Assembly (NCBI RefSeq): GCF_023910635.1
Contig: NZ_JAAVVZ010000005.1
Coordinates: 1 to 64,000 of the forward strand
Origin: Sphingorhabdus sp.
Lineage (GTDB): Bacteria; Pseudomonadota; Alphaproteobacteria; Sphingomonadales; Sphingomonadaceae
Direction: 5' to 3'
Length of the DNA: 64,000 nucleotides
In this document: piece by piece, positions 1 through 64,000 of the stretch
Numbering within the stretch: the stretch's first letter is position 1
How the letters are laid out: every line of letters begins with the position of its first letter
The notes under the pieces: model-generated
The model's input: the letters and a program-made list of their open reading frames with translations, nothing else
The model's database searches: none
Told to the model about the DNA's origin: nothing
Translations under genes and position numbers: made by a program

Positions 1-108
1 CGCAGTTCATCGCCGATACACAATATTTCGGCCACGCTATGTGCGTGTTTATGCGCCGTGCCAAGCAAAAGGCTTGGCGGGGCGGACAAGATTATCTAGG
101 GAACATTC

Positions 109-903
109 ATGAACAAAAAATTCCTTGTGCCCGTCGCGGTGTTGGCCGCATCTTCCCTGCTTTCCGGTTGCGCTGCGCTCGGTCTGGGCGGTGGCGGTGC
201 GAAGCCGGGTAGCAACACCCGTTATGTCGCGCGTGACGTAAATACGCTGTATGCCGCCGCAAAGGATAAGCTTGATAACAAGCAATATGAAGTCGCAGCG
301 GCGTTATTTGACGAGGTGGAGCGTCAGCATCCTTATTCGCCATGGGCCCGCCGGGCGCAGCTTATGAGCGCGTTTAGCTATTATATGGCGCAGAAATATA
401 ATGAGTCGGTGCAATCGTCGCGCCGTTTCTTGTCGATCCATCCGGGTAACAAGGACGCGTCTTACGCATATTATCTGATCGCTTTGTCTTATTATGAGCA
501 GATCAGTGACGTGACGCGTGACCAGAAGATTTCGGAGCAGGCATTGGCCGCTTTGGGCGAGGTGCAGCGCCGTTACCCGACATCGCGTTATGCGTCGGAT
601 GCCACGTTGAAGATTGACCTTGTCCGCGATCACCTTGCCGGCAAGGAAATGGAAATTGGTCGTTTCTACCAACGTCGCGCATTGTGGCTTGCGTCATCGC
701 TGCGCTTTCGTGAAGTGGTCGATAAATATGACACGACGACGCACGCACCAGAGGCTTTGTATCGTTTGACCGAAAGCTATCTTGCAATGGGCGTGCCCGA
801 AGAGGCGAAGAAGGCAGCGGCCGTGCTGGGTGCCAATTATCCCGGCAGCGAATGGTATGTGCGTGCCTATAATTTGATGCAGAAGAACGCGCCCGCCGCG
901 TAA
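109..903 (+). CDS. bamD: Outer membrane protein assembly factor BamD (lipoprotein, TPR)
   Basis: Lipobox LLSGC; YfiO/BamD-like motifs (YxxAxxxxDxxxYxxAxxxFxxVxxxxPxSxxA); upstream of recN as in many alphaproteobacteria. Confidence 0.93.
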   Translation: MNKKFLVPVAVLAASSLLSGCAALGLGGGGAKPGSNTRYVARDVNTLYAAAKDKLDNKQYEVAAALFDEVERQHPYSPWARRAQLMSAFSYYMAQKYNESVQSSRRFLSIHPGNKDASYAYYLIALSYYEQISDVTRDQKISEQALAALGEVQRRYPTSRYASDATLKIDLVRDHLAGKEMEIGRFYQRRALWLASSLRFREVVDKYDTTTHAPEALYRLTESYLAMGVPEEAKKAAAVLGANYPGSEWYVRAYNLMQKNAPAA

Positions 904-907
904 TGCC

Positions 908-2559
908 ATGCTAACGGGGCTTTCGATCCGCGATGTCGTGCTGATCGAGGCACTGGACTTGGAATTTGCAGGCGGTCTTGGCGTGCTCACGGGAGAAACC
1001 GGGGCCGGTAAATCCATATTGTTGGATGCGCTTGGCCTTGCCCTTGGTGCGCGCGCCGATAGCGGTTTGGTACGGTCCGGCGCGGACAAGGCGCAGGTTA
1101 CGGCGAGTTTTGATGCACCGGCCCATGTCGCGGCGTTCTTGGCCGACAATGACATTGATATCGACAGCGATGAACCTTTAATCATCCGTCGTTCGGTAAA
1201 GGCGGACGGCGGCAGCAAGGCGTTTATCAACGACCAACCTTGCTCTGCCGCGCTGTTGCGGGAAGTTGGCGCTGCGTTGGTTGAAATCCACGGTCAGCAT
1301 GATGATCGCGGCATGCTGAACCCGCGTGGGCATCGCGGATTGCTGGACGCCTTTGGCCGAAGTGACACCGCAACCGTGTCGGCCAATTTTGCCGCGTGGC
1401 AGGATTCCAAATCGCGCTTGGATATTGCCCGTGAAGCGCTCGAAAACGCGGCGCGCGACCGCGAATGGCTGGAACATGCGGTGGCCGAACTTGCCGCATT
1501 CCACCCACAACCCGGCGAAGAAGAGCAGCTCGCGGGTGAGCGGTCCGACATGCAAAAGGGCGAGCGCATTGCCGAGGACCTCAAGGCCGTGTTGGAAAGC
1601 TTTGGTGGCCCGAAAAGTGGCCTGTCGCTGATCCGTGGCGCGGCGCGCAAGCTGGACCGTTTGGCCGACGCGCACCCGTTATTGGCCGAGGCGCTGACCG
1701 CATTGGACCGCGCGGTGATTGAGGCGAGCGAGGCCGAGGATAAGTTAAACGCCGCCGCGCGCGCGATTGAATATGAACCTGCACGGCTTGACGAGATTGA
1801 GGAGCGCTTGTTTGAGCTGCGCGCACTGGCCCGCAAGCATAACATTGCGCCAGACGGCATTATCGCGCTGCAGGAAAAGCTGACGGCGCAGTTGCAGTCG
1901 ATACAGGCAGGCGGCGAGGGACTTGCGTTGTTGGAGGCCGAGGTCGCGGCCAAGCACACCGCCTATGTCGGGAGCGCAAGCGCATTGTCTGCGGTCCGTA
2001 ACGCGGCTGCGGTCAAGTTGGACGCAGCGGTGAAGAATGAACTTGCGCCATTAAAGCTTGATGCCGCGCAGTTTCAGACGGCGGTGGAGCGATTGGCCGA
2101 AGACCGCTGGACCGCTTATGGCATGGACCGCGTTGAGTTCCTGATTTCGACCAACCCCGGTGCGCCTTTTGCGCCCTTGGCGAAGATCGCGTCGGGCGGG
2201 GAATTGTCGCGTTTCATTCTGGCGTTGAAAGTCGCATTGGCCGAAGAGGGCGGAGCGGCCACGATTATCTTCGACGAAATCGACCGCGGCGTTGGCGGCG
2301 CAGTTGCCGCGGCGATTGGCGAACGCCTTGCGCGTCTTGCGACCCGCACACAATTGCTTGCTGTCACGCACAGCCCGCAGGTCGCGGCCAAGGGGAAGGC
2401 GCATTATTTCATCGCGAAATCGAGCCAAGGGACGGTGACACGGACCGGCGTCACCTTGTTGGATGCCGAAGCACGCCGCCAAGAAATCGCCCGTATGCTG
2501 TCCGGCGCAGAGGTAACAGACGAGGCAAGGGCTCAGGCCGTGCGGCTTTTGGAGGTTGT

Positions 2560-2563
<4 letters not shown>
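908..2563 (+). CDS. recN: DNA repair protein RecN
   Basis: Walker A GETGAGKSILLDAL, IHGQHD motif, C-terminal FDEIDRGVGG and THSPQVAAK. Confidence 0.96.
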
Positions 2564-5168
<2,605 letters not shown>

Positions 5169-5218
5169 TGTTGGTGGATAGGTTGGCGGCATGATTTTAC
5201 ATCCCGTCGCCCCCCGGC

Positions 5219-5850
5219 CGTCACCCTGAACTTGGTTCAGGGTCCATTTCTCCTCTCTACTCTTCGGTCTATGTGGCATGATGGATGCTGAACCGAGTTG
5301 TGCTCTGCACGCCTTCGGCTCCAGCATGGCGTTGGGGGGAATACCGCTCCGCGACCTCCGCGCCTCTGCGTGAACCTTTCCCGTCGCCCCAGCGCAGACT
5401 GGGGCCTATCACGTCTATCGTCCCAGCGCGGCGCTATCCGGCGAGACGAGATAGGCTCCAGCCTACGCTGGAGCGACGGTGTGAGCTATTGCGGCACAGT
5501 TCCGCGACCTCCGCGCCTCTGCGTGAACCCTTTTCCGTCGCCCCAGCGCAGGCTGGGGCCCATCACGTCTATCGACAAAGCACAGCCCTATCCGGCGAGA
5601 CGAGATAGGCTCCAGCCTACGCTGGAGCGACGGTGTTTTTGGGGGGATCGGGTTTTGCCTCTGCACCCTTCGGTCTATGTGGCATGATGGATGCTGAACC
5701 GAGTTGTGCTCTGCACGCCTTCGGCTCCAGCATGACGTTGGGGGAAGCGCGCCTTCTTATTCCCGTCGCACCAGCGTAGGCTGGGGCCTATCACGTCTAT
5801 CGGTCGAGCGCAGCCCGATCCGGCGAGACGCGATAGGCTCCAGTAGTTGC
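5219..5850. repeat. Mosaic of intergenic palindromic repeats (three tandem ~100-bp CGTCGCCCCAGCGCAGRCTGGGGCCTATCACGTC...GGCTCCAGCCTACGCTGGAGCGACGG units plus TCACCCTGAACTTGGTTCAGGGTCC units)
   Basis: Units at about 5386-5478, 5536-5632 and 5764-5844; related units recur at 7437-7660 and 13526-14215. Confidence 0.9.
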
Positions 5851-5893
5851 AGTTGCTGTTGCCATAATATGGTTTCAAGTGTAACTAGTTCGG

Positions 5894-6763
5894 ATGGAGC
5901 CGAATAGTCACGTGTATGAAACGCCGCCCGCTGGCGCGAATGCCGATTGGACCGTACCCCAAAATTGGGAAAAGTTCAGCGCGGATGAACATGAAATGTG
6001 GGACCGTCTGTTTGCACGGCAAACCGCCATGCTGCCCGGGCGTGCCGCCGATGCCTTCATGCGCGGCGTTGATGTGCTCAAACTGTCGCGCCCCGGCATT
6101 CCCGATTATCGCGAGTTGAACGCGCGGTTGATGGCGGCGACGGGCTGGCAAATTGTCGCTGTGCCCGGTCTTGTTCCGGACGATGTGTTCTTTGACCATC
6201 TGGCGAACCGCCGTTTTCCCGCTGGCAATTTCATCCGGACGCTGGAACAGCTCGATTATCTGCAAGAACCAGATGTCTTTCACGACGTATTTGGACATGT
6301 GCCGATGCTGGCCGATCCGGTGTTTGCCGATTATATGGTGGCCTATGGCAAAGGCGGGCTGCGGTCGTTGGGCTTTGGCGCGTTGGACCATCTGGCCCGG
6401 TTATATTGGTATACGGTGGAGTTTGGCCTGATCCAGCAGCCCGATGGTCTGCGCATTTATGGCGCAGGGATAGTATCAAGCTATGCCGAAAGCATCTTTG
6501 CTTTGGACGACCCAAGCCCGAACCGGATTGCGTTTGATCTGCTTCGGGTCATGCGCACGCACTACCGGATTGACGATTTTCAGCAGAGTTATTTTGTGAT
6601 TTCCAGCATCGACCAATTGCTAAACGTCACACTGGAGACCGATTTTGCGCCGCTTTATGCTCAGTTGGAAACACTTCCCGACATAATGGCCGGTGAAGTA
6701 TCTTCAGATGATGTGCTGCGCACGCACGGCACGCAAGAATATGCGATGGGTGCCGGCCGCTGA
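5894..6763 (+). CDS. phhA: Phenylalanine 4-monooxygenase
   Basis: Aromatic amino acid hydroxylase motifs: EPDVFHDVFGHVPMLADPVFADYM, metal ligands, FGLI. Confidence 0.95.
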   Translation: MEPNSHVYETPPAGANADWTVPQNWEKFSADEHEMWDRLFARQTAMLPGRAADAFMRGVDVLKLSRPGIPDYRELNARLMAATGWQIVAVPGLVPDDVFFDHLANRRFPAGNFIRTLEQLDYLQEPDVFHDVFGHVPMLADPVFADYMVAYGKGGLRSLGFGALDHLARLYWYTVEFGLIQQPDGLRIYGAGIVSSYAESIFALDDPSPNRIAFDLLRVMRTHYRIDDFQQSYFVISSIDQLLNVTLETDFAPLYAQLETLPDIMAGEVSSDDVLRTHGTQEYAMGAGR

Positions 6764-6800
6764 ACGAGGGGGATCGAGCGACCGGCAACCCAGCTACCGA

Positions 6801-7352
6801 TTAAGGCAGCAACACGGAATCAATGATATGGACAACGCCGTTTGACTGCATGACGTCAACGGTGGTCACGGCGGATTGGCCACCCTTGCCATCGGTGATG
6901 ACGACGCTGTTGCCCGACAAACGCGCGGTCAACTTGTCGCCAGATACGGTCGTGAGCGTCGCCTTGCCGCCACCTGCTTGGATAGCCCCGACAATGTCGG
7001 CGGCGGTTAGCTTGCCCGCGACCACATGATAGGTCAGTATCTTGGTCAAGGTCGCCTTATTCTCTGGCTTCACGAGCGTGCCGACGGTCCCTGCGGGCAG
7101 TTTTTCAAAGGCTGCGTTGGTTGGCGCGAACACGGTGAACGGGCCAGGGCTTGCGAGCGTGTCGACAAGGCCTGCGGCAGTTACCGCAGCGACCAATGTG
7201 CTCAGATTTGGCGCGGCTGACGCGGTTTCAACGATGTTCTTGGATGGTACAGATGGGTTGGACATCTTGTGATGGTCCGCCATTACGGCTGTGCCAGCGA
7301 GGGTTGAGGTTGCCAGTGCTATGGCGGCTATCAAACGGCTAGTAGATTTCAT
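6801..7352 (-). CDS. Fasciclin (FAS1) domain secreted protein
   Basis: FAS1 motifs GPFTVFAPTNAAFEKLP and LTYHVVAGKLTA; N-terminal signal peptide. Confidence 0.95.
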   Translation of the reverse strand: MKSTSRLIAAIALATSTLAGTAVMADHHKMSNPSVPSKNIVETASAAPNLSTLVAAVTAAGLVDTLASPGPFTVFAPTNAAFEKLPAGTVGTLVKPENKATLTKILTYHVVAGKLTAADIVGAIQAGGGKATLTTVSGDKLTARLSGNSVVITDGKGGQSAVTTVDVMQSNGVVHIIDSVLLP

Positions 7353-7436
7353 GGTTCAGCTTTCCTGTTTCTCGGCACTGCCAATCATTGGCGTGCTGAA
7401 AACAGATACGGATGGATTGGCCGTTCGGATGCACCC

Positions 7437-7651
7437 GTGCCACACAGACCGAAGTTTTCGGCTGATAAATGGACCCTGAAACAAGTTCAGGGTGACGGGT
7501 GGGGGGTGACGGCCGGGGGGCGACGGGAATAAGAGAACGCGTTTCCTCCAAACGTCATGCTGAACTCGGTTCAGCATCCATCGTGCCACACAGACCGAAG
7601 TTTTCGGCTGATAAATGGACCCTGAAACAAGTTCAGGGTGACGGGTGGGGG
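7437..7651. repeat. Duplicated repeat (~70 bp, period 146): GTGCCACACAGACCGAAGTTTTCGGCTGATAAATGGACCCTGAAACAAGTTCAGGGTGACGGGTGGGG
   Basis: Copies 7437-7506 and 7583-7652, essentially identical. Confidence 0.9.
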
Positions 7652-7721
7652 TGACGGTCGGGGAAGGTGACGGTCGAGGGGGGTGACAGTCGGGGGCGAG
7701 TGACGCAATTCTGACCCTAGA

Positions 7722-8408
7722 TCACAAAATTATCATTTTCCCGCTTGCGAGCACTGGACCCGTGGCAACGCCACCCGGCGCGCCCTGCGCCGGTTCAGGC
7801 GTTATCGCCAGTAAGGCACCTTCATTCATATATTGGCGCATGTCTGGGCTGACGTCCATTGCGGTTGGCCTGTCGCCATTGATGACACCAAGCGAACGCG
7901 CTTTCCCGTCGGCGGGTATGATCCATAATTCGGGATATAACTCGCCCGTTTCCAGCGTGACCGGCATCAGGAGCATGGTGCCCTGCGTGCTATCATAGCT
8001 TGCGGTCATCGCGGATCGGCCATCCTCACTACCCAAAGCGGCGATCATCGGCGTCGGGTTGGCGACAGGTGCGGTGGGAGCGGGCTGTTGCAATAGCAAA
8101 ACGCCAAGGAAAATCGCTGCCGTCACGGAAAGACCTGTGAGCGCGCGCCAGAATGTGAGCTTCGCCGTCCCGACATCTTGCAAAGTCGCCGCGGGCAGGG
8201 CCTTTTCAATTTTGGGCCAGATATGCGCAGGGGCCAAATGCTCTGGCCCAAGCAACGGATTCAGCCGAAGGCGCCATGCCTCAACTTCGGCGGCGAAATC
8301 GGAATCTGTGGCAATGCGTGCGGCGACAACCGCTTCTTGGCCCGCATCCAGCAGGCCAAGCACATATTCCCCGGCTAAGGTGAAATCTTCGTCGGTGATG
8401 GCTGTCAT
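7722..8408 (-). CDS. RskA-type anti-sigma factor
   Basis: N-terminal zinc-finger-like anti-sigma region (EYVLGLLDA), single TM, RskA-type C-terminus (ELWIIPADGKARSLGV); overlaps ECF sigma gene. Confidence 0.85.
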   Translation of the reverse strand: MTAITDEDFTLAGEYVLGLLDAGQEAVVAARIATDSDFAAEVEAWRLRLNPLLGPEHLAPAHIWPKIEKALPAATLQDVGTAKLTFWRALTGLSVTAAIFLGVLLLQQPAPTAPVANPTPMIAALGSEDGRSAMTASYDSTQGTMLLMPVTLETGELYPELWIIPADGKARSLGVINGDRPTAMDVSPDMRQYMNEGALLAITPEPAQGAPGGVATGPVLASGKMIIL

Positions 8409-8989
8409 GCTGCGCCCTCCATGCAGCCGCGCAGCTTTAACAAGGCCCGTCTTATTCTGCTTTTGATGGTTCCTAAGGGCTGCCCCTCATTTTTGGCGAG
8501 ATCGGCATAAGTCGATCCGCCGATAAAGGCATTTTTTATGAACATGGCGTCGCGTTGATCCAAAGACGATATACAGTCATGTAAGATACGGTCATCCGCC
8601 TGTTCGATTAATTGCGCATCTGCCAAGGGGGCAGAGTCGGCAATTTCCGCCGCTTGGTCGATTGAGCTTGTGCCAACTTTCTTTTTTGCGCGCAGCCGGT
8701 CAATCGCCCGGTTACGCGTTACAGCCACAAGCCAGCTAATCGGGCTTGCCCGACCGCTTTCAAAGCTCGCGGCCTTGTTCCAAATAGTGAGATAAGCGTC
8801 TTGCAACACGTCTTCCGCTTCGTTCCTGTCGGGGAAGATACGCAGGCACACGCCAAATAGCTTCGCAGAGGTTGCCGCATAAACGGTAGCAAATGCATTG
8901 CGGTCGCCACGACCTGCTTGCACCAGCGCTTCGGCAAGCTTCGCGCGTCGCGCCGAATCCAAATCTGTTGGCCCTAAGCTAATTGTCAT
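8405..8989 (-). CDS. ECF RNA polymerase sigma factor (SigK-like)
   Basis: Sigma70 region 2 (RNEAEDVLQDAYLTIWNKA) and region 4 (TYADLAKNEGQPLGTIKSRIRRALLKL); ORF extends to 9106 but that overlaps prmA, so MTISLG is the likely start. Confidence 0.88.
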   Translation of the reverse strand: MTISLGPTDLDSARRAKLAEALVQAGRGDRNAFATVYAATSAKLFGVCLRIFPDRNEAEDVLQDAYLTIWNKAASFESGRASPISWLVAVTRNRAIDRLRAKKKVGTSSIDQAAEIADSAPLADAQLIEQADDRILHDCISSLDQRDAMFIKNAFIGGSTYADLAKNEGQPLGTIKSRIRRALLKLRGCMEGAA

Positions 8990-9035
8990 TCGAGATAATA
9001 TGGCGAAGGCATTCGGTTGGTGCAATGCTGCTTTG

Positions 9036-10028
9036 CTACCAAGTTCCGAAATCTCCGGGTGGTTGGCTCGTGCGACCACTGGCACGGACGTGACGTTTCC
9101 AACCATATTTGCGGCGCTTCAATAGCCACAGACACGGCCAGTCACCACAGTCAACGCGCTTTTCGAGACGGAAACCCTGCCGTCTATACGCGCGTAACAC
9201 AGCCTCCGCCTGAATATTCAGGAGCCCGGCCAATATCAATGAACCATTGTCGCGAAGTATGTTCGCAATGGACGGTGCAAGCTCAATCAAGGGGCCGGCG
9301 AGAATGTTGGCCGTTACGAGGTCGTAGGGCGCCCGTGAGACGATGAGTGGGTGCGCGGTGCCTTCTGCTGCACACAGCACCACTTGCCCCTGAGAGACGC
9401 CACAGGGCACATCATTGGCCCGCGCATTGTCCGCAGTGACCTCAACGCTAACCGGATCAATGTCCGACGCCGTCACATAGGCCTTTGGCCAAAGGCGAAC
9501 TGCGGCAAAAGCGAGCAACCCAGTGCCCGTGCCAATATCGGCGATCACGTCGAACCGTTTGCCGGCGCGTTTCATGCTGTCGAGCATATTCAGGCAGCCA
9601 GTAGTGGTTTCATGGCCGCCTGTGCCAAAAGCGCGGCTTGCCTCAATCAGGAACGGCGTTGCGCCCTTGGGCACGGTCCCCTTGTTGGAACTGGTGTGGA
9701 CATAAAAACGGCCCGCATGGACTGGCTTCAACCCTTGTTGACTCATCACGACCCAGTCGGCGTCGGGCAGCTTTTCGATGACCGCCTTTGCCTTTGCAGC
9801 GCTTTTTATCCGGCTGTGAATCGCGTTGATAACAGACTGGCTAGGTTCAACCGAAAAATAGGCATCCAAGCGCCATTTATCGTCGTTAAATGCCTCAACT
9901 TCGTCCGCCACAATCGTGGGCATGGGATCAAGCGACGCAAGCCAGTCATCGTCTTCGTGGATTGCCTCTGCCTCTGCACGGGTGCAGGGAAACCGGACTT
10001 TCCAATCACCGGACATAGCTTGCGCCAT
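9036..10028 (-). CDS. prmA: Ribosomal protein L11 methyltransferase PrmA
   Basis: AFGTGGHETTTGCLNML, DIGTGTGLLAFAA and NILAGPLIELAP motifs. Confidence 0.93.
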   Translation of the reverse strand: MAQAMSGDWKVRFPCTRAEAEAIHEDDDWLASLDPMPTIVADEVEAFNDDKWRLDAYFSVEPSQSVINAIHSRIKSAAKAKAVIEKLPDADWVVMSQQGLKPVHAGRFYVHTSSNKGTVPKGATPFLIEASRAFGTGGHETTTGCLNMLDSMKRAGKRFDVIADIGTGTGLLAFAAVRLWPKAYVTASDIDPVSVEVTADNARANDVPCGVSQGQVVLCAAEGTAHPLIVSRAPYDLVTANILAGPLIELAPSIANILRDNGSLILAGLLNIQAEAVLRAYRRQGFRLEKRVDCGDWPCLWLLKRRKYGWKRHVRASGRTSQPPGDFGTW

Positions 10029-10698
10029 TTACGTCGAGCACCGCGCCGGTCATCGATGGCGGCGCATCCAAGGCGCAGAACTTCGCCATAGCCGCGACTT
10101 CTTCGGGGTCTGCGACCTTGCCTAAGGGGATATCCGCCAGCAATTTGTCGCCGCCGCGGCTTTGCAGATACTCTTCGGCCATGCCTGTCATCGTAAAGCC
10201 GGGACAGATCGCGAAGGCATAAATGCCCTCTTTGGCATAAGCGCGCGCGATGGTTTTGGTCATCGCAACCATGCCCGCCTTTGATGCGGCATAATGCCAA
10301 TGGGCAGTGCTGTCGCCGCGATGTGCGGCGCGGCTGGCGATGTTGACGATGCGGCCTGATGCGCCATTTTCTTGCCAATGCAGCACCGCGCGGCGGCACA
10401 GGTCCGCACTGGCCGTCAGGTTAATCTGCATGGTTCGGTTCCAGCTTGCCAGCCATGCATCATCCGACCGCGAAATGGGGTTTTCTTCGAAGACGCCTGC
10501 ATTATTGATGAGGACATCAATCCGTCCGTCCAAAGCCTCACATGCGTTGGCCCACAGCCGCGCGGGAACCGCCGGGTCGTTCAGGTCGCCGTCCTTGCTG
10601 GACAATGCAATCACCCTCGTTGTGGCTGGGTCAAAACTTGCGGCGATTGCTGCGCCAATTCCGCGCGAGGCGCCGGTTATAAGGATATGGGTTTTCAT
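10006..10698 (-). CDS. SDR family oxidoreductase
   Basis: TGASRGIGAA, NNAG and YAASKAGM motifs; overlaps prmA start. Confidence 0.92.
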   Translation of the reverse strand: MKTHILITGASRGIGAAIAASFDPATTRVIALSSKDGDLNDPAVPARLWANACEALDGRIDVLINNAGVFEENPISRSDDAWLASWNRTMQINLTASADLCRRAVLHWQENGASGRIVNIASRAAHRGDSTAHWHYAASKAGMVAMTKTIARAYAKEGIYAFAICPGFTMTGMAEEYLQSRGGDKLLADIPLGKVADPEEVAAMAKFCALDAPPSMTGAVLDVNGASYVR

Positions 10699-10862
10699 GG
10701 GCGCTGCTTTTCACAGCACAGACGAAAATTCAACCAAAGTTATTGAAGAAATCAGTTGAAGGGTTGCGCGTTTCGCACTGCGCAGGTCTTGCACCACGGC
10801 ATTAATCGGTTAATGAGCGTCGCAACGTCGACCACTTGCAGATATGAAGGACGCTAAAAATT

Positions 10863-11306
10863 ATGGCGAAAAACCCCAACCGGCCACTGTCACCGCATTT
10901 GCAGGTGTATCGTTGGTCGCCGCAGATGGCCATTTCGATCTTCCATCGCGCGACAGGCTTTGTTCTCGCGACTGCTGGAATGATGACTTTATTATGGTGG
11001 TTGTCGGCCATTGGGGGTGGCGCGCAAAGCTACGCCACGTTCCAACAATATGTCGTTTCGGCAGGCGTCGATGGCACGGCAGTACAAATCGCCAGCAACT
11101 GGTTCTTCCGTCTTGTGGGCTTGGCCGTGACCTTCAGCTTCTTCCAACATTTGGCGTCAGGGCTTCGCCACTTCGTGCTGGATATTGGCGCTGGCTATGA
11201 ATTGAAGACCAACCGGTTGTGGGCATCGGTTGCATTTGTCGCAGCCTTTTTTGCAACTGCATTGGTCGCCCTGTTTGTGGCATCGCGCTTTCTTGGAGTT
11301 TTGTGA
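10863..11306 (+). CDS. sdhC: Succinate dehydrogenase cytochrome b556 subunit
   Basis: NRPLSPHLQVYRWSPQMAISIFHRATG signature; HFVLDIGAGYEL. Confidence 0.95.
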   Translation: MAKNPNRPLSPHLQVYRWSPQMAISIFHRATGFVLATAGMMTLLWWLSAIGGGAQSYATFQQYVVSAGVDGTAVQIASNWFFRLVGLAVTFSFFQHLASGLRHFVLDIGAGYELKTNRLWASVAFVAAFFATALVALFVASRFLGVL

Positions 11307-11695
11307 TGGACAGTAGAACATATATCGGTCGCGTACGCGGCCTTGGTTCGGCTAAACATGGCGGCGAACATTGGCTGAAGCAGCGTTTGACCGCGATTGG
11401 CAATGTGTTGCTGACCACTTGGTTTGTGCTGTCGTTGTTGATGATCCCAAGTTTTGACCATGCCGCACTGGCGCAGTGGCTCGCGCAGCCATTGGTTGCG
11501 GTTCCGATGATCTTGATGATTGCCAATATCTTTGCGCATGTCCGCCTTGGGCTTCAGGTGTTGATCGAGGATTATGTCCATGATGACGGCCTGAAGTTTG
11601 CGGCCATGACATTATTGAACTTTTACGTCATCGCCAGCGCCGTATTCGGCATTTTCGTCGTCGCAAAACTCGCATTTACCGGAGCTCCCGCCTGA
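11306..11695 (+). CDS. sdhD: Succinate dehydrogenase membrane anchor subunit
   Basis: [19 protein letters not shown]...; between sdhC and sdhA; start trimmed from the longer ORF at 11219. Confidence 0.93.
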
Positions 11696-13497
11696 TGTCA
11701 GACGCTTACAAGATTATTGACCACACATATGACACCGTCGTCGTCGGCGCTGGCGGGTCGGGTCTGCGCGCCACCATGGGCAGCGCGGAAGCAGGTCTAA
11801 AAACCGCTTGCATTACCAAAGTCTTCCCAACGCGTTCGCACACTGTCGCGGCGCAGGGCGGGATCGCCGCATCGCTCGGTAACAACTCGCCCGACCATTG
11901 GACGTGGCACATGTATGACACGGTCAAGGGCTCCGATTGGCTCGGCGACCAAGATGCCATCGAATATATGGTCCGTGAGGCGCCAGCAGCGGTCTATGAG
12001 CTTGAACATGCGGGCGTGCCTTTCTCGCGTAATGCCGACGGCACCATCTACCAACGACCCTTTGGCGGCCATATGCAGAATATGGGCGAAGGCCCGCCGG
12101 TTCAACGCACCGCAGCCGCGGCCGACCGTACCGGTCACGCGATGTTGCATGCTTTGTATCAGCAAAGCCTGAAATATGACGCGGACTTCTTCATTGAATA
12201 TTTCGCGCTCGACCTGATCATGGAAAATGGCGAATGCCGTGGCGTTATCGCCATGTGCATGGAAGATGGCAGTATCCACCGGTTTAAAAGCCACGCTGTC
12301 GTGCTGGCAACCGGCGGCTATGGCCGCGCCTATTTCTCCGCAACGTCGGCGCATACCTGCACCGGTGACGGCGGCGGCATGGTCTTGCGCGCTGGCTTGC
12401 CATTGCAAGATATGGAATTTGTTCAGTTCCACCCGACGGGTATTTACGGCGCAGGCGTGCTGATTACCGAAGGCGCACGCGGCGAGGGCGGTTATCTGAC
12501 CAACAGCGAAGGCGAACGCTTTATGGAGCGTTATGCCCCATCGGCGAAGGACCTTGCATCACGCGACGTGGTCAGCCGTTCGATGGCGCTTGAAATGCGC
12601 GAAGGGCGCGGCGTTGGCGAACATAAAGACCATATCTATTTACATCTCGATCATATCGACCCTGCGGTATTGGCGCAGCGTTTGCCCGGCATCACCGAAA
12701 GCGGCAAGATTTTCGCGGGCGTTGACCTGACGCGGCAGCCGCTGCCCGTGACGCCAACGGTCCACTATAATATGGGCGGTATTCCGTGCAATTATCATGG
12801 GCAAGTTGTCACCAAGGTTGGCGATGATCCCGAAGTCATCGTTCCCGGCCTTTATTCGGTCGGTGAGGCAGCCTGTGTTTCCGTACACGGCGCCAACCGG
12901 CTTGGGTCGAACTCGTTGATCGACTTGGTCGTATTTGGTCGCGCAACCGGCTTGCATCTGAAATCGTCGTTGACGCCAGGTGCTCCGCATAAGGCATTGC
13001 CGGCTGACGCCGCCGACCTTGCGCTTGCACGCGTCGATAAGTTCCGTAACGCAAAAGGCGGATCGCCAACCGCCGAGATCCGCTTGCAAATGCAGCGCAC
13101 AATGCAAAAGCATGCCGCCGTTTTCCGCGACACTGCATTGTTGGAAGAAGGCGTGGTTGAAATGCAGAAGGTCAATCAACGTTTGGCCGACGTTCGCGTG
13201 ACCGACCGTAGCCTGATCTGGAACACCGACCTCATCGAAACGCTTGAGCTCGATAACCTAATGGCGCAGGCGGTTTGCACGGTCGAAAGTGCAAACAACC
13301 GCAAGGAAAGCCGTGGCGCACATGCGCACGAAGATTTCCCCGAGCGCGACGACGCCAACTGGATGAAGCACACGGCTTCATGGTTTGAAGGTTGGGGCGG
13401 CTCCGGCGGTAAGGTCAAAATCGACTATCGCCCGGTGCATGATTATACGCTGACCGATGATGTCGAGTATATTAAGCCAAAACCACGGGTGTATTGA
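11695..13497 (+). CDS. sdhA: Succinate dehydrogenase flavoprotein subunit
   Basis: [52 protein letters not shown]. Confidence 0.97.
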
Positions 13498-13523
13498 GGG
13501 TTAGCAAATCGGGATTTTGAACA

Positions 13524-14220
13524 CCCCGTCGCCCCAGCGCAGGCTGGGGCCTATCACGCGTTTCAGTTTCGCGCGCTACCTTTCGAATGTCGTCCGCTCC
13601 CACAACCGTCACCCTGAACTTGGTTCAGGGTCCATTTCTCGTCTCTACTCTTCGGTCTATGTGGCACGATGGATGCTGAACCGAGTTGTGCATGACGTTG
13701 TGGGGAATGCCCCTCTGCGGCCTCCGCGCCTCGGCGTGAACTCCCTGATTCGTCATTCCTGCGAAAGCAGGGAACTTAGTGACCGTCAGGACAATCCATG
13801 GGCCGAACTATCGGTAAAATGGTTCGCACAAAGGCACGAAGGCACAAAGAAGTTGCTCCTCGTCTTCGTGTCTTCGTGCGCACCAAAAACGTATCGCGAG
13901 CGGAAATATGAGACCATGGATTCCCGCTTTCGCGGGTATGACAATGTTAGGATATTGGGGTCTGTGAATCCAAATTCCCGTCGCCCCAGCGCAGGCTGGG
14001 GCCTATCCCGTCTATCGGCAAAATGGTTCGCACAAAGACATGAAGGCACAAAGAGGTTGCTCCTCGTCTTCGTGTCTTCGTGCGAACAAAAAACGTATCA
14101 TACGCGGAAATATCGGGCCATGGGTTACCGCTTTCGCGGGAATGACAATCTTGGGGTATTGGGGTCTGTGAATCCAAATTCCCATCGCCCCAGCGCAGGC
14201 TGGGGCCTATCCCGCGTTGA
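13524..14220. repeat. Intergenic repeat mosaic (CCCCAGCGCAGGCTGGGGCCTAT units, TGGTTCGCACAAAGRCAYGAAGGCACAAAGARGTTGCTCCTCGTCTTCGTGTCTTCGTGCG units, TTCCCGCTTTCGCGGGWATGACAAT units)
   Basis: C-type unit at ~13817-13885 and ~14022-14090; hairpin units at ~13526, 13979 and 14184. Confidence 0.88.
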
Positions 14221-14276
14221 AGGCTCGCCCATTGCGCGATTGCATTCGTCGAAAAATATAATTTGCCCCCACCCCG

Positions 14277-15287
14277 TCAAAGGCCAGCAAAAACCTCTGC
14301 CGTAATCTCCAAACTCCGTTTGCGCTTTGCATGATCGAATATCGAACAGGCGACGATGATTTCGTCGGCCTGTGTTCGCGCCTGAAACGCCTGCACGGCT
14401 GACTTTACGCTATTGGCCGCACCAATGGCGCTTGCGGACAGCACGTCATCTAGGGCACCTTTAAAATGAGCGGGCAGGGACGCAAGATAGCCCTCCACGG
14501 GTGGGGGCAATTGGCGCGGGTTGCCCGTGCGCAGTGCAACGAAGCTTTGCATCAATGAACTCGCTAAAAACTCCCCTTCGGCATCGGTGTCGGCGGCGAT
14601 GATGTTGAACGCGGCTATCGCGTGCGGCGCGTCAAGCATGGCGCTTGGCCGAAAATGGCTGCGATAGATGTGCAGCGCCTCATCCAGCATCTGTGGCGCA
14701 AAATGGCTGGCGAAGGCGAAGGGCAGGCCCAAAGCGGCGGCCACTTGCGCGCCGTACAGGCTGCTACCCAAGATATAGAGTTGGATGTTTGCACCCGCGC
14801 CCGGTGTCGCGACGATGCCAGTTTGGCCATCATCGGCGAAATAGCTTTGCAATTCCATCACATCGCGCGGGAAAGCATTGGGATCGCTGTCGAGCGTCCG
14901 CCGGATCGCGGCGGCGACGCGTTGGTCACTGCCGGGCGCGCGGCCAAGCCCCAAGTCAATACGGCCCGGAAAGAGCGCGTCCAACGTGCCGAACTGTTCC
15001 GCAATGACCAAAGGCGCATGGTTGGGCAACATGATGCCGCCGGAGCCAACGCGGATGGTCTTCGTCGCCGCGGCAATATGCCCGATCACGACGCTGGTGG
15101 CTGCGCTCGCAATGCCGCGCATGCCGTGATGTTCGGCAACCCAATAACGTGTGAAGCCAAGGTTTTCGGCATGCGCCGCCAGGTCAGCGGCGTTGGCGAG
15201 CGCGCTTGCGACCGATCCGCCTTCCACAACAGGCACCAGATCCAAGAAAGAGAATGAAGTCATGGCGTGTAGATGGTGGTTTATCAC
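14277..15287 (-). CDS. LLM class flavin-dependent oxidoreductase (luciferase-like)
   Basis: Bacterial luciferase-like fold motifs: [48 protein letters not shown]. Confidence 0.93.
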
Positions 15288-15343
15288 CCCAAAGCCAAGC
15301 GCAATCGACTATTTCTTCGTGCCGTGCGATATGCGTTCATGTG

Positions 15344-15955
15344 GTGACAGAATTTTTCATACCCTTCCTTGTGACGACAATGCTGATTGAGCTAACGCCT
15401 GGTCCAAATATGGCGTGGTTGGCGTTGACGAGTGCGAGCGAAGGCAAAAGGTCGGGATTTGCGGCGGTAGCAGGGATTGCGCTTGGCCTCGCGATACTGG
15501 CTGCTGCATCGGCAATCGGCCTTGCGGAGTTGGCAACACGCTCTCCAGCGATTTTCAGCCTGTTGCGCTATGCCGGCGTTGCCTATTTGCTCTGGCTGGC
15601 GTGGAAGACATGGGCGGGCAAAGATGAACCTATTCCGGATAGCGTAAGCAAAAATGCGCTCGGTGCATGGTTTCGCCATGGGCTGTTGTTAAACGTGTTG
15701 AACCCTAAGGCAGCCGTTTTCTTCATAACGGTCCTACCAGCCTATATTACGCAAAGTGCGCCAATTGCGCCGCAAACGGCGTTGCTGTCCGCAAGCTATG
15801 TCGCGATTGCCACTTTTGTGCATCTTGTCATCGTCGCGCTAGCGGCACAGGCACATGGATGGATATCCACCGGAAACAGAGCGCGCATCGTCCGCCGCGT
15901 CTTTGCCATTCTGTTGGCAGGCATCGCTATCTGGTTCCTTTTAACCTCAGCTTAG
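15344..15955 (+). CDS. LysE/RhtB family amino acid exporter; C-terminal stop created at the IS junction
   Basis: TPGPNMAWLALTSASEGKRSGFAAVAGIALG signature; GTG start inferred; stop TAG 15953-15955 uses the first base of the adjacent IS. Confidence 0.85.
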   Translation: MTEFFIPFLVTTMLIELTPGPNMAWLALTSASEGKRSGFAAVAGIALGLAILAAASAIGLAELATRSPAIFSLLRYAGVAYLLWLAWKTWAGKDEPIPDSVSKNALGAWFRHGLLLNVLNPKAAVFFITVLPAYITQSAPIAPQTALLSASYVAIATFVHLVIVALAAQAHGWISTGNRARIVRRVFAILLAGIAIWFLLTSA

Positions 15956-16380
15956 GCCACAGACTCATTATGTCTCAACCAGATCCGGATTGATGCGAGT
16001 TGGACAGAGGCGAGATAATTATCGTCTCTTTGATCGTATCGCGTGGCAACTGCTCTGAAATGCTTGAGTTTATTAAAGAAGCGCTCGACGAGGTTGCGTT
16101 GCTTATAGAGGAAGTGACTAAATGCCGGTTTGATCACGCGTTGCGGCATGGCGCGGATATTGGCCCTGGCACCGCGCGCCTCCATTTCGGCGCGCAACGC
16201 ATCGGAGTCATAAGCCCGGTCGGCGAGCAGGATATCCCCTTTGCCGACGGTATCGAACATGTCTGCTGCACTGCGACCATCGGCGGCTTGCCCTTCGGTC
16301 AGCTTGAGCATGATCGGCATGCCCATCGCATCGACCAGTGCATGTATCTTGGTGGTCAGGCCGCCACGCGAGTGACCCAT
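15952..16380 (-). CDS. IS5-family transposase OrfB (DDE domain), probably expressed by -1 frameshift from OrfA
   Basis: MGHSRGGLTTKIHALVDAMG...LLADRAYDSD...NLVERFFNKLKHFRAVATRYDQ; -1 frame relative to OrfA. Confidence 0.93.
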   Translation of the reverse strand: MGHSRGGLTTKIHALVDAMGMPIMLKLTEGQAADGRSAADMFDTVGKGDILLADRAYDSDALRAEMEARGARANIRAMPQRVIKPAFSHFLYKQRNLVERFFNKLKHFRAVATRYDQRDDNYLASVQLASIRIWLRHNESVA

Positions 16381-16797
16381 GCAACGGGATCGCTGGTCTT
16401 TTTTTTACCATTGGCTCCATGTTGATGAACCCGGATCGAAGACGAGTCGATCATCTGGATATTGCCTTCGTAAGCCACGGAAACTGCATCCAATATATGC
16501 TTCCACACACCGGCTCTGCGCCAGCGGTTGAACCGGTTCACACAGGTCGTATACGGACCGTATCGCGCCGGAATATCCGCCCAAGGCGCGCCAGTGCGTA
16601 ACCGCCAGAATATCCCGTTCAAAACCCGCCGATCATCAACCCGCTTCACGCCACGCACCTTGGTCGGCAACAAAGGCTGGATCACCAACCACTCGAAATC
16701 TGTCAAATCAAACCGTGCCATCAGCTTCTCCCTTCCAGAAAAAGCATTGAATCAGATATCAATCACTTTGGGAATCCAATTTATGAGTATGTGACCT
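15955..16797 (-). mobile_element. IS5-family (IS427-like group) insertion sequence, 843 bp, TA target duplication
   Basis: Imperfect terminal inverted repeats GGCCACAGACTCATTA / GGTCACATACTCATAA (right end reverse-complemented); flanked by TA at 15953-15954 and 16798-16799. Confidence 0.9.
16356..16721 (-). CDS. IS5-family transposase OrfA (DUF4096-like N-terminal)
   Basis: MARFDLTDFEWLVIQPLLP...; ends past an A8 slippery run. Confidence 0.93.
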   Translation of the reverse strand: MARFDLTDFEWLVIQPLLPTKVRGVKRVDDRRVLNGIFWRLRTGAPWADIPARYGPYTTCVNRFNRWRRAGVWKHILDAVSVAYEGNIQMIDSSSIRVHQHGANGKKKTSDPVAWVTRVAA

Positions 16798-16799
16798 AG

Positions 16800-17061
16800 G
16801 GTCAGGACCACTTAAATCCACCTTCGCGGCGTCAAAATGGCAAAGATATCGAAGGAAAATGTCCGCCGCAGGCAGTCATTCTGCCTGCAAGGGCATTTTG
16901 CTTTGAGATCGAAGCCATTTTGACGTCCTTCGGATTTGACCCATTTTGTCCATTGTCGCGTTGGCAAGCTTGGACTTAGAACCACTAAGTCCTGCGCTTA
17001 CCGCCTTGCACTGAACAAAATGGCCTCAAACCGCGAAGGTGGATTTAAGTGGTCCTGACCC
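16800..17061. repeat. Inverted-repeat element copy 1 (262 bp) with termini GGGTCAGGACCACTTAAATCCACCTTCGCGG
   Basis: Perfect terminal inverted repeat bounded by TA; internal hairpins GCAGGCAG-TCATT-CTGCCTGC and GGACTTAG-AACCA-CTAAGTCC; no ORF. Confidence 0.92.
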
Positions 17062-18209
17062 TAACGCCAGCGCAGCATAGAACGGTCAAACTGTGAGACG
17101 GAACGGACCCCCATAAGCCGCATGTCGCGATCAATCTCGTCACGCAATTTGCCGACAATACGCTCGACGCCTAGTTGCCCGGCTGCGGCAAGTGCATAAA
17201 GATATAAACGTCCGCCGGAGCAAGCCGTTGCTCCGGCGGCGATTGCTTTGAGGACATGGCTGCCACGCCGGATGCCGCCGTCGCAGATGATGTCGATCTT
17301 GCCGCCCACGGCATCGGCGATCTCGGATATCTGGTCAAATGGCGCGCGCGAACCGTCCAATTGCCGCCCGCCATGGTTGGACACCATGATTGCGGTCGCG
17401 CCAATGTCGACGGCGCGTTTCGCATCGTCAACGGACATGATCCCTTTCAGACAAAATTCGCCACCCCAATCTGACCGAATTTTTTCGGCCATTTTCCAGT
17501 CTATGGATGTATCGAGCATAGTATTGAAATATTCCGCGACGGATACCGCGACATTCGTGCCTGCATCAACGTGCGTTTCCAGATTGGGCAGTGCAAATTT
17601 TTCGCGGAATAGATAATTCAGCGCCCATTTTGGGTGGATGGCATAGCTTAACACCGACGCGGGCGTGAAGCGCGGCGGCGAGGTGAACCCGCTGCGCAGG
17701 CACCGTTCGCGGTTTCCTGAAACGATCGTGTCGACCGTCAGCGCGATTGCATCAAACTTCGCCGCCTTGCAGCGTTCGATCATCGACGCGTTCAGCCCCT
17801 TGTCCTTGTGGATGTAGAGTTGGAACATTTTTGGGGTTTTGATGGTCGCGCCGACTTCCTCAATGCTGATGGTCGCCAATGAGGAGATACCAAACCATAT
17901 ATTATGCTGCTGCGCGACCGACGCAACGGCACGTTCGCCTTGCCAATGAAACAGGCGCTGCAAGGCCGTGGGGGACAGCATCAGCGGCATGTCCATCCGT
18001 TGCCCCATCACCGTCACGCCCATGTCGATCTCCGACGCGCCAGCCAAGACATTGGGCACCAGATCGCAATCGTCAAATGCCGACGTGTTGCGCGTCTTTG
18101 TCCGTTCATCGTCGGCAGCGCCATCGATGTAATTGAAGATCGGTGCGGGCAGGCGCGATTCTGCTAAACGGCGGAAATCGGCTACATTATGGCAATCTTG
18201 TAAACGCAT
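17061..18209 (-). CDS. lldD: FMN-dependent alpha-hydroxy acid (L-lactate) dehydrogenase
   Basis: FNYIDGAADDE, SNHGGRQLDG, DGGIRRGSHVLKA; stop codon overlaps inverted-repeat element end; start trimmed to MRLQDCHN. Confidence 0.88.
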   Translation of the reverse strand: MRLQDCHNVADFRRLAESRLPAPIFNYIDGAADDERTKTRNTSAFDDCDLVPNVLAGASEIDMGVTVMGQRMDMPLMLSPTALQRLFHWQGERAVASVAQQHNIWFGISSLATISIEEVGATIKTPKMFQLYIHKDKGLNASMIERCKAAKFDAIALTVDTIVSGNRERCLRSGFTSPPRFTPASVLSYAIHPKWALNYLFREKFALPNLETHVDAGTNVAVSVAEYFNTMLDTSIDWKMAEKIRSDWGGEFCLKGIMSVDDAKRAVDIGATAIMVSNHGGRQLDGSRAPFDQISEIADAVGGKIDIICDGGIRRGSHVLKAIAAGATACSGGRLYLYALAAAGQLGVERIVGKLRDEIDRDMRLMGVRSVSQFDRSMLRWR

Positions 18210-18394
18210 TTTGGTCCTATGACAGACCTTGCACATAATTGCATCCATTTGGATAGTTTGCCCGAGCAACGGTTGCTTGCGCTGCTGCTTTGGGCAAGGT
18301 CGTCGCACCGCATATTGTCCTGATGGAACATTGCGGTTACCGGGACATTGCGCAAGACAAAGTCATCAGACCCTAAATGCAAAGGCATGCTCAT

Positions 18395-19180
18395 ATGTTT
18401 CTCGAAGGCAAAACAGCACTCATCACGGGTTCAACCTCTGGTATCGGGTTGGGCTATGCCCGCGCGTTGGCCGCGCAGGGTGCACATGTGATGATCAACG
18501 GCTTTGGTGATGCCGACCTGATCCAAAGCTATGTCGACGAACTCAGCAAGGTGAGCGGCGGAAAGGCGCAGTATTCCGCGGCCGACATGACTCAACCCGA
18601 CAGCATCCGTGCCATGGTCTGCGAATGCACCAACCTATTGGGATCACCTGATATTTTGATCAATAATGCCGGAATCCAGCATGTTGCGCCGGTTGACGAA
18701 TTTCCGGACGACAAATGGGATGCGATCTTGTCCATCATCCTGTCTTCGGCCTTCCATACAACCAAGGCCGCCTTGCCCGCGATGAAGGCCAAGGGCTGGG
18801 GCCGCATCATCAATACAGGGTCAATGCACAGCCTTGTCGCATCGCCGTTCAAATCGGCCTATAATGCCGCAAAGCATGGCCTTGCCGGTTTCACCAAAAC
18901 GGTCGCGCTTGAAGTGGCTACAGTAGGCATCACGGTGAACAATATCTGCCCCGGCTATGTCTGGACATCGTTGGTCGAAAACCAAATTCCCGATACGATG
19001 AAAGCCCGGGGACTGACGCGGGATCAAGTGATCAACGACGTGCTGCTGGCCAACCAGCCGCAGAAGAAATTTGTGCAGGTGGAGCAATTGGCCGCGCTCG
19101 CGGTGTTTTTGTGCCGTGATGAGGCGAGCGCGATTACCGGCACAAACCTGTCCGTTGATGGCGGTTGGACCGCGCAATAG
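18395..19180 (+). CDS. 3-hydroxybutyrate dehydrogenase (SDR)
   Basis: ALITGSTSGIGLGYARALAAQGA, NNAGIQHVAPVDEFPDDKWD, YNAAKHGLAGFTK, CPGYVWTSLVENQI. Confidence 0.9.
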   Translation: MFLEGKTALITGSTSGIGLGYARALAAQGAHVMINGFGDADLIQSYVDELSKVSGGKAQYSAADMTQPDSIRAMVCECTNLLGSPDILINNAGIQHVAPVDEFPDDKWDAILSIILSSAFHTTKAALPAMKAKGWGRIINTGSMHSLVASPFKSAYNAAKHGLAGFTKTVALEVATVGITVNNICPGYVWTSLVENQIPDTMKARGLTRDQVINDVLLANQPQKKFVQVEQLAALAVFLCRDEASAITGTNLSVDGGWTAQ

Positions 19181-19200
19181 CACTGAGTGTCAAAGTCCGC

Positions 19201-19611
19201 TCATTGTCCTTGGGCGTCCACCGCAGCGATGTTCGTGGCGGCTTCTGCCGGAGCCGCTGAGCCCGGCAATATATAGGGCGGCGGTGTGTAGCCAATTTGG
19301 GTAGCTGGCGCGCCATCGCCTTTGGACGAACTGATCTGCGGTGCAGTGCCCAATGGCATTCCAAATTCGGGCTGCATCGGATTTCCATCAATGGTCGGTG
19401 TGTCGAATTGAAAGTCATCAACGGGTTCCAAGGCCGATTGCGTGGGCATTGGAGACGGCGGGAGCGATTGTGACTCCGCTGGCGACTGCACGGTAATCTC
19501 AACGCTGGCTTGCGAAGAATTCCCTGAGATTGGGTTTTCCTCAGACACAACCAGGGCGATAAACCCGGCAACCGAGAGCGCCCCCAATAGCAATTTCAGA
19601 ATATTGTCCAT
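19201..19611 (-). CDS. Hypothetical membrane-anchored Pro/Ser-rich protein
   Basis: MDNILKLLLGALSVAGFIALVV N-terminal TM then low-complexity Pro-rich tail. Confidence 0.6.
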   Translation of the reverse strand: MDNILKLLLGALSVAGFIALVVSEENPISGNSSQASVEITVQSPAESQSLPPSPMPTQSALEPVDDFQFDTPTIDGNPMQPEFGMPLGTAPQISSSKGDGAPATQIGYTPPPYILPGSAAPAEAATNIAAVDAQGQ

Positions 19612-19694
19612 GCGCCTCTGCTCAATTAGGTTCCGACCAAGCGATAACGGCAGGCCGTTAATATAATATGAGCGATGAAATTCCTTAAGGGCAT

Positions 19695-19737
19695 AAAAAA
19701 ACCGCCGACATTGCTGCCGGCGGTTAGGCGTTTTTCC
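19695..19737. terminator. Rho-independent-like hairpin (AACCGCCG...CGGCGGTT) with flanking A/T tracts
   Basis: aaaaaaaccgccgacattgctgccggcggttaggcgttttt. Confidence 0.65.
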
Positions 19738-19781
19738 TCCCCAGGAAAACACGGAAAACTGGTTGGTCTATGCGGGTTGGT

Positions 19782-19940
19782 CTATTTGCCGCCAGCGCTA
19801 CCAAGGCGGTGATAAAGCCGGGCAAATTTGACCGATTCAGGCTTGTCCTGAATGACCTCAAGATAATGCACCAATGCTTGCCGAAGCAGCGTAAGATCCT
19901 CGGTAGAAAGGACGGCGCGTGCGCGTGGTGGTTCACCCAT
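19782..19940 (-). CDS. Small hypothetical protein (52 aa) downstream of aceA, not in the supplied ORF track
   Basis: MGEPPRARAVLSTEDLTLLRQALVHYLEVIQDKPESVKFARLYHRLGSAGGK; protein-like composition, directly after aceA on the same strand. Confidence 0.7.
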   Translation of the reverse strand: MGEPPRARAVLSTEDLTLLRQALVHYLEVIQDKPESVKFARLYHRLGSAGGK

Positions 19941-19951
19941 ATCGATCGCTC

Positions 19952-21553
19952 CTATGCAGCCTGGCCAAATTGATTCATCGTATTGTCTTTGCCGCCTGCC
20001 TTCAGCGCAGCTTCACCGGCAAAATATTCCTTATGGTCATCACCAATGTCGGAACCCGACATATTCTGGTGCTTGACGCAGGCGATGCCCTGACGGATTT
20101 CCTTGCGTTGGACACCCGCGACATAGCCTAGCATGCCCATTTCGCCGAAATAGTCCTTCGCCAAATTATCGGTGCTGAGTGCCGCTGTATGGTATGTTGG
20201 CAGCGTGATGAGGTGGTGGAAAATGCCTGCGCGCTTTGCAGAATCGCGCTGGAAGTTCTGGATGCGGACATCCGCTTCAATGCCCAATGGTGTCTCGTCG
20301 AAGCTTGCACTCATGAGGTTTGCGCGTTCGTAGGCCGAGACGTCGCGACCTTCGGCAGACCAAGCATCAAACACTTGCTGACGGAAATTCAGAGTCCAGT
20401 TGAAGCTTGGCGAGTTGTTGTAAGCCAGCTTTGCATTGGGAACGACCTCACGGATACGATCAACCATTCCGGCAATCTGTTCGATGTGCGGCTTTTCCGT
20501 TTCGATCCAAATGAGGTCGGCACCGTTCTGAAGCGAAGTAATGCAATCCAACACGCAACGATCTTCGCCAGTTCCTGGGCGGAACTGAAACAGGTTTGAT
20601 GGCAAACGCTTTGGACGCAGCAATTTTCCGTTGCGGTTCAAAATGACGTCGCCATTTTGCGCCGTGGCGGGGTCAATTTCTTCACAATCAAGGAAGCTGT
20701 TGTACAAATCGCCCAAGTCGCCAGCAGCGGTTGAAACGGCGATCTGCTTGGTCAGGCCAGCGCCAAGCGAGTCGGTGCGTGCAACGATAATGCCGTCGGG
20801 GACGCCAAGTTCAAGGAAGGCATAACGGCATGCGCGGATTTTCTGCAGGAAATCCTCATGCGGCACAGTAACTTTTCCGTCTTGGTGGCCGCACTGCTTT
20901 TCGTCCGACACCTGATTTTCGATCTGAAGCGCGCAGGCACCCGCCTCAATCATCTTCTTTGCGAGCAAGTAAGTGGCTTCTGCGTTGCCAAAACCCGCAT
21001 CAATGTCCGCAATTATCGGCACGACATGTGTTTCATGGTTTTCGATCTTATCCATGATAGCGGCGACGCGCGCTGTGTCCTTTTGTCCACGCGCATCGTC
21101 GAGGTCGCGGAAGAGGATGTTGAGCTCGCGGCTGTCGGCTTGGCGCAAGAATGTATAGAGTTCTTCGATGAGCGCCGGAACGCTTGTCTTTTCATGCATA
21201 GACTGGTCGGGCAGGGGGCCAAATTCACTGCGCAATGCGGCAATCATCCAACCTGACAGATACAGATACCGCTTCTTGGTGGTGCCAAAATGCTTCTTGA
21301 TAGAGATCATCTTTTGCTGCGCGATGAATCCGTGCCAGCAACCCAGTGACTGCGTATATTGCGCGGGGTCGGCATCATAAGCAGCCATGTCTTCGCGCAT
21401 GATCTTGGCGGTATAGCGGGCGATATCGAGGCCAGTCTGGAAACGGTTTTGCAACTGCATACGCGCGACAGATTCGGCGCTGATGGAATCCCACGTTCCT
21501 TCATGCGCGGCAATTTGGGCGCTGTTTGTGGCTATCAGTGTCTGATATGACAT
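19952..21553 (-). CDS. aceA: Isocitrate lyase
   Basis: IADIDAGFGNAEATYLLAKKMIEAGACALQIENQVSDEKQCGHQDGKV. Confidence 0.96.
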   Translation of the reverse strand: MSYQTLIATNSAQIAAHEGTWDSISAESVARMQLQNRFQTGLDIARYTAKIMREDMAAYDADPAQYTQSLGCWHGFIAQQKMISIKKHFGTTKKRYLYLSGWMIAALRSEFGPLPDQSMHEKTSVPALIEELYTFLRQADSRELNILFRDLDDARGQKDTARVAAIMDKIENHETHVVPIIADIDAGFGNAEATYLLAKKMIEAGACALQIENQVSDEKQCGHQDGKVTVPHEDFLQKIRACRYAFLELGVPDGIIVARTDSLGAGLTKQIAVSTAAGDLGDLYNSFLDCEEIDPATAQNGDVILNRNGKLLRPKRLPSNLFQFRPGTGEDRCVLDCITSLQNGADLIWIETEKPHIEQIAGMVDRIREVVPNAKLAYNNSPSFNWTLNFRQQVFDAWSAEGRDVSAYERANLMSASFDETPLGIEADVRIQNFQRDSAKRAGIFHHLITLPTYHTAALSTDNLAKDYFGEMGMLGYVAGVQRKEIRQGIACVKHQNMSGSDIGDDHKEYFAGEAALKAGGKDNTMNQFGQAA

Positions 21554-21700
21554 TTTCTATTCCTTCGGTCGCGGGGTCTATTCCGCAGTTCTCTGCCATT
21601 TCAGCAGAAAAGCCGAGTCAATTTTGTAATATTTGTTGTGTTATCGTCGTAGAACCTTATCATTTATTTGTAATGTTGTAATGTTATTGACAAGGGTGCG

Positions 21701-23116
21701 ATGGCTGAAGAAAAACTATTTGCAGGACATGCCGTGCGAAGAATTCGCCGCGCTTATGGTCTGACCCAAGGGGCAATGGCGGATACGCTCGCGATTTCGC
21801 CGTCCTATCTCAACCTGATTGAACGCAATCAACGGCCGTTGACCGCGACCTTGTTATTGAAACTGGCGCAGTCTTATGACTTCGACCCCCGCACATTGAC
21901 GGGTGCAACGCCGGGTGGCGGTGTTGATGCTATCCGGCGTCGGCTAAGCGATCCGATGTTTGCTGACCTCGCCGTTGATCGGGCGCAGGTCGAAGAATGG
22001 ATTGCCGCAAGCCCGGATGCGGCCGAGGCGTTTGCGCGGGCGTTTGACCGTCTTTCGGGCGGCTCCCACGGCGGGGCTAGCGCAGCAGCGGGCGGCGCAC
22101 AGATTGAGCCTGAAGCGATTGCATCGGCGCGACGCGAAATTGAACGCTGGCGCAACCATTTCGCCGATTTGGACTCTCAAGCAGAGACCCTCGCTGACGA
22201 ACTGCGGCTCGCCAATGCGGACCTGTATGGCGCGATTACCGAACGGCTGCGCGTAAAGCATCAGCTTTCCATACGCATTTTGCCGTTTGACGTAATGCCA
22301 GACCGGCTCCGCCGCCTCGACCTGCACGCACGGCAGCTGCAATTGTCAGAGCTGCTTGACCCCGCCAGCCGCACCTTTGCCGCTGCGTTGCAGCTCGGCA
22401 ATCTGGAGGCAAGGGCGGAGATTGACGCGCTTGTCGCCGGAGCATCCTTCACCGAACGGGCCGCCGAACGGCTCTATCGTCGCCATTTAAGCAGCTATTT
22501 TGCTGCCGCTGTGATGATGCCTTATGCGCGGTTCCTCCGCGCTTGCGAAGCGACAGGTTATGACATCATGCTTTTGCAGCGGCGCTTTGGCGCAGGCTTT
22601 GAACAGATCGCACACCGTCTGACCACATTGCAGCGTGTGGGCCAACGCGGCTTGCCGTTTTTCATGCTGCGCATTGATAAAGCAGGGCAAAGCAGCAAAC
22701 GCTACGCTGGTGCAAGCGCATCGCCATTGGTGGCGACCGACCGGCGTTGTCCTTTATGGCATGTGCATAATGTGTTTGCGCGGCCCGGGACGCTCATGCC
22801 GCATCTGGTGGAGTTAGAAGACGGCAGTCGTTGGTTCACTTTGTCGCGTACCGTGCACCCGCAAACTGCGGTGAGTGGCAGTGTGGAGGCAGAGTTTGCG
22901 ATTTGCCTTGGCGTGGACGCAAAGCTCGCCGCGCCATTGGCCGCCGCGCGCGGCATGGACCTTAAAAATGGAGTGGCGACGGCGATTGGCCTTGGTTGTT
23001 CCGCGTGCACGCGGCCGGAATGTTCTCAAAGAAGTGCGCCGCCTGCTGGCCGGGTGCTGGTATTCAATGAACGCGAACGCGGTATGTCGCCTTTTACCTT
23101 TGACCAAATTGCCTGA
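21701..23116 (+). CDS. XRE family / short-chain fatty acid-type transcriptional regulator (DUF2083, RamB/ScfR-like)
   Basis: N-terminal HTH (GLTQGAMADTLAISPSYLNLIERNQRPLT), IrrE-like middle, C-terminal Cys-rich CSACTRPECSQRSAPP; divergent from aceA. Confidence 0.9.
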   Translation: MAEEKLFAGHAVRRIRRAYGLTQGAMADTLAISPSYLNLIERNQRPLTATLLLKLAQSYDFDPRTLTGATPGGGVDAIRRRLSDPMFADLAVDRAQVEEWIAASPDAAEAFARAFDRLSGGSHGGASAAAGGAQIEPEAIASARREIERWRNHFADLDSQAETLADELRLANADLYGAITERLRVKHQLSIRILPFDVMPDRLRRLDLHARQLQLSELLDPASRTFAAALQLGNLEARAEIDALVAGASFTERAAERLYRRHLSSYFAAAVMMPYARFLRACEATGYDIMLLQRRFGAGFEQIAHRLTTLQRVGQRGLPFFMLRIDKAGQSSKRYAGASASPLVATDRRCPLWHVHNVFARPGTLMPHLVELEDGSRWFTLSRTVHPQTAVSGSVEAEFAICLGVDAKLAAPLAAARGMDLKNGVATAIGLGCSACTRPECSQRSAPPAGRVLVFNERERGMSPFTFDQIA

Positions 23117-23150
23117 AGGCCCCAATGGCGGGCAGCCCCCAATGGCGGGC

Positions 23151-23495
23151 TTAGTTCAGCGCGAGCAACTCTGCTGGATCAATGCCTGCGCGCTGCATTT
23201 GCGCCTTTACGTCGGGCCAAACATTCTGAACGAAATTTTGGCGCTCAAAACTCCGCAGCTTTGCAATGGCGCCGCGGGCTACAAACAGACCAACGCCACG
23301 TTTAACATCGACCAGGCCGCTGTCCTGAAATAATTGATAGGCCTTGGCCACGGTCAGCGGATTTGCGCCCTGAACTGCTGCAAATGCACGCACGGAGGGA
23401 AGCATTTGCCCCTCTTTATAATCGCCGTCGAGGATCGCCGCAGCGATCACGTCACGTAATTTTAGATAAACGGGTTTTGCATCATTTCTCATCAC
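23151..23495 (-). CDS. GntR family transcriptional regulator, short (YtrA-like)
   Basis: KPVYLKLRDVIAAAILDGDYKEGQMLPSVRAFAAVQGANPLTVAKAYQLFQDSGLV winged HTH; 114 aa. Confidence 0.9.
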   Translation of the reverse strand: MMRNDAKPVYLKLRDVIAAAILDGDYKEGQMLPSVRAFAAVQGANPLTVAKAYQLFQDSGLVDVKRGVGLFVARGAIAKLRSFERQNFVQNVWPDVKAQMQRAGIDPAELLALN

Positions 23496-23534
23496 ATGCT
23501 TACTGCCATAATACAGTATGGCGCGTCAAGCATG

Positions 23535-23558
23535 GGTGGATTTAATAGGTCCTGACCC
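23535..23558. repeat. Solo right end of the GGGTCAGGACCAC inverted-repeat element
   Basis: GGTGGATTTAATAGGTCCTGACCC vs full-copy end GGTGGATTTAAGTGGTCCTGACCC. Confidence 0.8.
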
Positions 23559-23564
23559 TTGTAG

Positions 23565-24134
23565 TCATGGCCATTGACGGATGATGTCGCTTGGCACGGG
23601 GCGTGGGCGTTCTTCCAAGCCAAGCGCCGGGGTGCCGATGAAGAACATGCCCGCTATCCGCTCCTCGCCCTGACAAATGGCGGCGTGAACCACAGGGTCG
23701 TAGCTTGTCCATCCTGTAATCCAGCTACCGACAAAACCGTGCGCATGTGCCGCATGCAGTAAATTCATACCCACCGCGCCCACGCTCATCTGCTGCTCCC
23801 ACAGCGGAATTTTATGGCTTGGTTGCGGTGCAAATATCAGCATGATGAGCGTTGGGGCCATGTAGGCAGACGCAATAGCCGCTTCAATTTGCACCGGGCG
23901 AGCGTCCGGGTTCGCGGCGCAGAATGCTGCTTTCAACAAGTCCGCAAAGGCCGAGCGGTCGGTGATCTCGACAAAACGCCACGGGAATAATTTCCCATGA
24001 TCGGGGGTACGCATCGCCGTTTGAAGTATTCGGTCAAGCTTCCCGCCGTCGGGGCCGGGAGCGACCATATCGCGTGGTTTGCCAGAACGGCGGGTTTCCA
24101 GATAGGCGGTGACAGAGGAAAGAACATTGAACAT
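23565..24134 (-). CDS. Nitroreductase family protein
   Basis: RRSGKPRDMVAPGPDGGKLDRILQTAMRTPDHGKLFPWRFVEI; GMNLLHAAHAHGFVGSWITGW. Confidence 0.9.
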   Translation of the reverse strand: MFNVLSSVTAYLETRRSGKPRDMVAPGPDGGKLDRILQTAMRTPDHGKLFPWRFVEITDRSAFADLLKAAFCAANPDARPVQIEAAIASAYMAPTLIMLIFAPQPSHKIPLWEQQMSVGAVGMNLLHAAHAHGFVGSWITGWTSYDPVVHAAICQGEERIAGMFFIGTPALGLEERPRPVPSDIIRQWP

Positions 24135-24266
24135 GACACTCCCTTCGACGAAATTCGACCCTTCCGGCAATAAAATTCTTCACACACGCAATTTTTTCGG
24201 TAGGTTCCTGGGCAATCGTCCCATTCAACGGGATTTTAAACAAAACAAAGATGAGGGGTTCGCTCG

Positions 24267-26033
24267 ATGGCGACATCATATGCGCAAGATGGAGATGCAG
24301 CAGGGACATTCCTTGGACATCCCAAAGGTCTTTTTGTATTATTCTTTGCTGAGATGTGGGAGCGTTTTTCCTATTACGGGATGCGCGCGCTGCTGATTTT
24401 CTATCTGACCAAACACTGGTTGTTTTCGGATGAAGATTCCGGTTTCATATACGGCGCCTATACGGCATTGGTTTATATTACGCCCGTTCTTGGCGGGTAT
24501 TTAGCGGATCGCTATCTTGGGCAGCGAAAGGCCGTCACCTATGGCGCTGTTCTGTTGACCTTTGGCCACTTCCTCATGGGATTTGAAGGTTCCGGGGGCC
24601 AGGATGCAGCTTCGCTGAACATCTTCTGGCTCGCATTGGCATTTATCATCGTCGGTTCGGGCTTTTTGAAGGCCAATATCTCAGTGATCGTCGGGCAGCT
24701 ATATTCTCGCACCGATGTGCGCCGTGACGGTGCCTATACCATTTTCTATATGGGCATTAACCTCGGCGCTGCGCTTGGAGCGCTGCTCTGCGGCTATCTG
24801 GGTGAAACCTATGGCTGGTCTTATGGCTTTGGCGCGGCGGGCGTGGGTATGCTGCTTGGCCTTATAGTTTTTGTTGTATTCAAACCATTGCTGCTTGGTC
24901 GCGGTGAGCCGATAAACCCTGAAGCGTTGAACAAGACGGTTTTGGGCATCAAACTTGAATGGCTGCTGTATCTTGTTGGCCTTGTGGCTGTCGTCATTTG
25001 CTGGTGGTTGGTGCAAAACCAAAGCGTTGTTGGCACATTGCTTGGCATCGCTGGAACGATCTTGATCTTGTACGTAATAGGCATTGCGACCTTCAAATTT
25101 GTTTATGGCTCTTTTTCCGCCGCACCGCAGCTGCCGTTGATGCTTTTTGGCCTTGGCGGTGTCATCTCAATTGTGGCTTTTGTCGGAATGTTTTTCGAAG
25201 CATTTTCGGATTTAGTGGCGCAAAATGTTGCACTCGCAGGTTTTGGACTGTCGTTGCTTGTTGTCATCTGGCAATGTATTGGCAAACCAAATCATGACCG
25301 GGACCGCATTTTTGCGGCGATGTTCTTGATTATCGGTTCGATCCTGTTCTGGGCGTTGTTTGAACAGGCCGGTTCTTCGTTAAACCTGTTTACCGACCGC
25401 CATGTGGACCGTGCGGGCGTTCCGGCGTCGGTGTTCCAATCCTTAAACGCCATCTATATCGTTATGCTGGCTCCCTTGTTTGCATGGCTATGGACATCGC
25501 TTGGTCGCAAGGGGCTTGAGCCGTCGGCTGCGGCAAAATTCGGCCTTGGTATTGTGCAGCTCGGCATTGGTTTTCTCGTCCTTGTGGCTGGTTCGGCTGC
25601 GGCAGGCGCGGACAGCATGGTTCCGGTGCTGTTCATCTTCCTGATCTATTTGTTCCACACGACTGGCGAATTGTGCCTGTCGCCAGTTGGCCTCAGCGCG
25701 ATGAACCGGCTTGCGCCTGCACATCTTGCATCGTTAATCATGGGAACATGGTTTTTTGCATCAGCAACTGGGAACTTTGTCGCAGGCTTGATTGCTTCGG
25801 CAACGGGATCAGAAGCGGCATCCGGCGACGGCGCGGGACGTGAAGTCGTCATGGCCGTGTATAGCCAGATTGGCTGGATTGCGATTGGCGTCGGCGTAGC
25901 CGTTGTCGTCATCTCGCCGCTTATCAAAAAACTGATGCACCTCGACACCTTGCGTGACGATGGGCCTTTGGAAGGCCAGGCTGAGGCAGGTGAACCTGCC
26001 GCCGCTGGCATTCACCCAACAAACCGGAGTTAA
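24267..26033 (+). CDS. POT/PTR family proton-dependent oligopeptide transporter
   Basis: FFAEMWERFSYYGMRALLIFYL, GGYLADRYLGQRKAV, FYMGINLGA. Confidence 0.95.
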   Translation: MATSYAQDGDAAGTFLGHPKGLFVLFFAEMWERFSYYGMRALLIFYLTKHWLFSDEDSGFIYGAYTALVYITPVLGGYLADRYLGQRKAVTYGAVLLTFGHFLMGFEGSGGQDAASLNIFWLALAFIIVGSGFLKANISVIVGQLYSRTDVRRDGAYTIFYMGINLGAALGALLCGYLGETYGWSYGFGAAGVGMLLGLIVFVVFKPLLLGRGEPINPEALNKTVLGIKLEWLLYLVGLVAVVICWWLVQNQSVVGTLLGIAGTILILYVIGIATFKFVYGSFSAAPQLPLMLFGLGGVISIVAFVGMFFEAFSDLVAQNVALAGFGLSLLVVIWQCIGKPNHDRDRIFAAMFLIIGSILFWALFEQAGSSLNLFTDRHVDRAGVPASVFQSLNAIYIVMLAPLFAWLWTSLGRKGLEPSAAAKFGLGIVQLGIGFLVLVAGSAAAGADSMVPVLFIFLIYLFHTTGELCLSPVGLSAMNRLAPAHLASLIMGTWFFASATGNFVAGLIASATGSEAASGDGAGREVVMAVYSQIGWIAIGVGVAVVVISPLIKKLMHLDTLRDDGPLEGQAEAGEPAAAGIHPTNRS

Positions 26034-26036
26034 ATA

Positions 26037-27440
26037 ATGGCAATCTCGAATACATTGCGCAGCGCATATTTGGTGCTGCCACTGGCCCTGATGGCGTGTT
26101 CCAACGCCGAAGGTCCAAAGACCGCGTCGGCCACACCGGCGTCGAAGCCTGCGGAAAAGGCACCAACGCCGTTTCCATCCACCTATAAGGCCTATCCCGG
26201 TGTCGCGACGGCCATTCGTAATGTCACTGTATATGACGGCGAAGGTGGCAAGATCGACAATGGTGTGGTGTTTATGACCGGCGGCAAGATTAGCAGCGTT
26301 GGCGGTCCGGATACGGCTATTCCGGCGGGCGTGAATGTGGTCGATGGTACCGGCAAATTTGTGACGCCGGGCATCATCGATATTCACTCTCATTTGGGTG
26401 ACTATCCATCGCCATCGGTTGAGGCGCATAGCGACGGCAATGAAGCCACATCGCCCACCACGCCCGAAGTGTGGGCCGAACATAGCGTATGGCCGCAAGA
26501 CCCTGGTTTCAGCCGTGCGCTCGCCAATGGCGGCGTGACGGCGTTGCAGGTATTGCCGGGTTCGGCAAACCTGATGGGCGGCCGGTCAGTCGTCCTGAAA
26601 AACGTCTATGCCCGCACGGTGCAGGGCATGAAGTTTCCTGACGCGCCTTATGGTTTGAAAATGGCGTGCGGTGAAAATCCGAAGCGCGTTTACGGATCCA
26701 AAGGCCGTATGCCGTCAACACGCATGGGCAATATCGCCGTGAACCGTCAGACATGGATCAAGGCGCAGGAGTATAAGAAAAAGCGCGATAGCGGCAAAGA
26801 ATTTACCCGCGACCTCGGCATGGAAACATTGGCTGGCGTGCTGGATGGTGACATCTCGATCCAGAACCACTGCTACCGCGCCGATGAAATGGCGCTCGTC
26901 CTCGATATGGCCAAGGAATTTGGGTATAAGGTATCGACATTCCACCATGCGGTAGAAAGCTACAAAATCGCTGATCTGTTGCGCAACAATAAAGTCTGCT
27001 CGGCTGTTTGGGCTGATTGGTGGGGCTTCAAGATGGAGGCGTATGACGCCATTCCTGAAAACGCAGCCATCCTGCATAATGCAGGTGCTTGCGTCATCAT
27101 CCATTCCGATGATGAAAATCAGATTCAGCGTTTGAACCAAGAAGCGGCAAAGGCGCAAGCCGATGGCCGTCGCATGGGTTTCAACATTAGCGATGCCGAA
27201 GTCATCAAATGGCTGACCTACAACCCTGCCAAGGCGCTTGGTATTGATGCCAATACGGGCAGCTTAAGGGCTGGCAAAATGGCCGATGTTGTGTTGTGGA
27301 ACGGCAACCCGTTGAGCGTCTACGCCCGGCCAGACAAGGTCTGGATCGATGGTGCGTTGATGTTTGATGCGAGCAACCCCAAGATACGTCCAGTCAGCGA
27401 TTTTGAGCTTGGCCAACCCGGTGAAGGAGATGTGAAATGA
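26037..27440 (+). CDS. Amidohydrolase family protein (lipoprotein)
   Basis: Lipobox LMAC; GIIDIHSHLG; C-terminal LTYNPAKALGIDANTGSLRAGKMADVVLWNGNPLSVYA. Confidence 0.93.
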   Translation: MAISNTLRSAYLVLPLALMACSNAEGPKTASATPASKPAEKAPTPFPSTYKAYPGVATAIRNVTVYDGEGGKIDNGVVFMTGGKISSVGGPDTAIPAGVNVVDGTGKFVTPGIIDIHSHLGDYPSPSVEAHSDGNEATSPTTPEVWAEHSVWPQDPGFSRALANGGVTALQVLPGSANLMGGRSVVLKNVYARTVQGMKFPDAPYGLKMACGENPKRVYGSKGRMPSTRMGNIAVNRQTWIKAQEYKKKRDSGKEFTRDLGMETLAGVLDGDISIQNHCYRADEMALVLDMAKEFGYKVSTFHHAVESYKIADLLRNNKVCSAVWADWWGFKMEAYDAIPENAAILHNAGACVIIHSDDENQIQRLNQEAAKAQADGRRMGFNISDAEVIKWLTYNPAKALGIDANTGSLRAGKMADVVLWNGNPLSVYARPDKVWIDGALMFDASNPKIRPVSDFELGQPGEGDVK

Positions 27441-28729
27441 GGCATTTCCTGTATGCCGCCGCTGCTGTGGCAGCCTTTGCAACGCCTGTTGCCGCCGAAA
27501 CCATTGCCATCACGGGGGGGCGCGTCGTGGTCGGGGATGGCAGTGCGCCGATTGAAGGTGGCACTGTTGTTATCCGCGACGGTAAAATCGTGGCTGCTGG
27601 CGCGCGTGTCACCATACCAGCGGGCGCACGCCAAATTGACGCCACGGGCAAATGGGTGACACCAGGTGTATTTGCCGGTTTCACTCGGCTTGGCCTAGCC
27701 GAAGTGGACGCGGTCAACGGCACCAACGACAAAAGCGGCGGTAAAAGCGGTTTTTCCGCGGCTATCGATGTTGCGCCTGCCATTGATCCTTTTAGGTCGC
27801 CTTTTGCCGTCAACCGTGCGGCGGGTGTGACCCGCGCTGTGGTTGCACCAGAGGCTGCGGACAATATATTTGCAGGGCAGGGCGCGATTGCCGATCTGGG
27901 TGCGGATGGCAATCCGGTCACAAAAGCCCGTGCGTTCCAGTTTGCCGAGTTCGGTGAAGACGGAGCTGCGTCTGCGGGTGGAAGCCGAGCGGGAACGCAT
28001 CTGCACTTCCGCGCCATGCTGCGTGAGGCCCAAGATTATGCTGCTGGACGTGGCACATTTGATGACGATTTGTTGAAGGCTGAGGATGCCAAGGCGTTGT
28101 TGTCCGTCCTTCGCGGTGAAACCCGTTTGCTCATCCATGTTGAAGGCGCAAACGACATGCTTCGCCTGATGGAATTGAAACGGGAATTCCCAGCGATTAA
28201 AGTCGTGTTTGTGGGCGTGAGTGAAGGTTGGCGGGTCGCCCGCGAACTCGCACAGGCTGGCATTCCTGTCATTGCGTCCGCACTCAATGATTTGCCTTCA
28301 ACATTCGAAATGCTGGGTGCGACGCAAAGCAATATTGGCCGGATGAAAGATGCCGGGGTTCAGGTTGCCATTGGCATGATCAACGACCGGGATTCCCACC
28401 AATTGCGCTACACAACGCAATATGCCGGCAATATTGTGAGCCTTCAATATGTGCCTGGTGCGACGGGTCTGACCTGGGATGAGGCATTTGCTGCGATCAG
28501 CTCAGTTCCCGCAGAGATCATGGGCGTTGGCGACCTTCTTGGCAGCTTGAAAGCAGGTCGGGCGGCAGATGTCGTGGTCTGGGATGGCGACCCGCTTGAG
28601 CTCTCAAGTGCCGCTACGACGGTTATCATAGATGGAGTTGAGCAACCGCTCACCAATCGTCAGAATCGCCTGCGTGACCGTTATGCGCGTCCCACGGAAG
28701 GTGATTTGCCAAAGGCATATGATCGTTGA
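27437..28729 (+). CDS. Amidohydrolase family protein (second, coupled)
   Basis: ATGA overlap with upstream gene; ITGGRVVVGDGSAPIEGGTVVI; SLKAGRAADVVVWDGDPLELSS. Confidence 0.92.
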   Translation: MRHFLYAAAAVAAFATPVAAETIAITGGRVVVGDGSAPIEGGTVVIRDGKIVAAGARVTIPAGARQIDATGKWVTPGVFAGFTRLGLAEVDAVNGTNDKSGGKSGFSAAIDVAPAIDPFRSPFAVNRAAGVTRAVVAPEAADNIFAGQGAIADLGADGNPVTKARAFQFAEFGEDGAASAGGSRAGTHLHFRAMLREAQDYAAGRGTFDDDLLKAEDAKALLSVLRGETRLLIHVEGANDMLRLMELKREFPAIKVVFVGVSEGWRVARELAQAGIPVIASALNDLPSTFEMLGATQSNIGRMKDAGVQVAIGMINDRDSHQLRYTTQYAGNIVSLQYVPGATGLTWDEAFAAISSVPAEIMGVGDLLGSLKAGRAADVVVWDGDPLELSSAATTVIIDGVEQPLTNRQNRLRDRYARPTEGDLPKAYDR

Positions 28730-28779
28730 TTGTGTAACAGCATAACGGGCCGTTCTATCCGGGGTAAGGAGGTGGCGTT

Positions 28780-29457
28780 TTGGACGATTATCTAACATTG
28801 GCCGCCGCGAGCCTATTGTTCGTCGGTAGCCATTTTCTGATGTCGCATCCGTTGCGCGCCATACTTGTGCGTCGGCTCGGCGCGAACGGGTTTATGGCGG
28901 TCTATTCGGCCATATCGCTCATTACTTTTGTTTGGATGATTATCGCGTTCGGGCGCGCGCCCAAGGCCGATGGTCTTTGGCCTGTTGGCGATGTCGTCTG
29001 GATACTCGCGAGCGCGCTTACACTAATTGCGGCGGTGCTGTTTGCGGGCTCGTTCATCCGCAACCCGTCGCTTCCCGGTGTGCCCGACGCACTGGCCACA
29101 CAAATGCCCTCGGGGGTGTTTAAGGCGACACGGCATCCCATGATGTGGGGCTTTGCCTTATGGGGGGTGGGCCATATTCTCGTTGCACCACGCATTGACA
29201 ATTTCATCTTCGCAGGCAGTCTTGTCTTCTTGGCTTTGGTGGGTTCCAAGGCGCAGGAGATCAAAAAAAGTAAGCTGATGGGCGGTCAATGGGCAACGTG
29301 GCTACGCCGCACGCATTTCTTTGTCCGTCCCGCCGCATTGTTCCGTGTGGGCATCGGCCCATGGGTCGCAGGTACTTTGATCTGGGCCGTGGCGACATGG
29401 GCCCACCCTTATTGGGGCATCGCTGACGCTGGCCTGTTCCGCTGGATTGGCGGTTAA
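28780..29457 (+). CDS. NnrU family membrane protein
   Basis: SHFLMSHPLRAILVRRLGANGF; TRHPMMWGFALWGVGHILV; TTG start. Confidence 0.88.
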   Translation: MDDYLTLAAASLLFVGSHFLMSHPLRAILVRRLGANGFMAVYSAISLITFVWMIIAFGRAPKADGLWPVGDVVWILASALTLIAAVLFAGSFIRNPSLPGVPDALATQMPSGVFKATRHPMMWGFALWGVGHILVAPRIDNFIFAGSLVFLALVGSKAQEIKKSKLMGGQWATWLRRTHFFVRPAALFRVGIGPWVAGTLIWAVATWAHPYWGIADAGLFRWIGG

Positions 29458-29465
29458 TTCTCGGC

Positions 29466-30447
<982 letters not shown>

Positions 30448-30461
<14 letters not shown>

Positions 30462-31692
30462 TGGCTTTTTCCTTTTCAGATGCCTCTATGGCCGTAGCAA
30501 GCGCCACGTCCATCTGCACATTGCCAGTTGTGCGGAAAATGTCCGGTAGCGTTTCGACAGCGATTAATAGGGCCAAAGGTTCAATCGGGATACCAAGCGC
30601 CAAGCAGATAGGCGCGATAGACGTTATGAAGCTGACCGAGCCGGGCAGGCTGACCGCGCCCATGGAGGTCAACGCGGCGATGAAGATTGCGAAGCCATAA
30701 TCGAAGCCGCTGAGTTCCACCCCAAACCAGTTGGCAACATACAACGCGACAGCCAAGTTCATGGCTGGCCCAGTGACGCGCAACAAAGCGACAGCCATAG
30801 GCAGAACAAGGCCGGCGGTCGATTCGCGCACACCAAGCGCCTCGGCTTTTTGCAACATCAGCGGTAAACTCGCGAGTGACGATTGTGTCGATACCGCAAA
30901 GGCTTGGACCGGTGCGATCTGTCGCGCATATTCGCTAAAGCGGACCTTTCCGGCAAAAGTTGCGACCAGATATGCAAAGCCGCCGACGATGATGCCGACG
31001 ATGGAAACCGTGACGATGTAATGGGCAACTGCACCCAGTGCCGCGAACCCCGATCGTGCGCCCACGACAAAGGCCAAGGCAAATACGCCGATTGGTGCGA
31101 GTTTTAACACCCATTCAATGACTATAACCATGGCATCGGCAAGCGCGCTGAAAAATCCGGCCATTTGCGCCCTTGGGCCTTGCGCCAGACGCGTTATCGC
31201 AAAGGCAAATACTAAAGTGAAGATCAGAAGCGGTAGGATCGAATCATTTGCTGCCGAGGAAATGGGATTAGTCGGCACCAGTGCGACGATAAAGTCGCGC
31301 AACGGAGGCTGCTCTGCCACCGCTGGGGCGCCTGTAAGCGCCGCACGTAACGCCGCCGCGCTTTCCGTTGGCATTGGCCATAACGTCAGCAATGTCGGCG
31401 TCAGGAGGGCCCCCATGGCCGCCGAAAGACCCATCATGACAACAATCCACGTGACGGTCCGCGCCGCCATGGGGCCAGCGCGCGCCGCCTCTGCGCTTTT
31501 GACAATGCCGGTAATCAGCAGCGCCACGACCAGCGGCACGACGGTCATTCGAAGACCGTTAAGCCACAAGGAGCCGACGATATCGAGCCAATAGGCGATT
31601 TGCGTTCCAATGGCAGGGATTATCGCGGCAGCGAAAATTCCTAGGGCAAGCCCTATCACGAGGGCGAGGAGAATACGTGTAGCGTTAGACAT
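30448..31692 (-). CDS. Dicarboxylate/amino acid:cation symporter (DAACS)
   Basis: Multi-[23 protein letters not shown]; start trimmed to [11 protein letters not shown]. Confidence 0.9.
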
Positions 31693-31788
31693 AGCATCGG
31701 GTCTTGCCAGCCAGTCGCTCCCTATGCAAGGGAGAGGCATGGCAGTGCGGAAAAAACGTTGAACAACCGCAAAAGAGCAGGAACGCAA

Positions 31789-33129
31789 ATGGCGCGCAAA
31801 TATTTCGGAACGGACGGCATCAGAGGGCGCAGCAACGTCGGTGCTATGACACCGGAGATGGCGATGAAAGTCGGCCAAGCAGCGGGCACGCATTTCCTGC
31901 GTGGTGGGCACAAGCATCGCGTCGTCATTGGCAAGGATACGCGCTTGTCCGGCTATATGATTGAGAATGCTTTAGTGGCTGGCTTCACGAGCGTCGGCAT
32001 GGATGTGGTCCAGTTTGGCCCGATTCCGACGCCTGCTGTCGCGTTGCTCACACGGTCGATGCGCGCGGATCTGGGCGTGATGATTTCGGCCAGTCACAAC
32101 CCATATGAGGATAATGGCATTAAGCTGTTCGGTCCCGATGGCTTTAAGTTGTCAGACGCGGACGAACTGGCCATTGAGGCTTTGCTGGATGCACCGCTTG
32201 CATTGGCGGACGCGGCAGATGTGGGGCGTGCGCGGCGTATTGAAGACAGCCGGGGCCGCTATATTCATGCGGTAAAGGCATCGGTACCAGAACATATCCG
32301 TTTTGACGGCCTGCATGTGGTGCTCGATTGCGCCAATGGTGCGGCTTATCAAGTCGCGCCGACCGCGATTTGGGAATTGGGCGCAAAAGTAACGTCAATT
32401 GGTATTGAACCCAATGGCAAGAACATCAATCATAAGGTCGGATCAACCCATGTCGTGACGTTGCAGGAAACTGTGGTCGCAGCGGGTGCCGATATCGGCA
32501 TTGCGCTTGATGGCGACGCTGATCGCTTAATCGTTGTGGACGAACATGGTCGCATCGTAGATGGCGACCAGATCATGGCATTGCTCGGCAGCGCCATGAG
32601 CCGCAGCGGCAAGCTGACTGGCGGGGGTATTGTTGCGACGGTGATGTCCAATTTGGGCCTTGAACGCTATCTGGAAACACAGGACTTGCGCCTCATTCGC
32701 GCGAAAGTGGGTGACCGCTATGTCCTTGAAGAAATGCGTAAGCACGGCATCAATGTTGGCGGTGAGCAATCGGGTCATATGATCATGTTGGACCACGCCA
32801 CGACGGGCGATGGCACCATAGCCGCGTTGCAGGTGCTGACCCAGCTTGTCGCCAGCGGGAAGCCCGCAAGTGAAGTGCTGCACTTGTTCGATCCTGTTCC
32901 CCAACTACTTAAAAATGTTCGCTTTTCCGGCGGCAAGCCGCTTGATAACCCAGATGTTCAGGCCGTTATTGCAAAGGCCGAGGCCGAACTGGCGGGCAAC
33001 GGCCGTTTGGTGATCCGCCCGTCGGGGACTGAACCGGTTATCCGCGTGATGGCGGAAGGCGATGACGCGGCGCAGGTTGAGCGTATTGTGGATGGCATTT
33101 GCGACGCGGTAAGGATCGCCGCAGGCTAA
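31789..33129 (+). CDS. glmM: Phosphoglucosamine mutase
   Basis: [54 protein letters not shown]. Confidence 0.96.
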
Positions 33130-34271
33130 TGACCAAAGGCACGACCGCCCGCATATTGATTATCGCTGGTTCCGACAGCGGTGGCGGCGCTGGGATTCAG
33201 GCGGATATCAAGACGGTGACGATGCTTGGCGGCCATGCGATGACGGCGGTGACAGCCATTACCGCGCAGAATACGCTGGGCGTCGATGCTGTGCACATGG
33301 TTCCAACGCAGATGGTGATTGACCAAATTAGCGCAGTCGTCAGCGACATTGGCGTGGACGCAGTCAAAATCGGAATGATTGGCAATGCGGACACCGCGCA
33401 TGCGGTGGCCGACAGTCTTTCGGACCAGTCTTTCCCGATCATATTCGATCCCGTCATGGTCGCGACGAGCGGCGCGGTTTTGGCGGATGCGGATACCATA
33501 GCCGCATTTGAACGGCTTATGCGGCTTGCCACGCTGACGACGCCCAACCTGCCAGAGCTGGAAGCTTTGGGCGGTAAGGATGCTTTGCTCGCGCGGCGGT
33601 TTCCGTTGTTGCTGAAGGGCGGCCACGCGGACGGGGATGATATCATCGACGAACTGCATCTCGCGCCTGGGCAAAGCGAAATTTGGCGCGACGCGCGCAT
33701 ACACACGCGCAGCACGCACGGCACCGGATGCACATTGGCCACGGCCATCGCGACGGGCCTTGGGCAGGGGATGGAGCTTGTCCCCGCCATAGAGCGCGCG
33801 CGCCTGTTCGTGCGGCTCGCGCTGCGTGATGCGCCGGGGCTTGGGCAGGGTCATGGCCCTATGGGGCATCAATCGGTGCGCGAGGACGCTATGGTCGCTG
33901 GCCCGTCGCTCAATCATGTGACCGTGGGTTGCCGCGATTATGCGGCGTCGTTGGACTTCTATACGGCGCTTGGGCTTCCGTTAATCGTTGATAGCCCGTC
34001 CAGCGGCTATGCGCGATTTGAAGCGCCCAATGGCGTCACCTTTTCCATATATCAACGTGACGATATCGCGACATCGACCATAATTTATTTTGAAAGCAAG
34101 CGCCTCGATGCGTGGGTAACGGAGCTGGTCAGCCAAGGCTACGCCTTTGAACAATTGCCGCAGGATGAAAGCTGGGGCTGGCGTGAGGCGCGTTTGTTGG
34201 ATCCTGCGGGGAATATGGTGTGCCTCTATAAAGCTGGTGAAAATCGGCGCTATCCTGCTTGGCGGATATGA
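33129..34271 (+). CDS. thiD: Hydroxymethylpyrimidine (phosphate) kinase ThiD fused to C-terminal VOC/glyoxalase domain
   Basis: ThiD motifs IAGSDSGGGAGIQADIKT, DPVMVATSG, STHGTGCTLATAIA; then LNHVTVGCRDYAASLDFYTALGLPL...LLDPAGNMVCLYKAGENR with no intervening stop. Confidence 0.9.
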   Translation: MTKGTTARILIIAGSDSGGGAGIQADIKTVTMLGGHAMTAVTAITAQNTLGVDAVHMVPTQMVIDQISAVVSDIGVDAVKIGMIGNADTAHAVADSLSDQSFPIIFDPVMVATSGAVLADADTIAAFERLMRLATLTTPNLPELEALGGKDALLARRFPLLLKGGHADGDDIIDELHLAPGQSEIWRDARIHTRSTHGTGCTLATAIATGLGQGMELVPAIERARLFVRLALRDAPGLGQGHGPMGHQSVREDAMVAGPSLNHVTVGCRDYAASLDFYTALGLPLIVDSPSSGYARFEAPNGVTFSIYQRDDIATSTIIYFESKRLDAWVTELVSQGYAFEQLPQDESWGWREARLLDPAGNMVCLYKAGENRRYPAWRI

Positions 34272-34849
34272 TTTTCGGCGTCGACGAGGCCGGGCGTGGG
34301 CCGCTTGCAGGGCCGGTGGTCGCGGCGGCGGTATTATTGTGCAAACCGCGTCCGTCTGGACTGGACGACAGCAAGAAACTAACCGCCGCGCGCCGTGCGG
34401 AGTTGGAAGCCGCGATCAAACGCCGCTGCCAATGGGCGGTTGGCGTTGTCGAAGTTGAGGACATTGACCGCCTGAATATTTTTGGCGCAACAATGCTGGC
34501 CATGACCTTGGCGGTGGATGCCTTGTGCGTGAAACTTGGTTCTGATCCGCTTGAAGTGCTGGTGGACGGCAACATGACGCCAATGGGCCGATGTCGCGAA
34601 TGGCGTTGGACAGCGCGTGCAATAGTCGGCGGTGATGCGATTGAACCCTGCATTTCAGCGGCGTCAATTATCGCCAAAGAGCATCGTGACCGGATAATGT
34701 GTGCCGCCGCCGAGCAGCATGCGCATTATGGTTGGGAAAAGAACAAAGGCTATGGCACGCCTGACCATTTGGCCGCGCTGCGGGCGCATGGTCCGACGCC
34801 TTTGCACCGGAAAAGCTTCGCGCCGGTCGCACAACTGCTTTTACTGTAA
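34268..34849 (+). CDS. rnhB: Ribonuclease HII
   Basis: GVDEAGRGPLAGPVVAAAVLL, DSKKLTAARR, ASIIAKEHRDRIM. Confidence 0.95.
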   Translation: MIFGVDEAGRGPLAGPVVAAAVLLCKPRPSGLDDSKKLTAARRAELEAAIKRRCQWAVGVVEVEDIDRLNIFGATMLAMTLAVDALCVKLGSDPLEVLVDGNMTPMGRCREWRWTARAIVGGDAIEPCISAASIIAKEHRDRIMCAAAEQHAHYGWEKNKGYGTPDHLAALRAHGPTPLHRKSFAPVAQLLLL

Positions 34850-34864
34850 TTTTTTTGGGGCAGT

Positions 34865-34937
34865 GAGTCCTTCGGGTAACACCACTAGGGGTTGAGTCTG
34901 CTTAGATTCGCAAGACTCCACATATTGTGCCGGACTC
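34865..34937 (+). promoter_or_regulatory. Cluster of five GANTC (CcrM) sites in the ccrM upstream region
   Basis: GAGTC 34865, GAGTC 34894, GATTC 34905, GACTC 34914, GACTC 34933. Confidence 0.8.
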
Positions 34938-35007
34938 GTTTCGTTCCGCCTATATGACGGCAACATGACCGCTGTTCTGAGGAATCCCGAACCATCAACG
35001 ACCTTGA

Positions 35008-37280
<2,273 letters not shown>

Positions 37281-37353
37281 TCTACAGTCCTTTGGCGGCC
37301 TTGACCCCGTGCCCAATGGCGGGCAACTTCATGGCGGTAAGGAGAGAGTTAAA

Positions 37354-37773
37354 ATGCTGATGAAATATATCATTGGGTACATCGCAACTGGCATCGCCTT
37401 TGCGCTCATCGATAGCGTCTGGCTGCGGACCATGTACACGCGGCTGTATCAGCCAGAAATCGGCGAAATGATGATGAAGAATGGTTTCCGTTTGGGGCCG
37501 GCCATCATTTTTTATCTGCTGTATATTTTGGGCATGATGATCTTCGCTGTCGGGCCAGCGCTGCTGACGGGCAAGTGGCAGACTGCGCTCATTTGGGGCG
37601 CGTTGATGGGCTTCTTTTGCTATATGACCTATGATTTGACCAATTATGCGACGTTAAAAGTGTGGAGCATGAAAGTCACCATACTCGACATCATTTGGGG
37701 CACATTTCTGACAGGCTCTGCTTCGCTGGTCGGCTTTTGGATTACGCAAGCTTTGCTTGGCAAAAGCACTTAG
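37354..37773 (+). CDS. DUF2177 family membrane protein
   Basis: ALIDSVWLRTMYTRLYQPEIGEMM; GFFCYMTYDLTNYATLKVW; stop TAG shared with repeat end. Confidence 0.85.
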   Translation: MLMKYIIGYIATGIAFALIDSVWLRTMYTRLYQPEIGEMMMKNGFRLGPAIIFYLLYILGMMIFAVGPALLTGKWQTALIWGALMGFFCYMTYDLTNYATLKVWSMKVTILDIIWGTFLTGSASLVGFWITQALLGKST

Positions 37774-37848
37774 GGTCAGGACCACTTAAATCCACCATCG
37801 CGGCGTCAAAATGGCCTCAAACCGCGAAGGTGTAAGTGGTCCTGACTC
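37773..37848. repeat. Inverted-repeat element copy 2 (76 bp, internally deleted)
   Basis: GGGTCAGGACCACTTAAATCCACCATCGCGGCGTC...ACCGCGAAGGTGTAAGTGGTCCTGACTC. Confidence 0.9.
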
Positions 37849-39290
37849 TAAGCGGCATCGCTGATCCCAAGGTCAGCAAGCTTTCGGTACAAGGTTGACC
37901 TGCCGATACCCAATCGGCGGGCAACCTCGGTCATCCGGCCGCTATAATGACCGATAGCAAGCCGGATGACGTCGGCCTCAATTTCTTCGAGCGAACGCAT
38001 GTTGCCGTCATGTTCATACAGCGTGACGCCAATACCGTCATTTGATCCGGCACCGGCGGACCCACCATTGCGGGGAACGCCAACGGTCTGGGAAATCTGC
38101 GGAAACTCCTCTGGCGTCAGAGCGTCGCGATCGCACAAGACAGCGGCGCGAAACAACGCACTTTGCAACTGACGCACATTGCCGGGCCAGTCATAGCCGC
38201 GCAACATAATGAGTGCCTCGTCTGTGATTCCAAGGCTACGAAGACCAGGCTGGCTTGCCATGCGGCCCAGGAAATGGCGCGCCAAGGCAGGAATGTCCGA
38301 TGTGCGTTCGCGCAGCGGGGGAATCGTTAGCTGGACGACATTCAGCCGGTAATAAAGGTCTTCCCGAAATTCGCCGGTTTCTAGCCTGTCGGAGAGGTTA
38401 TAGTTGCTGGCCGATATAAGGCGTGCATCAATACGGTAACTATGGGCCGCGCCAACGGGTGAGATTTCGCCATGCGTGAGTAAACGGACCAACCGGACTT
38501 GTGTGTCGCAGGGAAGCTTGTCGACTTCATCAAGAAACACAGTTCCGCCTTCGGCCTGTTGGAAAATGCCAATATGGCGGTCAAATGCACCAGCAAAAGC
38601 ACCTCTTTCATGCCCAAAGAGAACAGAGTTCAGCAAAGTATCTGGAATCGCGCTGCAATTTACCTTCAGATATGGCAATTTTGCGCGCGGGCTAGCGGCT
38701 TGAATGGCATCTGCGACAACTTCCTTTCCAACGCCATGTTCGCCTTCGATGAAGATTGGTGCGCGGCTGCGTGCGGCCTTGGCCGCGATCGCCAGCGCCG
38801 TTCGAAACGCAGGCGCGGAGCCGATGATTTCCTCAAACGCCAACGGTTGGCTGATTTTTTCGGTCAATGGGTATAGTTCTCCCAAAGCCATGCTTTTGTC
38901 CGCAGCCATGCGCAATGCGGCGATGATCCGTTCGGGCGCGACAGGCTTTAGGATATAATTCCACGCACCAGCACGCATTGCGCCAATGGCATCCTCGATC
39001 GACCCGATTGACGTCATAAGCAACAGGGGCAGGGCAGGGCGGCGGTCCTTGAGTTCGGATATAAACGACGCGGATTCAGCGCCAAGTCCGCATTGGTCTA
39101 TGAGGATTGCGTCCAGCATCATGCCGTCCTGCGTTCCCAGCAGGTCAATTGCCGATTCGACATCGCGCGCAAATATCGTGCGCCATCCCGCACGCGATGC
39201 AACGGCCGAAACCAGCCTGCATTGGGCTGGTTCGTCGTCCATAAGCAACAATAACCGTGTATCTCTTTCGTGCATGCGCCGTCCATTCAT
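37848..39290 (-). CDS. Sigma-54-dependent response regulator (NtrC family, REC-AAA-Fis)
   Basis: EGEHGVGKEVVADAIQ, GAFAGAFDRHIGIFQQAEGGTVFLDEVDKL, GYDWPGNVRQLQ, C-terminal Fis HTH (GRMTEVARRLGIGRSTLYRKL). Confidence 0.93.
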   Translation of the reverse strand: MNGRRMHERDTRLLLLMDDEPAQCRLVSAVASRAGWRTIFARDVESAIDLLGTQDGMMLDAILIDQCGLGAESASFISELKDRRPALPLLLMTSIGSIEDAIGAMRAGAWNYILKPVAPERIIAALRMAADKSMALGELYPLTEKISQPLAFEEIIGSAPAFRTALAIAAKAARSRAPIFIEGEHGVGKEVVADAIQAASPRAKLPYLKVNCSAIPDTLLNSVLFGHERGAFAGAFDRHIGIFQQAEGGTVFLDEVDKLPCDTQVRLVRLLTHGEISPVGAAHSYRIDARLISASNYNLSDRLETGEFREDLYYRLNVVQLTIPPLRERTSDIPALARHFLGRMASQPGLRSLGITDEALIMLRGYDWPGNVRQLQSALFRAAVLCDRDALTPEEFPQISQTVGVPRNGGSAGAGSNDGIGVTLYEHDGNMRSLEEIEADVIRLAIGHYSGRMTEVARRLGIGRSTLYRKLADLGISDAA

Positions 39291-39429
39291 GGTCCTTGCG
39301 CATGCTGGTAACGCAAATGGGTAAAGAGCTAATTAAGCAGTCATGATATTTTCTTTGTTCATCATGCTTGAGCATTGGAAAATCACCAGTTAAGGCGGTT
39401 GCGTAATATAATTTTACACGGAGGCTGTT

Positions 39430-39564
39430 TTGACAAACGATCATGACCTTGGACCCGCAAAAGAAACATATTCGGGTTTCGTCACATTTTTCAAATGGGG
39501 TACAATTGTTACCGCGATTGTTACCGCTATAGTAGTATTGATCATCGCAAGCCGTGCTGCTTAA
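39430..39564 (+). CDS. aa3-type cytochrome c oxidase subunit IV (44 aa), not in the supplied ORF track
   Basis: MTNDHDLGPAKETYSGFVTFFKWGTIVTAIVTAIVVLIIASRAA from TTG; family pattern (GPAKxTYxGFxxxxKWGT + TM); abuts pntAA. Confidence 0.8.
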   Translation: MTNDHDLGPAKETYSGFVTFFKWGTIVTAIVTAIVVLIIASRAA

Positions 39565-40695
39565 GTGGTAAAGATTGCTGTACTAAGGGAAACCACTCCC
39601 GGCGAAGCCCGCGTTTCTGCATCCCCTGAAACCGTCAAGAAATTCATTGCGCTTGGCGCGACAGTTTCGGTCGAAAATGAAGCAGGCGCAGGGGCGTCCA
39701 TTGGTGACGGCGATTATGCAAATGCGGGCGCTGCTGTGGGAAATCTGGCTGCGGTCCTGAAGGATGCGGACATTGTTTTGGGCGTTCAGGGCCCAGATCC
39801 AAAGGCGTTGAAGGGCATGAAGCCCGGTGCTTGGTTGGTTGCCGGACTTGACCCCTTTGGTCAGCGTTCACGCATTGATGCTTATGCCAAGGCGGGCGTA
39901 GAAGCGCTGGCGATGGAATTCATGCCGCGCATTACGCGTGCGCAATCGATGGACATATTGTCGTCGCAATCGAACCTGTCGGGATATAAGGCGGTGATTG
40001 AGGCGGCGTCGGTCTATGGCCGGGCCTTCCCAATGATGATGACCGCCGCTGGCACCATTAGCGCCGCGAGGGCGTTTATCATGGGTGTTGGCGTGGCCGG
40101 GCTTCAGGCGATTGCCACCGCACGGCGCTTAGGCGCTCAGGTTTCGGCAACCGACGTGCGCTCTGCTACGAAGGAACAGATTGAATCCTTGGGTGCAAAG
40201 GCAATTTTCGTTGAGAATGTCGCCGGAATACAAGGCGAGGGCGCTGGCGGATATGCGACCGAAATGTCCGACGAATATAAGGCAGCGCAAGCCGAATTGG
40301 TCTCCGCGCATATCGCCAAGCAGGACATCGTCATTACCACCGCGTTGATTCCGGGCCGCCCCGCACCGCGTCTGGTGTCTGACGCGCAGATTGCGAGCAT
40401 GAAGCCCGGTTCGGTCATTTTCGACCTTGCCGTTGCGCAAGGCGGCAATGTCGAAGGGTCCAAGGCAGACGAAATCGTCATCAAACATGGCGTAAAAATC
40501 ATTGGCTATAGCAACACGCCAGCGCATTTGGCGGCGGACGCATCGGCCCTGTATGCGCGCAACCTGTTCAATTTCCTTTCCGCTTTTTGGGACAAGGAAG
40601 CTGGCAAGCCTGTGTTGCCGGATGACGATGAAATTACCGCAGCAATTCGCCTGACCAAAGATGGTAAGGTTGTGAATGAACGGCTTATGGCGTGA
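39565..40695 (+). CDS. pntAA: NAD(P) transhydrogenase subunit alpha (part 1)
   Basis: VLRETTPGEARVSASPETVKKF; GVGVAGLQAIATARRLGA; GTG start. Confidence 0.95.
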   Translation: MVKIAVLRETTPGEARVSASPETVKKFIALGATVSVENEAGAGASIGDGDYANAGAAVGNLAAVLKDADIVLGVQGPDPKALKGMKPGAWLVAGLDPFGQRSRIDAYAKAGVEALAMEFMPRITRAQSMDILSSQSNLSGYKAVIEAASVYGRAFPMMMTAAGTISAARAFIMGVGVAGLQAIATARRLGAQVSATDVRSATKEQIESLGAKAIFVENVAGIQGEGAGGYATEMSDEYKAAQAELVSAHIAKQDIVITTALIPGRPAPRLVSDAQIASMKPGSVIFDLAVAQGGNVEGSKADEIVIKHGVKIIGYSNTPAHLAADASALYARNLFNFLSAFWDKEAGKPVLPDDDEITAAIRLTKDGKVVNERLMA

Positions 40696-40880
40696 TGCGA
40701 GGTGACGTCCGGGAGGCTGTATCTCGCCATCGCTGGTGGGTCATATTGGCTGTGGTCGTGATATTTGGATATTCAGTCGGCAAAGACATGGCGATGCGCG
40801 ATAATGCGGCCGACGCGCTTAACGAGGCTGATTTCGCTTTGCGCGACAGTAGCGGCCCACTTGGGGAGTTAGCTAAGTGA
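40692..40880 (+). CDS. Small hypothetical membrane protein
   Basis: 62 aa with one TM; overlaps pntAA stop. Confidence 0.55.
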   Translation: MMRGDVREAVSRHRWWVILAVVVIFGYSVGKDMAMRDNAADALNEADFALRDSSGPLGELAK

Positions 40881-40904
40881 TAGGCATAGGTCTGGCTAGG
40901 AACA

Positions 40905-41365
40905 AAATCCTCCCCCTCTGGGGGAGGTGGCAGCGCGAAGCGCTGACGGAGGGGGTTTGAAATGGAAGACCACACCCCAGAAGCTCTGCAACTCGCACGC
41001 AAATTACGCGGCGAGATGACTTTGCCGGAAGTTTTGCTGTGGCGTTTGCTAAAAGGCAAGCCGATGGGCTTGAAGTTCCGCAAGCAGCACCCGATCAAAA
41101 ATTTCGTGTTGGATTTCTACTGCGTCGAAAAGCGCATAGCCATCGAAGTTGATGGCATCGCCCACGACATGGGCAATCGCCCCGAACGTGATGCCAGTCG
41201 GGATGCAAAGCTCCGCGCCTTGGGCATTGAAGTTGTTCGGGTCCCTGTCGCCGATGTTTTGCGCGACGTTGAAAACGCTGCTGACGCCATCGTGCGCCTT
41301 TGTACCGACAGACCCCCACCGTCAGCCCTTCGGGCTGCCACCTCCCCCAATGGGGGAGGATTTAC
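40905..41365. mobile_element. DUF559 cassette flanked by ~55-bp imperfect inverted repeats
   Basis: Left AAATCCTCCCCCTCTGGGGGAGGTGGCAGCGCGAAGCGCTGACGGAGGGGGTTTG; right (reverse complement) AAATCCTCCCCCATTGGGGGAGGTGGCAGCCCGAAGGGCTGACGGTGGGGGTCTG. Confidence 0.8.
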
Positions 41366-41381
41366 TGGAGCTCACTTATAA
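40962..41381 (+). CDS. DUF559 / Vsr-like endonuclease domain protein
   Basis: ARKLRGEMTLPEVLLWRLLKGKPMGLKFRKQHPIKNFVLDFYCVEKRIAIEVDGIAHD. Confidence 0.9.
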   Translation: MEDHTPEALQLARKLRGEMTLPEVLLWRLLKGKPMGLKFRKQHPIKNFVLDFYCVEKRIAIEVDGIAHDMGNRPERDASRDAKLRALGIEVVRVPVADVLRDVENAADAIVRLCTDRPPPSALRAATSPNGGGFTGAHL

Positions 41382-41662
41382 TGGACTTTATTTCAATCTT
41401 ATCCATCTTCGTGATGGCCTGTTTTGTGGGCTATTATGTCGTCTGGTCAGTAACGCCTGCGCTCCACACGCCGTTGATGGCGGTGACGAACGCGATTTCT
41501 TCCGTCATTATCGTCGGTGCGTTGATCGCCGGGGCGGCAGGGGGGTCACCCACGGCAAAATGGCTTGGTTTGATCGCCGTGGCCTTGGCCAGCGTCAATA
41601 TCTTTGGTGGCTTTGCGGTCACGGCGCGCATGCTCGCCATGTATAAGAAAAAGGAGCGTTAA
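41381..41662 (+). CDS. pntAB: NAD(P) transhydrogenase subunit alpha part 2 (membrane)
   Basis: TPALHTPLMAVTNAISSVIIVGAL; FGGFAVTARMLAMYKKK. Confidence 0.93.
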   Translation: MDFISILSIFVMACFVGYYVVWSVTPALHTPLMAVTNAISSVIIVGALIAGAAGGSPTAKWLGLIAVALASVNIFGGFAVTARMLAMYKKKER

Positions 41663-41663
41663 G

Positions 41664-43076
41664 TTGGAACATGTTGCTCCTCCCGCTTGGGTCATGCTCG
41701 CTTATTTGATTTCGGGCGTATTTTTTATATTGGCGCTGCGCGGACTGTCGTCGCCTGCAACATCGCAACAGGGTAACCGCTTTGGCATGGCCGGTATGTT
41801 GATTGCCGTGGTCACTACCTTAGTCACGCATGAAGTCGCGTCGCTGCCTGAAATCCTCGGCGCAATCGCCATCGGGGGCGGCATTGGGTGGGTCACGGCA
41901 CGCAAGATTGCCATGACCGACATGCCGCAGCTTGTGGCGGCCTTCCACTCGCTCGTTGGGATGGCCGCAGTGCTGGTTGCTGCCGCCGCATTCCTCAACC
42001 CTGTTGCCTTTGGCATTGCCGGTGAAGACGGCCTTATAAACCCCGTCAGCCGCGTTGAAATGGGCTTGGGCATCGCCATTGGCGCGATCACCTTTTCAGG
42101 CTCAGTCATCGCTTTCCTGAAGCTGGCGGGCAAAATGTCGGGCGCGCCCATCCTCTTGCCGCTTCGCCATGTCATCAACCTGGGCACCTTGGCAGCGATC
42201 CTTGGCCTCATTGGTTACTTCACCGTGGACCAAAGCCCTTGGATTTTCTGGACCGTTACTGCGCTTGCTTTCCTCATTGGCTTTTTGCTTATCATTCCCA
42301 TCGGCGGCGCGGATATGCCGGTCGTGGTGTCGATGCTGAACAGCTATTCCGGTTGGGCCGCCGCCGCCATGGGCTTCACGCTGCACAACACGGCGATGAT
42401 TATCACAGGCGCATTGGTCGGCTCGTCAGGGGCGATTTTGTCTTACATCATGTGCAAGGCCATGAACCGGAGCTTCATCAGCGTTATCGCGGGCGGCTTT
42501 GGCGCGGAGGCGGCTGTCTCCAGCGGTGAAGCCAAGGAGCAGCGGCCATGGAAGCGTGGCTCTGCCGAAGATGCGGCCTATATGATGCAACAGGCCGAAA
42601 GCGTTATCATCGTGCCCGGATACGGCATGGCGGTTGCGCAGGCGCAGCATATCTTGCGCGAAATGGCAGATGTTTTGAAGAAACAGGGCGTTTCGGTAAA
42701 ATATGCTATCCACCCTGTTGCCGGACGTATGCCCGGCCACATGAACGTTTTGTTGGCTGAGGCATCGGTGCCGTATGACGAAGTGTTCGAGCTTGAAGAT
42801 ATCAACAGCGAATTTGCCCAAGCCGATGTCGCCTTTATCATCGGCGCGAATGACGTTGTGAACCCTGCGGCGAAAACCGACAAGACGTCGCCGATTTACG
42901 GTATGCCGGTGTTTGACGTCGACAAGGCAAAGACCGTGTTCTTCGTGAAGCGTTCGATGGGCGGCGTTGGCTATGCCGGCGTCGACAATGACGTGTTCTA
43001 TATGGATCAAACGATGATGCTTCTCGCCGATGCGAAGAAGATGTGTGAGGACATCGTCAAAGCCTTGCAGCATTAG
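41664..43076 (+). CDS. pntB: NAD(P)(+) transhydrogenase subunit beta
   Basis: GADMPVVVSMLNSYSGWAAAAMGF; VPGYGMAVAQAQH; KYAIHPVAGRMPGHMNVLLAEA; TTG start. Confidence 0.96.
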   Translation: MEHVAPPAWVMLAYLISGVFFILALRGLSSPATSQQGNRFGMAGMLIAVVTTLVTHEVASLPEILGAIAIGGGIGWVTARKIAMTDMPQLVAAFHSLVGMAAVLVAAAAFLNPVAFGIAGEDGLINPVSRVEMGLGIAIGAITFSGSVIAFLKLAGKMSGAPILLPLRHVINLGTLAAILGLIGYFTVDQSPWIFWTVTALAFLIGFLLIIPIGGADMPVVVSMLNSYSGWAAAAMGFTLHNTAMIITGALVGSSGAILSYIMCKAMNRSFISVIAGGFGAEAAVSSGEAKEQRPWKRGSAEDAAYMMQQAESVIIVPGYGMAVAQAQHILREMADVLKKQGVSVKYAIHPVAGRMPGHMNVLLAEASVPYDEVFELEDINSEFAQADVAFIIGANDVVNPAAKTDKTSPIYGMPVFDVDKAKTVFFVKRSMGGVGYAGVDNDVFYMDQTMMLLADAKKMCEDIVKALQH

Positions 43077-43103
43077 GCCAGTTCAAGCTATCGATAGATA
43101 AAT

Positions 43104-43133
43104 GCCGTCCCGAGCGAACTCGGGGCGGTCTTT
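43104..43133 (+). terminator. Rho-independent-like terminator after pntB
   Basis: CCGTCCCGAG-CGAA-CTCGGGGCGG followed by TCTTTG. Confidence 0.7.
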
Positions 43134-43151
43134 GTTTCTCTATCAAAGGTA

Positions 43152-43856
43152 ATGAGCATGCGTAAATTGGGACTGATCGGTGGGTTAAGCTGGTATTCCA
43201 CTGAACTTTATTACGCACATATCAATAAACAGGTCCTGCGGCGGACCAACGGGACGTGCAATGCGCCGTTGTTGATCGAGAGCCTCAATTTCTGCGACGT
43301 TGGCAAGGCCAGCACACCAGAAGACTGGGCGCATGTTGCAGAAGTGCTGATCGCATCAGCGCGCCGTCTTGAGCAAGCCGGAGCCACCGCCTTGCTTATT
43401 TGCGCCAACAGCATGCATAAAGTGTTTGATGACGTCGCCGGAGCGGTTTCGATCCCGCTCATCCATATTGCCGACGCGGTCGGTGAGAAGATGAAGGCCG
43501 ACGCGGTCTCATCTGCCGCATTATTAGGCACGGCAAATGTCATGGCCGAAAACTGGTATCGTCAGCGCCTGGTTAAGCATGGCGTTTCTTTATTGCCCGC
43601 CGAAATGGACGATGTGAAAGATCTAGAGCGCATCATCTATGATGAACTTATGCACGGCGTGGTGAAGCGCGATTCCGAACGGACGTTGAAAACGATCATC
43701 ACCGAAATTGATCAACAAGGCATCAAGGCGGTTGTGCTGGGTTGCACCGAATTAAGCATGTTGGTCGATACCAAAGCCAATGTCCTGCCTATTTATGACA
43801 GCACCGAAATTCATGCCGACGCAGGGGTCGACTGGATTTTGGGGGATGCAATGTAA
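43152..43856 (+). CDS. Aspartate/glutamate racemase family protein
   Basis: MRKLGLIGGLSWYSTELYY; ICANSMHKVFDDV; VVLGCTELSML. Confidence 0.93.
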   Translation: MSMRKLGLIGGLSWYSTELYYAHINKQVLRRTNGTCNAPLLIESLNFCDVGKASTPEDWAHVAEVLIASARRLEQAGATALLICANSMHKVFDDVAGAVSIPLIHIADAVGEKMKADAVSSAALLGTANVMAENWYRQRLVKHGVSLLPAEMDDVKDLERIIYDELMHGVVKRDSERTLKTIITEIDQQGIKAVVLGCTELSMLVDTKANVLPIYDSTEIHADAGVDWILGDAM

Positions 43857-43891
43857 CGCGGCTTGGCCATCACGCCCACGCCATACAACGT

Positions 43892-44242
43892 TTACTGAAG
43901 CATAAGCCGTTTGAGTTGATATTGGTCGCCATTCCACCCTTCAAAAACCGCATCAATACCGGGGTGGTTGATTGGCCCTTGCTGATGGTCGGCAAGTAAA
44001 TTCTGCTGGCTTACATAAGCGATATAGCTGTTCTCCGCATTTTCGGCGAACAGATGGTAAAATGGTTGATCCTTGGCAGGCCGCACGGGTTCCGGGATGG
44101 ACTGATACCATTCCTCGCTATTGGCAAAAACAGGGTCAATGTCGAACACCACGCCACGAAAATTGAATAAGCGATGGCGCACAACATCACCGATCGAAAA
44201 CGCCGTTTCAACAATGTCGGGAGCGCGTGTGTGATGATTCAT
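43892..44242 (-). CDS. hspQ: Heat shock protein HspQ (hemimethylated DNA-binding/YccV-like)
   Basis: FSIGDVVRHRLFNFRGVVFDIDPVF...WY...QPFYHLFAENAE...YVSQQNLL. Confidence 0.93.
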   Translation of the reverse strand: MNHHTRAPDIVETAFSIGDVVRHRLFNFRGVVFDIDPVFANSEEWYQSIPEPVRPAKDQPFYHLFAENAENSYIAYVSQQNLLADHQQGPINHPGIDAVFEGWNGDQYQLKRLMLQ

Positions 44243-44374
44243 GAGGTCAATATCGTATCTTCTCACGCGCAAATCAACCTTGTGGCTTGGCAAAGCGAAA
44301 AACTTCGGTTAATGGCCCCGCTCTGTCATAGGGATGCGCCGTTTTTACGGCAATGACCAGTCCCTATGCATTGC

Positions 44375-44464
44375 GGAGAGATGGCTGAGTGGTCGAAAGC
44401 ACCGCACTCGAAATGCGGCGTGCCGGTGACGGTACCTAGGGTTCGAATCCCTATCTCTCCGCCA
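44375..44464 (+). tRNA. tRNA-Ser (anticodon CGA), CCA encoded
   Basis: Acceptor GGAGAGA/TCTCTCC, anticodon loop CTCGAAA, long variable arm, TpsiC GGTTCGAATCC. Confidence 0.96.
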
Positions 44465-44479
44465 ATTTATATTGAAAAA
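44459..44479. repeat. Putative att site (left) overlapping tRNA-Ser 3' end
   Basis: CCGCCAATTTATATTGAAAAA, identical 21-mer at 52033-52053. Confidence 0.7.
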
Positions 44480-44612
44480 AAGAGTTAATTTTTAGATTTT
44501 TAGAGCTGTTCCCGAAAACGCTCCCCGATAGCTGGCGGCTTGGGGGCTATTAACTCAAAGAAGAACGGTCTCATGATCTGCGCCCATTGGGGATTAAGCT
44601 TGTACGACCTTG

Positions 44613-44789
44613 GGGTCAGGACCACTTAAATCCACCTTCGCGGCGTCAAGACGTCTTTCGGATTTGACCCATACTGTCCATTGCCGCGTTGGCAAGCTTG
44701 GACTTAGAACCACTAAGTCCCGCGCTTACCGCCTTGCACTGAACAGTATGGCCTCAAACCGCGAAGGTGGATTTAAGTGGTCCTGACCC
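44613..44789. repeat. Inverted-repeat element copy 3 (177 bp)
   Basis: GGGTCAGGACCACTTAAATCCACCTTCGCGGCGTC...CCGCGAAGGTGGATTTAAGTGGTCCTGACCC. Confidence 0.92.
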
Positions 44790-44924
44790 TAAATATCTGA
44801 CCGTCAAAATCTACAATGAAAATATCGCCAATACTACTCATACCGAACGAAACAAGTTGGTTGGAGGTCACGTCAGGCCTTGCATTTTCCGTTCGCAATT
44901 CGATTGTTTTCAGGGATGATTGGT

Positions 44925-45506
44925 CTACTTCTCAATAATTGGAGATGCTGGAAGCAGAAGCTCAAGTCGCGCTTGAAAGTCTAACTTTGTTAGCGTCTTG
45001 TTAGTTAGGCATTCTAGCAGGAAGCCGCGCACTAGATTGACCAGACTGCTAGCGAGTTCATCAGGCTGCTCATACCCACCGTGGTGCAATGCGAGTGACA
45101 AGTTTTGACATCCTATACGCACCCAATTGTCGAACAGTTCGGCTAAAGCTGGCTTTCGGGCACCGTAGAGGCTTAACTCAAGGTCGATCTTGATTGAGCG
45201 GGCGTCTGAAAGTTCTTCTGCCACCAACCGTGTCAGTAACTTCGAAAGATGCGATCGGGTCAATCGCTGGTCTGTCCGCCAACCTAGCGCTGACATGTAA
45301 TTCTCGGCTGAGCCAAGATGGAACTCAAAAGCTTTCTGGATGAGTACATCGCGAGTCGGGAAATGATAGCTGACGACGCCGTGAGATTGCTTCGCTTCAC
45401 TGCCGACGCGGCGATGCGTGACAGCGTCGACGCCTTCCTTGTCTATAACCGCCAAGGCTCCCTTCAAAATTTGTTGTCGGGTTTTTTCTCCGGCGCTGAT
45501 TTGCAT
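44925..45506 (-). CDS. TetR family transcriptional regulator
   Basis: TRQQILKGALAVIDKEGVDAVTHRRVGSEAKQSHGVVSYHFPTRDVLIQKAF; start trimmed to MQISAGEK since the upstream ORF runs into the operator. Confidence 0.9.
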   Translation of the reverse strand: MQISAGEKTRQQILKGALAVIDKEGVDAVTHRRVGSEAKQSHGVVSYHFPTRDVLIQKAFEFHLGSAENYMSALGWRTDQRLTRSHLSKLLTRLVAEELSDARSIKIDLELSLYGARKPALAELFDNWVRIGCQNLSLALHHGGYEQPDELASSLVNLVRGFLLECLTNKTLTKLDFQARLELLLPASPIIEK

Positions 45507-45558
45507 TGTTGAGGTTCCGATCTTCGAGTCTGTGTTTAAACACCATTCGCAACACATC

Positions 45559-45599
45559 TTGACATATGTCAAAGATTATATAATTTGACATATGTCCAA
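45559..45599. promoter_or_regulatory. Divergent operator: two TTGACATATGTC(A/C)A palindromes
   Basis: TTGACATATGTCAA at 45559 and TTGACATATGTCCAA at 45585, between divergent tetR and 45617 gene. Confidence 0.8.
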
Positions 45600-45616
45600 T
45601 CACATTCCGAATGTAA

Positions 45617-46360
45617 GTGTTAATGATGGCTTGTAAGAATATTTCACCGGCAATCTTTGATCTCGGTTACAAAGCAGTAATTGTCTTCCTGATAACCGGC
45701 GTAATCTCACTCGCCCTTCCACTTGAGGCTCCGGTTCCCACTCAGAGTGCGGCAGAACTATGGTTGAATACCAAAGCCGGGGGCTATCTTTTCGGCTGGC
45801 TCAATCAGGTCATCTTGATGTTTGCCTGTTCTGTGATCCTCTTGGCGGCCGGTCTTTCGATCTATTCATCAGCCCCTCTTCGCGCCGGAGCGGTTTGGGT
45901 GTTTACGTTGATGGCGACCCTTGCGTTCCTGATTTCAAAATTCCTGTCTCTCTGGTCGGTTCCCCTTACCGCAAAAGCGATCGCGGCGGAAAACGCGGTG
46001 GCTGGTTCAGCTCAATCCATCCTTACCACGCTGGGGCCGAGCGAAGCATTTGGCCTCCTGTCATCAATTGATTACCTTGGTTTCTGGCTCTATGGACTTA
46101 TCGGTTTGTTATTGTTCAGGCCGCTTTTTCGTCAGTCGCTCAGTGCTAAAATTGCCGCCGTTGCGTTGCTGTTGTACGGAATCTTGTTTCATCTCGTCTA
46201 TGTCGCTGTCATGATCGACTTGTTGGGTCAGAGTGATGTGCCGGGTGTCGTCTTTCTAAACACACTTTTGGTTCTGATTGCCGCAATCGCGCTTCTGTTC
46301 CGCTTTCGTGGCAGCCGCGTCGATACCATCCAGCCAGCATCAGGCTCGGTTGCGTCATGA
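45617..46360 (+). CDS. Hypothetical multi-TM membrane protein
   Basis: Several hydrophobic helices; divergent from tetR; overlaps next gene start. Confidence 0.8.
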   Translation: MLMMACKNISPAIFDLGYKAVIVFLITGVISLALPLEAPVPTQSAAELWLNTKAGGYLFGWLNQVILMFACSVILLAAGLSIYSSAPLRAGAVWVFTLMATLAFLISKFLSLWSVPLTAKAIAAENAVAGSAQSILTTLGPSEAFGLLSSIDYLGFWLYGLIGLLLFRPLFRQSLSAKIAAVALLLYGILFHLVYVAVMIDLLGQSDVPGVVFLNTLLVLIAAIALLFRFRGSRVDTIQPASGSVAS

Positions 46361-48249
46361 CCATGAGGAACTCGATTAGCCGGCGGGATTTTCTCGACGG
46401 CGCTGCCCTGACCGTCGTCGCAGCAGCGTTGCCGCCACTCGCCTTTGCACAAACCAGCAATCCCCTATCCGCAAACCAACAATCCCCTATCCGGAGTGAC
46501 TACCCTCCAGAACTCACTGGAATGAGAGGAAATCATCCTGGCGCCTTCGATGATGCGCATGCGCTCGCCAGGGATGGAGAATCGCCGACAGCATTTCATG
46601 ACACGGGCGAAGAGTATGATCTGGTCATAGTTGGTGGGGGTATTAGCGGACTAGCGGCAGCCTTGTTCTTCCAGCAAGCCCGCGGAGTTGGCCAACGCAT
46701 TCTGATACTCGACAATCATGACGATTTTGGAGGACACGCAAAACGCAATGAGTTTCATACCGGCGGTAACATGCTGCTTGGTGTCGGCGGCAGCATAAAT
46801 CTGGAGAATCCGAGCAAGTATAGCGATATCGCAAAAGATCTTTTGAGCGAACTTGGGGTAGATTTCAAGCAGCTCAAAAGAGCAAAAGATCCGGATTATT
46901 TCTTAGGCGGCGGCACGCGCAAAACCGGTATGTTCGTTAAATCGCAAACCGGCGAATCTGCGCTCATTGCTGGACGTTGGTTCGGCGCCTTTTTCGGGGA
47001 CGCCGATGCCAAACCGCTTGTCGATCAATTGCCGTATCCTCGCAGTGAGAAAGAGAAGCTTCTCAAATTCCTTGGGGGCAACTGGGATTATCTTGCCGGG
47101 CGGTCAATGTTCGAACGCAGTGAGTATTTGTCATCGACCTCCTACCGAGAGTTCCTGACCAGCAGAGTCGGTCTTTCGCCAGATACTGCTTCGCTTTTCG
47201 ATCCTGCATTGCTGGCCAATTTCAGCGTTGGTGGTGAGGGACTATCCGTAAATGAAGCGATTAACTCCGGCGCGCCCGGTTTGAGTGCTGTTGGTTGGCC
47301 CTGGGCCCTGGCGGAGCGGCTGCTGGTAGATGGGGACAACGTGTTTGAAGCGCTTCTGTTTCCAGATGGAAATGCGTCTGTTGCTCGGCTGATGGTGCGG
47401 CGGCTGATCCCCGGCGTGGCCGAAGGCAACAGCATGGACGATATTGCGGCTGCTCGCTTCGATTATTCCAAGCTTGATACAGACGCCTCGCCAGTCCGCA
47501 TCCGTCTCAACAGCACCGTCGTCAGAGTCCGAGAGGAGGGTGAAACAGTCGCGGTCTCTTACATCCAGAACGGCAAACCCACACGCGTTCGAGCGAAGCA
47601 TTGTGTGTTGGCTTGTTTCAATATGATCATTCCGCATTTATGTCCGGAAATGACGGCTGAGCAGAAGGATGGCCTGAAGTATGGGTCGAAAGCTCCCTTT
47701 ATCTATACCAACGTTTTGCTGCGCGACGGGGCTGCGATACGACGCGCCGCCGCCGAAACAATCCTTTGTCCGCAGGGCTATTATTGCATCGTTACAAAGG
47801 CGCCGCCCGTGACGCTCCCGGATTTTTCTCCGCCTGAGGAACAGACTGATCCTATAGTGCTGTTCATGTTGCGCGCACCTGTCAGGCATAAAATCCCGGA
47901 TACGACCATTCGTGACCATTACAGGGTTGGTCGCTATCAACTTCTGGAGACACCTTTTTCAGAAATCGAGACTGCAACCAAAGCTCAACTCATGGACTTG
48001 TATGGGAGATACGGGTTCGACGCTGAGCGAGATATTGAAGCAATAACGGTGAACCGATGGTCGCATGGTTATGCTTATACCTACAGCGAGCTTGACGATC
48101 CGGATTTTGAGGAGGGCGCTTTTCCGCATGAGATCGGACGCAGGAAATTCGGACGAATCTCAATTGCAAACTCGGACTCCGAAGCTCGAGCCTATCTGGA
48201 TGCCGCAATCGATGCGGCCTGGCGGGCCGTGACAGAGCAACTCGCCTAA
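46357..48249 (+). CDS. Tat-exported FAD/NAD(P)-binding oxidoreductase
   Basis: Twin-arginine SRRDFLDGAALTVVAAALPPLAFA; dinucleotide fold YDLVIVGGGISGLAAALFF. Confidence 0.88.
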   Translation: MTMRNSISRRDFLDGAALTVVAAALPPLAFAQTSNPLSANQQSPIRSDYPPELTGMRGNHPGAFDDAHALARDGESPTAFHDTGEEYDLVIVGGGISGLAAALFFQQARGVGQRILILDNHDDFGGHAKRNEFHTGGNMLLGVGGSINLENPSKYSDIAKDLLSELGVDFKQLKRAKDPDYFLGGGTRKTGMFVKSQTGESALIAGRWFGAFFGDADAKPLVDQLPYPRSEKEKLLKFLGGNWDYLAGRSMFERSEYLSSTSYREFLTSRVGLSPDTASLFDPALLANFSVGGEGLSVNEAINSGAPGLSAVGWPWALAERLLVDGDNVFEALLFPDGNASVARLMVRRLIPGVAEGNSMDDIAAARFDYSKLDTDASPVRIRLNSTVVRVREEGETVAVSYIQNGKPTRVRAKHCVLACFNMIIPHLCPEMTAEQKDGLKYGSKAPFIYTNVLLRDGAAIRRAAAETILCPQGYYCIVTKAPPVTLPDFSPPEEQTDPIVLFMLRAPVRHKIPDTTIRDHYRVGRYQLLETPFSEIETATKAQLMDLYGRYGFDAERDIEAITVNRWSHGYAYTYSELDDPDFEEGAFPHEIGRRKFGRISIANSDSEARAYLDAAIDAAWRAVTEQLA

Positions 48250-48499
48250 ACTGCATGAATACTTTTATGTTCACAGGTCTAACCCTGCTCGATTAGAGGC
48301 CGACGCGCCGCGTAGCCGCCTAGCTTTTTTTGAAGAGCATTGAAATTGTTTATCAAATTCTTAATTCTTAAAAACATCGGGGTCGAATCAACAACTGAAA
48401 GCGCTGTAATCAGGATTGCCGTGGTTCAAAATGGATCGAGACTTCTGTGGGTGCCGTCCGAGATGCAAGAGGGTTTCTGGCGATAGGAGAAGATGAACT

Positions 48500-49981
48500 A
48501 TGAGGGCTTGGGTGCGTGCTTGGTTCGGCGTGGGATTGAGTTTCTGTGTTGCCGGGGCCGCTGTAGCGGAAGATAAGGCTGCACCTCCACAGTCTGCTGT
48601 GGAGTCAGATTGGGCCGCCGCTGCCCGCATGGATATCGAGGCCATCCATGACACCCTGCGCGACAACCATCCCGGCCCCGTAGATGTGGGCAACCCTGCT
48701 TTTGCTGAATGGCTGAAAGAGGGCAAGGCACAGGCGCTGGCGCAGGCCGCCGCCGCGACTCATGCCGGTGACTATTGGCGCGCAGTGCGCAGTTACACCA
48801 ATGGTTTTCGCGATGGGCATATCTGGTTCGGGTTCAGCGAGCCGGTGACGCGCGCGTGGCCGGGCCTGCTTACGATGCGCGACGCCGACGGGCGCACTCG
48901 GGTGGTGCTCAACGACGATGAGCCGAGCGTGCCATTGCAGTCGGAACTGCTGGCCTGCGACGGCAAGGATTCCGAGACCCTGCAGCGGCAGTGGGTAGAC
49001 CCCTATCGTTGGAACGCCGACATTCCCCACGAGCGCAACGCGGCGTCCGTCTTTTTGATGACCGCCTTTGTGGGCGATCCACGTAAGCCTCTAGCCTGTC
49101 GCTTCCGCGTTGACGGCGCGGAGGTCGAACGGACCTTGCGTTGGTCTTCGGTATCCGAAGATCGGCTTTCCAGCCTGATCGATCGGGCCTCGGGCGGGGG
49201 CGGAGAGTCGATCAAATTGCGCCAAGTAGATGGGGTCTGGTTTGTGTCGTTGCCAACCTTCGACCTGCAGCAGTCCGAACAGGTCGATGCCATGCGGGCA
49301 CTGATCCGCGAACTTGGCGAACAAGCCGAGGCATTGCGCAAAGCGCCCTGGGTGGTGTTGGATGTCCGGGGCAATGATGGCGGTAACAGCGGTTGGGGCA
49401 GTGAGGTTGCGGCGTCGCTATTTGGAAAGCAGACCATCGACCGGATTGAGGGCCAGTTCGATTGGACGGTCGACTGGCGTGCATCGTCACTCAACGCTGT
49501 ATCGCTCCGTCAGGCGGCGGAGGAAGCAGAGAAGGCCGGCCAGACTGCCGACGCGTTGTATCGCCGTGAATTGGCTGATGAGATCGAGACGGCGGCCGCA
49601 GCGGGAAAGGCTTATGTCCACAAGTCCAGCCCTGCTCAATCAGAGGCCAACACGCCGACAGAATCGTCTCCGTTCAAGGGTCGCGTCTTGCTGCTGACAG
49701 ACCATAACTGCGCGAGCGCTTGCCTGGACTTCGCCGACATCGCTCGGCGCCTGCCCGGCGTGGTGCATGTAGGGCTGCCTACTTCGGCCGATTCAATCTA
49801 CATTGATAACACGGGAATAGCGCTCCCAAGCGGGCACGGTTCACTGAGTTGGTCGATGAAGGTTTATCGGAACCGGATACGATCCAACAACCAATGGTAC
49901 GAACCCGCGATCCGTTGGCCGGGCGGTCCGATGACCGATGCGGCGGTGGCTAATTGGGTGCGTGGACTAACGTTCAATTAG
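48500..49981 (+). CDS. S41 family peptidase (C-terminal processing peptidase-like)
   Basis: WVVLDVRGNDGGNSGWG; GRVLLLTDHNCASACLDFADI; signal peptide; stop TAG overlaps repeat footprint. Confidence 0.88.
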   Translation: MRAWVRAWFGVGLSFCVAGAAVAEDKAAPPQSAVESDWAAAARMDIEAIHDTLRDNHPGPVDVGNPAFAEWLKEGKAQALAQAAAATHAGDYWRAVRSYTNGFRDGHIWFGFSEPVTRAWPGLLTMRDADGRTRVVLNDDEPSVPLQSELLACDGKDSETLQRQWVDPYRWNADIPHERNAASVFLMTAFVGDPRKPLACRFRVDGAEVERTLRWSSVSEDRLSSLIDRASGGGGESIKLRQVDGVWFVSLPTFDLQQSEQVDAMRALIRELGEQAEALRKAPWVVLDVRGNDGGNSGWGSEVAASLFGKQTIDRIEGQFDWTVDWRASSLNAVSLRQAAEEAEKAGQTADALYRRELADEIETAAAAGKAYVHKSSPAQSEANTPTESSPFKGRVLLLTDHNCASACLDFADIARRLPGVVHVGLPTSADSIYIDNTGIALPSGHGSLSWSMKVYRNRIRSNNQWYEPAIRWPGGPMTDAAVANWVRGLTFN

Positions 49982-49992
49982 GGTCAGGACCC
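49981..49992. repeat. 12-bp footprint of the inverted-repeat element (GGGTCAGGACCC flanked by TTA/TAA)
   Basis: TTAGGGTCAGGACCCTAA = both element termini fused. Confidence 0.65.
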
Positions 49993-49995
49993 TAA

Positions 49996-50142
49996 ACGCA
50001 AAAGAGGTGGCAATATATATCGCCATTCGCTAGCAGCAACGGCATATATTCTTCGGGAATCACCTATGCGTAAACTGGTATCACTTCTTGCTTTGTCATT
50101 GGCACTTTCTGCTTGTGGCAGCTCGCAACTTGGCGGGGTGGG
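49996..50142 (+). pseudogene. Truncated duplicate of EPS export gene leader and first ~25 codons (MRKLVSLLALSLALSACGSSQLGGVG)
   Basis: 147-bp ungapped match to 54084-54230 with 6 mismatches by eye. Confidence 0.92.
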
Positions 50143-50560
50143 CTTCGTCGATCGGTAGGTGAAGTTGATCGCCCCGTGGCGCCGCCTTCCACATCAGTCG
50201 GAACAACTCCTGATTGATGATGGCAAAACGCACATAGGCAGCACCGCTTGCGGAAAATGCTGCCAGCGCACCTTGCCCCGATGCGGAGCGCGAGGCTGCC
50301 TGCTGTGCTGCCGCCAGCTGGTCAAAACCGGTCATCGCGAGAGCGACCAGCAATGCATCCTTATCCGGGAAGTGGCGGTATACGGCGGTCGCGCTTACCC
50401 CCACTTCCCGCGCCAGCGCCCGTAGCGACAGTGCGTCGGCGCTGTCCGCTGACAGCGCATGCATACCAGCTGCGATCAGCGCACTGCGCAAATCGCCGTG
50501 GTGATAGGCATCACGGCCAAGTGCTGGCGCTATGTTGACACTGGTATCATTCTTTGCCAT
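50096..50560 (-). pseudogene. TetR family regulator with C-terminus truncated/chimeric at the duplication junction
   Basis: HTH DALSLRALAREVGVSATAVYRHFPDKDALLVAL; native sequence ends at LPIDEA, then HPAKLRAATSRKCQ is antisense of the EPS fragment. Confidence 0.8.
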
Positions 50561-50612
50561 GTTGATGACGTTAACATCATTTGCGCGAGTCGCAAGCGGA
50601 GGGTGTCGAATT

Positions 50613-51065
50613 ATGGGCGAAGCAATCGCGGTTGCGCCGGAAGCAATGTTCGGATGGGCTGGACAAGCAGCAATGATCGGCTGGGGCATCCTGATTTTTC
50701 TGCCGAGACGCTGGCCACAGATCTTGTTTATTCCGCGTTATCTAATCCCTTTCGGACTCAGCCTGCTTTATGCCGGACTTGCATTTTCGCACTTCTTTAC
50801 AATCGAAGGGGGAGGCTACAACTCGCTAGATCAGGTCAGAATTCTGCTCTCAAAAGAAGAGATGTTGTTGGCTGGCTGGGTGCATTACCTGGCGTTTGAT
50901 CTCTTTATTGGCGGTTGGATCGCGGTTGAAGCGGATAAAGTTGGCCTAAATAGAGTGTTCCAGGCGCCAATCCTGATCGCGACGTTCATGTTCGGACCGG
51001 TGGGGCTGGCGTTGTTCTTGGCAATGCGTGCAGGCCATTTTCGCAAGCGGGAGGCAAGCGCATGA
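50613..51065 (+). CDS. ABA4-like (DUF4281) membrane protein
   Basis: MLLAGWVHYLAFDLFIGGWIAVEAD...FMFGPVGLALFLAMR pattern. Confidence 0.75.
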   Translation: MGEAIAVAPEAMFGWAGQAAMIGWGILIFLPRRWPQILFIPRYLIPFGLSLLYAGLAFSHFFTIEGGGYNSLDQVRILLSKEEMLLAGWVHYLAFDLFIGGWIAVEADKVGLNRVFQAPILIATFMFGPVGLALFLAMRAGHFRKREASA

Positions 51066-51886
51066 GCGAGAAAAACACAGCTTATCGAAAGCCGCTTATC
51101 CCTCAGTTGGATGGCGACCATGTGACGCGTCTGCTGCTTGTTTCCTGCTTGTTTATGCTGGCGAACTTCGTCGTATTTCTCCCTGCGTGGTTCCTTGATC
51201 CGCGCGTTTTGGATGGCGCCTCTGTTTGGACCAAGCCACAGAAGTTCACCGTTTCACTTGCACTGCATTTCGCGACGCTTGCAGTCCTTGCACAGCAATT
51301 GCCACGGGAGGTCCGAAGCGGTCCAGTGTTGATCGGTTTTTCCTATGCTGCCGCAGTCTCACTGGTTTTCGAATGGGGTTACGTCAGCTTGCAAGCCGCG
51401 CGCGCAAGGCGATCGCATTACAATTATGATGGTCAGTTCGAAGCGTTAATGTTTGCATTGATGGGGCTAGGCGCGTTCTTGCTGATCGCAGTTGCTATGG
51501 CGCTTGCGGTGCAGATTTATCGCAAGGGCGACAAGTCGATGGCCGGTCTACGTTGGGGCTCGATATTGGGACTGACGCTTGGTTTCATCTCCACGTTGAT
51601 CTTCGCCGGCTACATGTCGTCGTATGGGCGCTATGTGGGTGGCGACCTGGACCATGTCGGGATGGTGGTTCCGTTTTTTGGCTGGTCTCGCGAGATCGGA
51701 GATTTACGTCCAGCTCACTTTGTTTCACTCCACTTGATGCAAACGCTGCCGCTTGCTGGATATATCGCTGACCGTAAAAGATGGCCGGGCGTGAAGCTGG
51801 TCGTTGGCGTTGCTATTGTTCAGCTGACGTTCGCAACCTTCCTCTTTCTACAAGCACTCTCAGGCAAGCCGTTTTGGCCTATCTAG
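51062..51886 (+). CDS. Hypothetical multi-TM membrane protein
   Basis: ATGA overlap with upstream gene; ~7 hydrophobic helices; VWTKPQKFTVSLALHF. Confidence 0.8.
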   Translation: MSEKNTAYRKPLIPQLDGDHVTRLLLVSCLFMLANFVVFLPAWFLDPRVLDGASVWTKPQKFTVSLALHFATLAVLAQQLPREVRSGPVLIGFSYAAAVSLVFEWGYVSLQAARARRSHYNYDGQFEALMFALMGLGAFLLIAVAMALAVQIYRKGDKSMAGLRWGSILGLTLGFISTLIFAGYMSSYGRYVGGDLDHVGMVVPFFGWSREIGDLRPAHFVSLHLMQTLPLAGYIADRKRWPGVKLVVGVAIVQLTFATFLFLQALSGKPFWPI

Positions 51887-52032
51887 ATGTTTGATCCCTG
51901 CATTTGATGGTGGACCCCTTCGCTACAAATGGTGCCCATGTTAAGCAGCGTTGGTCCTAAAGGGCCTGAAAAATCAGACGTTTAATATCAATAAGATAAT
52001 AGAAAGAGAGTTGGTTGGGAGATGCTCTCGCA

Positions 52033-52053
52033 CCGCCAATTTATATTGAAAAA
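52033..52053. repeat. Putative att site (right)
   Basis: CCGCCAATTTATATTGAAAAA identical to tRNA-Ser 3' junction. Confidence 0.65.
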
Positions 52054-52341
52054 TAACAAGACTTCTTTTAAATCGTATTCCGTTCCATCAGAGATTCCCT
52101 GATGCGGCGTTTGCTTTAGGCTAGATCGTTTTATCTATTTTGTTGTGTGCCAGCTTCCTCCGTTACGTCGGCTTTAACACTGCAGGCGGATCCTGAACCC
52201 TAAGTACTGCCCGATAGTTTAGCGAGCGGCTCTCCTTTGGGTCATGGGCGCATTGGGCAAGCAAGTGTAGAGGATTGTCACCTTGATATTGACCTGACTT
52301 CGTGGGGCGGGCAACAGGCTCCTCATTCGAGGGGGAAGCGC

Positions 52342-54015
52342 ATGAAGAGATTTGGGCCGGTTTTAGGGACGCTGGTTGTAGCAGTCCTGTTGGCGCTTTT
52401 TGCGACGACGCCGCCAAAAGCAATGCCGGGTAATGCCCCAGCTCCAAGCTTCTCCGCAATCCGCGCAATGACGGATGTGAGGACAATTGCGAAACACCCG
52501 CACGTCACCGGCTCGGCCGAGAATGCAGTCGTGCGCGATCACATTATGCGCCGCATGGAAGCTCTCGGGATGGAGGTGTCGACCAGCACGGGCCTAATCG
52601 ACGCCAAGGGGACAAAGCGGCTCAATCACTGGAGCGGACGCAACGATCCACCGGCCACATTGGTCAATTTGATCGGCATTCTGCCCGGAAAAAATCGCAA
52701 CGCGCCGTCAGTTGTTCTGATGTCGCACCACGATACGGTTTGGGGCTCGCCCGGCGCCGCCGACGACACAGCGGGCGTTGCTGCAAGCCTGGAAGTCGTG
52801 CGCGCAATCCGCGCCCGTGGGCAGCAGGAACGCGATCTGGTCATGCTGGTCACCGATGGCGAAGAACTGGGCCTGCAGGGTGCACGCCAATTTTGGGCTG
52901 AACATCCTTTGCGCAAAAGCGTTGGCGCAGTAATCAATATGGAAGCGCGCGGCGGCGGCGGACGCACCACCCTGTTCCAGACCTCGCACCAGAACGGTGC
53001 AGCAATGCACGTCTATGCCGATGCGGTCCGTCGCCCTGGCGCATCTTCACTTGCAGCCTTCATTTACGCAGTCCTGCCCAATGACTCCGATCTGACACCC
53101 GTCATCAAGCATGATTACGCTGCCTATAACTTTGCCTTCATTGGGCGATCCGGCCTCTACCACTCACCATTGGCGACGCCGGACAACCTTGATCAAGGGT
53201 CATTACAGGATATGGGTGGGCAGGTCCTTGACCTCAGCCGCGCGCTCCTTGAGGCAGAAGGACTTCCCCAAAGGGCGGCTAATGTCGTGTTCTTTGACCT
53301 ATTCGGGATATTCACCGTGATCTATCCTGTTTGGCTGGGCTGGGTCATGATGATCACAGCAGCAGGCGGACTGTTTGTGGTCGTGCGGCGAGACGGAACA
53401 GACGGTCTGATGGCCGGTGCCGGACATATGCTAGCGCTGATCTTGGGAAGCGCAGCGATACTCTTCGCGCTCAACCGCTTATCCATCGGGCTTGCGCCAG
53501 CAAATTATTACGACCGCTTGGCCGCGATCCCCCGGCTAGAGGTTATGGCCGCATTGGGCGCGCTGGCGGCGTTTCTCGCACTGTTTGCAACCTGGCGGCC
53601 AAGCCGCGCCGGTGTCGTAGGTGCGGCGCTGCCTCTGTTCGTCATCGGCCTTGCCGCGCAAGCACTGGCGCCCACGGCTGCCTATTTTGTGGTTCTACCG
53701 CTAGTGGTCACCACCTTTGCACTGTTGGCGCGCTATGCTGCTGTGCAGATTGGCAATGCGGCACTGGTTGGTGGCTATATGTTGTCGCTGGGTCATCAGT
53801 TGATGCAAGGGGTGGGGCCGACGCTTTCCTTTGCCGTCGCACTGCCGCTGGCATTAGCGGTTTTATCGACACTGCCGCTGTGGCCCGGCATGGAGGCTCG
53901 AAAGGCGCGTGCGATCGCCGTTGCTGCCTTGCTGGGGGCTGCGTCCGTGTCACTTTGGGTCCTACTTGATGCTCCCGCAGCAAGCCGGGCTGTTTATTCC
54001 GATACCAAGCAGTAA
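52342..54015 (+). CDS. M28 family metallopeptidase with C-terminal membrane domain
   Basis: VVLMSHHDTVWGSPGAADDTAGVAASLEVVRAI; VTDGEELGLQGARQF; NMEARGGGG; ~8 C-terminal TM helices. Confidence 0.9.
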   Translation: MKRFGPVLGTLVVAVLLALFATTPPKAMPGNAPAPSFSAIRAMTDVRTIAKHPHVTGSAENAVVRDHIMRRMEALGMEVSTSTGLIDAKGTKRLNHWSGRNDPPATLVNLIGILPGKNRNAPSVVLMSHHDTVWGSPGAADDTAGVAASLEVVRAIRARGQQERDLVMLVTDGEELGLQGARQFWAEHPLRKSVGAVINMEARGGGGRTTLFQTSHQNGAAMHVYADAVRRPGASSLAAFIYAVLPNDSDLTPVIKHDYAAYNFAFIGRSGLYHSPLATPDNLDQGSLQDMGGQVLDLSRALLEAEGLPQRAANVVFFDLFGIFTVIYPVWLGWVMMITAAGGLFVVVRRDGTDGLMAGAGHMLALILGSAAILFALNRLSIGLAPANYYDRLAAIPRLEVMAALGALAAFLALFATWRPSRAGVVGAALPLFVIGLAAQALAPTAAYFVVLPLVVTTFALLARYAAVQIGNAALVGGYMLSLGHQLMQGVGPTLSFAVALPLALAVLSTLPLWPGMEARKARAIAVAALLGAASVSLWVLLDAPAASRAVYSDTKQ

Positions 54016-54153
54016 AAGCCCGTTTACGGATGGCGCATAAGCGCTGATACTGAACGAAGCAGACTATATTACTGTTCAATTACACGCAAAAGAGGTGGCA
54101 ATATATATCGCCATTCGCTAGCAGCAACGGCACATATTCTTCGGGAATCACAT

Positions 54154-54876
54154 ATGCGTAAACTGTTGGCACTTCTTGCTTTGTCATTGGCACTTTCTGC
54201 TTGCGGCAGCTCGCAACTTGGCGGGGTGGGGAGTATGTCCGATATCAAGGTCGTTGACAGTGACGTACTGCCCGAACCGACCCGGATTGATTTATTTGAA
54301 CAAAACAGACCCTATCTCATCGGTCCCTTTGATAAATTGACCATTGATGTCTTCGGCATTGAAGAGTTGAGCAAGCAGGAAGTTCAAACCGATGCCGGTG
54401 GGCGGATATCTTTCCCGCTGGCGGGTATTATAGAGGCCGCTGGAAAAACGCCCGGTGAGCTGGAAGAGGAAATCGAGGGCCGCCTGCGTGGCCAATATGT
54501 CCGCGATCCCCAGGTTACCGTGAATCTGAAAGAAACGGTCAGCCAAGTAATCACCATCGACGGTCAGGTGCGTGAACCAGGATTATATCCTGTCATTGGC
54601 AAAATGACGCTGATGCGCGCTGTGGCGGTGGCAAAGGGCACTTCGGAATTTGCCAAGCTGAACGATGTCGTCATTTTCCGAACGGTAAATGGGCAAAAGA
54701 TGGCGGCGCTTTATAACCTGAAATCGATCCGCCGTGGCGTTTACAATGACCCAGAAGTGTTCGCCAATGATGTTGTCGTTGTCGGTGATTCACAGGCGCG
54801 CAGGTTGTTCAAGGATGCGCTGCAGGTCACGCCTGCTCTTTTAACGCCGCTGATCTATATCTTGCAGACCAATTAA
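54154..54876 (+). CDS. Polysaccharide export protein (Wza/GumB-like lipoprotein)
   Basis: Lipobox LSACG; GPFDKLTIDVFGIEELSKQEVQTDAGGRISFPLAGIIEAAGKTPGELEEEIEGRL; SLBB-like VDGQVREPGLYPVIGKMTL region. Confidence 0.93.
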   Translation: MRKLLALLALSLALSACGSSQLGGVGSMSDIKVVDSDVLPEPTRIDLFEQNRPYLIGPFDKLTIDVFGIEELSKQEVQTDAGGRISFPLAGIIEAAGKTPGELEEEIEGRLRGQYVRDPQVTVNLKETVSQVITIDGQVREPGLYPVIGKMTLMRAVAVAKGTSEFAKLNDVVIFRTVNGQKMAALYNLKSIRRGVYNDPEVFANDVVVVGDSQARRLFKDALQVTPALLTPLIYILQTN

Positions 54877-54911
54877 TCCGCGAAGCAATCGCGCTCGGCA
54901 TCTGGTGCGTC

Positions 54912-57416
54912 TTACCCAGTTTTTTCCAAAACGGGGGCTGCGTCAGTAAACACGTCTGTCTTAAGCATATGCACAGCGCGTATGATCTCTTGCTCGATTT
55001 GGGCAAGATATTGATGCTTGTGTTGGGAAAAATCGGCGTCGTTAATTTGTTCTAGCTGACCGCAGAGCAGCGATAGGGCGTGCGCACCCATATTGTTACC
55101 CGAACTTTTGAATGCATGGGCGCAAAAGCGGAATTCAGAAATGTCGCCGTTTTTGACCGCGCGTCTTACGGGATCAAGCGTTTGATTGATATCTTCAAGG
55201 AAACTCTCGACCATATTGTTAACAAAGGCTTGGTCGCCAATTGAGCGCAGATATTGAATTTGCGTGCGATCAATGGCATCGATTGGGGTGGCTGCTTCGC
55301 ATGACATGCCTTCAACTATATCTTGGCGGCAGGCGGGCTTTATGTCAGGCATCATGAACGTTGCGGCTGAACCCGAGCAATATGTTTCAATTGTTTTTAG
55401 CAGTAACTGCGCATTCACTGGCTTGGTGATCCGCGAGTCCATTCCGGCTTGTAGGCATTTAGCCTCCGTCTCCGCCGTGGCGTCGGCGGTGATGCCAATT
55501 ATCGGCAAATGCCCAGTATCGCCCTCGCTTTGTCGCCACATCATGCACGCATCAATGCCATTCAAGCGCGGCATATTCACATCAAGCAGCAGGATATCGG
55601 TTTCACCCTTTGCGAGTTCAGTAAGCGCTGAATCTCCGTCGGTTGCCATGGATACATGATGACCTGCCGTCTCAAGGATTGCGGCCAATATGTTTCGGTT
55701 TGTCCGATTATCATCGGCCACCAAAACGCGTTTGGGGGTGTACGTTTCGGTTTGCTTCTCGCGCTCTACGTTCGACATCCGCATTTTGGGGGCCAAAGAA
55801 CAACCAATTTTTACGGCGCTTCGAAGTTCTGCAATATTGGGCGTTGCTGACAGGACCGAGGTAAACTGCTTCGGATATTGAATAGGCTCCAAAGCCAATG
55901 TTTCTTCGTTAGACACCAAGATTGGCGCGATATCCGCGTCGGCAAATTGCGTCCATATCTGGTCGTCTGTTGCAATGTCCTTGGCGAGGCGCTCTGGCAA
56001 CAGGGCAATCTGAAATTGCTGTAGGTCGAGATTGCCAATGGCAAGAGATAGTACAGAACTGTCCGCGCAGGCTATGTGACGGAGGCGCATATTCTCGATA
56101 GCTTGTGCCTGCGACAACAGGTCCGGTGACATTTGTCCAAAGGCAAGGACGTTGATGTCGGCTCCTGCATGCATGTCGTTAAGATTGAGGGAATATTCGA
56201 GCGTCTCAACAGGAATTTCGATACGAAATGTGCTGCCTTGGCCAATCTGGCTTTTTAGGCTGATGTCGCCATCCACTTGTTCGGTTAGCTGTTTGCAGAT
56301 GGAAAGCCCTAGGCCAGTTCCGCCAAAGCGGTTCATAACTGTATCGTCTGCCTGCTGAAAGGGCTGGAAAATGCGCTGGTTTGCGGATTCAGCAATACCA
56401 ATGCCTGTGTCAGACACTGCGAACCAGACTGCATTTTTCTCGGTCCGGCTCAATATTCCGCAGCTTATTGTAATACAGCCGACTTCGGTAAATTTAATCG
56501 CATTCCCGACGAGATTGAGGAGTATGTTCCGAATAACGCTGGTGGGCCCGCTGATGATATCATCGCTCATGGGAGCAGCCTGAAGATGCAGCGCGAGGCC
56601 CTTTTCTTCGATCTGGACGGTCATGATGTCCCTGATCTCGGCGAGGAGGTCCGTCGGTCGGAAGGCGGTTCGCTTGACTTCGGTACTGCCCGTGCCTGCT
56701 TTGGCGACGTCGATAAGCTGTTCAATCAGGTGGAGGAGATGTTCGCCTGCCAATACGCTTGCCTCTACCATGTCTTTTTGGCCGGCTGGCATGTTGGACT
56801 GACGCAGATGGTTGCCATAACCGATGATCGCATTCAGTGGGGTTCTCAGTTCATGGCTTACACTAGCCAGGAAATAGCTCTTTGCCTTGCTCGCCGATTC
56901 CGCCTGCGCTTTTGCCTTTGAAATGCTTCGGATAAGCGTCGAGCAATAAGCAGGAATGGCAAGCAATGTGACGGTTAGAGTCAAGCCCAGCGCATAATTT
57001 TGCTGCCAATAATCTGTTGTCATAACCAAACAGCCAAAGGCAACCGTCGACAGCGCCGCAGCTGACAACAGCCATTTTATACCAAAGCGAAAACCAGTGC
57101 TTAACGTCAGCAACAGCAGAGCAGGGAAGAAAAGGGACATCTGTTCCGGATAATGATACATCACCACAAAAGCCGAAATGATGTCGAAGGCCATTGCCAA
57201 AGATAAGCGCTTTTCCAGTTCCAAAATGCCATGTTTTTGCAAGACAAAAAGAACGGCGTTAGCGCCAACATAAGTGGATAACGCCCAAATGATCAGCGCA
57301 TCAAAGGCGCCGAAATAGCTGACGAAAATGGCCGCGCCACCAAGCAATATGCGCGTGACCAGCAATTGCTGCTCTGGCGTGAATGCGTCGCCAATGAGGC
57401 TCCGTGGGTGGTTCAT
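54912..57416 (-). CDS. Hybrid sensor histidine kinase (TM-HisKA-HATPase-REC-HPt)
   Basis: ASVSHELRTPLNAIIGYGNHLR; FGGTGLGLSICKQL; VLVADDNRTNRNILAAIL...LLDVNMP; CAHAFKSSGNNMGA HPt. Confidence 0.95.
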   Translation of the reverse strand: MNHPRSLIGDAFTPEQQLLVTRILLGGAAIFVSYFGAFDALIIWALSTYVGANAVLFVLQKHGILELEKRLSLAMAFDIISAFVVMYHYPEQMSLFFPALLLLTLSTGFRFGIKWLLSAAALSTVAFGCLVMTTDYWQQNYALGLTLTVTLLAIPAYCSTLIRSISKAKAQAESASKAKSYFLASVSHELRTPLNAIIGYGNHLRQSNMPAGQKDMVEASVLAGEHLLHLIEQLIDVAKAGTGSTEVKRTAFRPTDLLAEIRDIMTVQIEEKGLALHLQAAPMSDDIISGPTSVIRNILLNLVGNAIKFTEVGCITISCGILSRTEKNAVWFAVSDTGIGIAESANQRIFQPFQQADDTVMNRFGGTGLGLSICKQLTEQVDGDISLKSQIGQGSTFRIEIPVETLEYSLNLNDMHAGADINVLAFGQMSPDLLSQAQAIENMRLRHIACADSSVLSLAIGNLDLQQFQIALLPERLAKDIATDDQIWTQFADADIAPILVSNEETLALEPIQYPKQFTSVLSATPNIAELRSAVKIGCSLAPKMRMSNVEREKQTETYTPKRVLVADDNRTNRNILAAILETAGHHVSMATDGDSALTELAKGETDILLLDVNMPRLNGIDACMMWRQSEGDTGHLPIIGITADATAETEAKCLQAGMDSRITKPVNAQLLLKTIETYCSGSAATFMMPDIKPACRQDIVEGMSCEAATPIDAIDRTQIQYLRSIGDQAFVNNMVESFLEDINQTLDPVRRAVKNGDISEFRFCAHAFKSSGNNMGAHALSLLCGQLEQINDADFSQHKHQYLAQIEQEIIRAVHMLKTDVFTDAAPVLEKTG

Positions 57417-59551
57417 CTTGTGCCAGTCCGGAATTGCGTGCTGGCGCTGCTGAACAGATGGTGCAGATCCTGCACCGAAAGCGGCCGTCCCGTTAGAAAG
57501 CCTTGTACCTCGTCGCAGCCTGCTTCCCGCAATAACGTAAACTGCGCCTCCGTCTCGACGCCCTCTGCCACCACCCGCATGTCGAGAGCGTGCGCAAGAT
57601 GTGTGATCGTAGAGACGATGGCGCGGTCAGTTGCGGATGTTTCGATGCGCGAAATGAAAGTCTGATCGATCTTCAGTCTTGTCGCCGGCAAATCGCGCAA
57701 ATATTGAAGCGATGAATAACCTGTGCCGAAATCATCAATTGAAATCTGGATTCCCGCGTCCCGTAAGGTCGCGAGCTGTTCGTGCACTTTCTGGCTATTA
57801 TCAATGAGTAATTCTTCCGTAATCTCGATTGCCAGCTTGCCTTTCGGTACGGCGTATTTTTCGACGAGACTAAGTATTTCGGTGCACATTGCCGCATATT
57901 GAAACTGCTTTGGCGAAATGTTCACGGCGATATGTGGCAGATCGATATTTTGTTTCGTGAAGCTTGCGATTTGCTTGCAAGCCGCCTCGACAACCCATGC
58001 GCCAACACGGCCAATAAGGCCTGAGTCATTGGCAACCTTGATAAAATCAGCCGGGGTCAAGCGACCCCGAACAGGGTGGTTCCAGCGAACCAATGCTTCA
58101 AGCCCGACATAGTCGCCTGAATGTGTGTCAACAATTGGCTGATATTCTAGGAAAAGCTGATCATTGTTCAAGGCATCGCGCAAGTCGGCCTCAATTCTCG
58201 CATTCATTTGCGCGATATGGTTCATCTTGGGCGAGAAAAAGCAAAAGCAATTCCGGCCTGATGCTTTGGCTTCGTACATCGCAAGGTCAGCGAGGCGAAG
58301 GAGCTCGTCAGGGGAGGAGCCATCTTCGGGGATCAAGGCAACGCCAATACTTGCGCTGATAAGCTGCTCAACGCCGCCGATGGTATAGGGCTCACCAATT
58401 TTGGCGAGCAACCTTGTGCAGATGCCTGAAACGCTGCCATTGTCATCCAGATTTTGGAGCACGATGGCGAATTCGTCACCGCCAATGCGCGCAGCAAAGC
58501 CGTCACTATCCAAAACAGAAATAATACGCTCGGCGACCTGCCGCAGAAGGACATCGCCTGTTTGGTGGCCCCGTGTATCGTTGATGACCTTGAACCGGTC
58601 CAGATCCAGCAGCAACAGCGCCGCGCCGCGCTTGCTAGAATTGCTGTCGTCAATGGCCGTACGCATCCATTGCGCCAATAACGTGCGGTTAGGCAACCCG
58701 GTGAGTATATCATGAAGCGCCAGATGTGTGCGATGTTGCTCGGCAAATTTGCGCGCGGTAATGTCCAAACCCGTCGTCAAGATACCAATCGCTTGATTAT
58801 CCTTGTTCAACAAAGGCGATTTGTTGCAGTGGAAGATGAGCTCGACGCCCTTGCTGACAAATTTCTCTTCGAAGTTCGGGATGGTCACGCCCGAATCCAG
58901 AATGATATTGTTCCGGCGCATTTCGCGTGCGACTAAATCCGGTTCCATAATGTCACTGATCGACTTTCCGACAAGTCCCTCGGGCTCACGTTCGAAAAGC
59001 GCAGCCTGATAGGAGTTTAGGAAGAGGAATTTCCCGTTGCGGTCCGTTGCATTGATGAGAATGGGCGTGGTGTCGATGATTTGCTCAAGCATCGATTTGC
59101 CGCTTTTTTCGTCGTCATCATGGTTGTCAGAAGCACGATTGGTCTCAAGCAACCGGTTCAGTTCACGTTGTCGACGATGCTGATGAATCAGCAATAAAGC
59201 GCGATCGCGAAATTCTATGTGGGTAACGGGTGTCTGCAAGAAATCTGTGGCACCTGCGTCAAGTGCGATGATCCGACATTCTCGGTCTTGTCTCGCCGTG
59301 ATGATAATCGCTGGAATATGCGCGCCAACCGTCCGCGACCGGATTTTGCTAATAAATTCGGCACCGTTCATTTCCGGCATACGATAATCGACCACCAATA
59401 GGTCAGCCGTCTCGGTCTCAAGCCATTTTAGAGCATCAATCGCGCTGTGAAAGCACTTTGCGGAAAACTCCGGACCCAACATGGCAACATATTGCGCGTA
59501 TACGCGCAGGTTCGTTGACCGATCATCCACAATGACAATACGCGCTTGCAT
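57413..59551 (-). CDS. Response regulator with PAS, GGDEF and EAL domains
   Basis: N-terminal REC VVDYRMPEMNG; RIGGDEFAIVL; EALVRWNHPVRG; DDFGTGYSSLQYL; ATGA overlap with the histidine kinase gene. Confidence 0.95.
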   Translation of the reverse strand: MQARIVIVDDRSTNLRVYAQYVAMLGPEFSAKCFHSAIDALKWLETETADLLVVDYRMPEMNGAEFISKIRSRTVGAHIPAIIITARQDRECRIIALDAGATDFLQTPVTHIEFRDRALLLIHQHRRQRELNRLLETNRASDNHDDDEKSGKSMLEQIIDTTPILINATDRNGKFLFLNSYQAALFEREPEGLVGKSISDIMEPDLVAREMRRNNIILDSGVTIPNFEEKFVSKGVELIFHCNKSPLLNKDNQAIGILTTGLDITARKFAEQHRTHLALHDILTGLPNRTLLAQWMRTAIDDSNSSKRGAALLLLDLDRFKVINDTRGHQTGDVLLRQVAERIISVLDSDGFAARIGGDEFAIVLQNLDDNGSVSGICTRLLAKIGEPYTIGGVEQLISASIGVALIPEDGSSPDELLRLADLAMYEAKASGRNCFCFFSPKMNHIAQMNARIEADLRDALNNDQLFLEYQPIVDTHSGDYVGLEALVRWNHPVRGRLTPADFIKVANDSGLIGRVGAWVVEAACKQIASFTKQNIDLPHIAVNISPKQFQYAAMCTEILSLVEKYAVPKGKLAIEITEELLIDNSQKVHEQLATLRDAGIQISIDDFGTGYSSLQYLRDLPATRLKIDQTFISRIETSATDRAIVSTITHLAHALDMRVVAEGVETEAQFTLLREAGCDEVQGFLTGRPLSVQDLHHLFSSASTQFRTGTR

Positions 59552-59754
59552 GCAAATGCGCTAAGCTGAGAACCTCAAGAAATGGTTAAAGCCGGGTTTA
59601 CGATTGAGTCATATTCCAATTCAGACAGATGTGTCGGAGGGTGGTTTGCGAAGACAATATTGACAGCTTGCTCGCTTCAGCCTGTATATCCAACAAATCC
59701 GGAACATTCCCATGAGCCTTCGGTTGCCAGAAATATGCAAAAAGGAGCTGAAAA

Positions 59755-59934
59755 ATGCGACTTATCATTTCAATTGGAAGCTTGCGGGCGTTAGGCGCCT
59801 GCAACGAAATGGCAACCGAAGGCGAAACTGCAAATATTGAATTTTTTGGAATCAGAAACAAAATGCAAGACTCCCTTAATCTTGTTTCCCTAAGCTGGTT
59901 GCGTCTACTTGAAACGAAAGCACGCTGGGCATGA
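59755..59934 (+). CDS. Putative small lipoprotein (59 aa), not in the supplied ORF track
   Basis: AAGGAG Shine-Dalgarno 8 nt upstream of ATG; lipobox-like LGAC; ATGA overlap with next gene: MRLIISIGSLRALGACNEMATEGETANIEFFGIRNKMQDSLNLVSLSWLRLLETKARWA. Confidence 0.45.
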   Translation: MRLIISIGSLRALGACNEMATEGETANIEFFGIRNKMQDSLNLVSLSWLRLLETKARWA

Positions 59935-60728
59935 GGGCAGTTATGGCGACATTTAAGGCAAAGCTGTATCGTAAGAGCGTTTCGGCAGTCGCTTGGCTTG
60001 ACGGCGGGATGCCAAAGATAATCATGGGATGGGTCGCCTGTATTGTAGTCGCCGGGATATTGCGGACCAGTTTTTCAGCATCCCCCATCACGAGCGGTGC
60101 CAGCCTGTTTCAAACGGTATTACCTTATATGCTGTTGGGGCTGTCCCCGGTTGCGGCATATTGGATCGCGGATCAACTTTTCCCCCGCGGATTGCTAATG
60201 CAACAACCCGAAATCCGTCTTTCGCGTATCGGTAAATGGCGTTCGGTGGACGTCCTTGTTGCGCGGGCAAACCCGATATTTGGTCCAACTGGCATGATGG
60301 CATCGCTGTTGATCGGAATGCTACTTAACGTCCCCGTCCGCAGCCTTGAATTCCTTGCGGCCGTGCCCGCTATGAATGGCAATGCGCCATTATGGGGCCA
60401 AGTCTTGTTCGCAGTGACCACATTTGATGTTGTCGTTATGAACTTTCTCTACATTTTATGTTTCATGGCGGCGCTGCGCTGCGTGCCATGGTTCCCGCGC
60501 TTTCTCTTTGTCGTATGGGGCTTTGACATCAGCGCGCAATTGTTCATGGCCCATGTTGTCGCAGGGACAGCGGGGTTGCCCGTCGGCGTGGGTGAAGCTC
60601 TGGTAAACCTGCTTCAGGGCAATATGCAAAAAGTGCTGATAAGCATGGCTATTTGGCTGCCCTATCTTATCCTCTCCGAACGGGTAAATCTTACCTATCG
60701 CAGCCGTGTTGCGCTGAACCCGGCCTGA
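59931..60728 (+). CDS. Hypothetical multi-TM membrane protein
   Basis: Multiple hydrophobic helices; C-terminal RVNLTYRSRVALNPA. Confidence 0.78.
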   Translation: MRAVMATFKAKLYRKSVSAVAWLDGGMPKIIMGWVACIVVAGILRTSFSASPITSGASLFQTVLPYMLLGLSPVAAYWIADQLFPRGLLMQQPEIRLSRIGKWRSVDVLVARANPIFGPTGMMASLLIGMLLNVPVRSLEFLAAVPAMNGNAPLWGQVLFAVTTFDVVVMNFLYILCFMAALRCVPWFPRFLFVVWGFDISAQLFMAHVVAGTAGLPVGVGEALVNLLQGNMQKVLISMAIWLPYLILSERVNLTYRSRVALNPA

Positions 60729-61986
60729 TAGAGCTGGCTATTGCCACGAGGAAGATCGTGATGGGATAGCTGAAATATAGCGCGCCATCGTAAAGCGCAT
60801 AGACAAAAAACCCCACGACAGCGCCCACGCCCGCTGCGCTTTCTCCCTGCGTATAAGGCCATCCCCACCGCCGCAATGTCGGAATACAGATAAGCAATGT
60901 CAGCAACACTGAAAACACTCCGCCAGAGAATAGCATTTGCAGCGGCAGATTATGCGGGTGGAAAAAGCTGGCGGGTTTGGATGGGCCGGACTTGAGAAAC
61001 TGGTTGATGCCCCAGCCCAATAGGGGCCTCTGGCTAATCTTTTCTATGGTGCCCGACCACAGGGCGGTCCGGCCTGAGCTTGTGTCGTGGCCAGCTTTCG
61101 CGGTGACATCCGCCATGCCTGTTGCTTCTGCAATACCATAAATGGGGTGCGGCAGAGGCAATATAGCTACCATCGCGGTGGACAACAGCGCCGATGCAGC
61201 AAAGAACTTCACGATTGATTTGCGATGACCCGCAGCTAGGAAAAACGTCGCAGTCACCACCACCAACGATGCCAGTAACGGACCGCGAGATCCGGTCCAT
61301 AACGACAGGCCAAAACTGACCGCTCCGAACGATATTGGCAACACCCACCGCAGCCACATATTCGCCCGGTCGTGCATCGTGATCAGGCAAACCAGACCTG
61401 CCGTCACGCCAGCAAAGGCAAAATGCCCGATATGCCGAACATTATTCACGCCCGGTATTCTGGATATCCATTCACCGTCTTGAGGGGAATTGAGGAATAT
61501 GTGGAGGGCCCACAATAAAGTCCACATCAATGTGCCTGCGCCGATGGACAACCATATGATTTGCGTAAATCGCGTCCCCGCCGTTCGCAAAACGTCGATG
61601 AGCGCCAGAAAAAACAAACCGGCAATCATCAGCTTGGCCATGCCGATACTTGCAAGAAGATAGTCTTTTCCGGGTTGGAACGACACAAAGATGGCGAGTA
61701 TAAGCCACAGTACCAAAGCGAATTTGGATATGAAGGGCAGTGCCTGCACCGCGCGGAACGGAGAAAAGCTCCCGCTCATCGCCGACAATATAAAAACCAG
61801 TTGAACCAATGGGACCGCGAACGCGTTGGTGCGGACGAATATTTGCCAGCCTTCGGGGGCACTGGTGATGTCGAGCGGGGCCAGCACCATCCATGCGGGC
61901 AAAAGGCCAACGAGTATCGCAGCAACGCCCATCCGCATCCGAAAATTATCGTTATGCATATATTCCCCCAAACTGATCCGCCGCAC
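60691..61986 (-). CDS. O-antigen ligase / Wzy-like polymerase family protein
   Basis: LSLWTGSRGPLLASLVV; RPLLGWGINQFLK...FHPHNLPLQMLFSGGV; ~10 TM. Confidence 0.9.
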   Translation of the reverse strand: MRRISLGEYMHNDNFRMRMGVAAILVGLLPAWMVLAPLDITSAPEGWQIFVRTNAFAVPLVQLVFILSAMSGSFSPFRAVQALPFISKFALVLWLILAIFVSFQPGKDYLLASIGMAKLMIAGLFFLALIDVLRTAGTRFTQIIWLSIGAGTLMWTLLWALHIFLNSPQDGEWISRIPGVNNVRHIGHFAFAGVTAGLVCLITMHDRANMWLRWVLPISFGAVSFGLSLWTGSRGPLLASLVVVTATFFLAAGHRKSIVKFFAASALLSTAMVAILPLPHPIYGIAEATGMADVTAKAGHDTSSGRTALWSGTIEKISQRPLLGWGINQFLKSGPSKPASFFHPHNLPLQMLFSGGVFSVLLTLLICIPTLRRWGWPYTQGESAAGVGAVVGFFVYALYDGALYFSYPITIFLVAIASSIRPGSAQHGCDR

Positions 61987-62178
61987 GCCTAGCCTGATTA
62001 TTTACCGGTTCAAGTTCACGAACATAGTTAACAATTCGTGCGTGCAGGCCTGTAGTTTTCCATATGTTACAACCGACGCCCATTAACCATTAGGGTTATA
62101 TATCTTTAGTAACATATTGTGATTCGGTCACTTTATTGCCGTAGAAGTACAATTTTACGTCATGGTTAACAAAACTGA

Positions 62179-62200
62179 ATTGTAAACTGTTGTTTACAAT
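62179..62200. promoter_or_regulatory. Perfect 22-bp dyad ATTGTAAAC-TGTT-GTTTACAAT upstream of flp pilin
   Basis: 9-bp arms, 4-nt spacer, in AT-rich intergenic region. Confidence 0.6.
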
Positions 62201-62413
62201 GCGTAAATTAAAATTGTTGACGATGATGCCCGTTTTGGAGGAGTTTTTACGTGTTCTAGGAAAACGAACGCGAATTGTGGCCAGACGCAACGCTGGTTTG
62301 AAAAAAATAACAGGGTCGCGTTTGGCACCAGTTTGTCTCCCTTTCCTAGTGCTCATCTTGTTCGGTCGGACACCGAAAGGGAATTTGCTTAGTTTTTGAT
62401 AAGGGGTTTTATT

Positions 62414-62602
62414 ATGGTTAAATTTGTAACTTCGTTTTTGCGTGACGAGAGCGGCGCTTCGGCTGCTGAATACGCTTTGATCCTCGCGATCGTTGGTACC
62501 GCTATCGTTGCCGGGGCATTAACATTGGGCCAAGAAATTGGAAATGCAATGACTGATGCTGGTGACTGCATTAAGACAGGTACAGCAGCAGCCTGCTCAT
62601 AA
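62414..62602 (+). CDS. Flp family type IVb pilin
   Basis: FLRDESGASAAEYALILAIVGTAIVAGALTLG prepilin motif (G/xxxxEY). Confidence 0.95.
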   Translation: MVKFVTSFLRDESGASAAEYALILAIVGTAIVAGALTLGQEIGNAMTDAGDCIKTGTAAACS

Positions 62603-62607
62603 ATAAA

Positions 62608-62648
62608 TTCCCGCCGCATTGGGCGACAGTGCGGCGGGCTATTTTTAT
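62608..62648 (+). terminator. Hairpin + U-tract after flp
   Basis: CCCGCCGCATTGGGCGACAGTGCGGCGGGCTATTTTTATTT. Confidence 0.75.
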
Positions 62649-62677
62649 TTATCACGAACATTGGGGCGGAATGCAGA

Positions 62678-63634
62678 ATGCTTGCAAATCGTAATTTGCT
62701 GATCGTCGCGATTGCGGCATTCATCGGCATCATTGCCGTTGTTATAGCCAATAGCTATTTGTCGGGCGCTGAAAAGCAGCAACAGGTTGCTGCGGAACAA
62801 GGGCGCCTGGTACAGATAGCCGTTGCGCGGGTGCCATTGGAATATGGTGCAACGCTGACGTCGGAAAATATCCGGATGGTAAGCTGGCCAGCAACATCCA
62901 TGCCTGTTGGCGCGTTTCAATCGCCCAAGGGGCTTTATGGTGGTGAGGCCCGCATTGTCTTGCGTCCCATCGAACCGGGTGAACCGATTTTGCCGGGCAA
63001 GATCACCGGCTTTGGCGGCAGAGCCAGCCTTTCGGAATTGCTTGAAACCGATATGCGCGCCGTTGCGGTGCGCATAAATGATGTGGCCGGGGTTGCAGGC
63101 TTTGTCCTTCCCGGTGACCGCGTCGATGTGCTGTTGACGCGCACGCCAATGCTTGATGGCGAAGCGGGCGAGGTGGAGCCAGTCACGGATATTCTACTAC
63201 AAAATGTCGGCGTTCTGGCCATCGACCAATCACCGAACGAGAAAAAAACCGAACCGACAGTGGGTAAGACGGCAACATTGACCGTAGACCAACAAGGCGC
63301 GCAAAAATTGGCGCTTGCGGGGCAGGTCGGCACATTGTCTTTGGCCTTGCGCAATGCCGCGAACCAAGACGAGTTTATGTCACAGACCGTGGGAACCCGG
63401 GATTTGGGTCAAGGTAACACGGGGGCTAGCCTTTATGCTGGACCCGCAGAGCGCAATACTGCGCCGCCTGCATTTACCGCCAATCCGTTCCCTTATCCAT
63501 CCCAGCCTGTGGCCGCCATGCGACGCGGCGCAGTAGCAGCAGTTAGGCCACGGCCAGCCAATTCGGTTGGCGTCGAAATCGTGCGTGGGACGACCAGCAC
63601 AAGTTACGACGTCACGCGCCAGGGGGGATTTTAA
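62678..63634 (+). CDS. cpaB: Flp pilus assembly protein CpaB (RcpC)
   Basis: N-terminal TM; ARVPLEYGATLTSENIRMVSWPATSMPVGAF; SAF-domain GFVLPGDRVDVLLTRTP. Confidence 0.94.
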   Translation: MLANRNLLIVAIAAFIGIIAVVIANSYLSGAEKQQQVAAEQGRLVQIAVARVPLEYGATLTSENIRMVSWPATSMPVGAFQSPKGLYGGEARIVLRPIEPGEPILPGKITGFGGRASLSELLETDMRAVAVRINDVAGVAGFVLPGDRVDVLLTRTPMLDGEAGEVEPVTDILLQNVGVLAIDQSPNEKKTEPTVGKTATLTVDQQGAQKLALAGQVGTLSLALRNAANQDEFMSQTVGTRDLGQGNTGASLYAGPAERNTAPPAFTANPFPYPSQPVAAMRRGAVAAVRPRPANSVGVEIVRGTTSTSYDVTRQGGF

Positions 63635-63638
63635 GCGC

Positions 63639-64000
63639 ATGAAAAAGGCATATTTCCTGACCGCAGCATTGCTTGCACTGGTCACGCCCCCCGCCGCACT
63701 GGCGCAGGGCTATTCCACATCATCTGACGCTGGCCTGCTTGCGGGGCAGTTGGATGTCCCATTGCACAAAAGCCAAGTTGTGACCGTAGACCGTCCCTTT
63801 TCCAAAGCGATGGTTGGCAATGACGAAATCGCCGATATTGTTCCTGTTACCAACCGATCACTTTATGTGCTGGGTAAGAAAATGGGCACGACCAGCCTGA
63901 CGATTTATGACCGTAACAATATCGTTATCTCGGTGGTCGATGTCGCTGTAGGGCCGGACATTGTTTCGCTGCGGCGGCAAATGGCCGAGCTGATCCCCGG
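63639..64000 (+). CDS. cpaC: Type II/III secretion secretin CpaC (RcpA), truncated by window end
   Basis: MKKAYFLTAALLALVTPPAALAQ signal; VTVDRPFSKAMVGNDEIADIVPVTNRSLYVLGKKMGTTSLTIYD (BON/secretin N-domain). Confidence 0.9.
   Translation, partial: MKKAYFLTAALLALVTPPAALAQGYSTSSDAGLLAGQLDVPLHKSQVVTVDRPFSKAMVGNDEIADIVPVTNRSLYVLGKKMGTTSLTIYDRNNIVISVVDVAVGPDIVSLRRQMAELIP

Follow-up and report, generated by a model that had tools for sequence, protein, structure and literature searches.

How did a second copy of the start of an EPS export gene come to lie some 4.1 kb upstream of the gene itself? Within the window, that is, the whole 64,000-nucleotide stretch of DNA analysed here, a direct-repeat search returned a 150-bp repeat at 49993-50142 and 54081-54230 (spacing 4088 bp, 95% identity). 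Positions 49996-50142 and 54084-54230 align without gaps and with 6 mismatches over 147 bp, which bears out the duplication described in the original prediction. The scatter of the mismatches speaks against a trivial duplication made during assembly. Used as a query against the whole genome, it matched these two places and no third (E 2e-90 and 3e-64), which excludes chance; a genome-wide repeat family was rejected on the same search.

The right copy (54084..54230, + strand) is the 5' end of an intact resident gene (54154..54876, +; wza hereafter) encoding a Wza/GumB-like EPS export lipoprotein of 240 aa (Pfam PF02563 and SLBB), whose nearest orthologues are found in Sphingorhabdus and related Sphingomonadaceae. 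The repeat holds the leader, the ATG and the lipoprotein signal with its lipobox MRKLVSLLALSLALSACGSSQLGGVG, and its earlier assignment to the leader and signal region of such a gene was correct. The right-copy gene has the Poly_export and SLBB domains as well as the lipobox, whereas the left copy (49996..50142, +) retains the signal and lipobox only. It stops after approximately 27 wza codons, and its open reading frame of 30 codons closes at a TAG beyond the junction.

The surroundings of the left copy suggest that it lies within foreign DNA. A tRNA-Ser(CGA) gene (44375..44464, +; ARAGORN, Rfam RF00005) was the only convincing Rfam hit over the region, and the distance from it to wza is 9.6 kb in the window. 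In two relatives (G004 and G006) the wza-like gene starts 88 bp after the same tRNA, which makes these empty sites. The sequence CCGCCAATTTATATTGAAAAA occurs at 44459..44479 and again, as an exact 21-bp match, at 52033..52053 (both +), and is made up of the terminal CCGCCA of the tRNA (6 bases) and 15 bp of flank. As such, 44465..52038, approximately 7.57 kb absent from the two empty sites, is likely to be one inserted segment, free of an integrase and bounded by this att-like repeat. Its cargo comprises genes for a TetR regulator, a membrane protein, an FAD oxidoreductase and an S41 peptidase together with the wza fragment, and further a truncated tetR, an ABA4-like membrane protein (50613..51065, +; Pfam PF14108, E 1e-27) and a membrane protein of 274 aa with no Pfam family (51062..51886, +). 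PADLOC found no defence genes among the five proteins scanned. No tblastn match in the window was obtained to either relative's integrase, and three integrases of the relatives' island type lie elsewhere in the genome.

Other relatives point to the gap between tRNA and wza as an integration hotspot, since integrase islands occur there, several with clean att repeats. The island in the gap of G013 measures 16 kb and includes a P4-type tyrosine integrase as well as an att copy, with wza farther downstream. In G012 an integrase directly follows the tRNA on one contig, and on a second contig an att copy precedes wza by 2.9 kb. Similarly, a 1.3-kb insert in G011 ends in an att copy immediately before wza, a position that an att copy also occupies in S. 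contaminans. In G044, which has no wza match, the same tRNA carries an island whose integrase is 94% identical; to the right of the att copy of this island, the sequence corresponds to what follows the tRNA in G016. Relatives in which the tRNA adjoins wza carry neither the segment nor the duplicate, and a second wza 5' end was absent from all 18 relatives' loci checked, although many assemblies are drafts and close strains of the organism itself may be missing from the collections. The repeat was rejected as an att site, being duplicated in no relative checked, and the att repeats of relatives correspond to the tRNA 3' end.

This arrangement bears on the proposal that a TetR/ABA4/M28 segment entered the chromosome upstream of the EPS gene with the 147-bp repeats as its borders, either as a duplicated target or through homologous integration of a circle. 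The repeats do flank such a segment at a spacing of 4088 bp, and a circle with part of the wza 5' end could have integrated in this manner. However, the att-like repeat splits the segment at 52033, tetR is truncated at the border, and the M28 peptidase gene (52342..54015, +; Pfam PF04389) stands, in G014 and G024, immediately downstream of this tRNA-Ser without the other genes of the segment. M28 is for this reason probably not part of the insert, and the border proposal is improbable. The expectation of a recombination scar beside inserted DNA stood, but the 147-bp copies are not supported as insertion borders: the 21-bp repeat bounds the insert better, the left copy falls inside 44465-52038, and M28 lies beyond the right end of the insert. 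Target-site duplications of transposons are typically shorter than 147 bp; a transposon origin of the repeat was rejected on its length, and no transposase was seen in the 4.1-kb segment.

The genus-wide search returned no match to wza from G014 or G024. Depending on the relative, the M28 gene is found close to a tRNA gene for Ser, Thr or Lys (loci L077, L078, L198, L199, L202 and L203), and from its placement elsewhere in other relatives may itself be mobile cargo. The stretch 52039-54083 could represent a second tandem insertion.

The left copy is broken off at short shared sequences on both sides. On the left, an S41-family peptidase gene (48500..49981, +; Pfam PF03572) shows homology up to residue 490 of 493, and its last codons (G TTC AAT TA) form the junction. 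The 9 bp GTTCAATTA (49972..49980, +), at the left edge of a footprint-like sequence, are found again directly before the right copy, and this extra match extends the stretch common to both copies to approximately 157-160 bp, interrupted by the footprint. Among random 43-bp pairs, 1.5% contain an equally good match somewhere; given the anchoring of this one at the repeat edge, chance is much less likely. The footprint itself, TTAGGGTCAGGACCCTAA (49978..49995, no strand assigned), resembles paired ends of a hairpin element and occurs as an 18-mer in 11 genomes of the genus. The left copy begins directly after it, as had been claimed.

On the right, the abrupt end predicted at 50142 was also found, with wza and tetR both broken off at that point. 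The truncated tetR (50096..50560, - strand; Pfam TetR_N only) keeps its HTH, has lost the C-terminal domain, and reads its final residues from the antisense strand of the wza fragment. A 94%-identical homologue in G225 keeps its full-length reading frame open (212 aa), and the DNA match to it extends down to 50131, which is 12 bp into the repeat. Over these bases (50131..50142, +) wza TGGCGGGGTGGG and the G225 tetR sequence TGGCAGGATGGG agree at 10 of 12 positions. In G225 the start of tetR is found on two contig ends (G225:C27:1-447 and C30:1-171) and may be repeated there too.

With microhomology at both ends, 9 bp on the left and 10 of 12 on the right, the explanation that we favour overall, at about even confidence, is a patch of wza joined at microhomologies within foreign DNA at tRNA-Ser(CGA). 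Foreign DNA would have entered at the 3' end of the tRNA, between it and the EPS gene. One short patch of approximately 157 bp would then have been copied from the wza 5' end, with the intact right copy, 4088 bp away in the same genome, as donor. Joined through short stretches in common, of 9 bp at the S41 stop codon and approximately 12 bp inside tetR, it would have taken the place of the DNA between S41 and tetR and of the tetR 3' end, and a hairpin element, now seen as the footprint, would have landed at the left edge afterwards. The repeat, the empty sites, the att-like repeat, the common point at which wza and tetR are cut and the bases shared at both junctions are observed; that one templated or illegitimate recombination event made the patch, and the order of steps, we infer. 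Against this explanation, the left match of 9 bp is short, the comparison with G225 leaves the right match imperfect, and the att-like repeat has only the last 6 tRNA bases. Sequence of the unpatched parental type is available for the tetR side in G225 and for the S41 side in distant homologues only; no genome with S41 joined to an intact tetR is known, and the replaced stretch was not seen.

The main rival is a full second wza, acquired by tandem duplication or by single-crossover integration of a donor and then trimmed by deletions, the last of which would have joined wza +147 to the middle of tetR. Such a deletion predicts what is found on the right, where wza and tetR are cut at the same point with 10 of 12 bases shared, and wza adjoins a recombination hotspot. 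However, the left edge is also abrupt after just 9 matching bases, so that two trimming events are needed, and two wza 5' ends occur in no relative checked. A trimmed full copy is therefore possible but rather unlikely, and a single patch bounded by microhomology is preferred because it explains both edges. A chimera, in which the sequences of two strains were joined during assembly, is hardly credible. One contig in the assembly of G021, the nearest relative, begins at base 11 of the repeat, as might be expected if the region were hard to assemble or variable, but the junction shares 12 imperfect bases, too few for an overlap join, the copies differ at 6 scattered sites, and the contig is 191 kb long.

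The duplication is probably younger than the split from G021, whose wza region is 95% identical. Both copies share bases at alignment columns 32, 90 and 108 that differ from those of G021 and three outgroups, and on these three sites the copies seem more closely related to one another than to any of those sequences. The six differences between them indicate that the duplication is not brand new.

In short-patch double illegitimate recombination, a short intragenomic patch is copied in with microhomology at both ends. MMBIR template switching (PMC2621351) likewise gives a short copied intragenomic patch with microhomology at both ends. The present case differs from both in that the patch is approximately 157 bp and the process would be read from its product only. 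Homology-facilitated illegitimate recombination (HFIR; PMC3240628) also joins foreign DNA to the chromosome through an illegitimate junction; unlike HFIR, both patch junctions here look illegitimate and a long-homology anchor is not evident. The insert as a whole resembles tRNA-gene islands by the Islander criteria (PMC4383910), with insertion at an intact tRNA 3' end, a possible displaced fragment at the far end, empty sites in relatives, and relatives that use the same site with tyrosine integrases. Islander requires an integrase for such islands, whereas the insert here has none inside, and its candidate displaced fragment consists of 6 tRNA bases and 15 bp of flank.

The left wza fragment most likely has no function. 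The leader blocks AAAA..GGTGGC and TTCGCTAGCA are both intact in it and point at the ABA4-like and 274-aa genes, and the 30-codon frame retains an intact lipoprotein signal. Retention of the patch as something useful, either as a captured EPS promoter driving foreign genes or as a frame making a tiny lipopeptide, would nevertheless be very unlikely. The duplicate is a scar of local recombination, for the most part an instance of ordinary genome plasticity, and its effect on the cell is probably small since the EPS gene itself stays intact. Homologous recombination across the repeat could remove 4088 bp, M28 included, and no such deletion product was seen. The locus documents that tRNA-Ser(CGA) beside an EPS export gene is a variable site of insertion in Sphingorhabdus-like bacteria. 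It also provides a clear natural case in which a short fragment of a gene start has been joined into foreign DNA at microhomologies.

A search for sigma-70-like promoters in 49900-54300 found none. In the wza leader (54084-54153) and those of relatives (L079-L123), two blocks (TGG and CTAGC) are conserved and their spacing is nearly fixed, a pattern that likely marks an unusual promoter.

The right end of the insert is a 34-bp block, AGAGAGTTGGTTGGGAGATGCTCTCGCACCGCCA (52005..52038, +), which is also present at five other places in four genomes (G001, G012 with two copies, G014 and G039), with the CCGCCA end in every one. The flank beyond the block varies between places, except that the G012:C2 and G014 copies represent the same site. 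Most of the block, together with its left flank, is matched over 52 bp at 94% on the Novosphingobium plasmid pTHN (266785-266836), without the CCGCCA end. A plasmid as the source of the insert was rejected, as only small patches match. The 34-52 bp block has GAGAG...CTCTC arms (sites G001:C203, G012:C2, G012:C6, G014:C8, G039:C2 and pTHN), and a tyrosine integrase lies approximately 0.7 kb from it at G012:C2. Rfam returned nothing at the G012 copy. The block would be either the end of a mobile element or an attachment site.

The window also contains two full-length hairpin elements, at 44613-44789 (177 bp) and 16799-17061 (263 bp), which share the same terminal inverted repeats (GGGTCAGGACCACTTAAATCCACCTTCGCGG...) and appear MITE- or REPIN-like; one of them folds at z -14. 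Many partial matches to these elements are found in G021. The 18-mer pattern TTAGGGTC(AG/CT/CG)GACCCTAA resembles the two outer ends of the hairpin element joined together. It occurs at unrelated sites across 11 genomes of the genus, with a count of 0 for the reversed-pattern control; the places include 49978-49995 of the window and positions 1501-1518 of loci L045-L054, and these 18-mers are possible excision footprints of the hairpin element.
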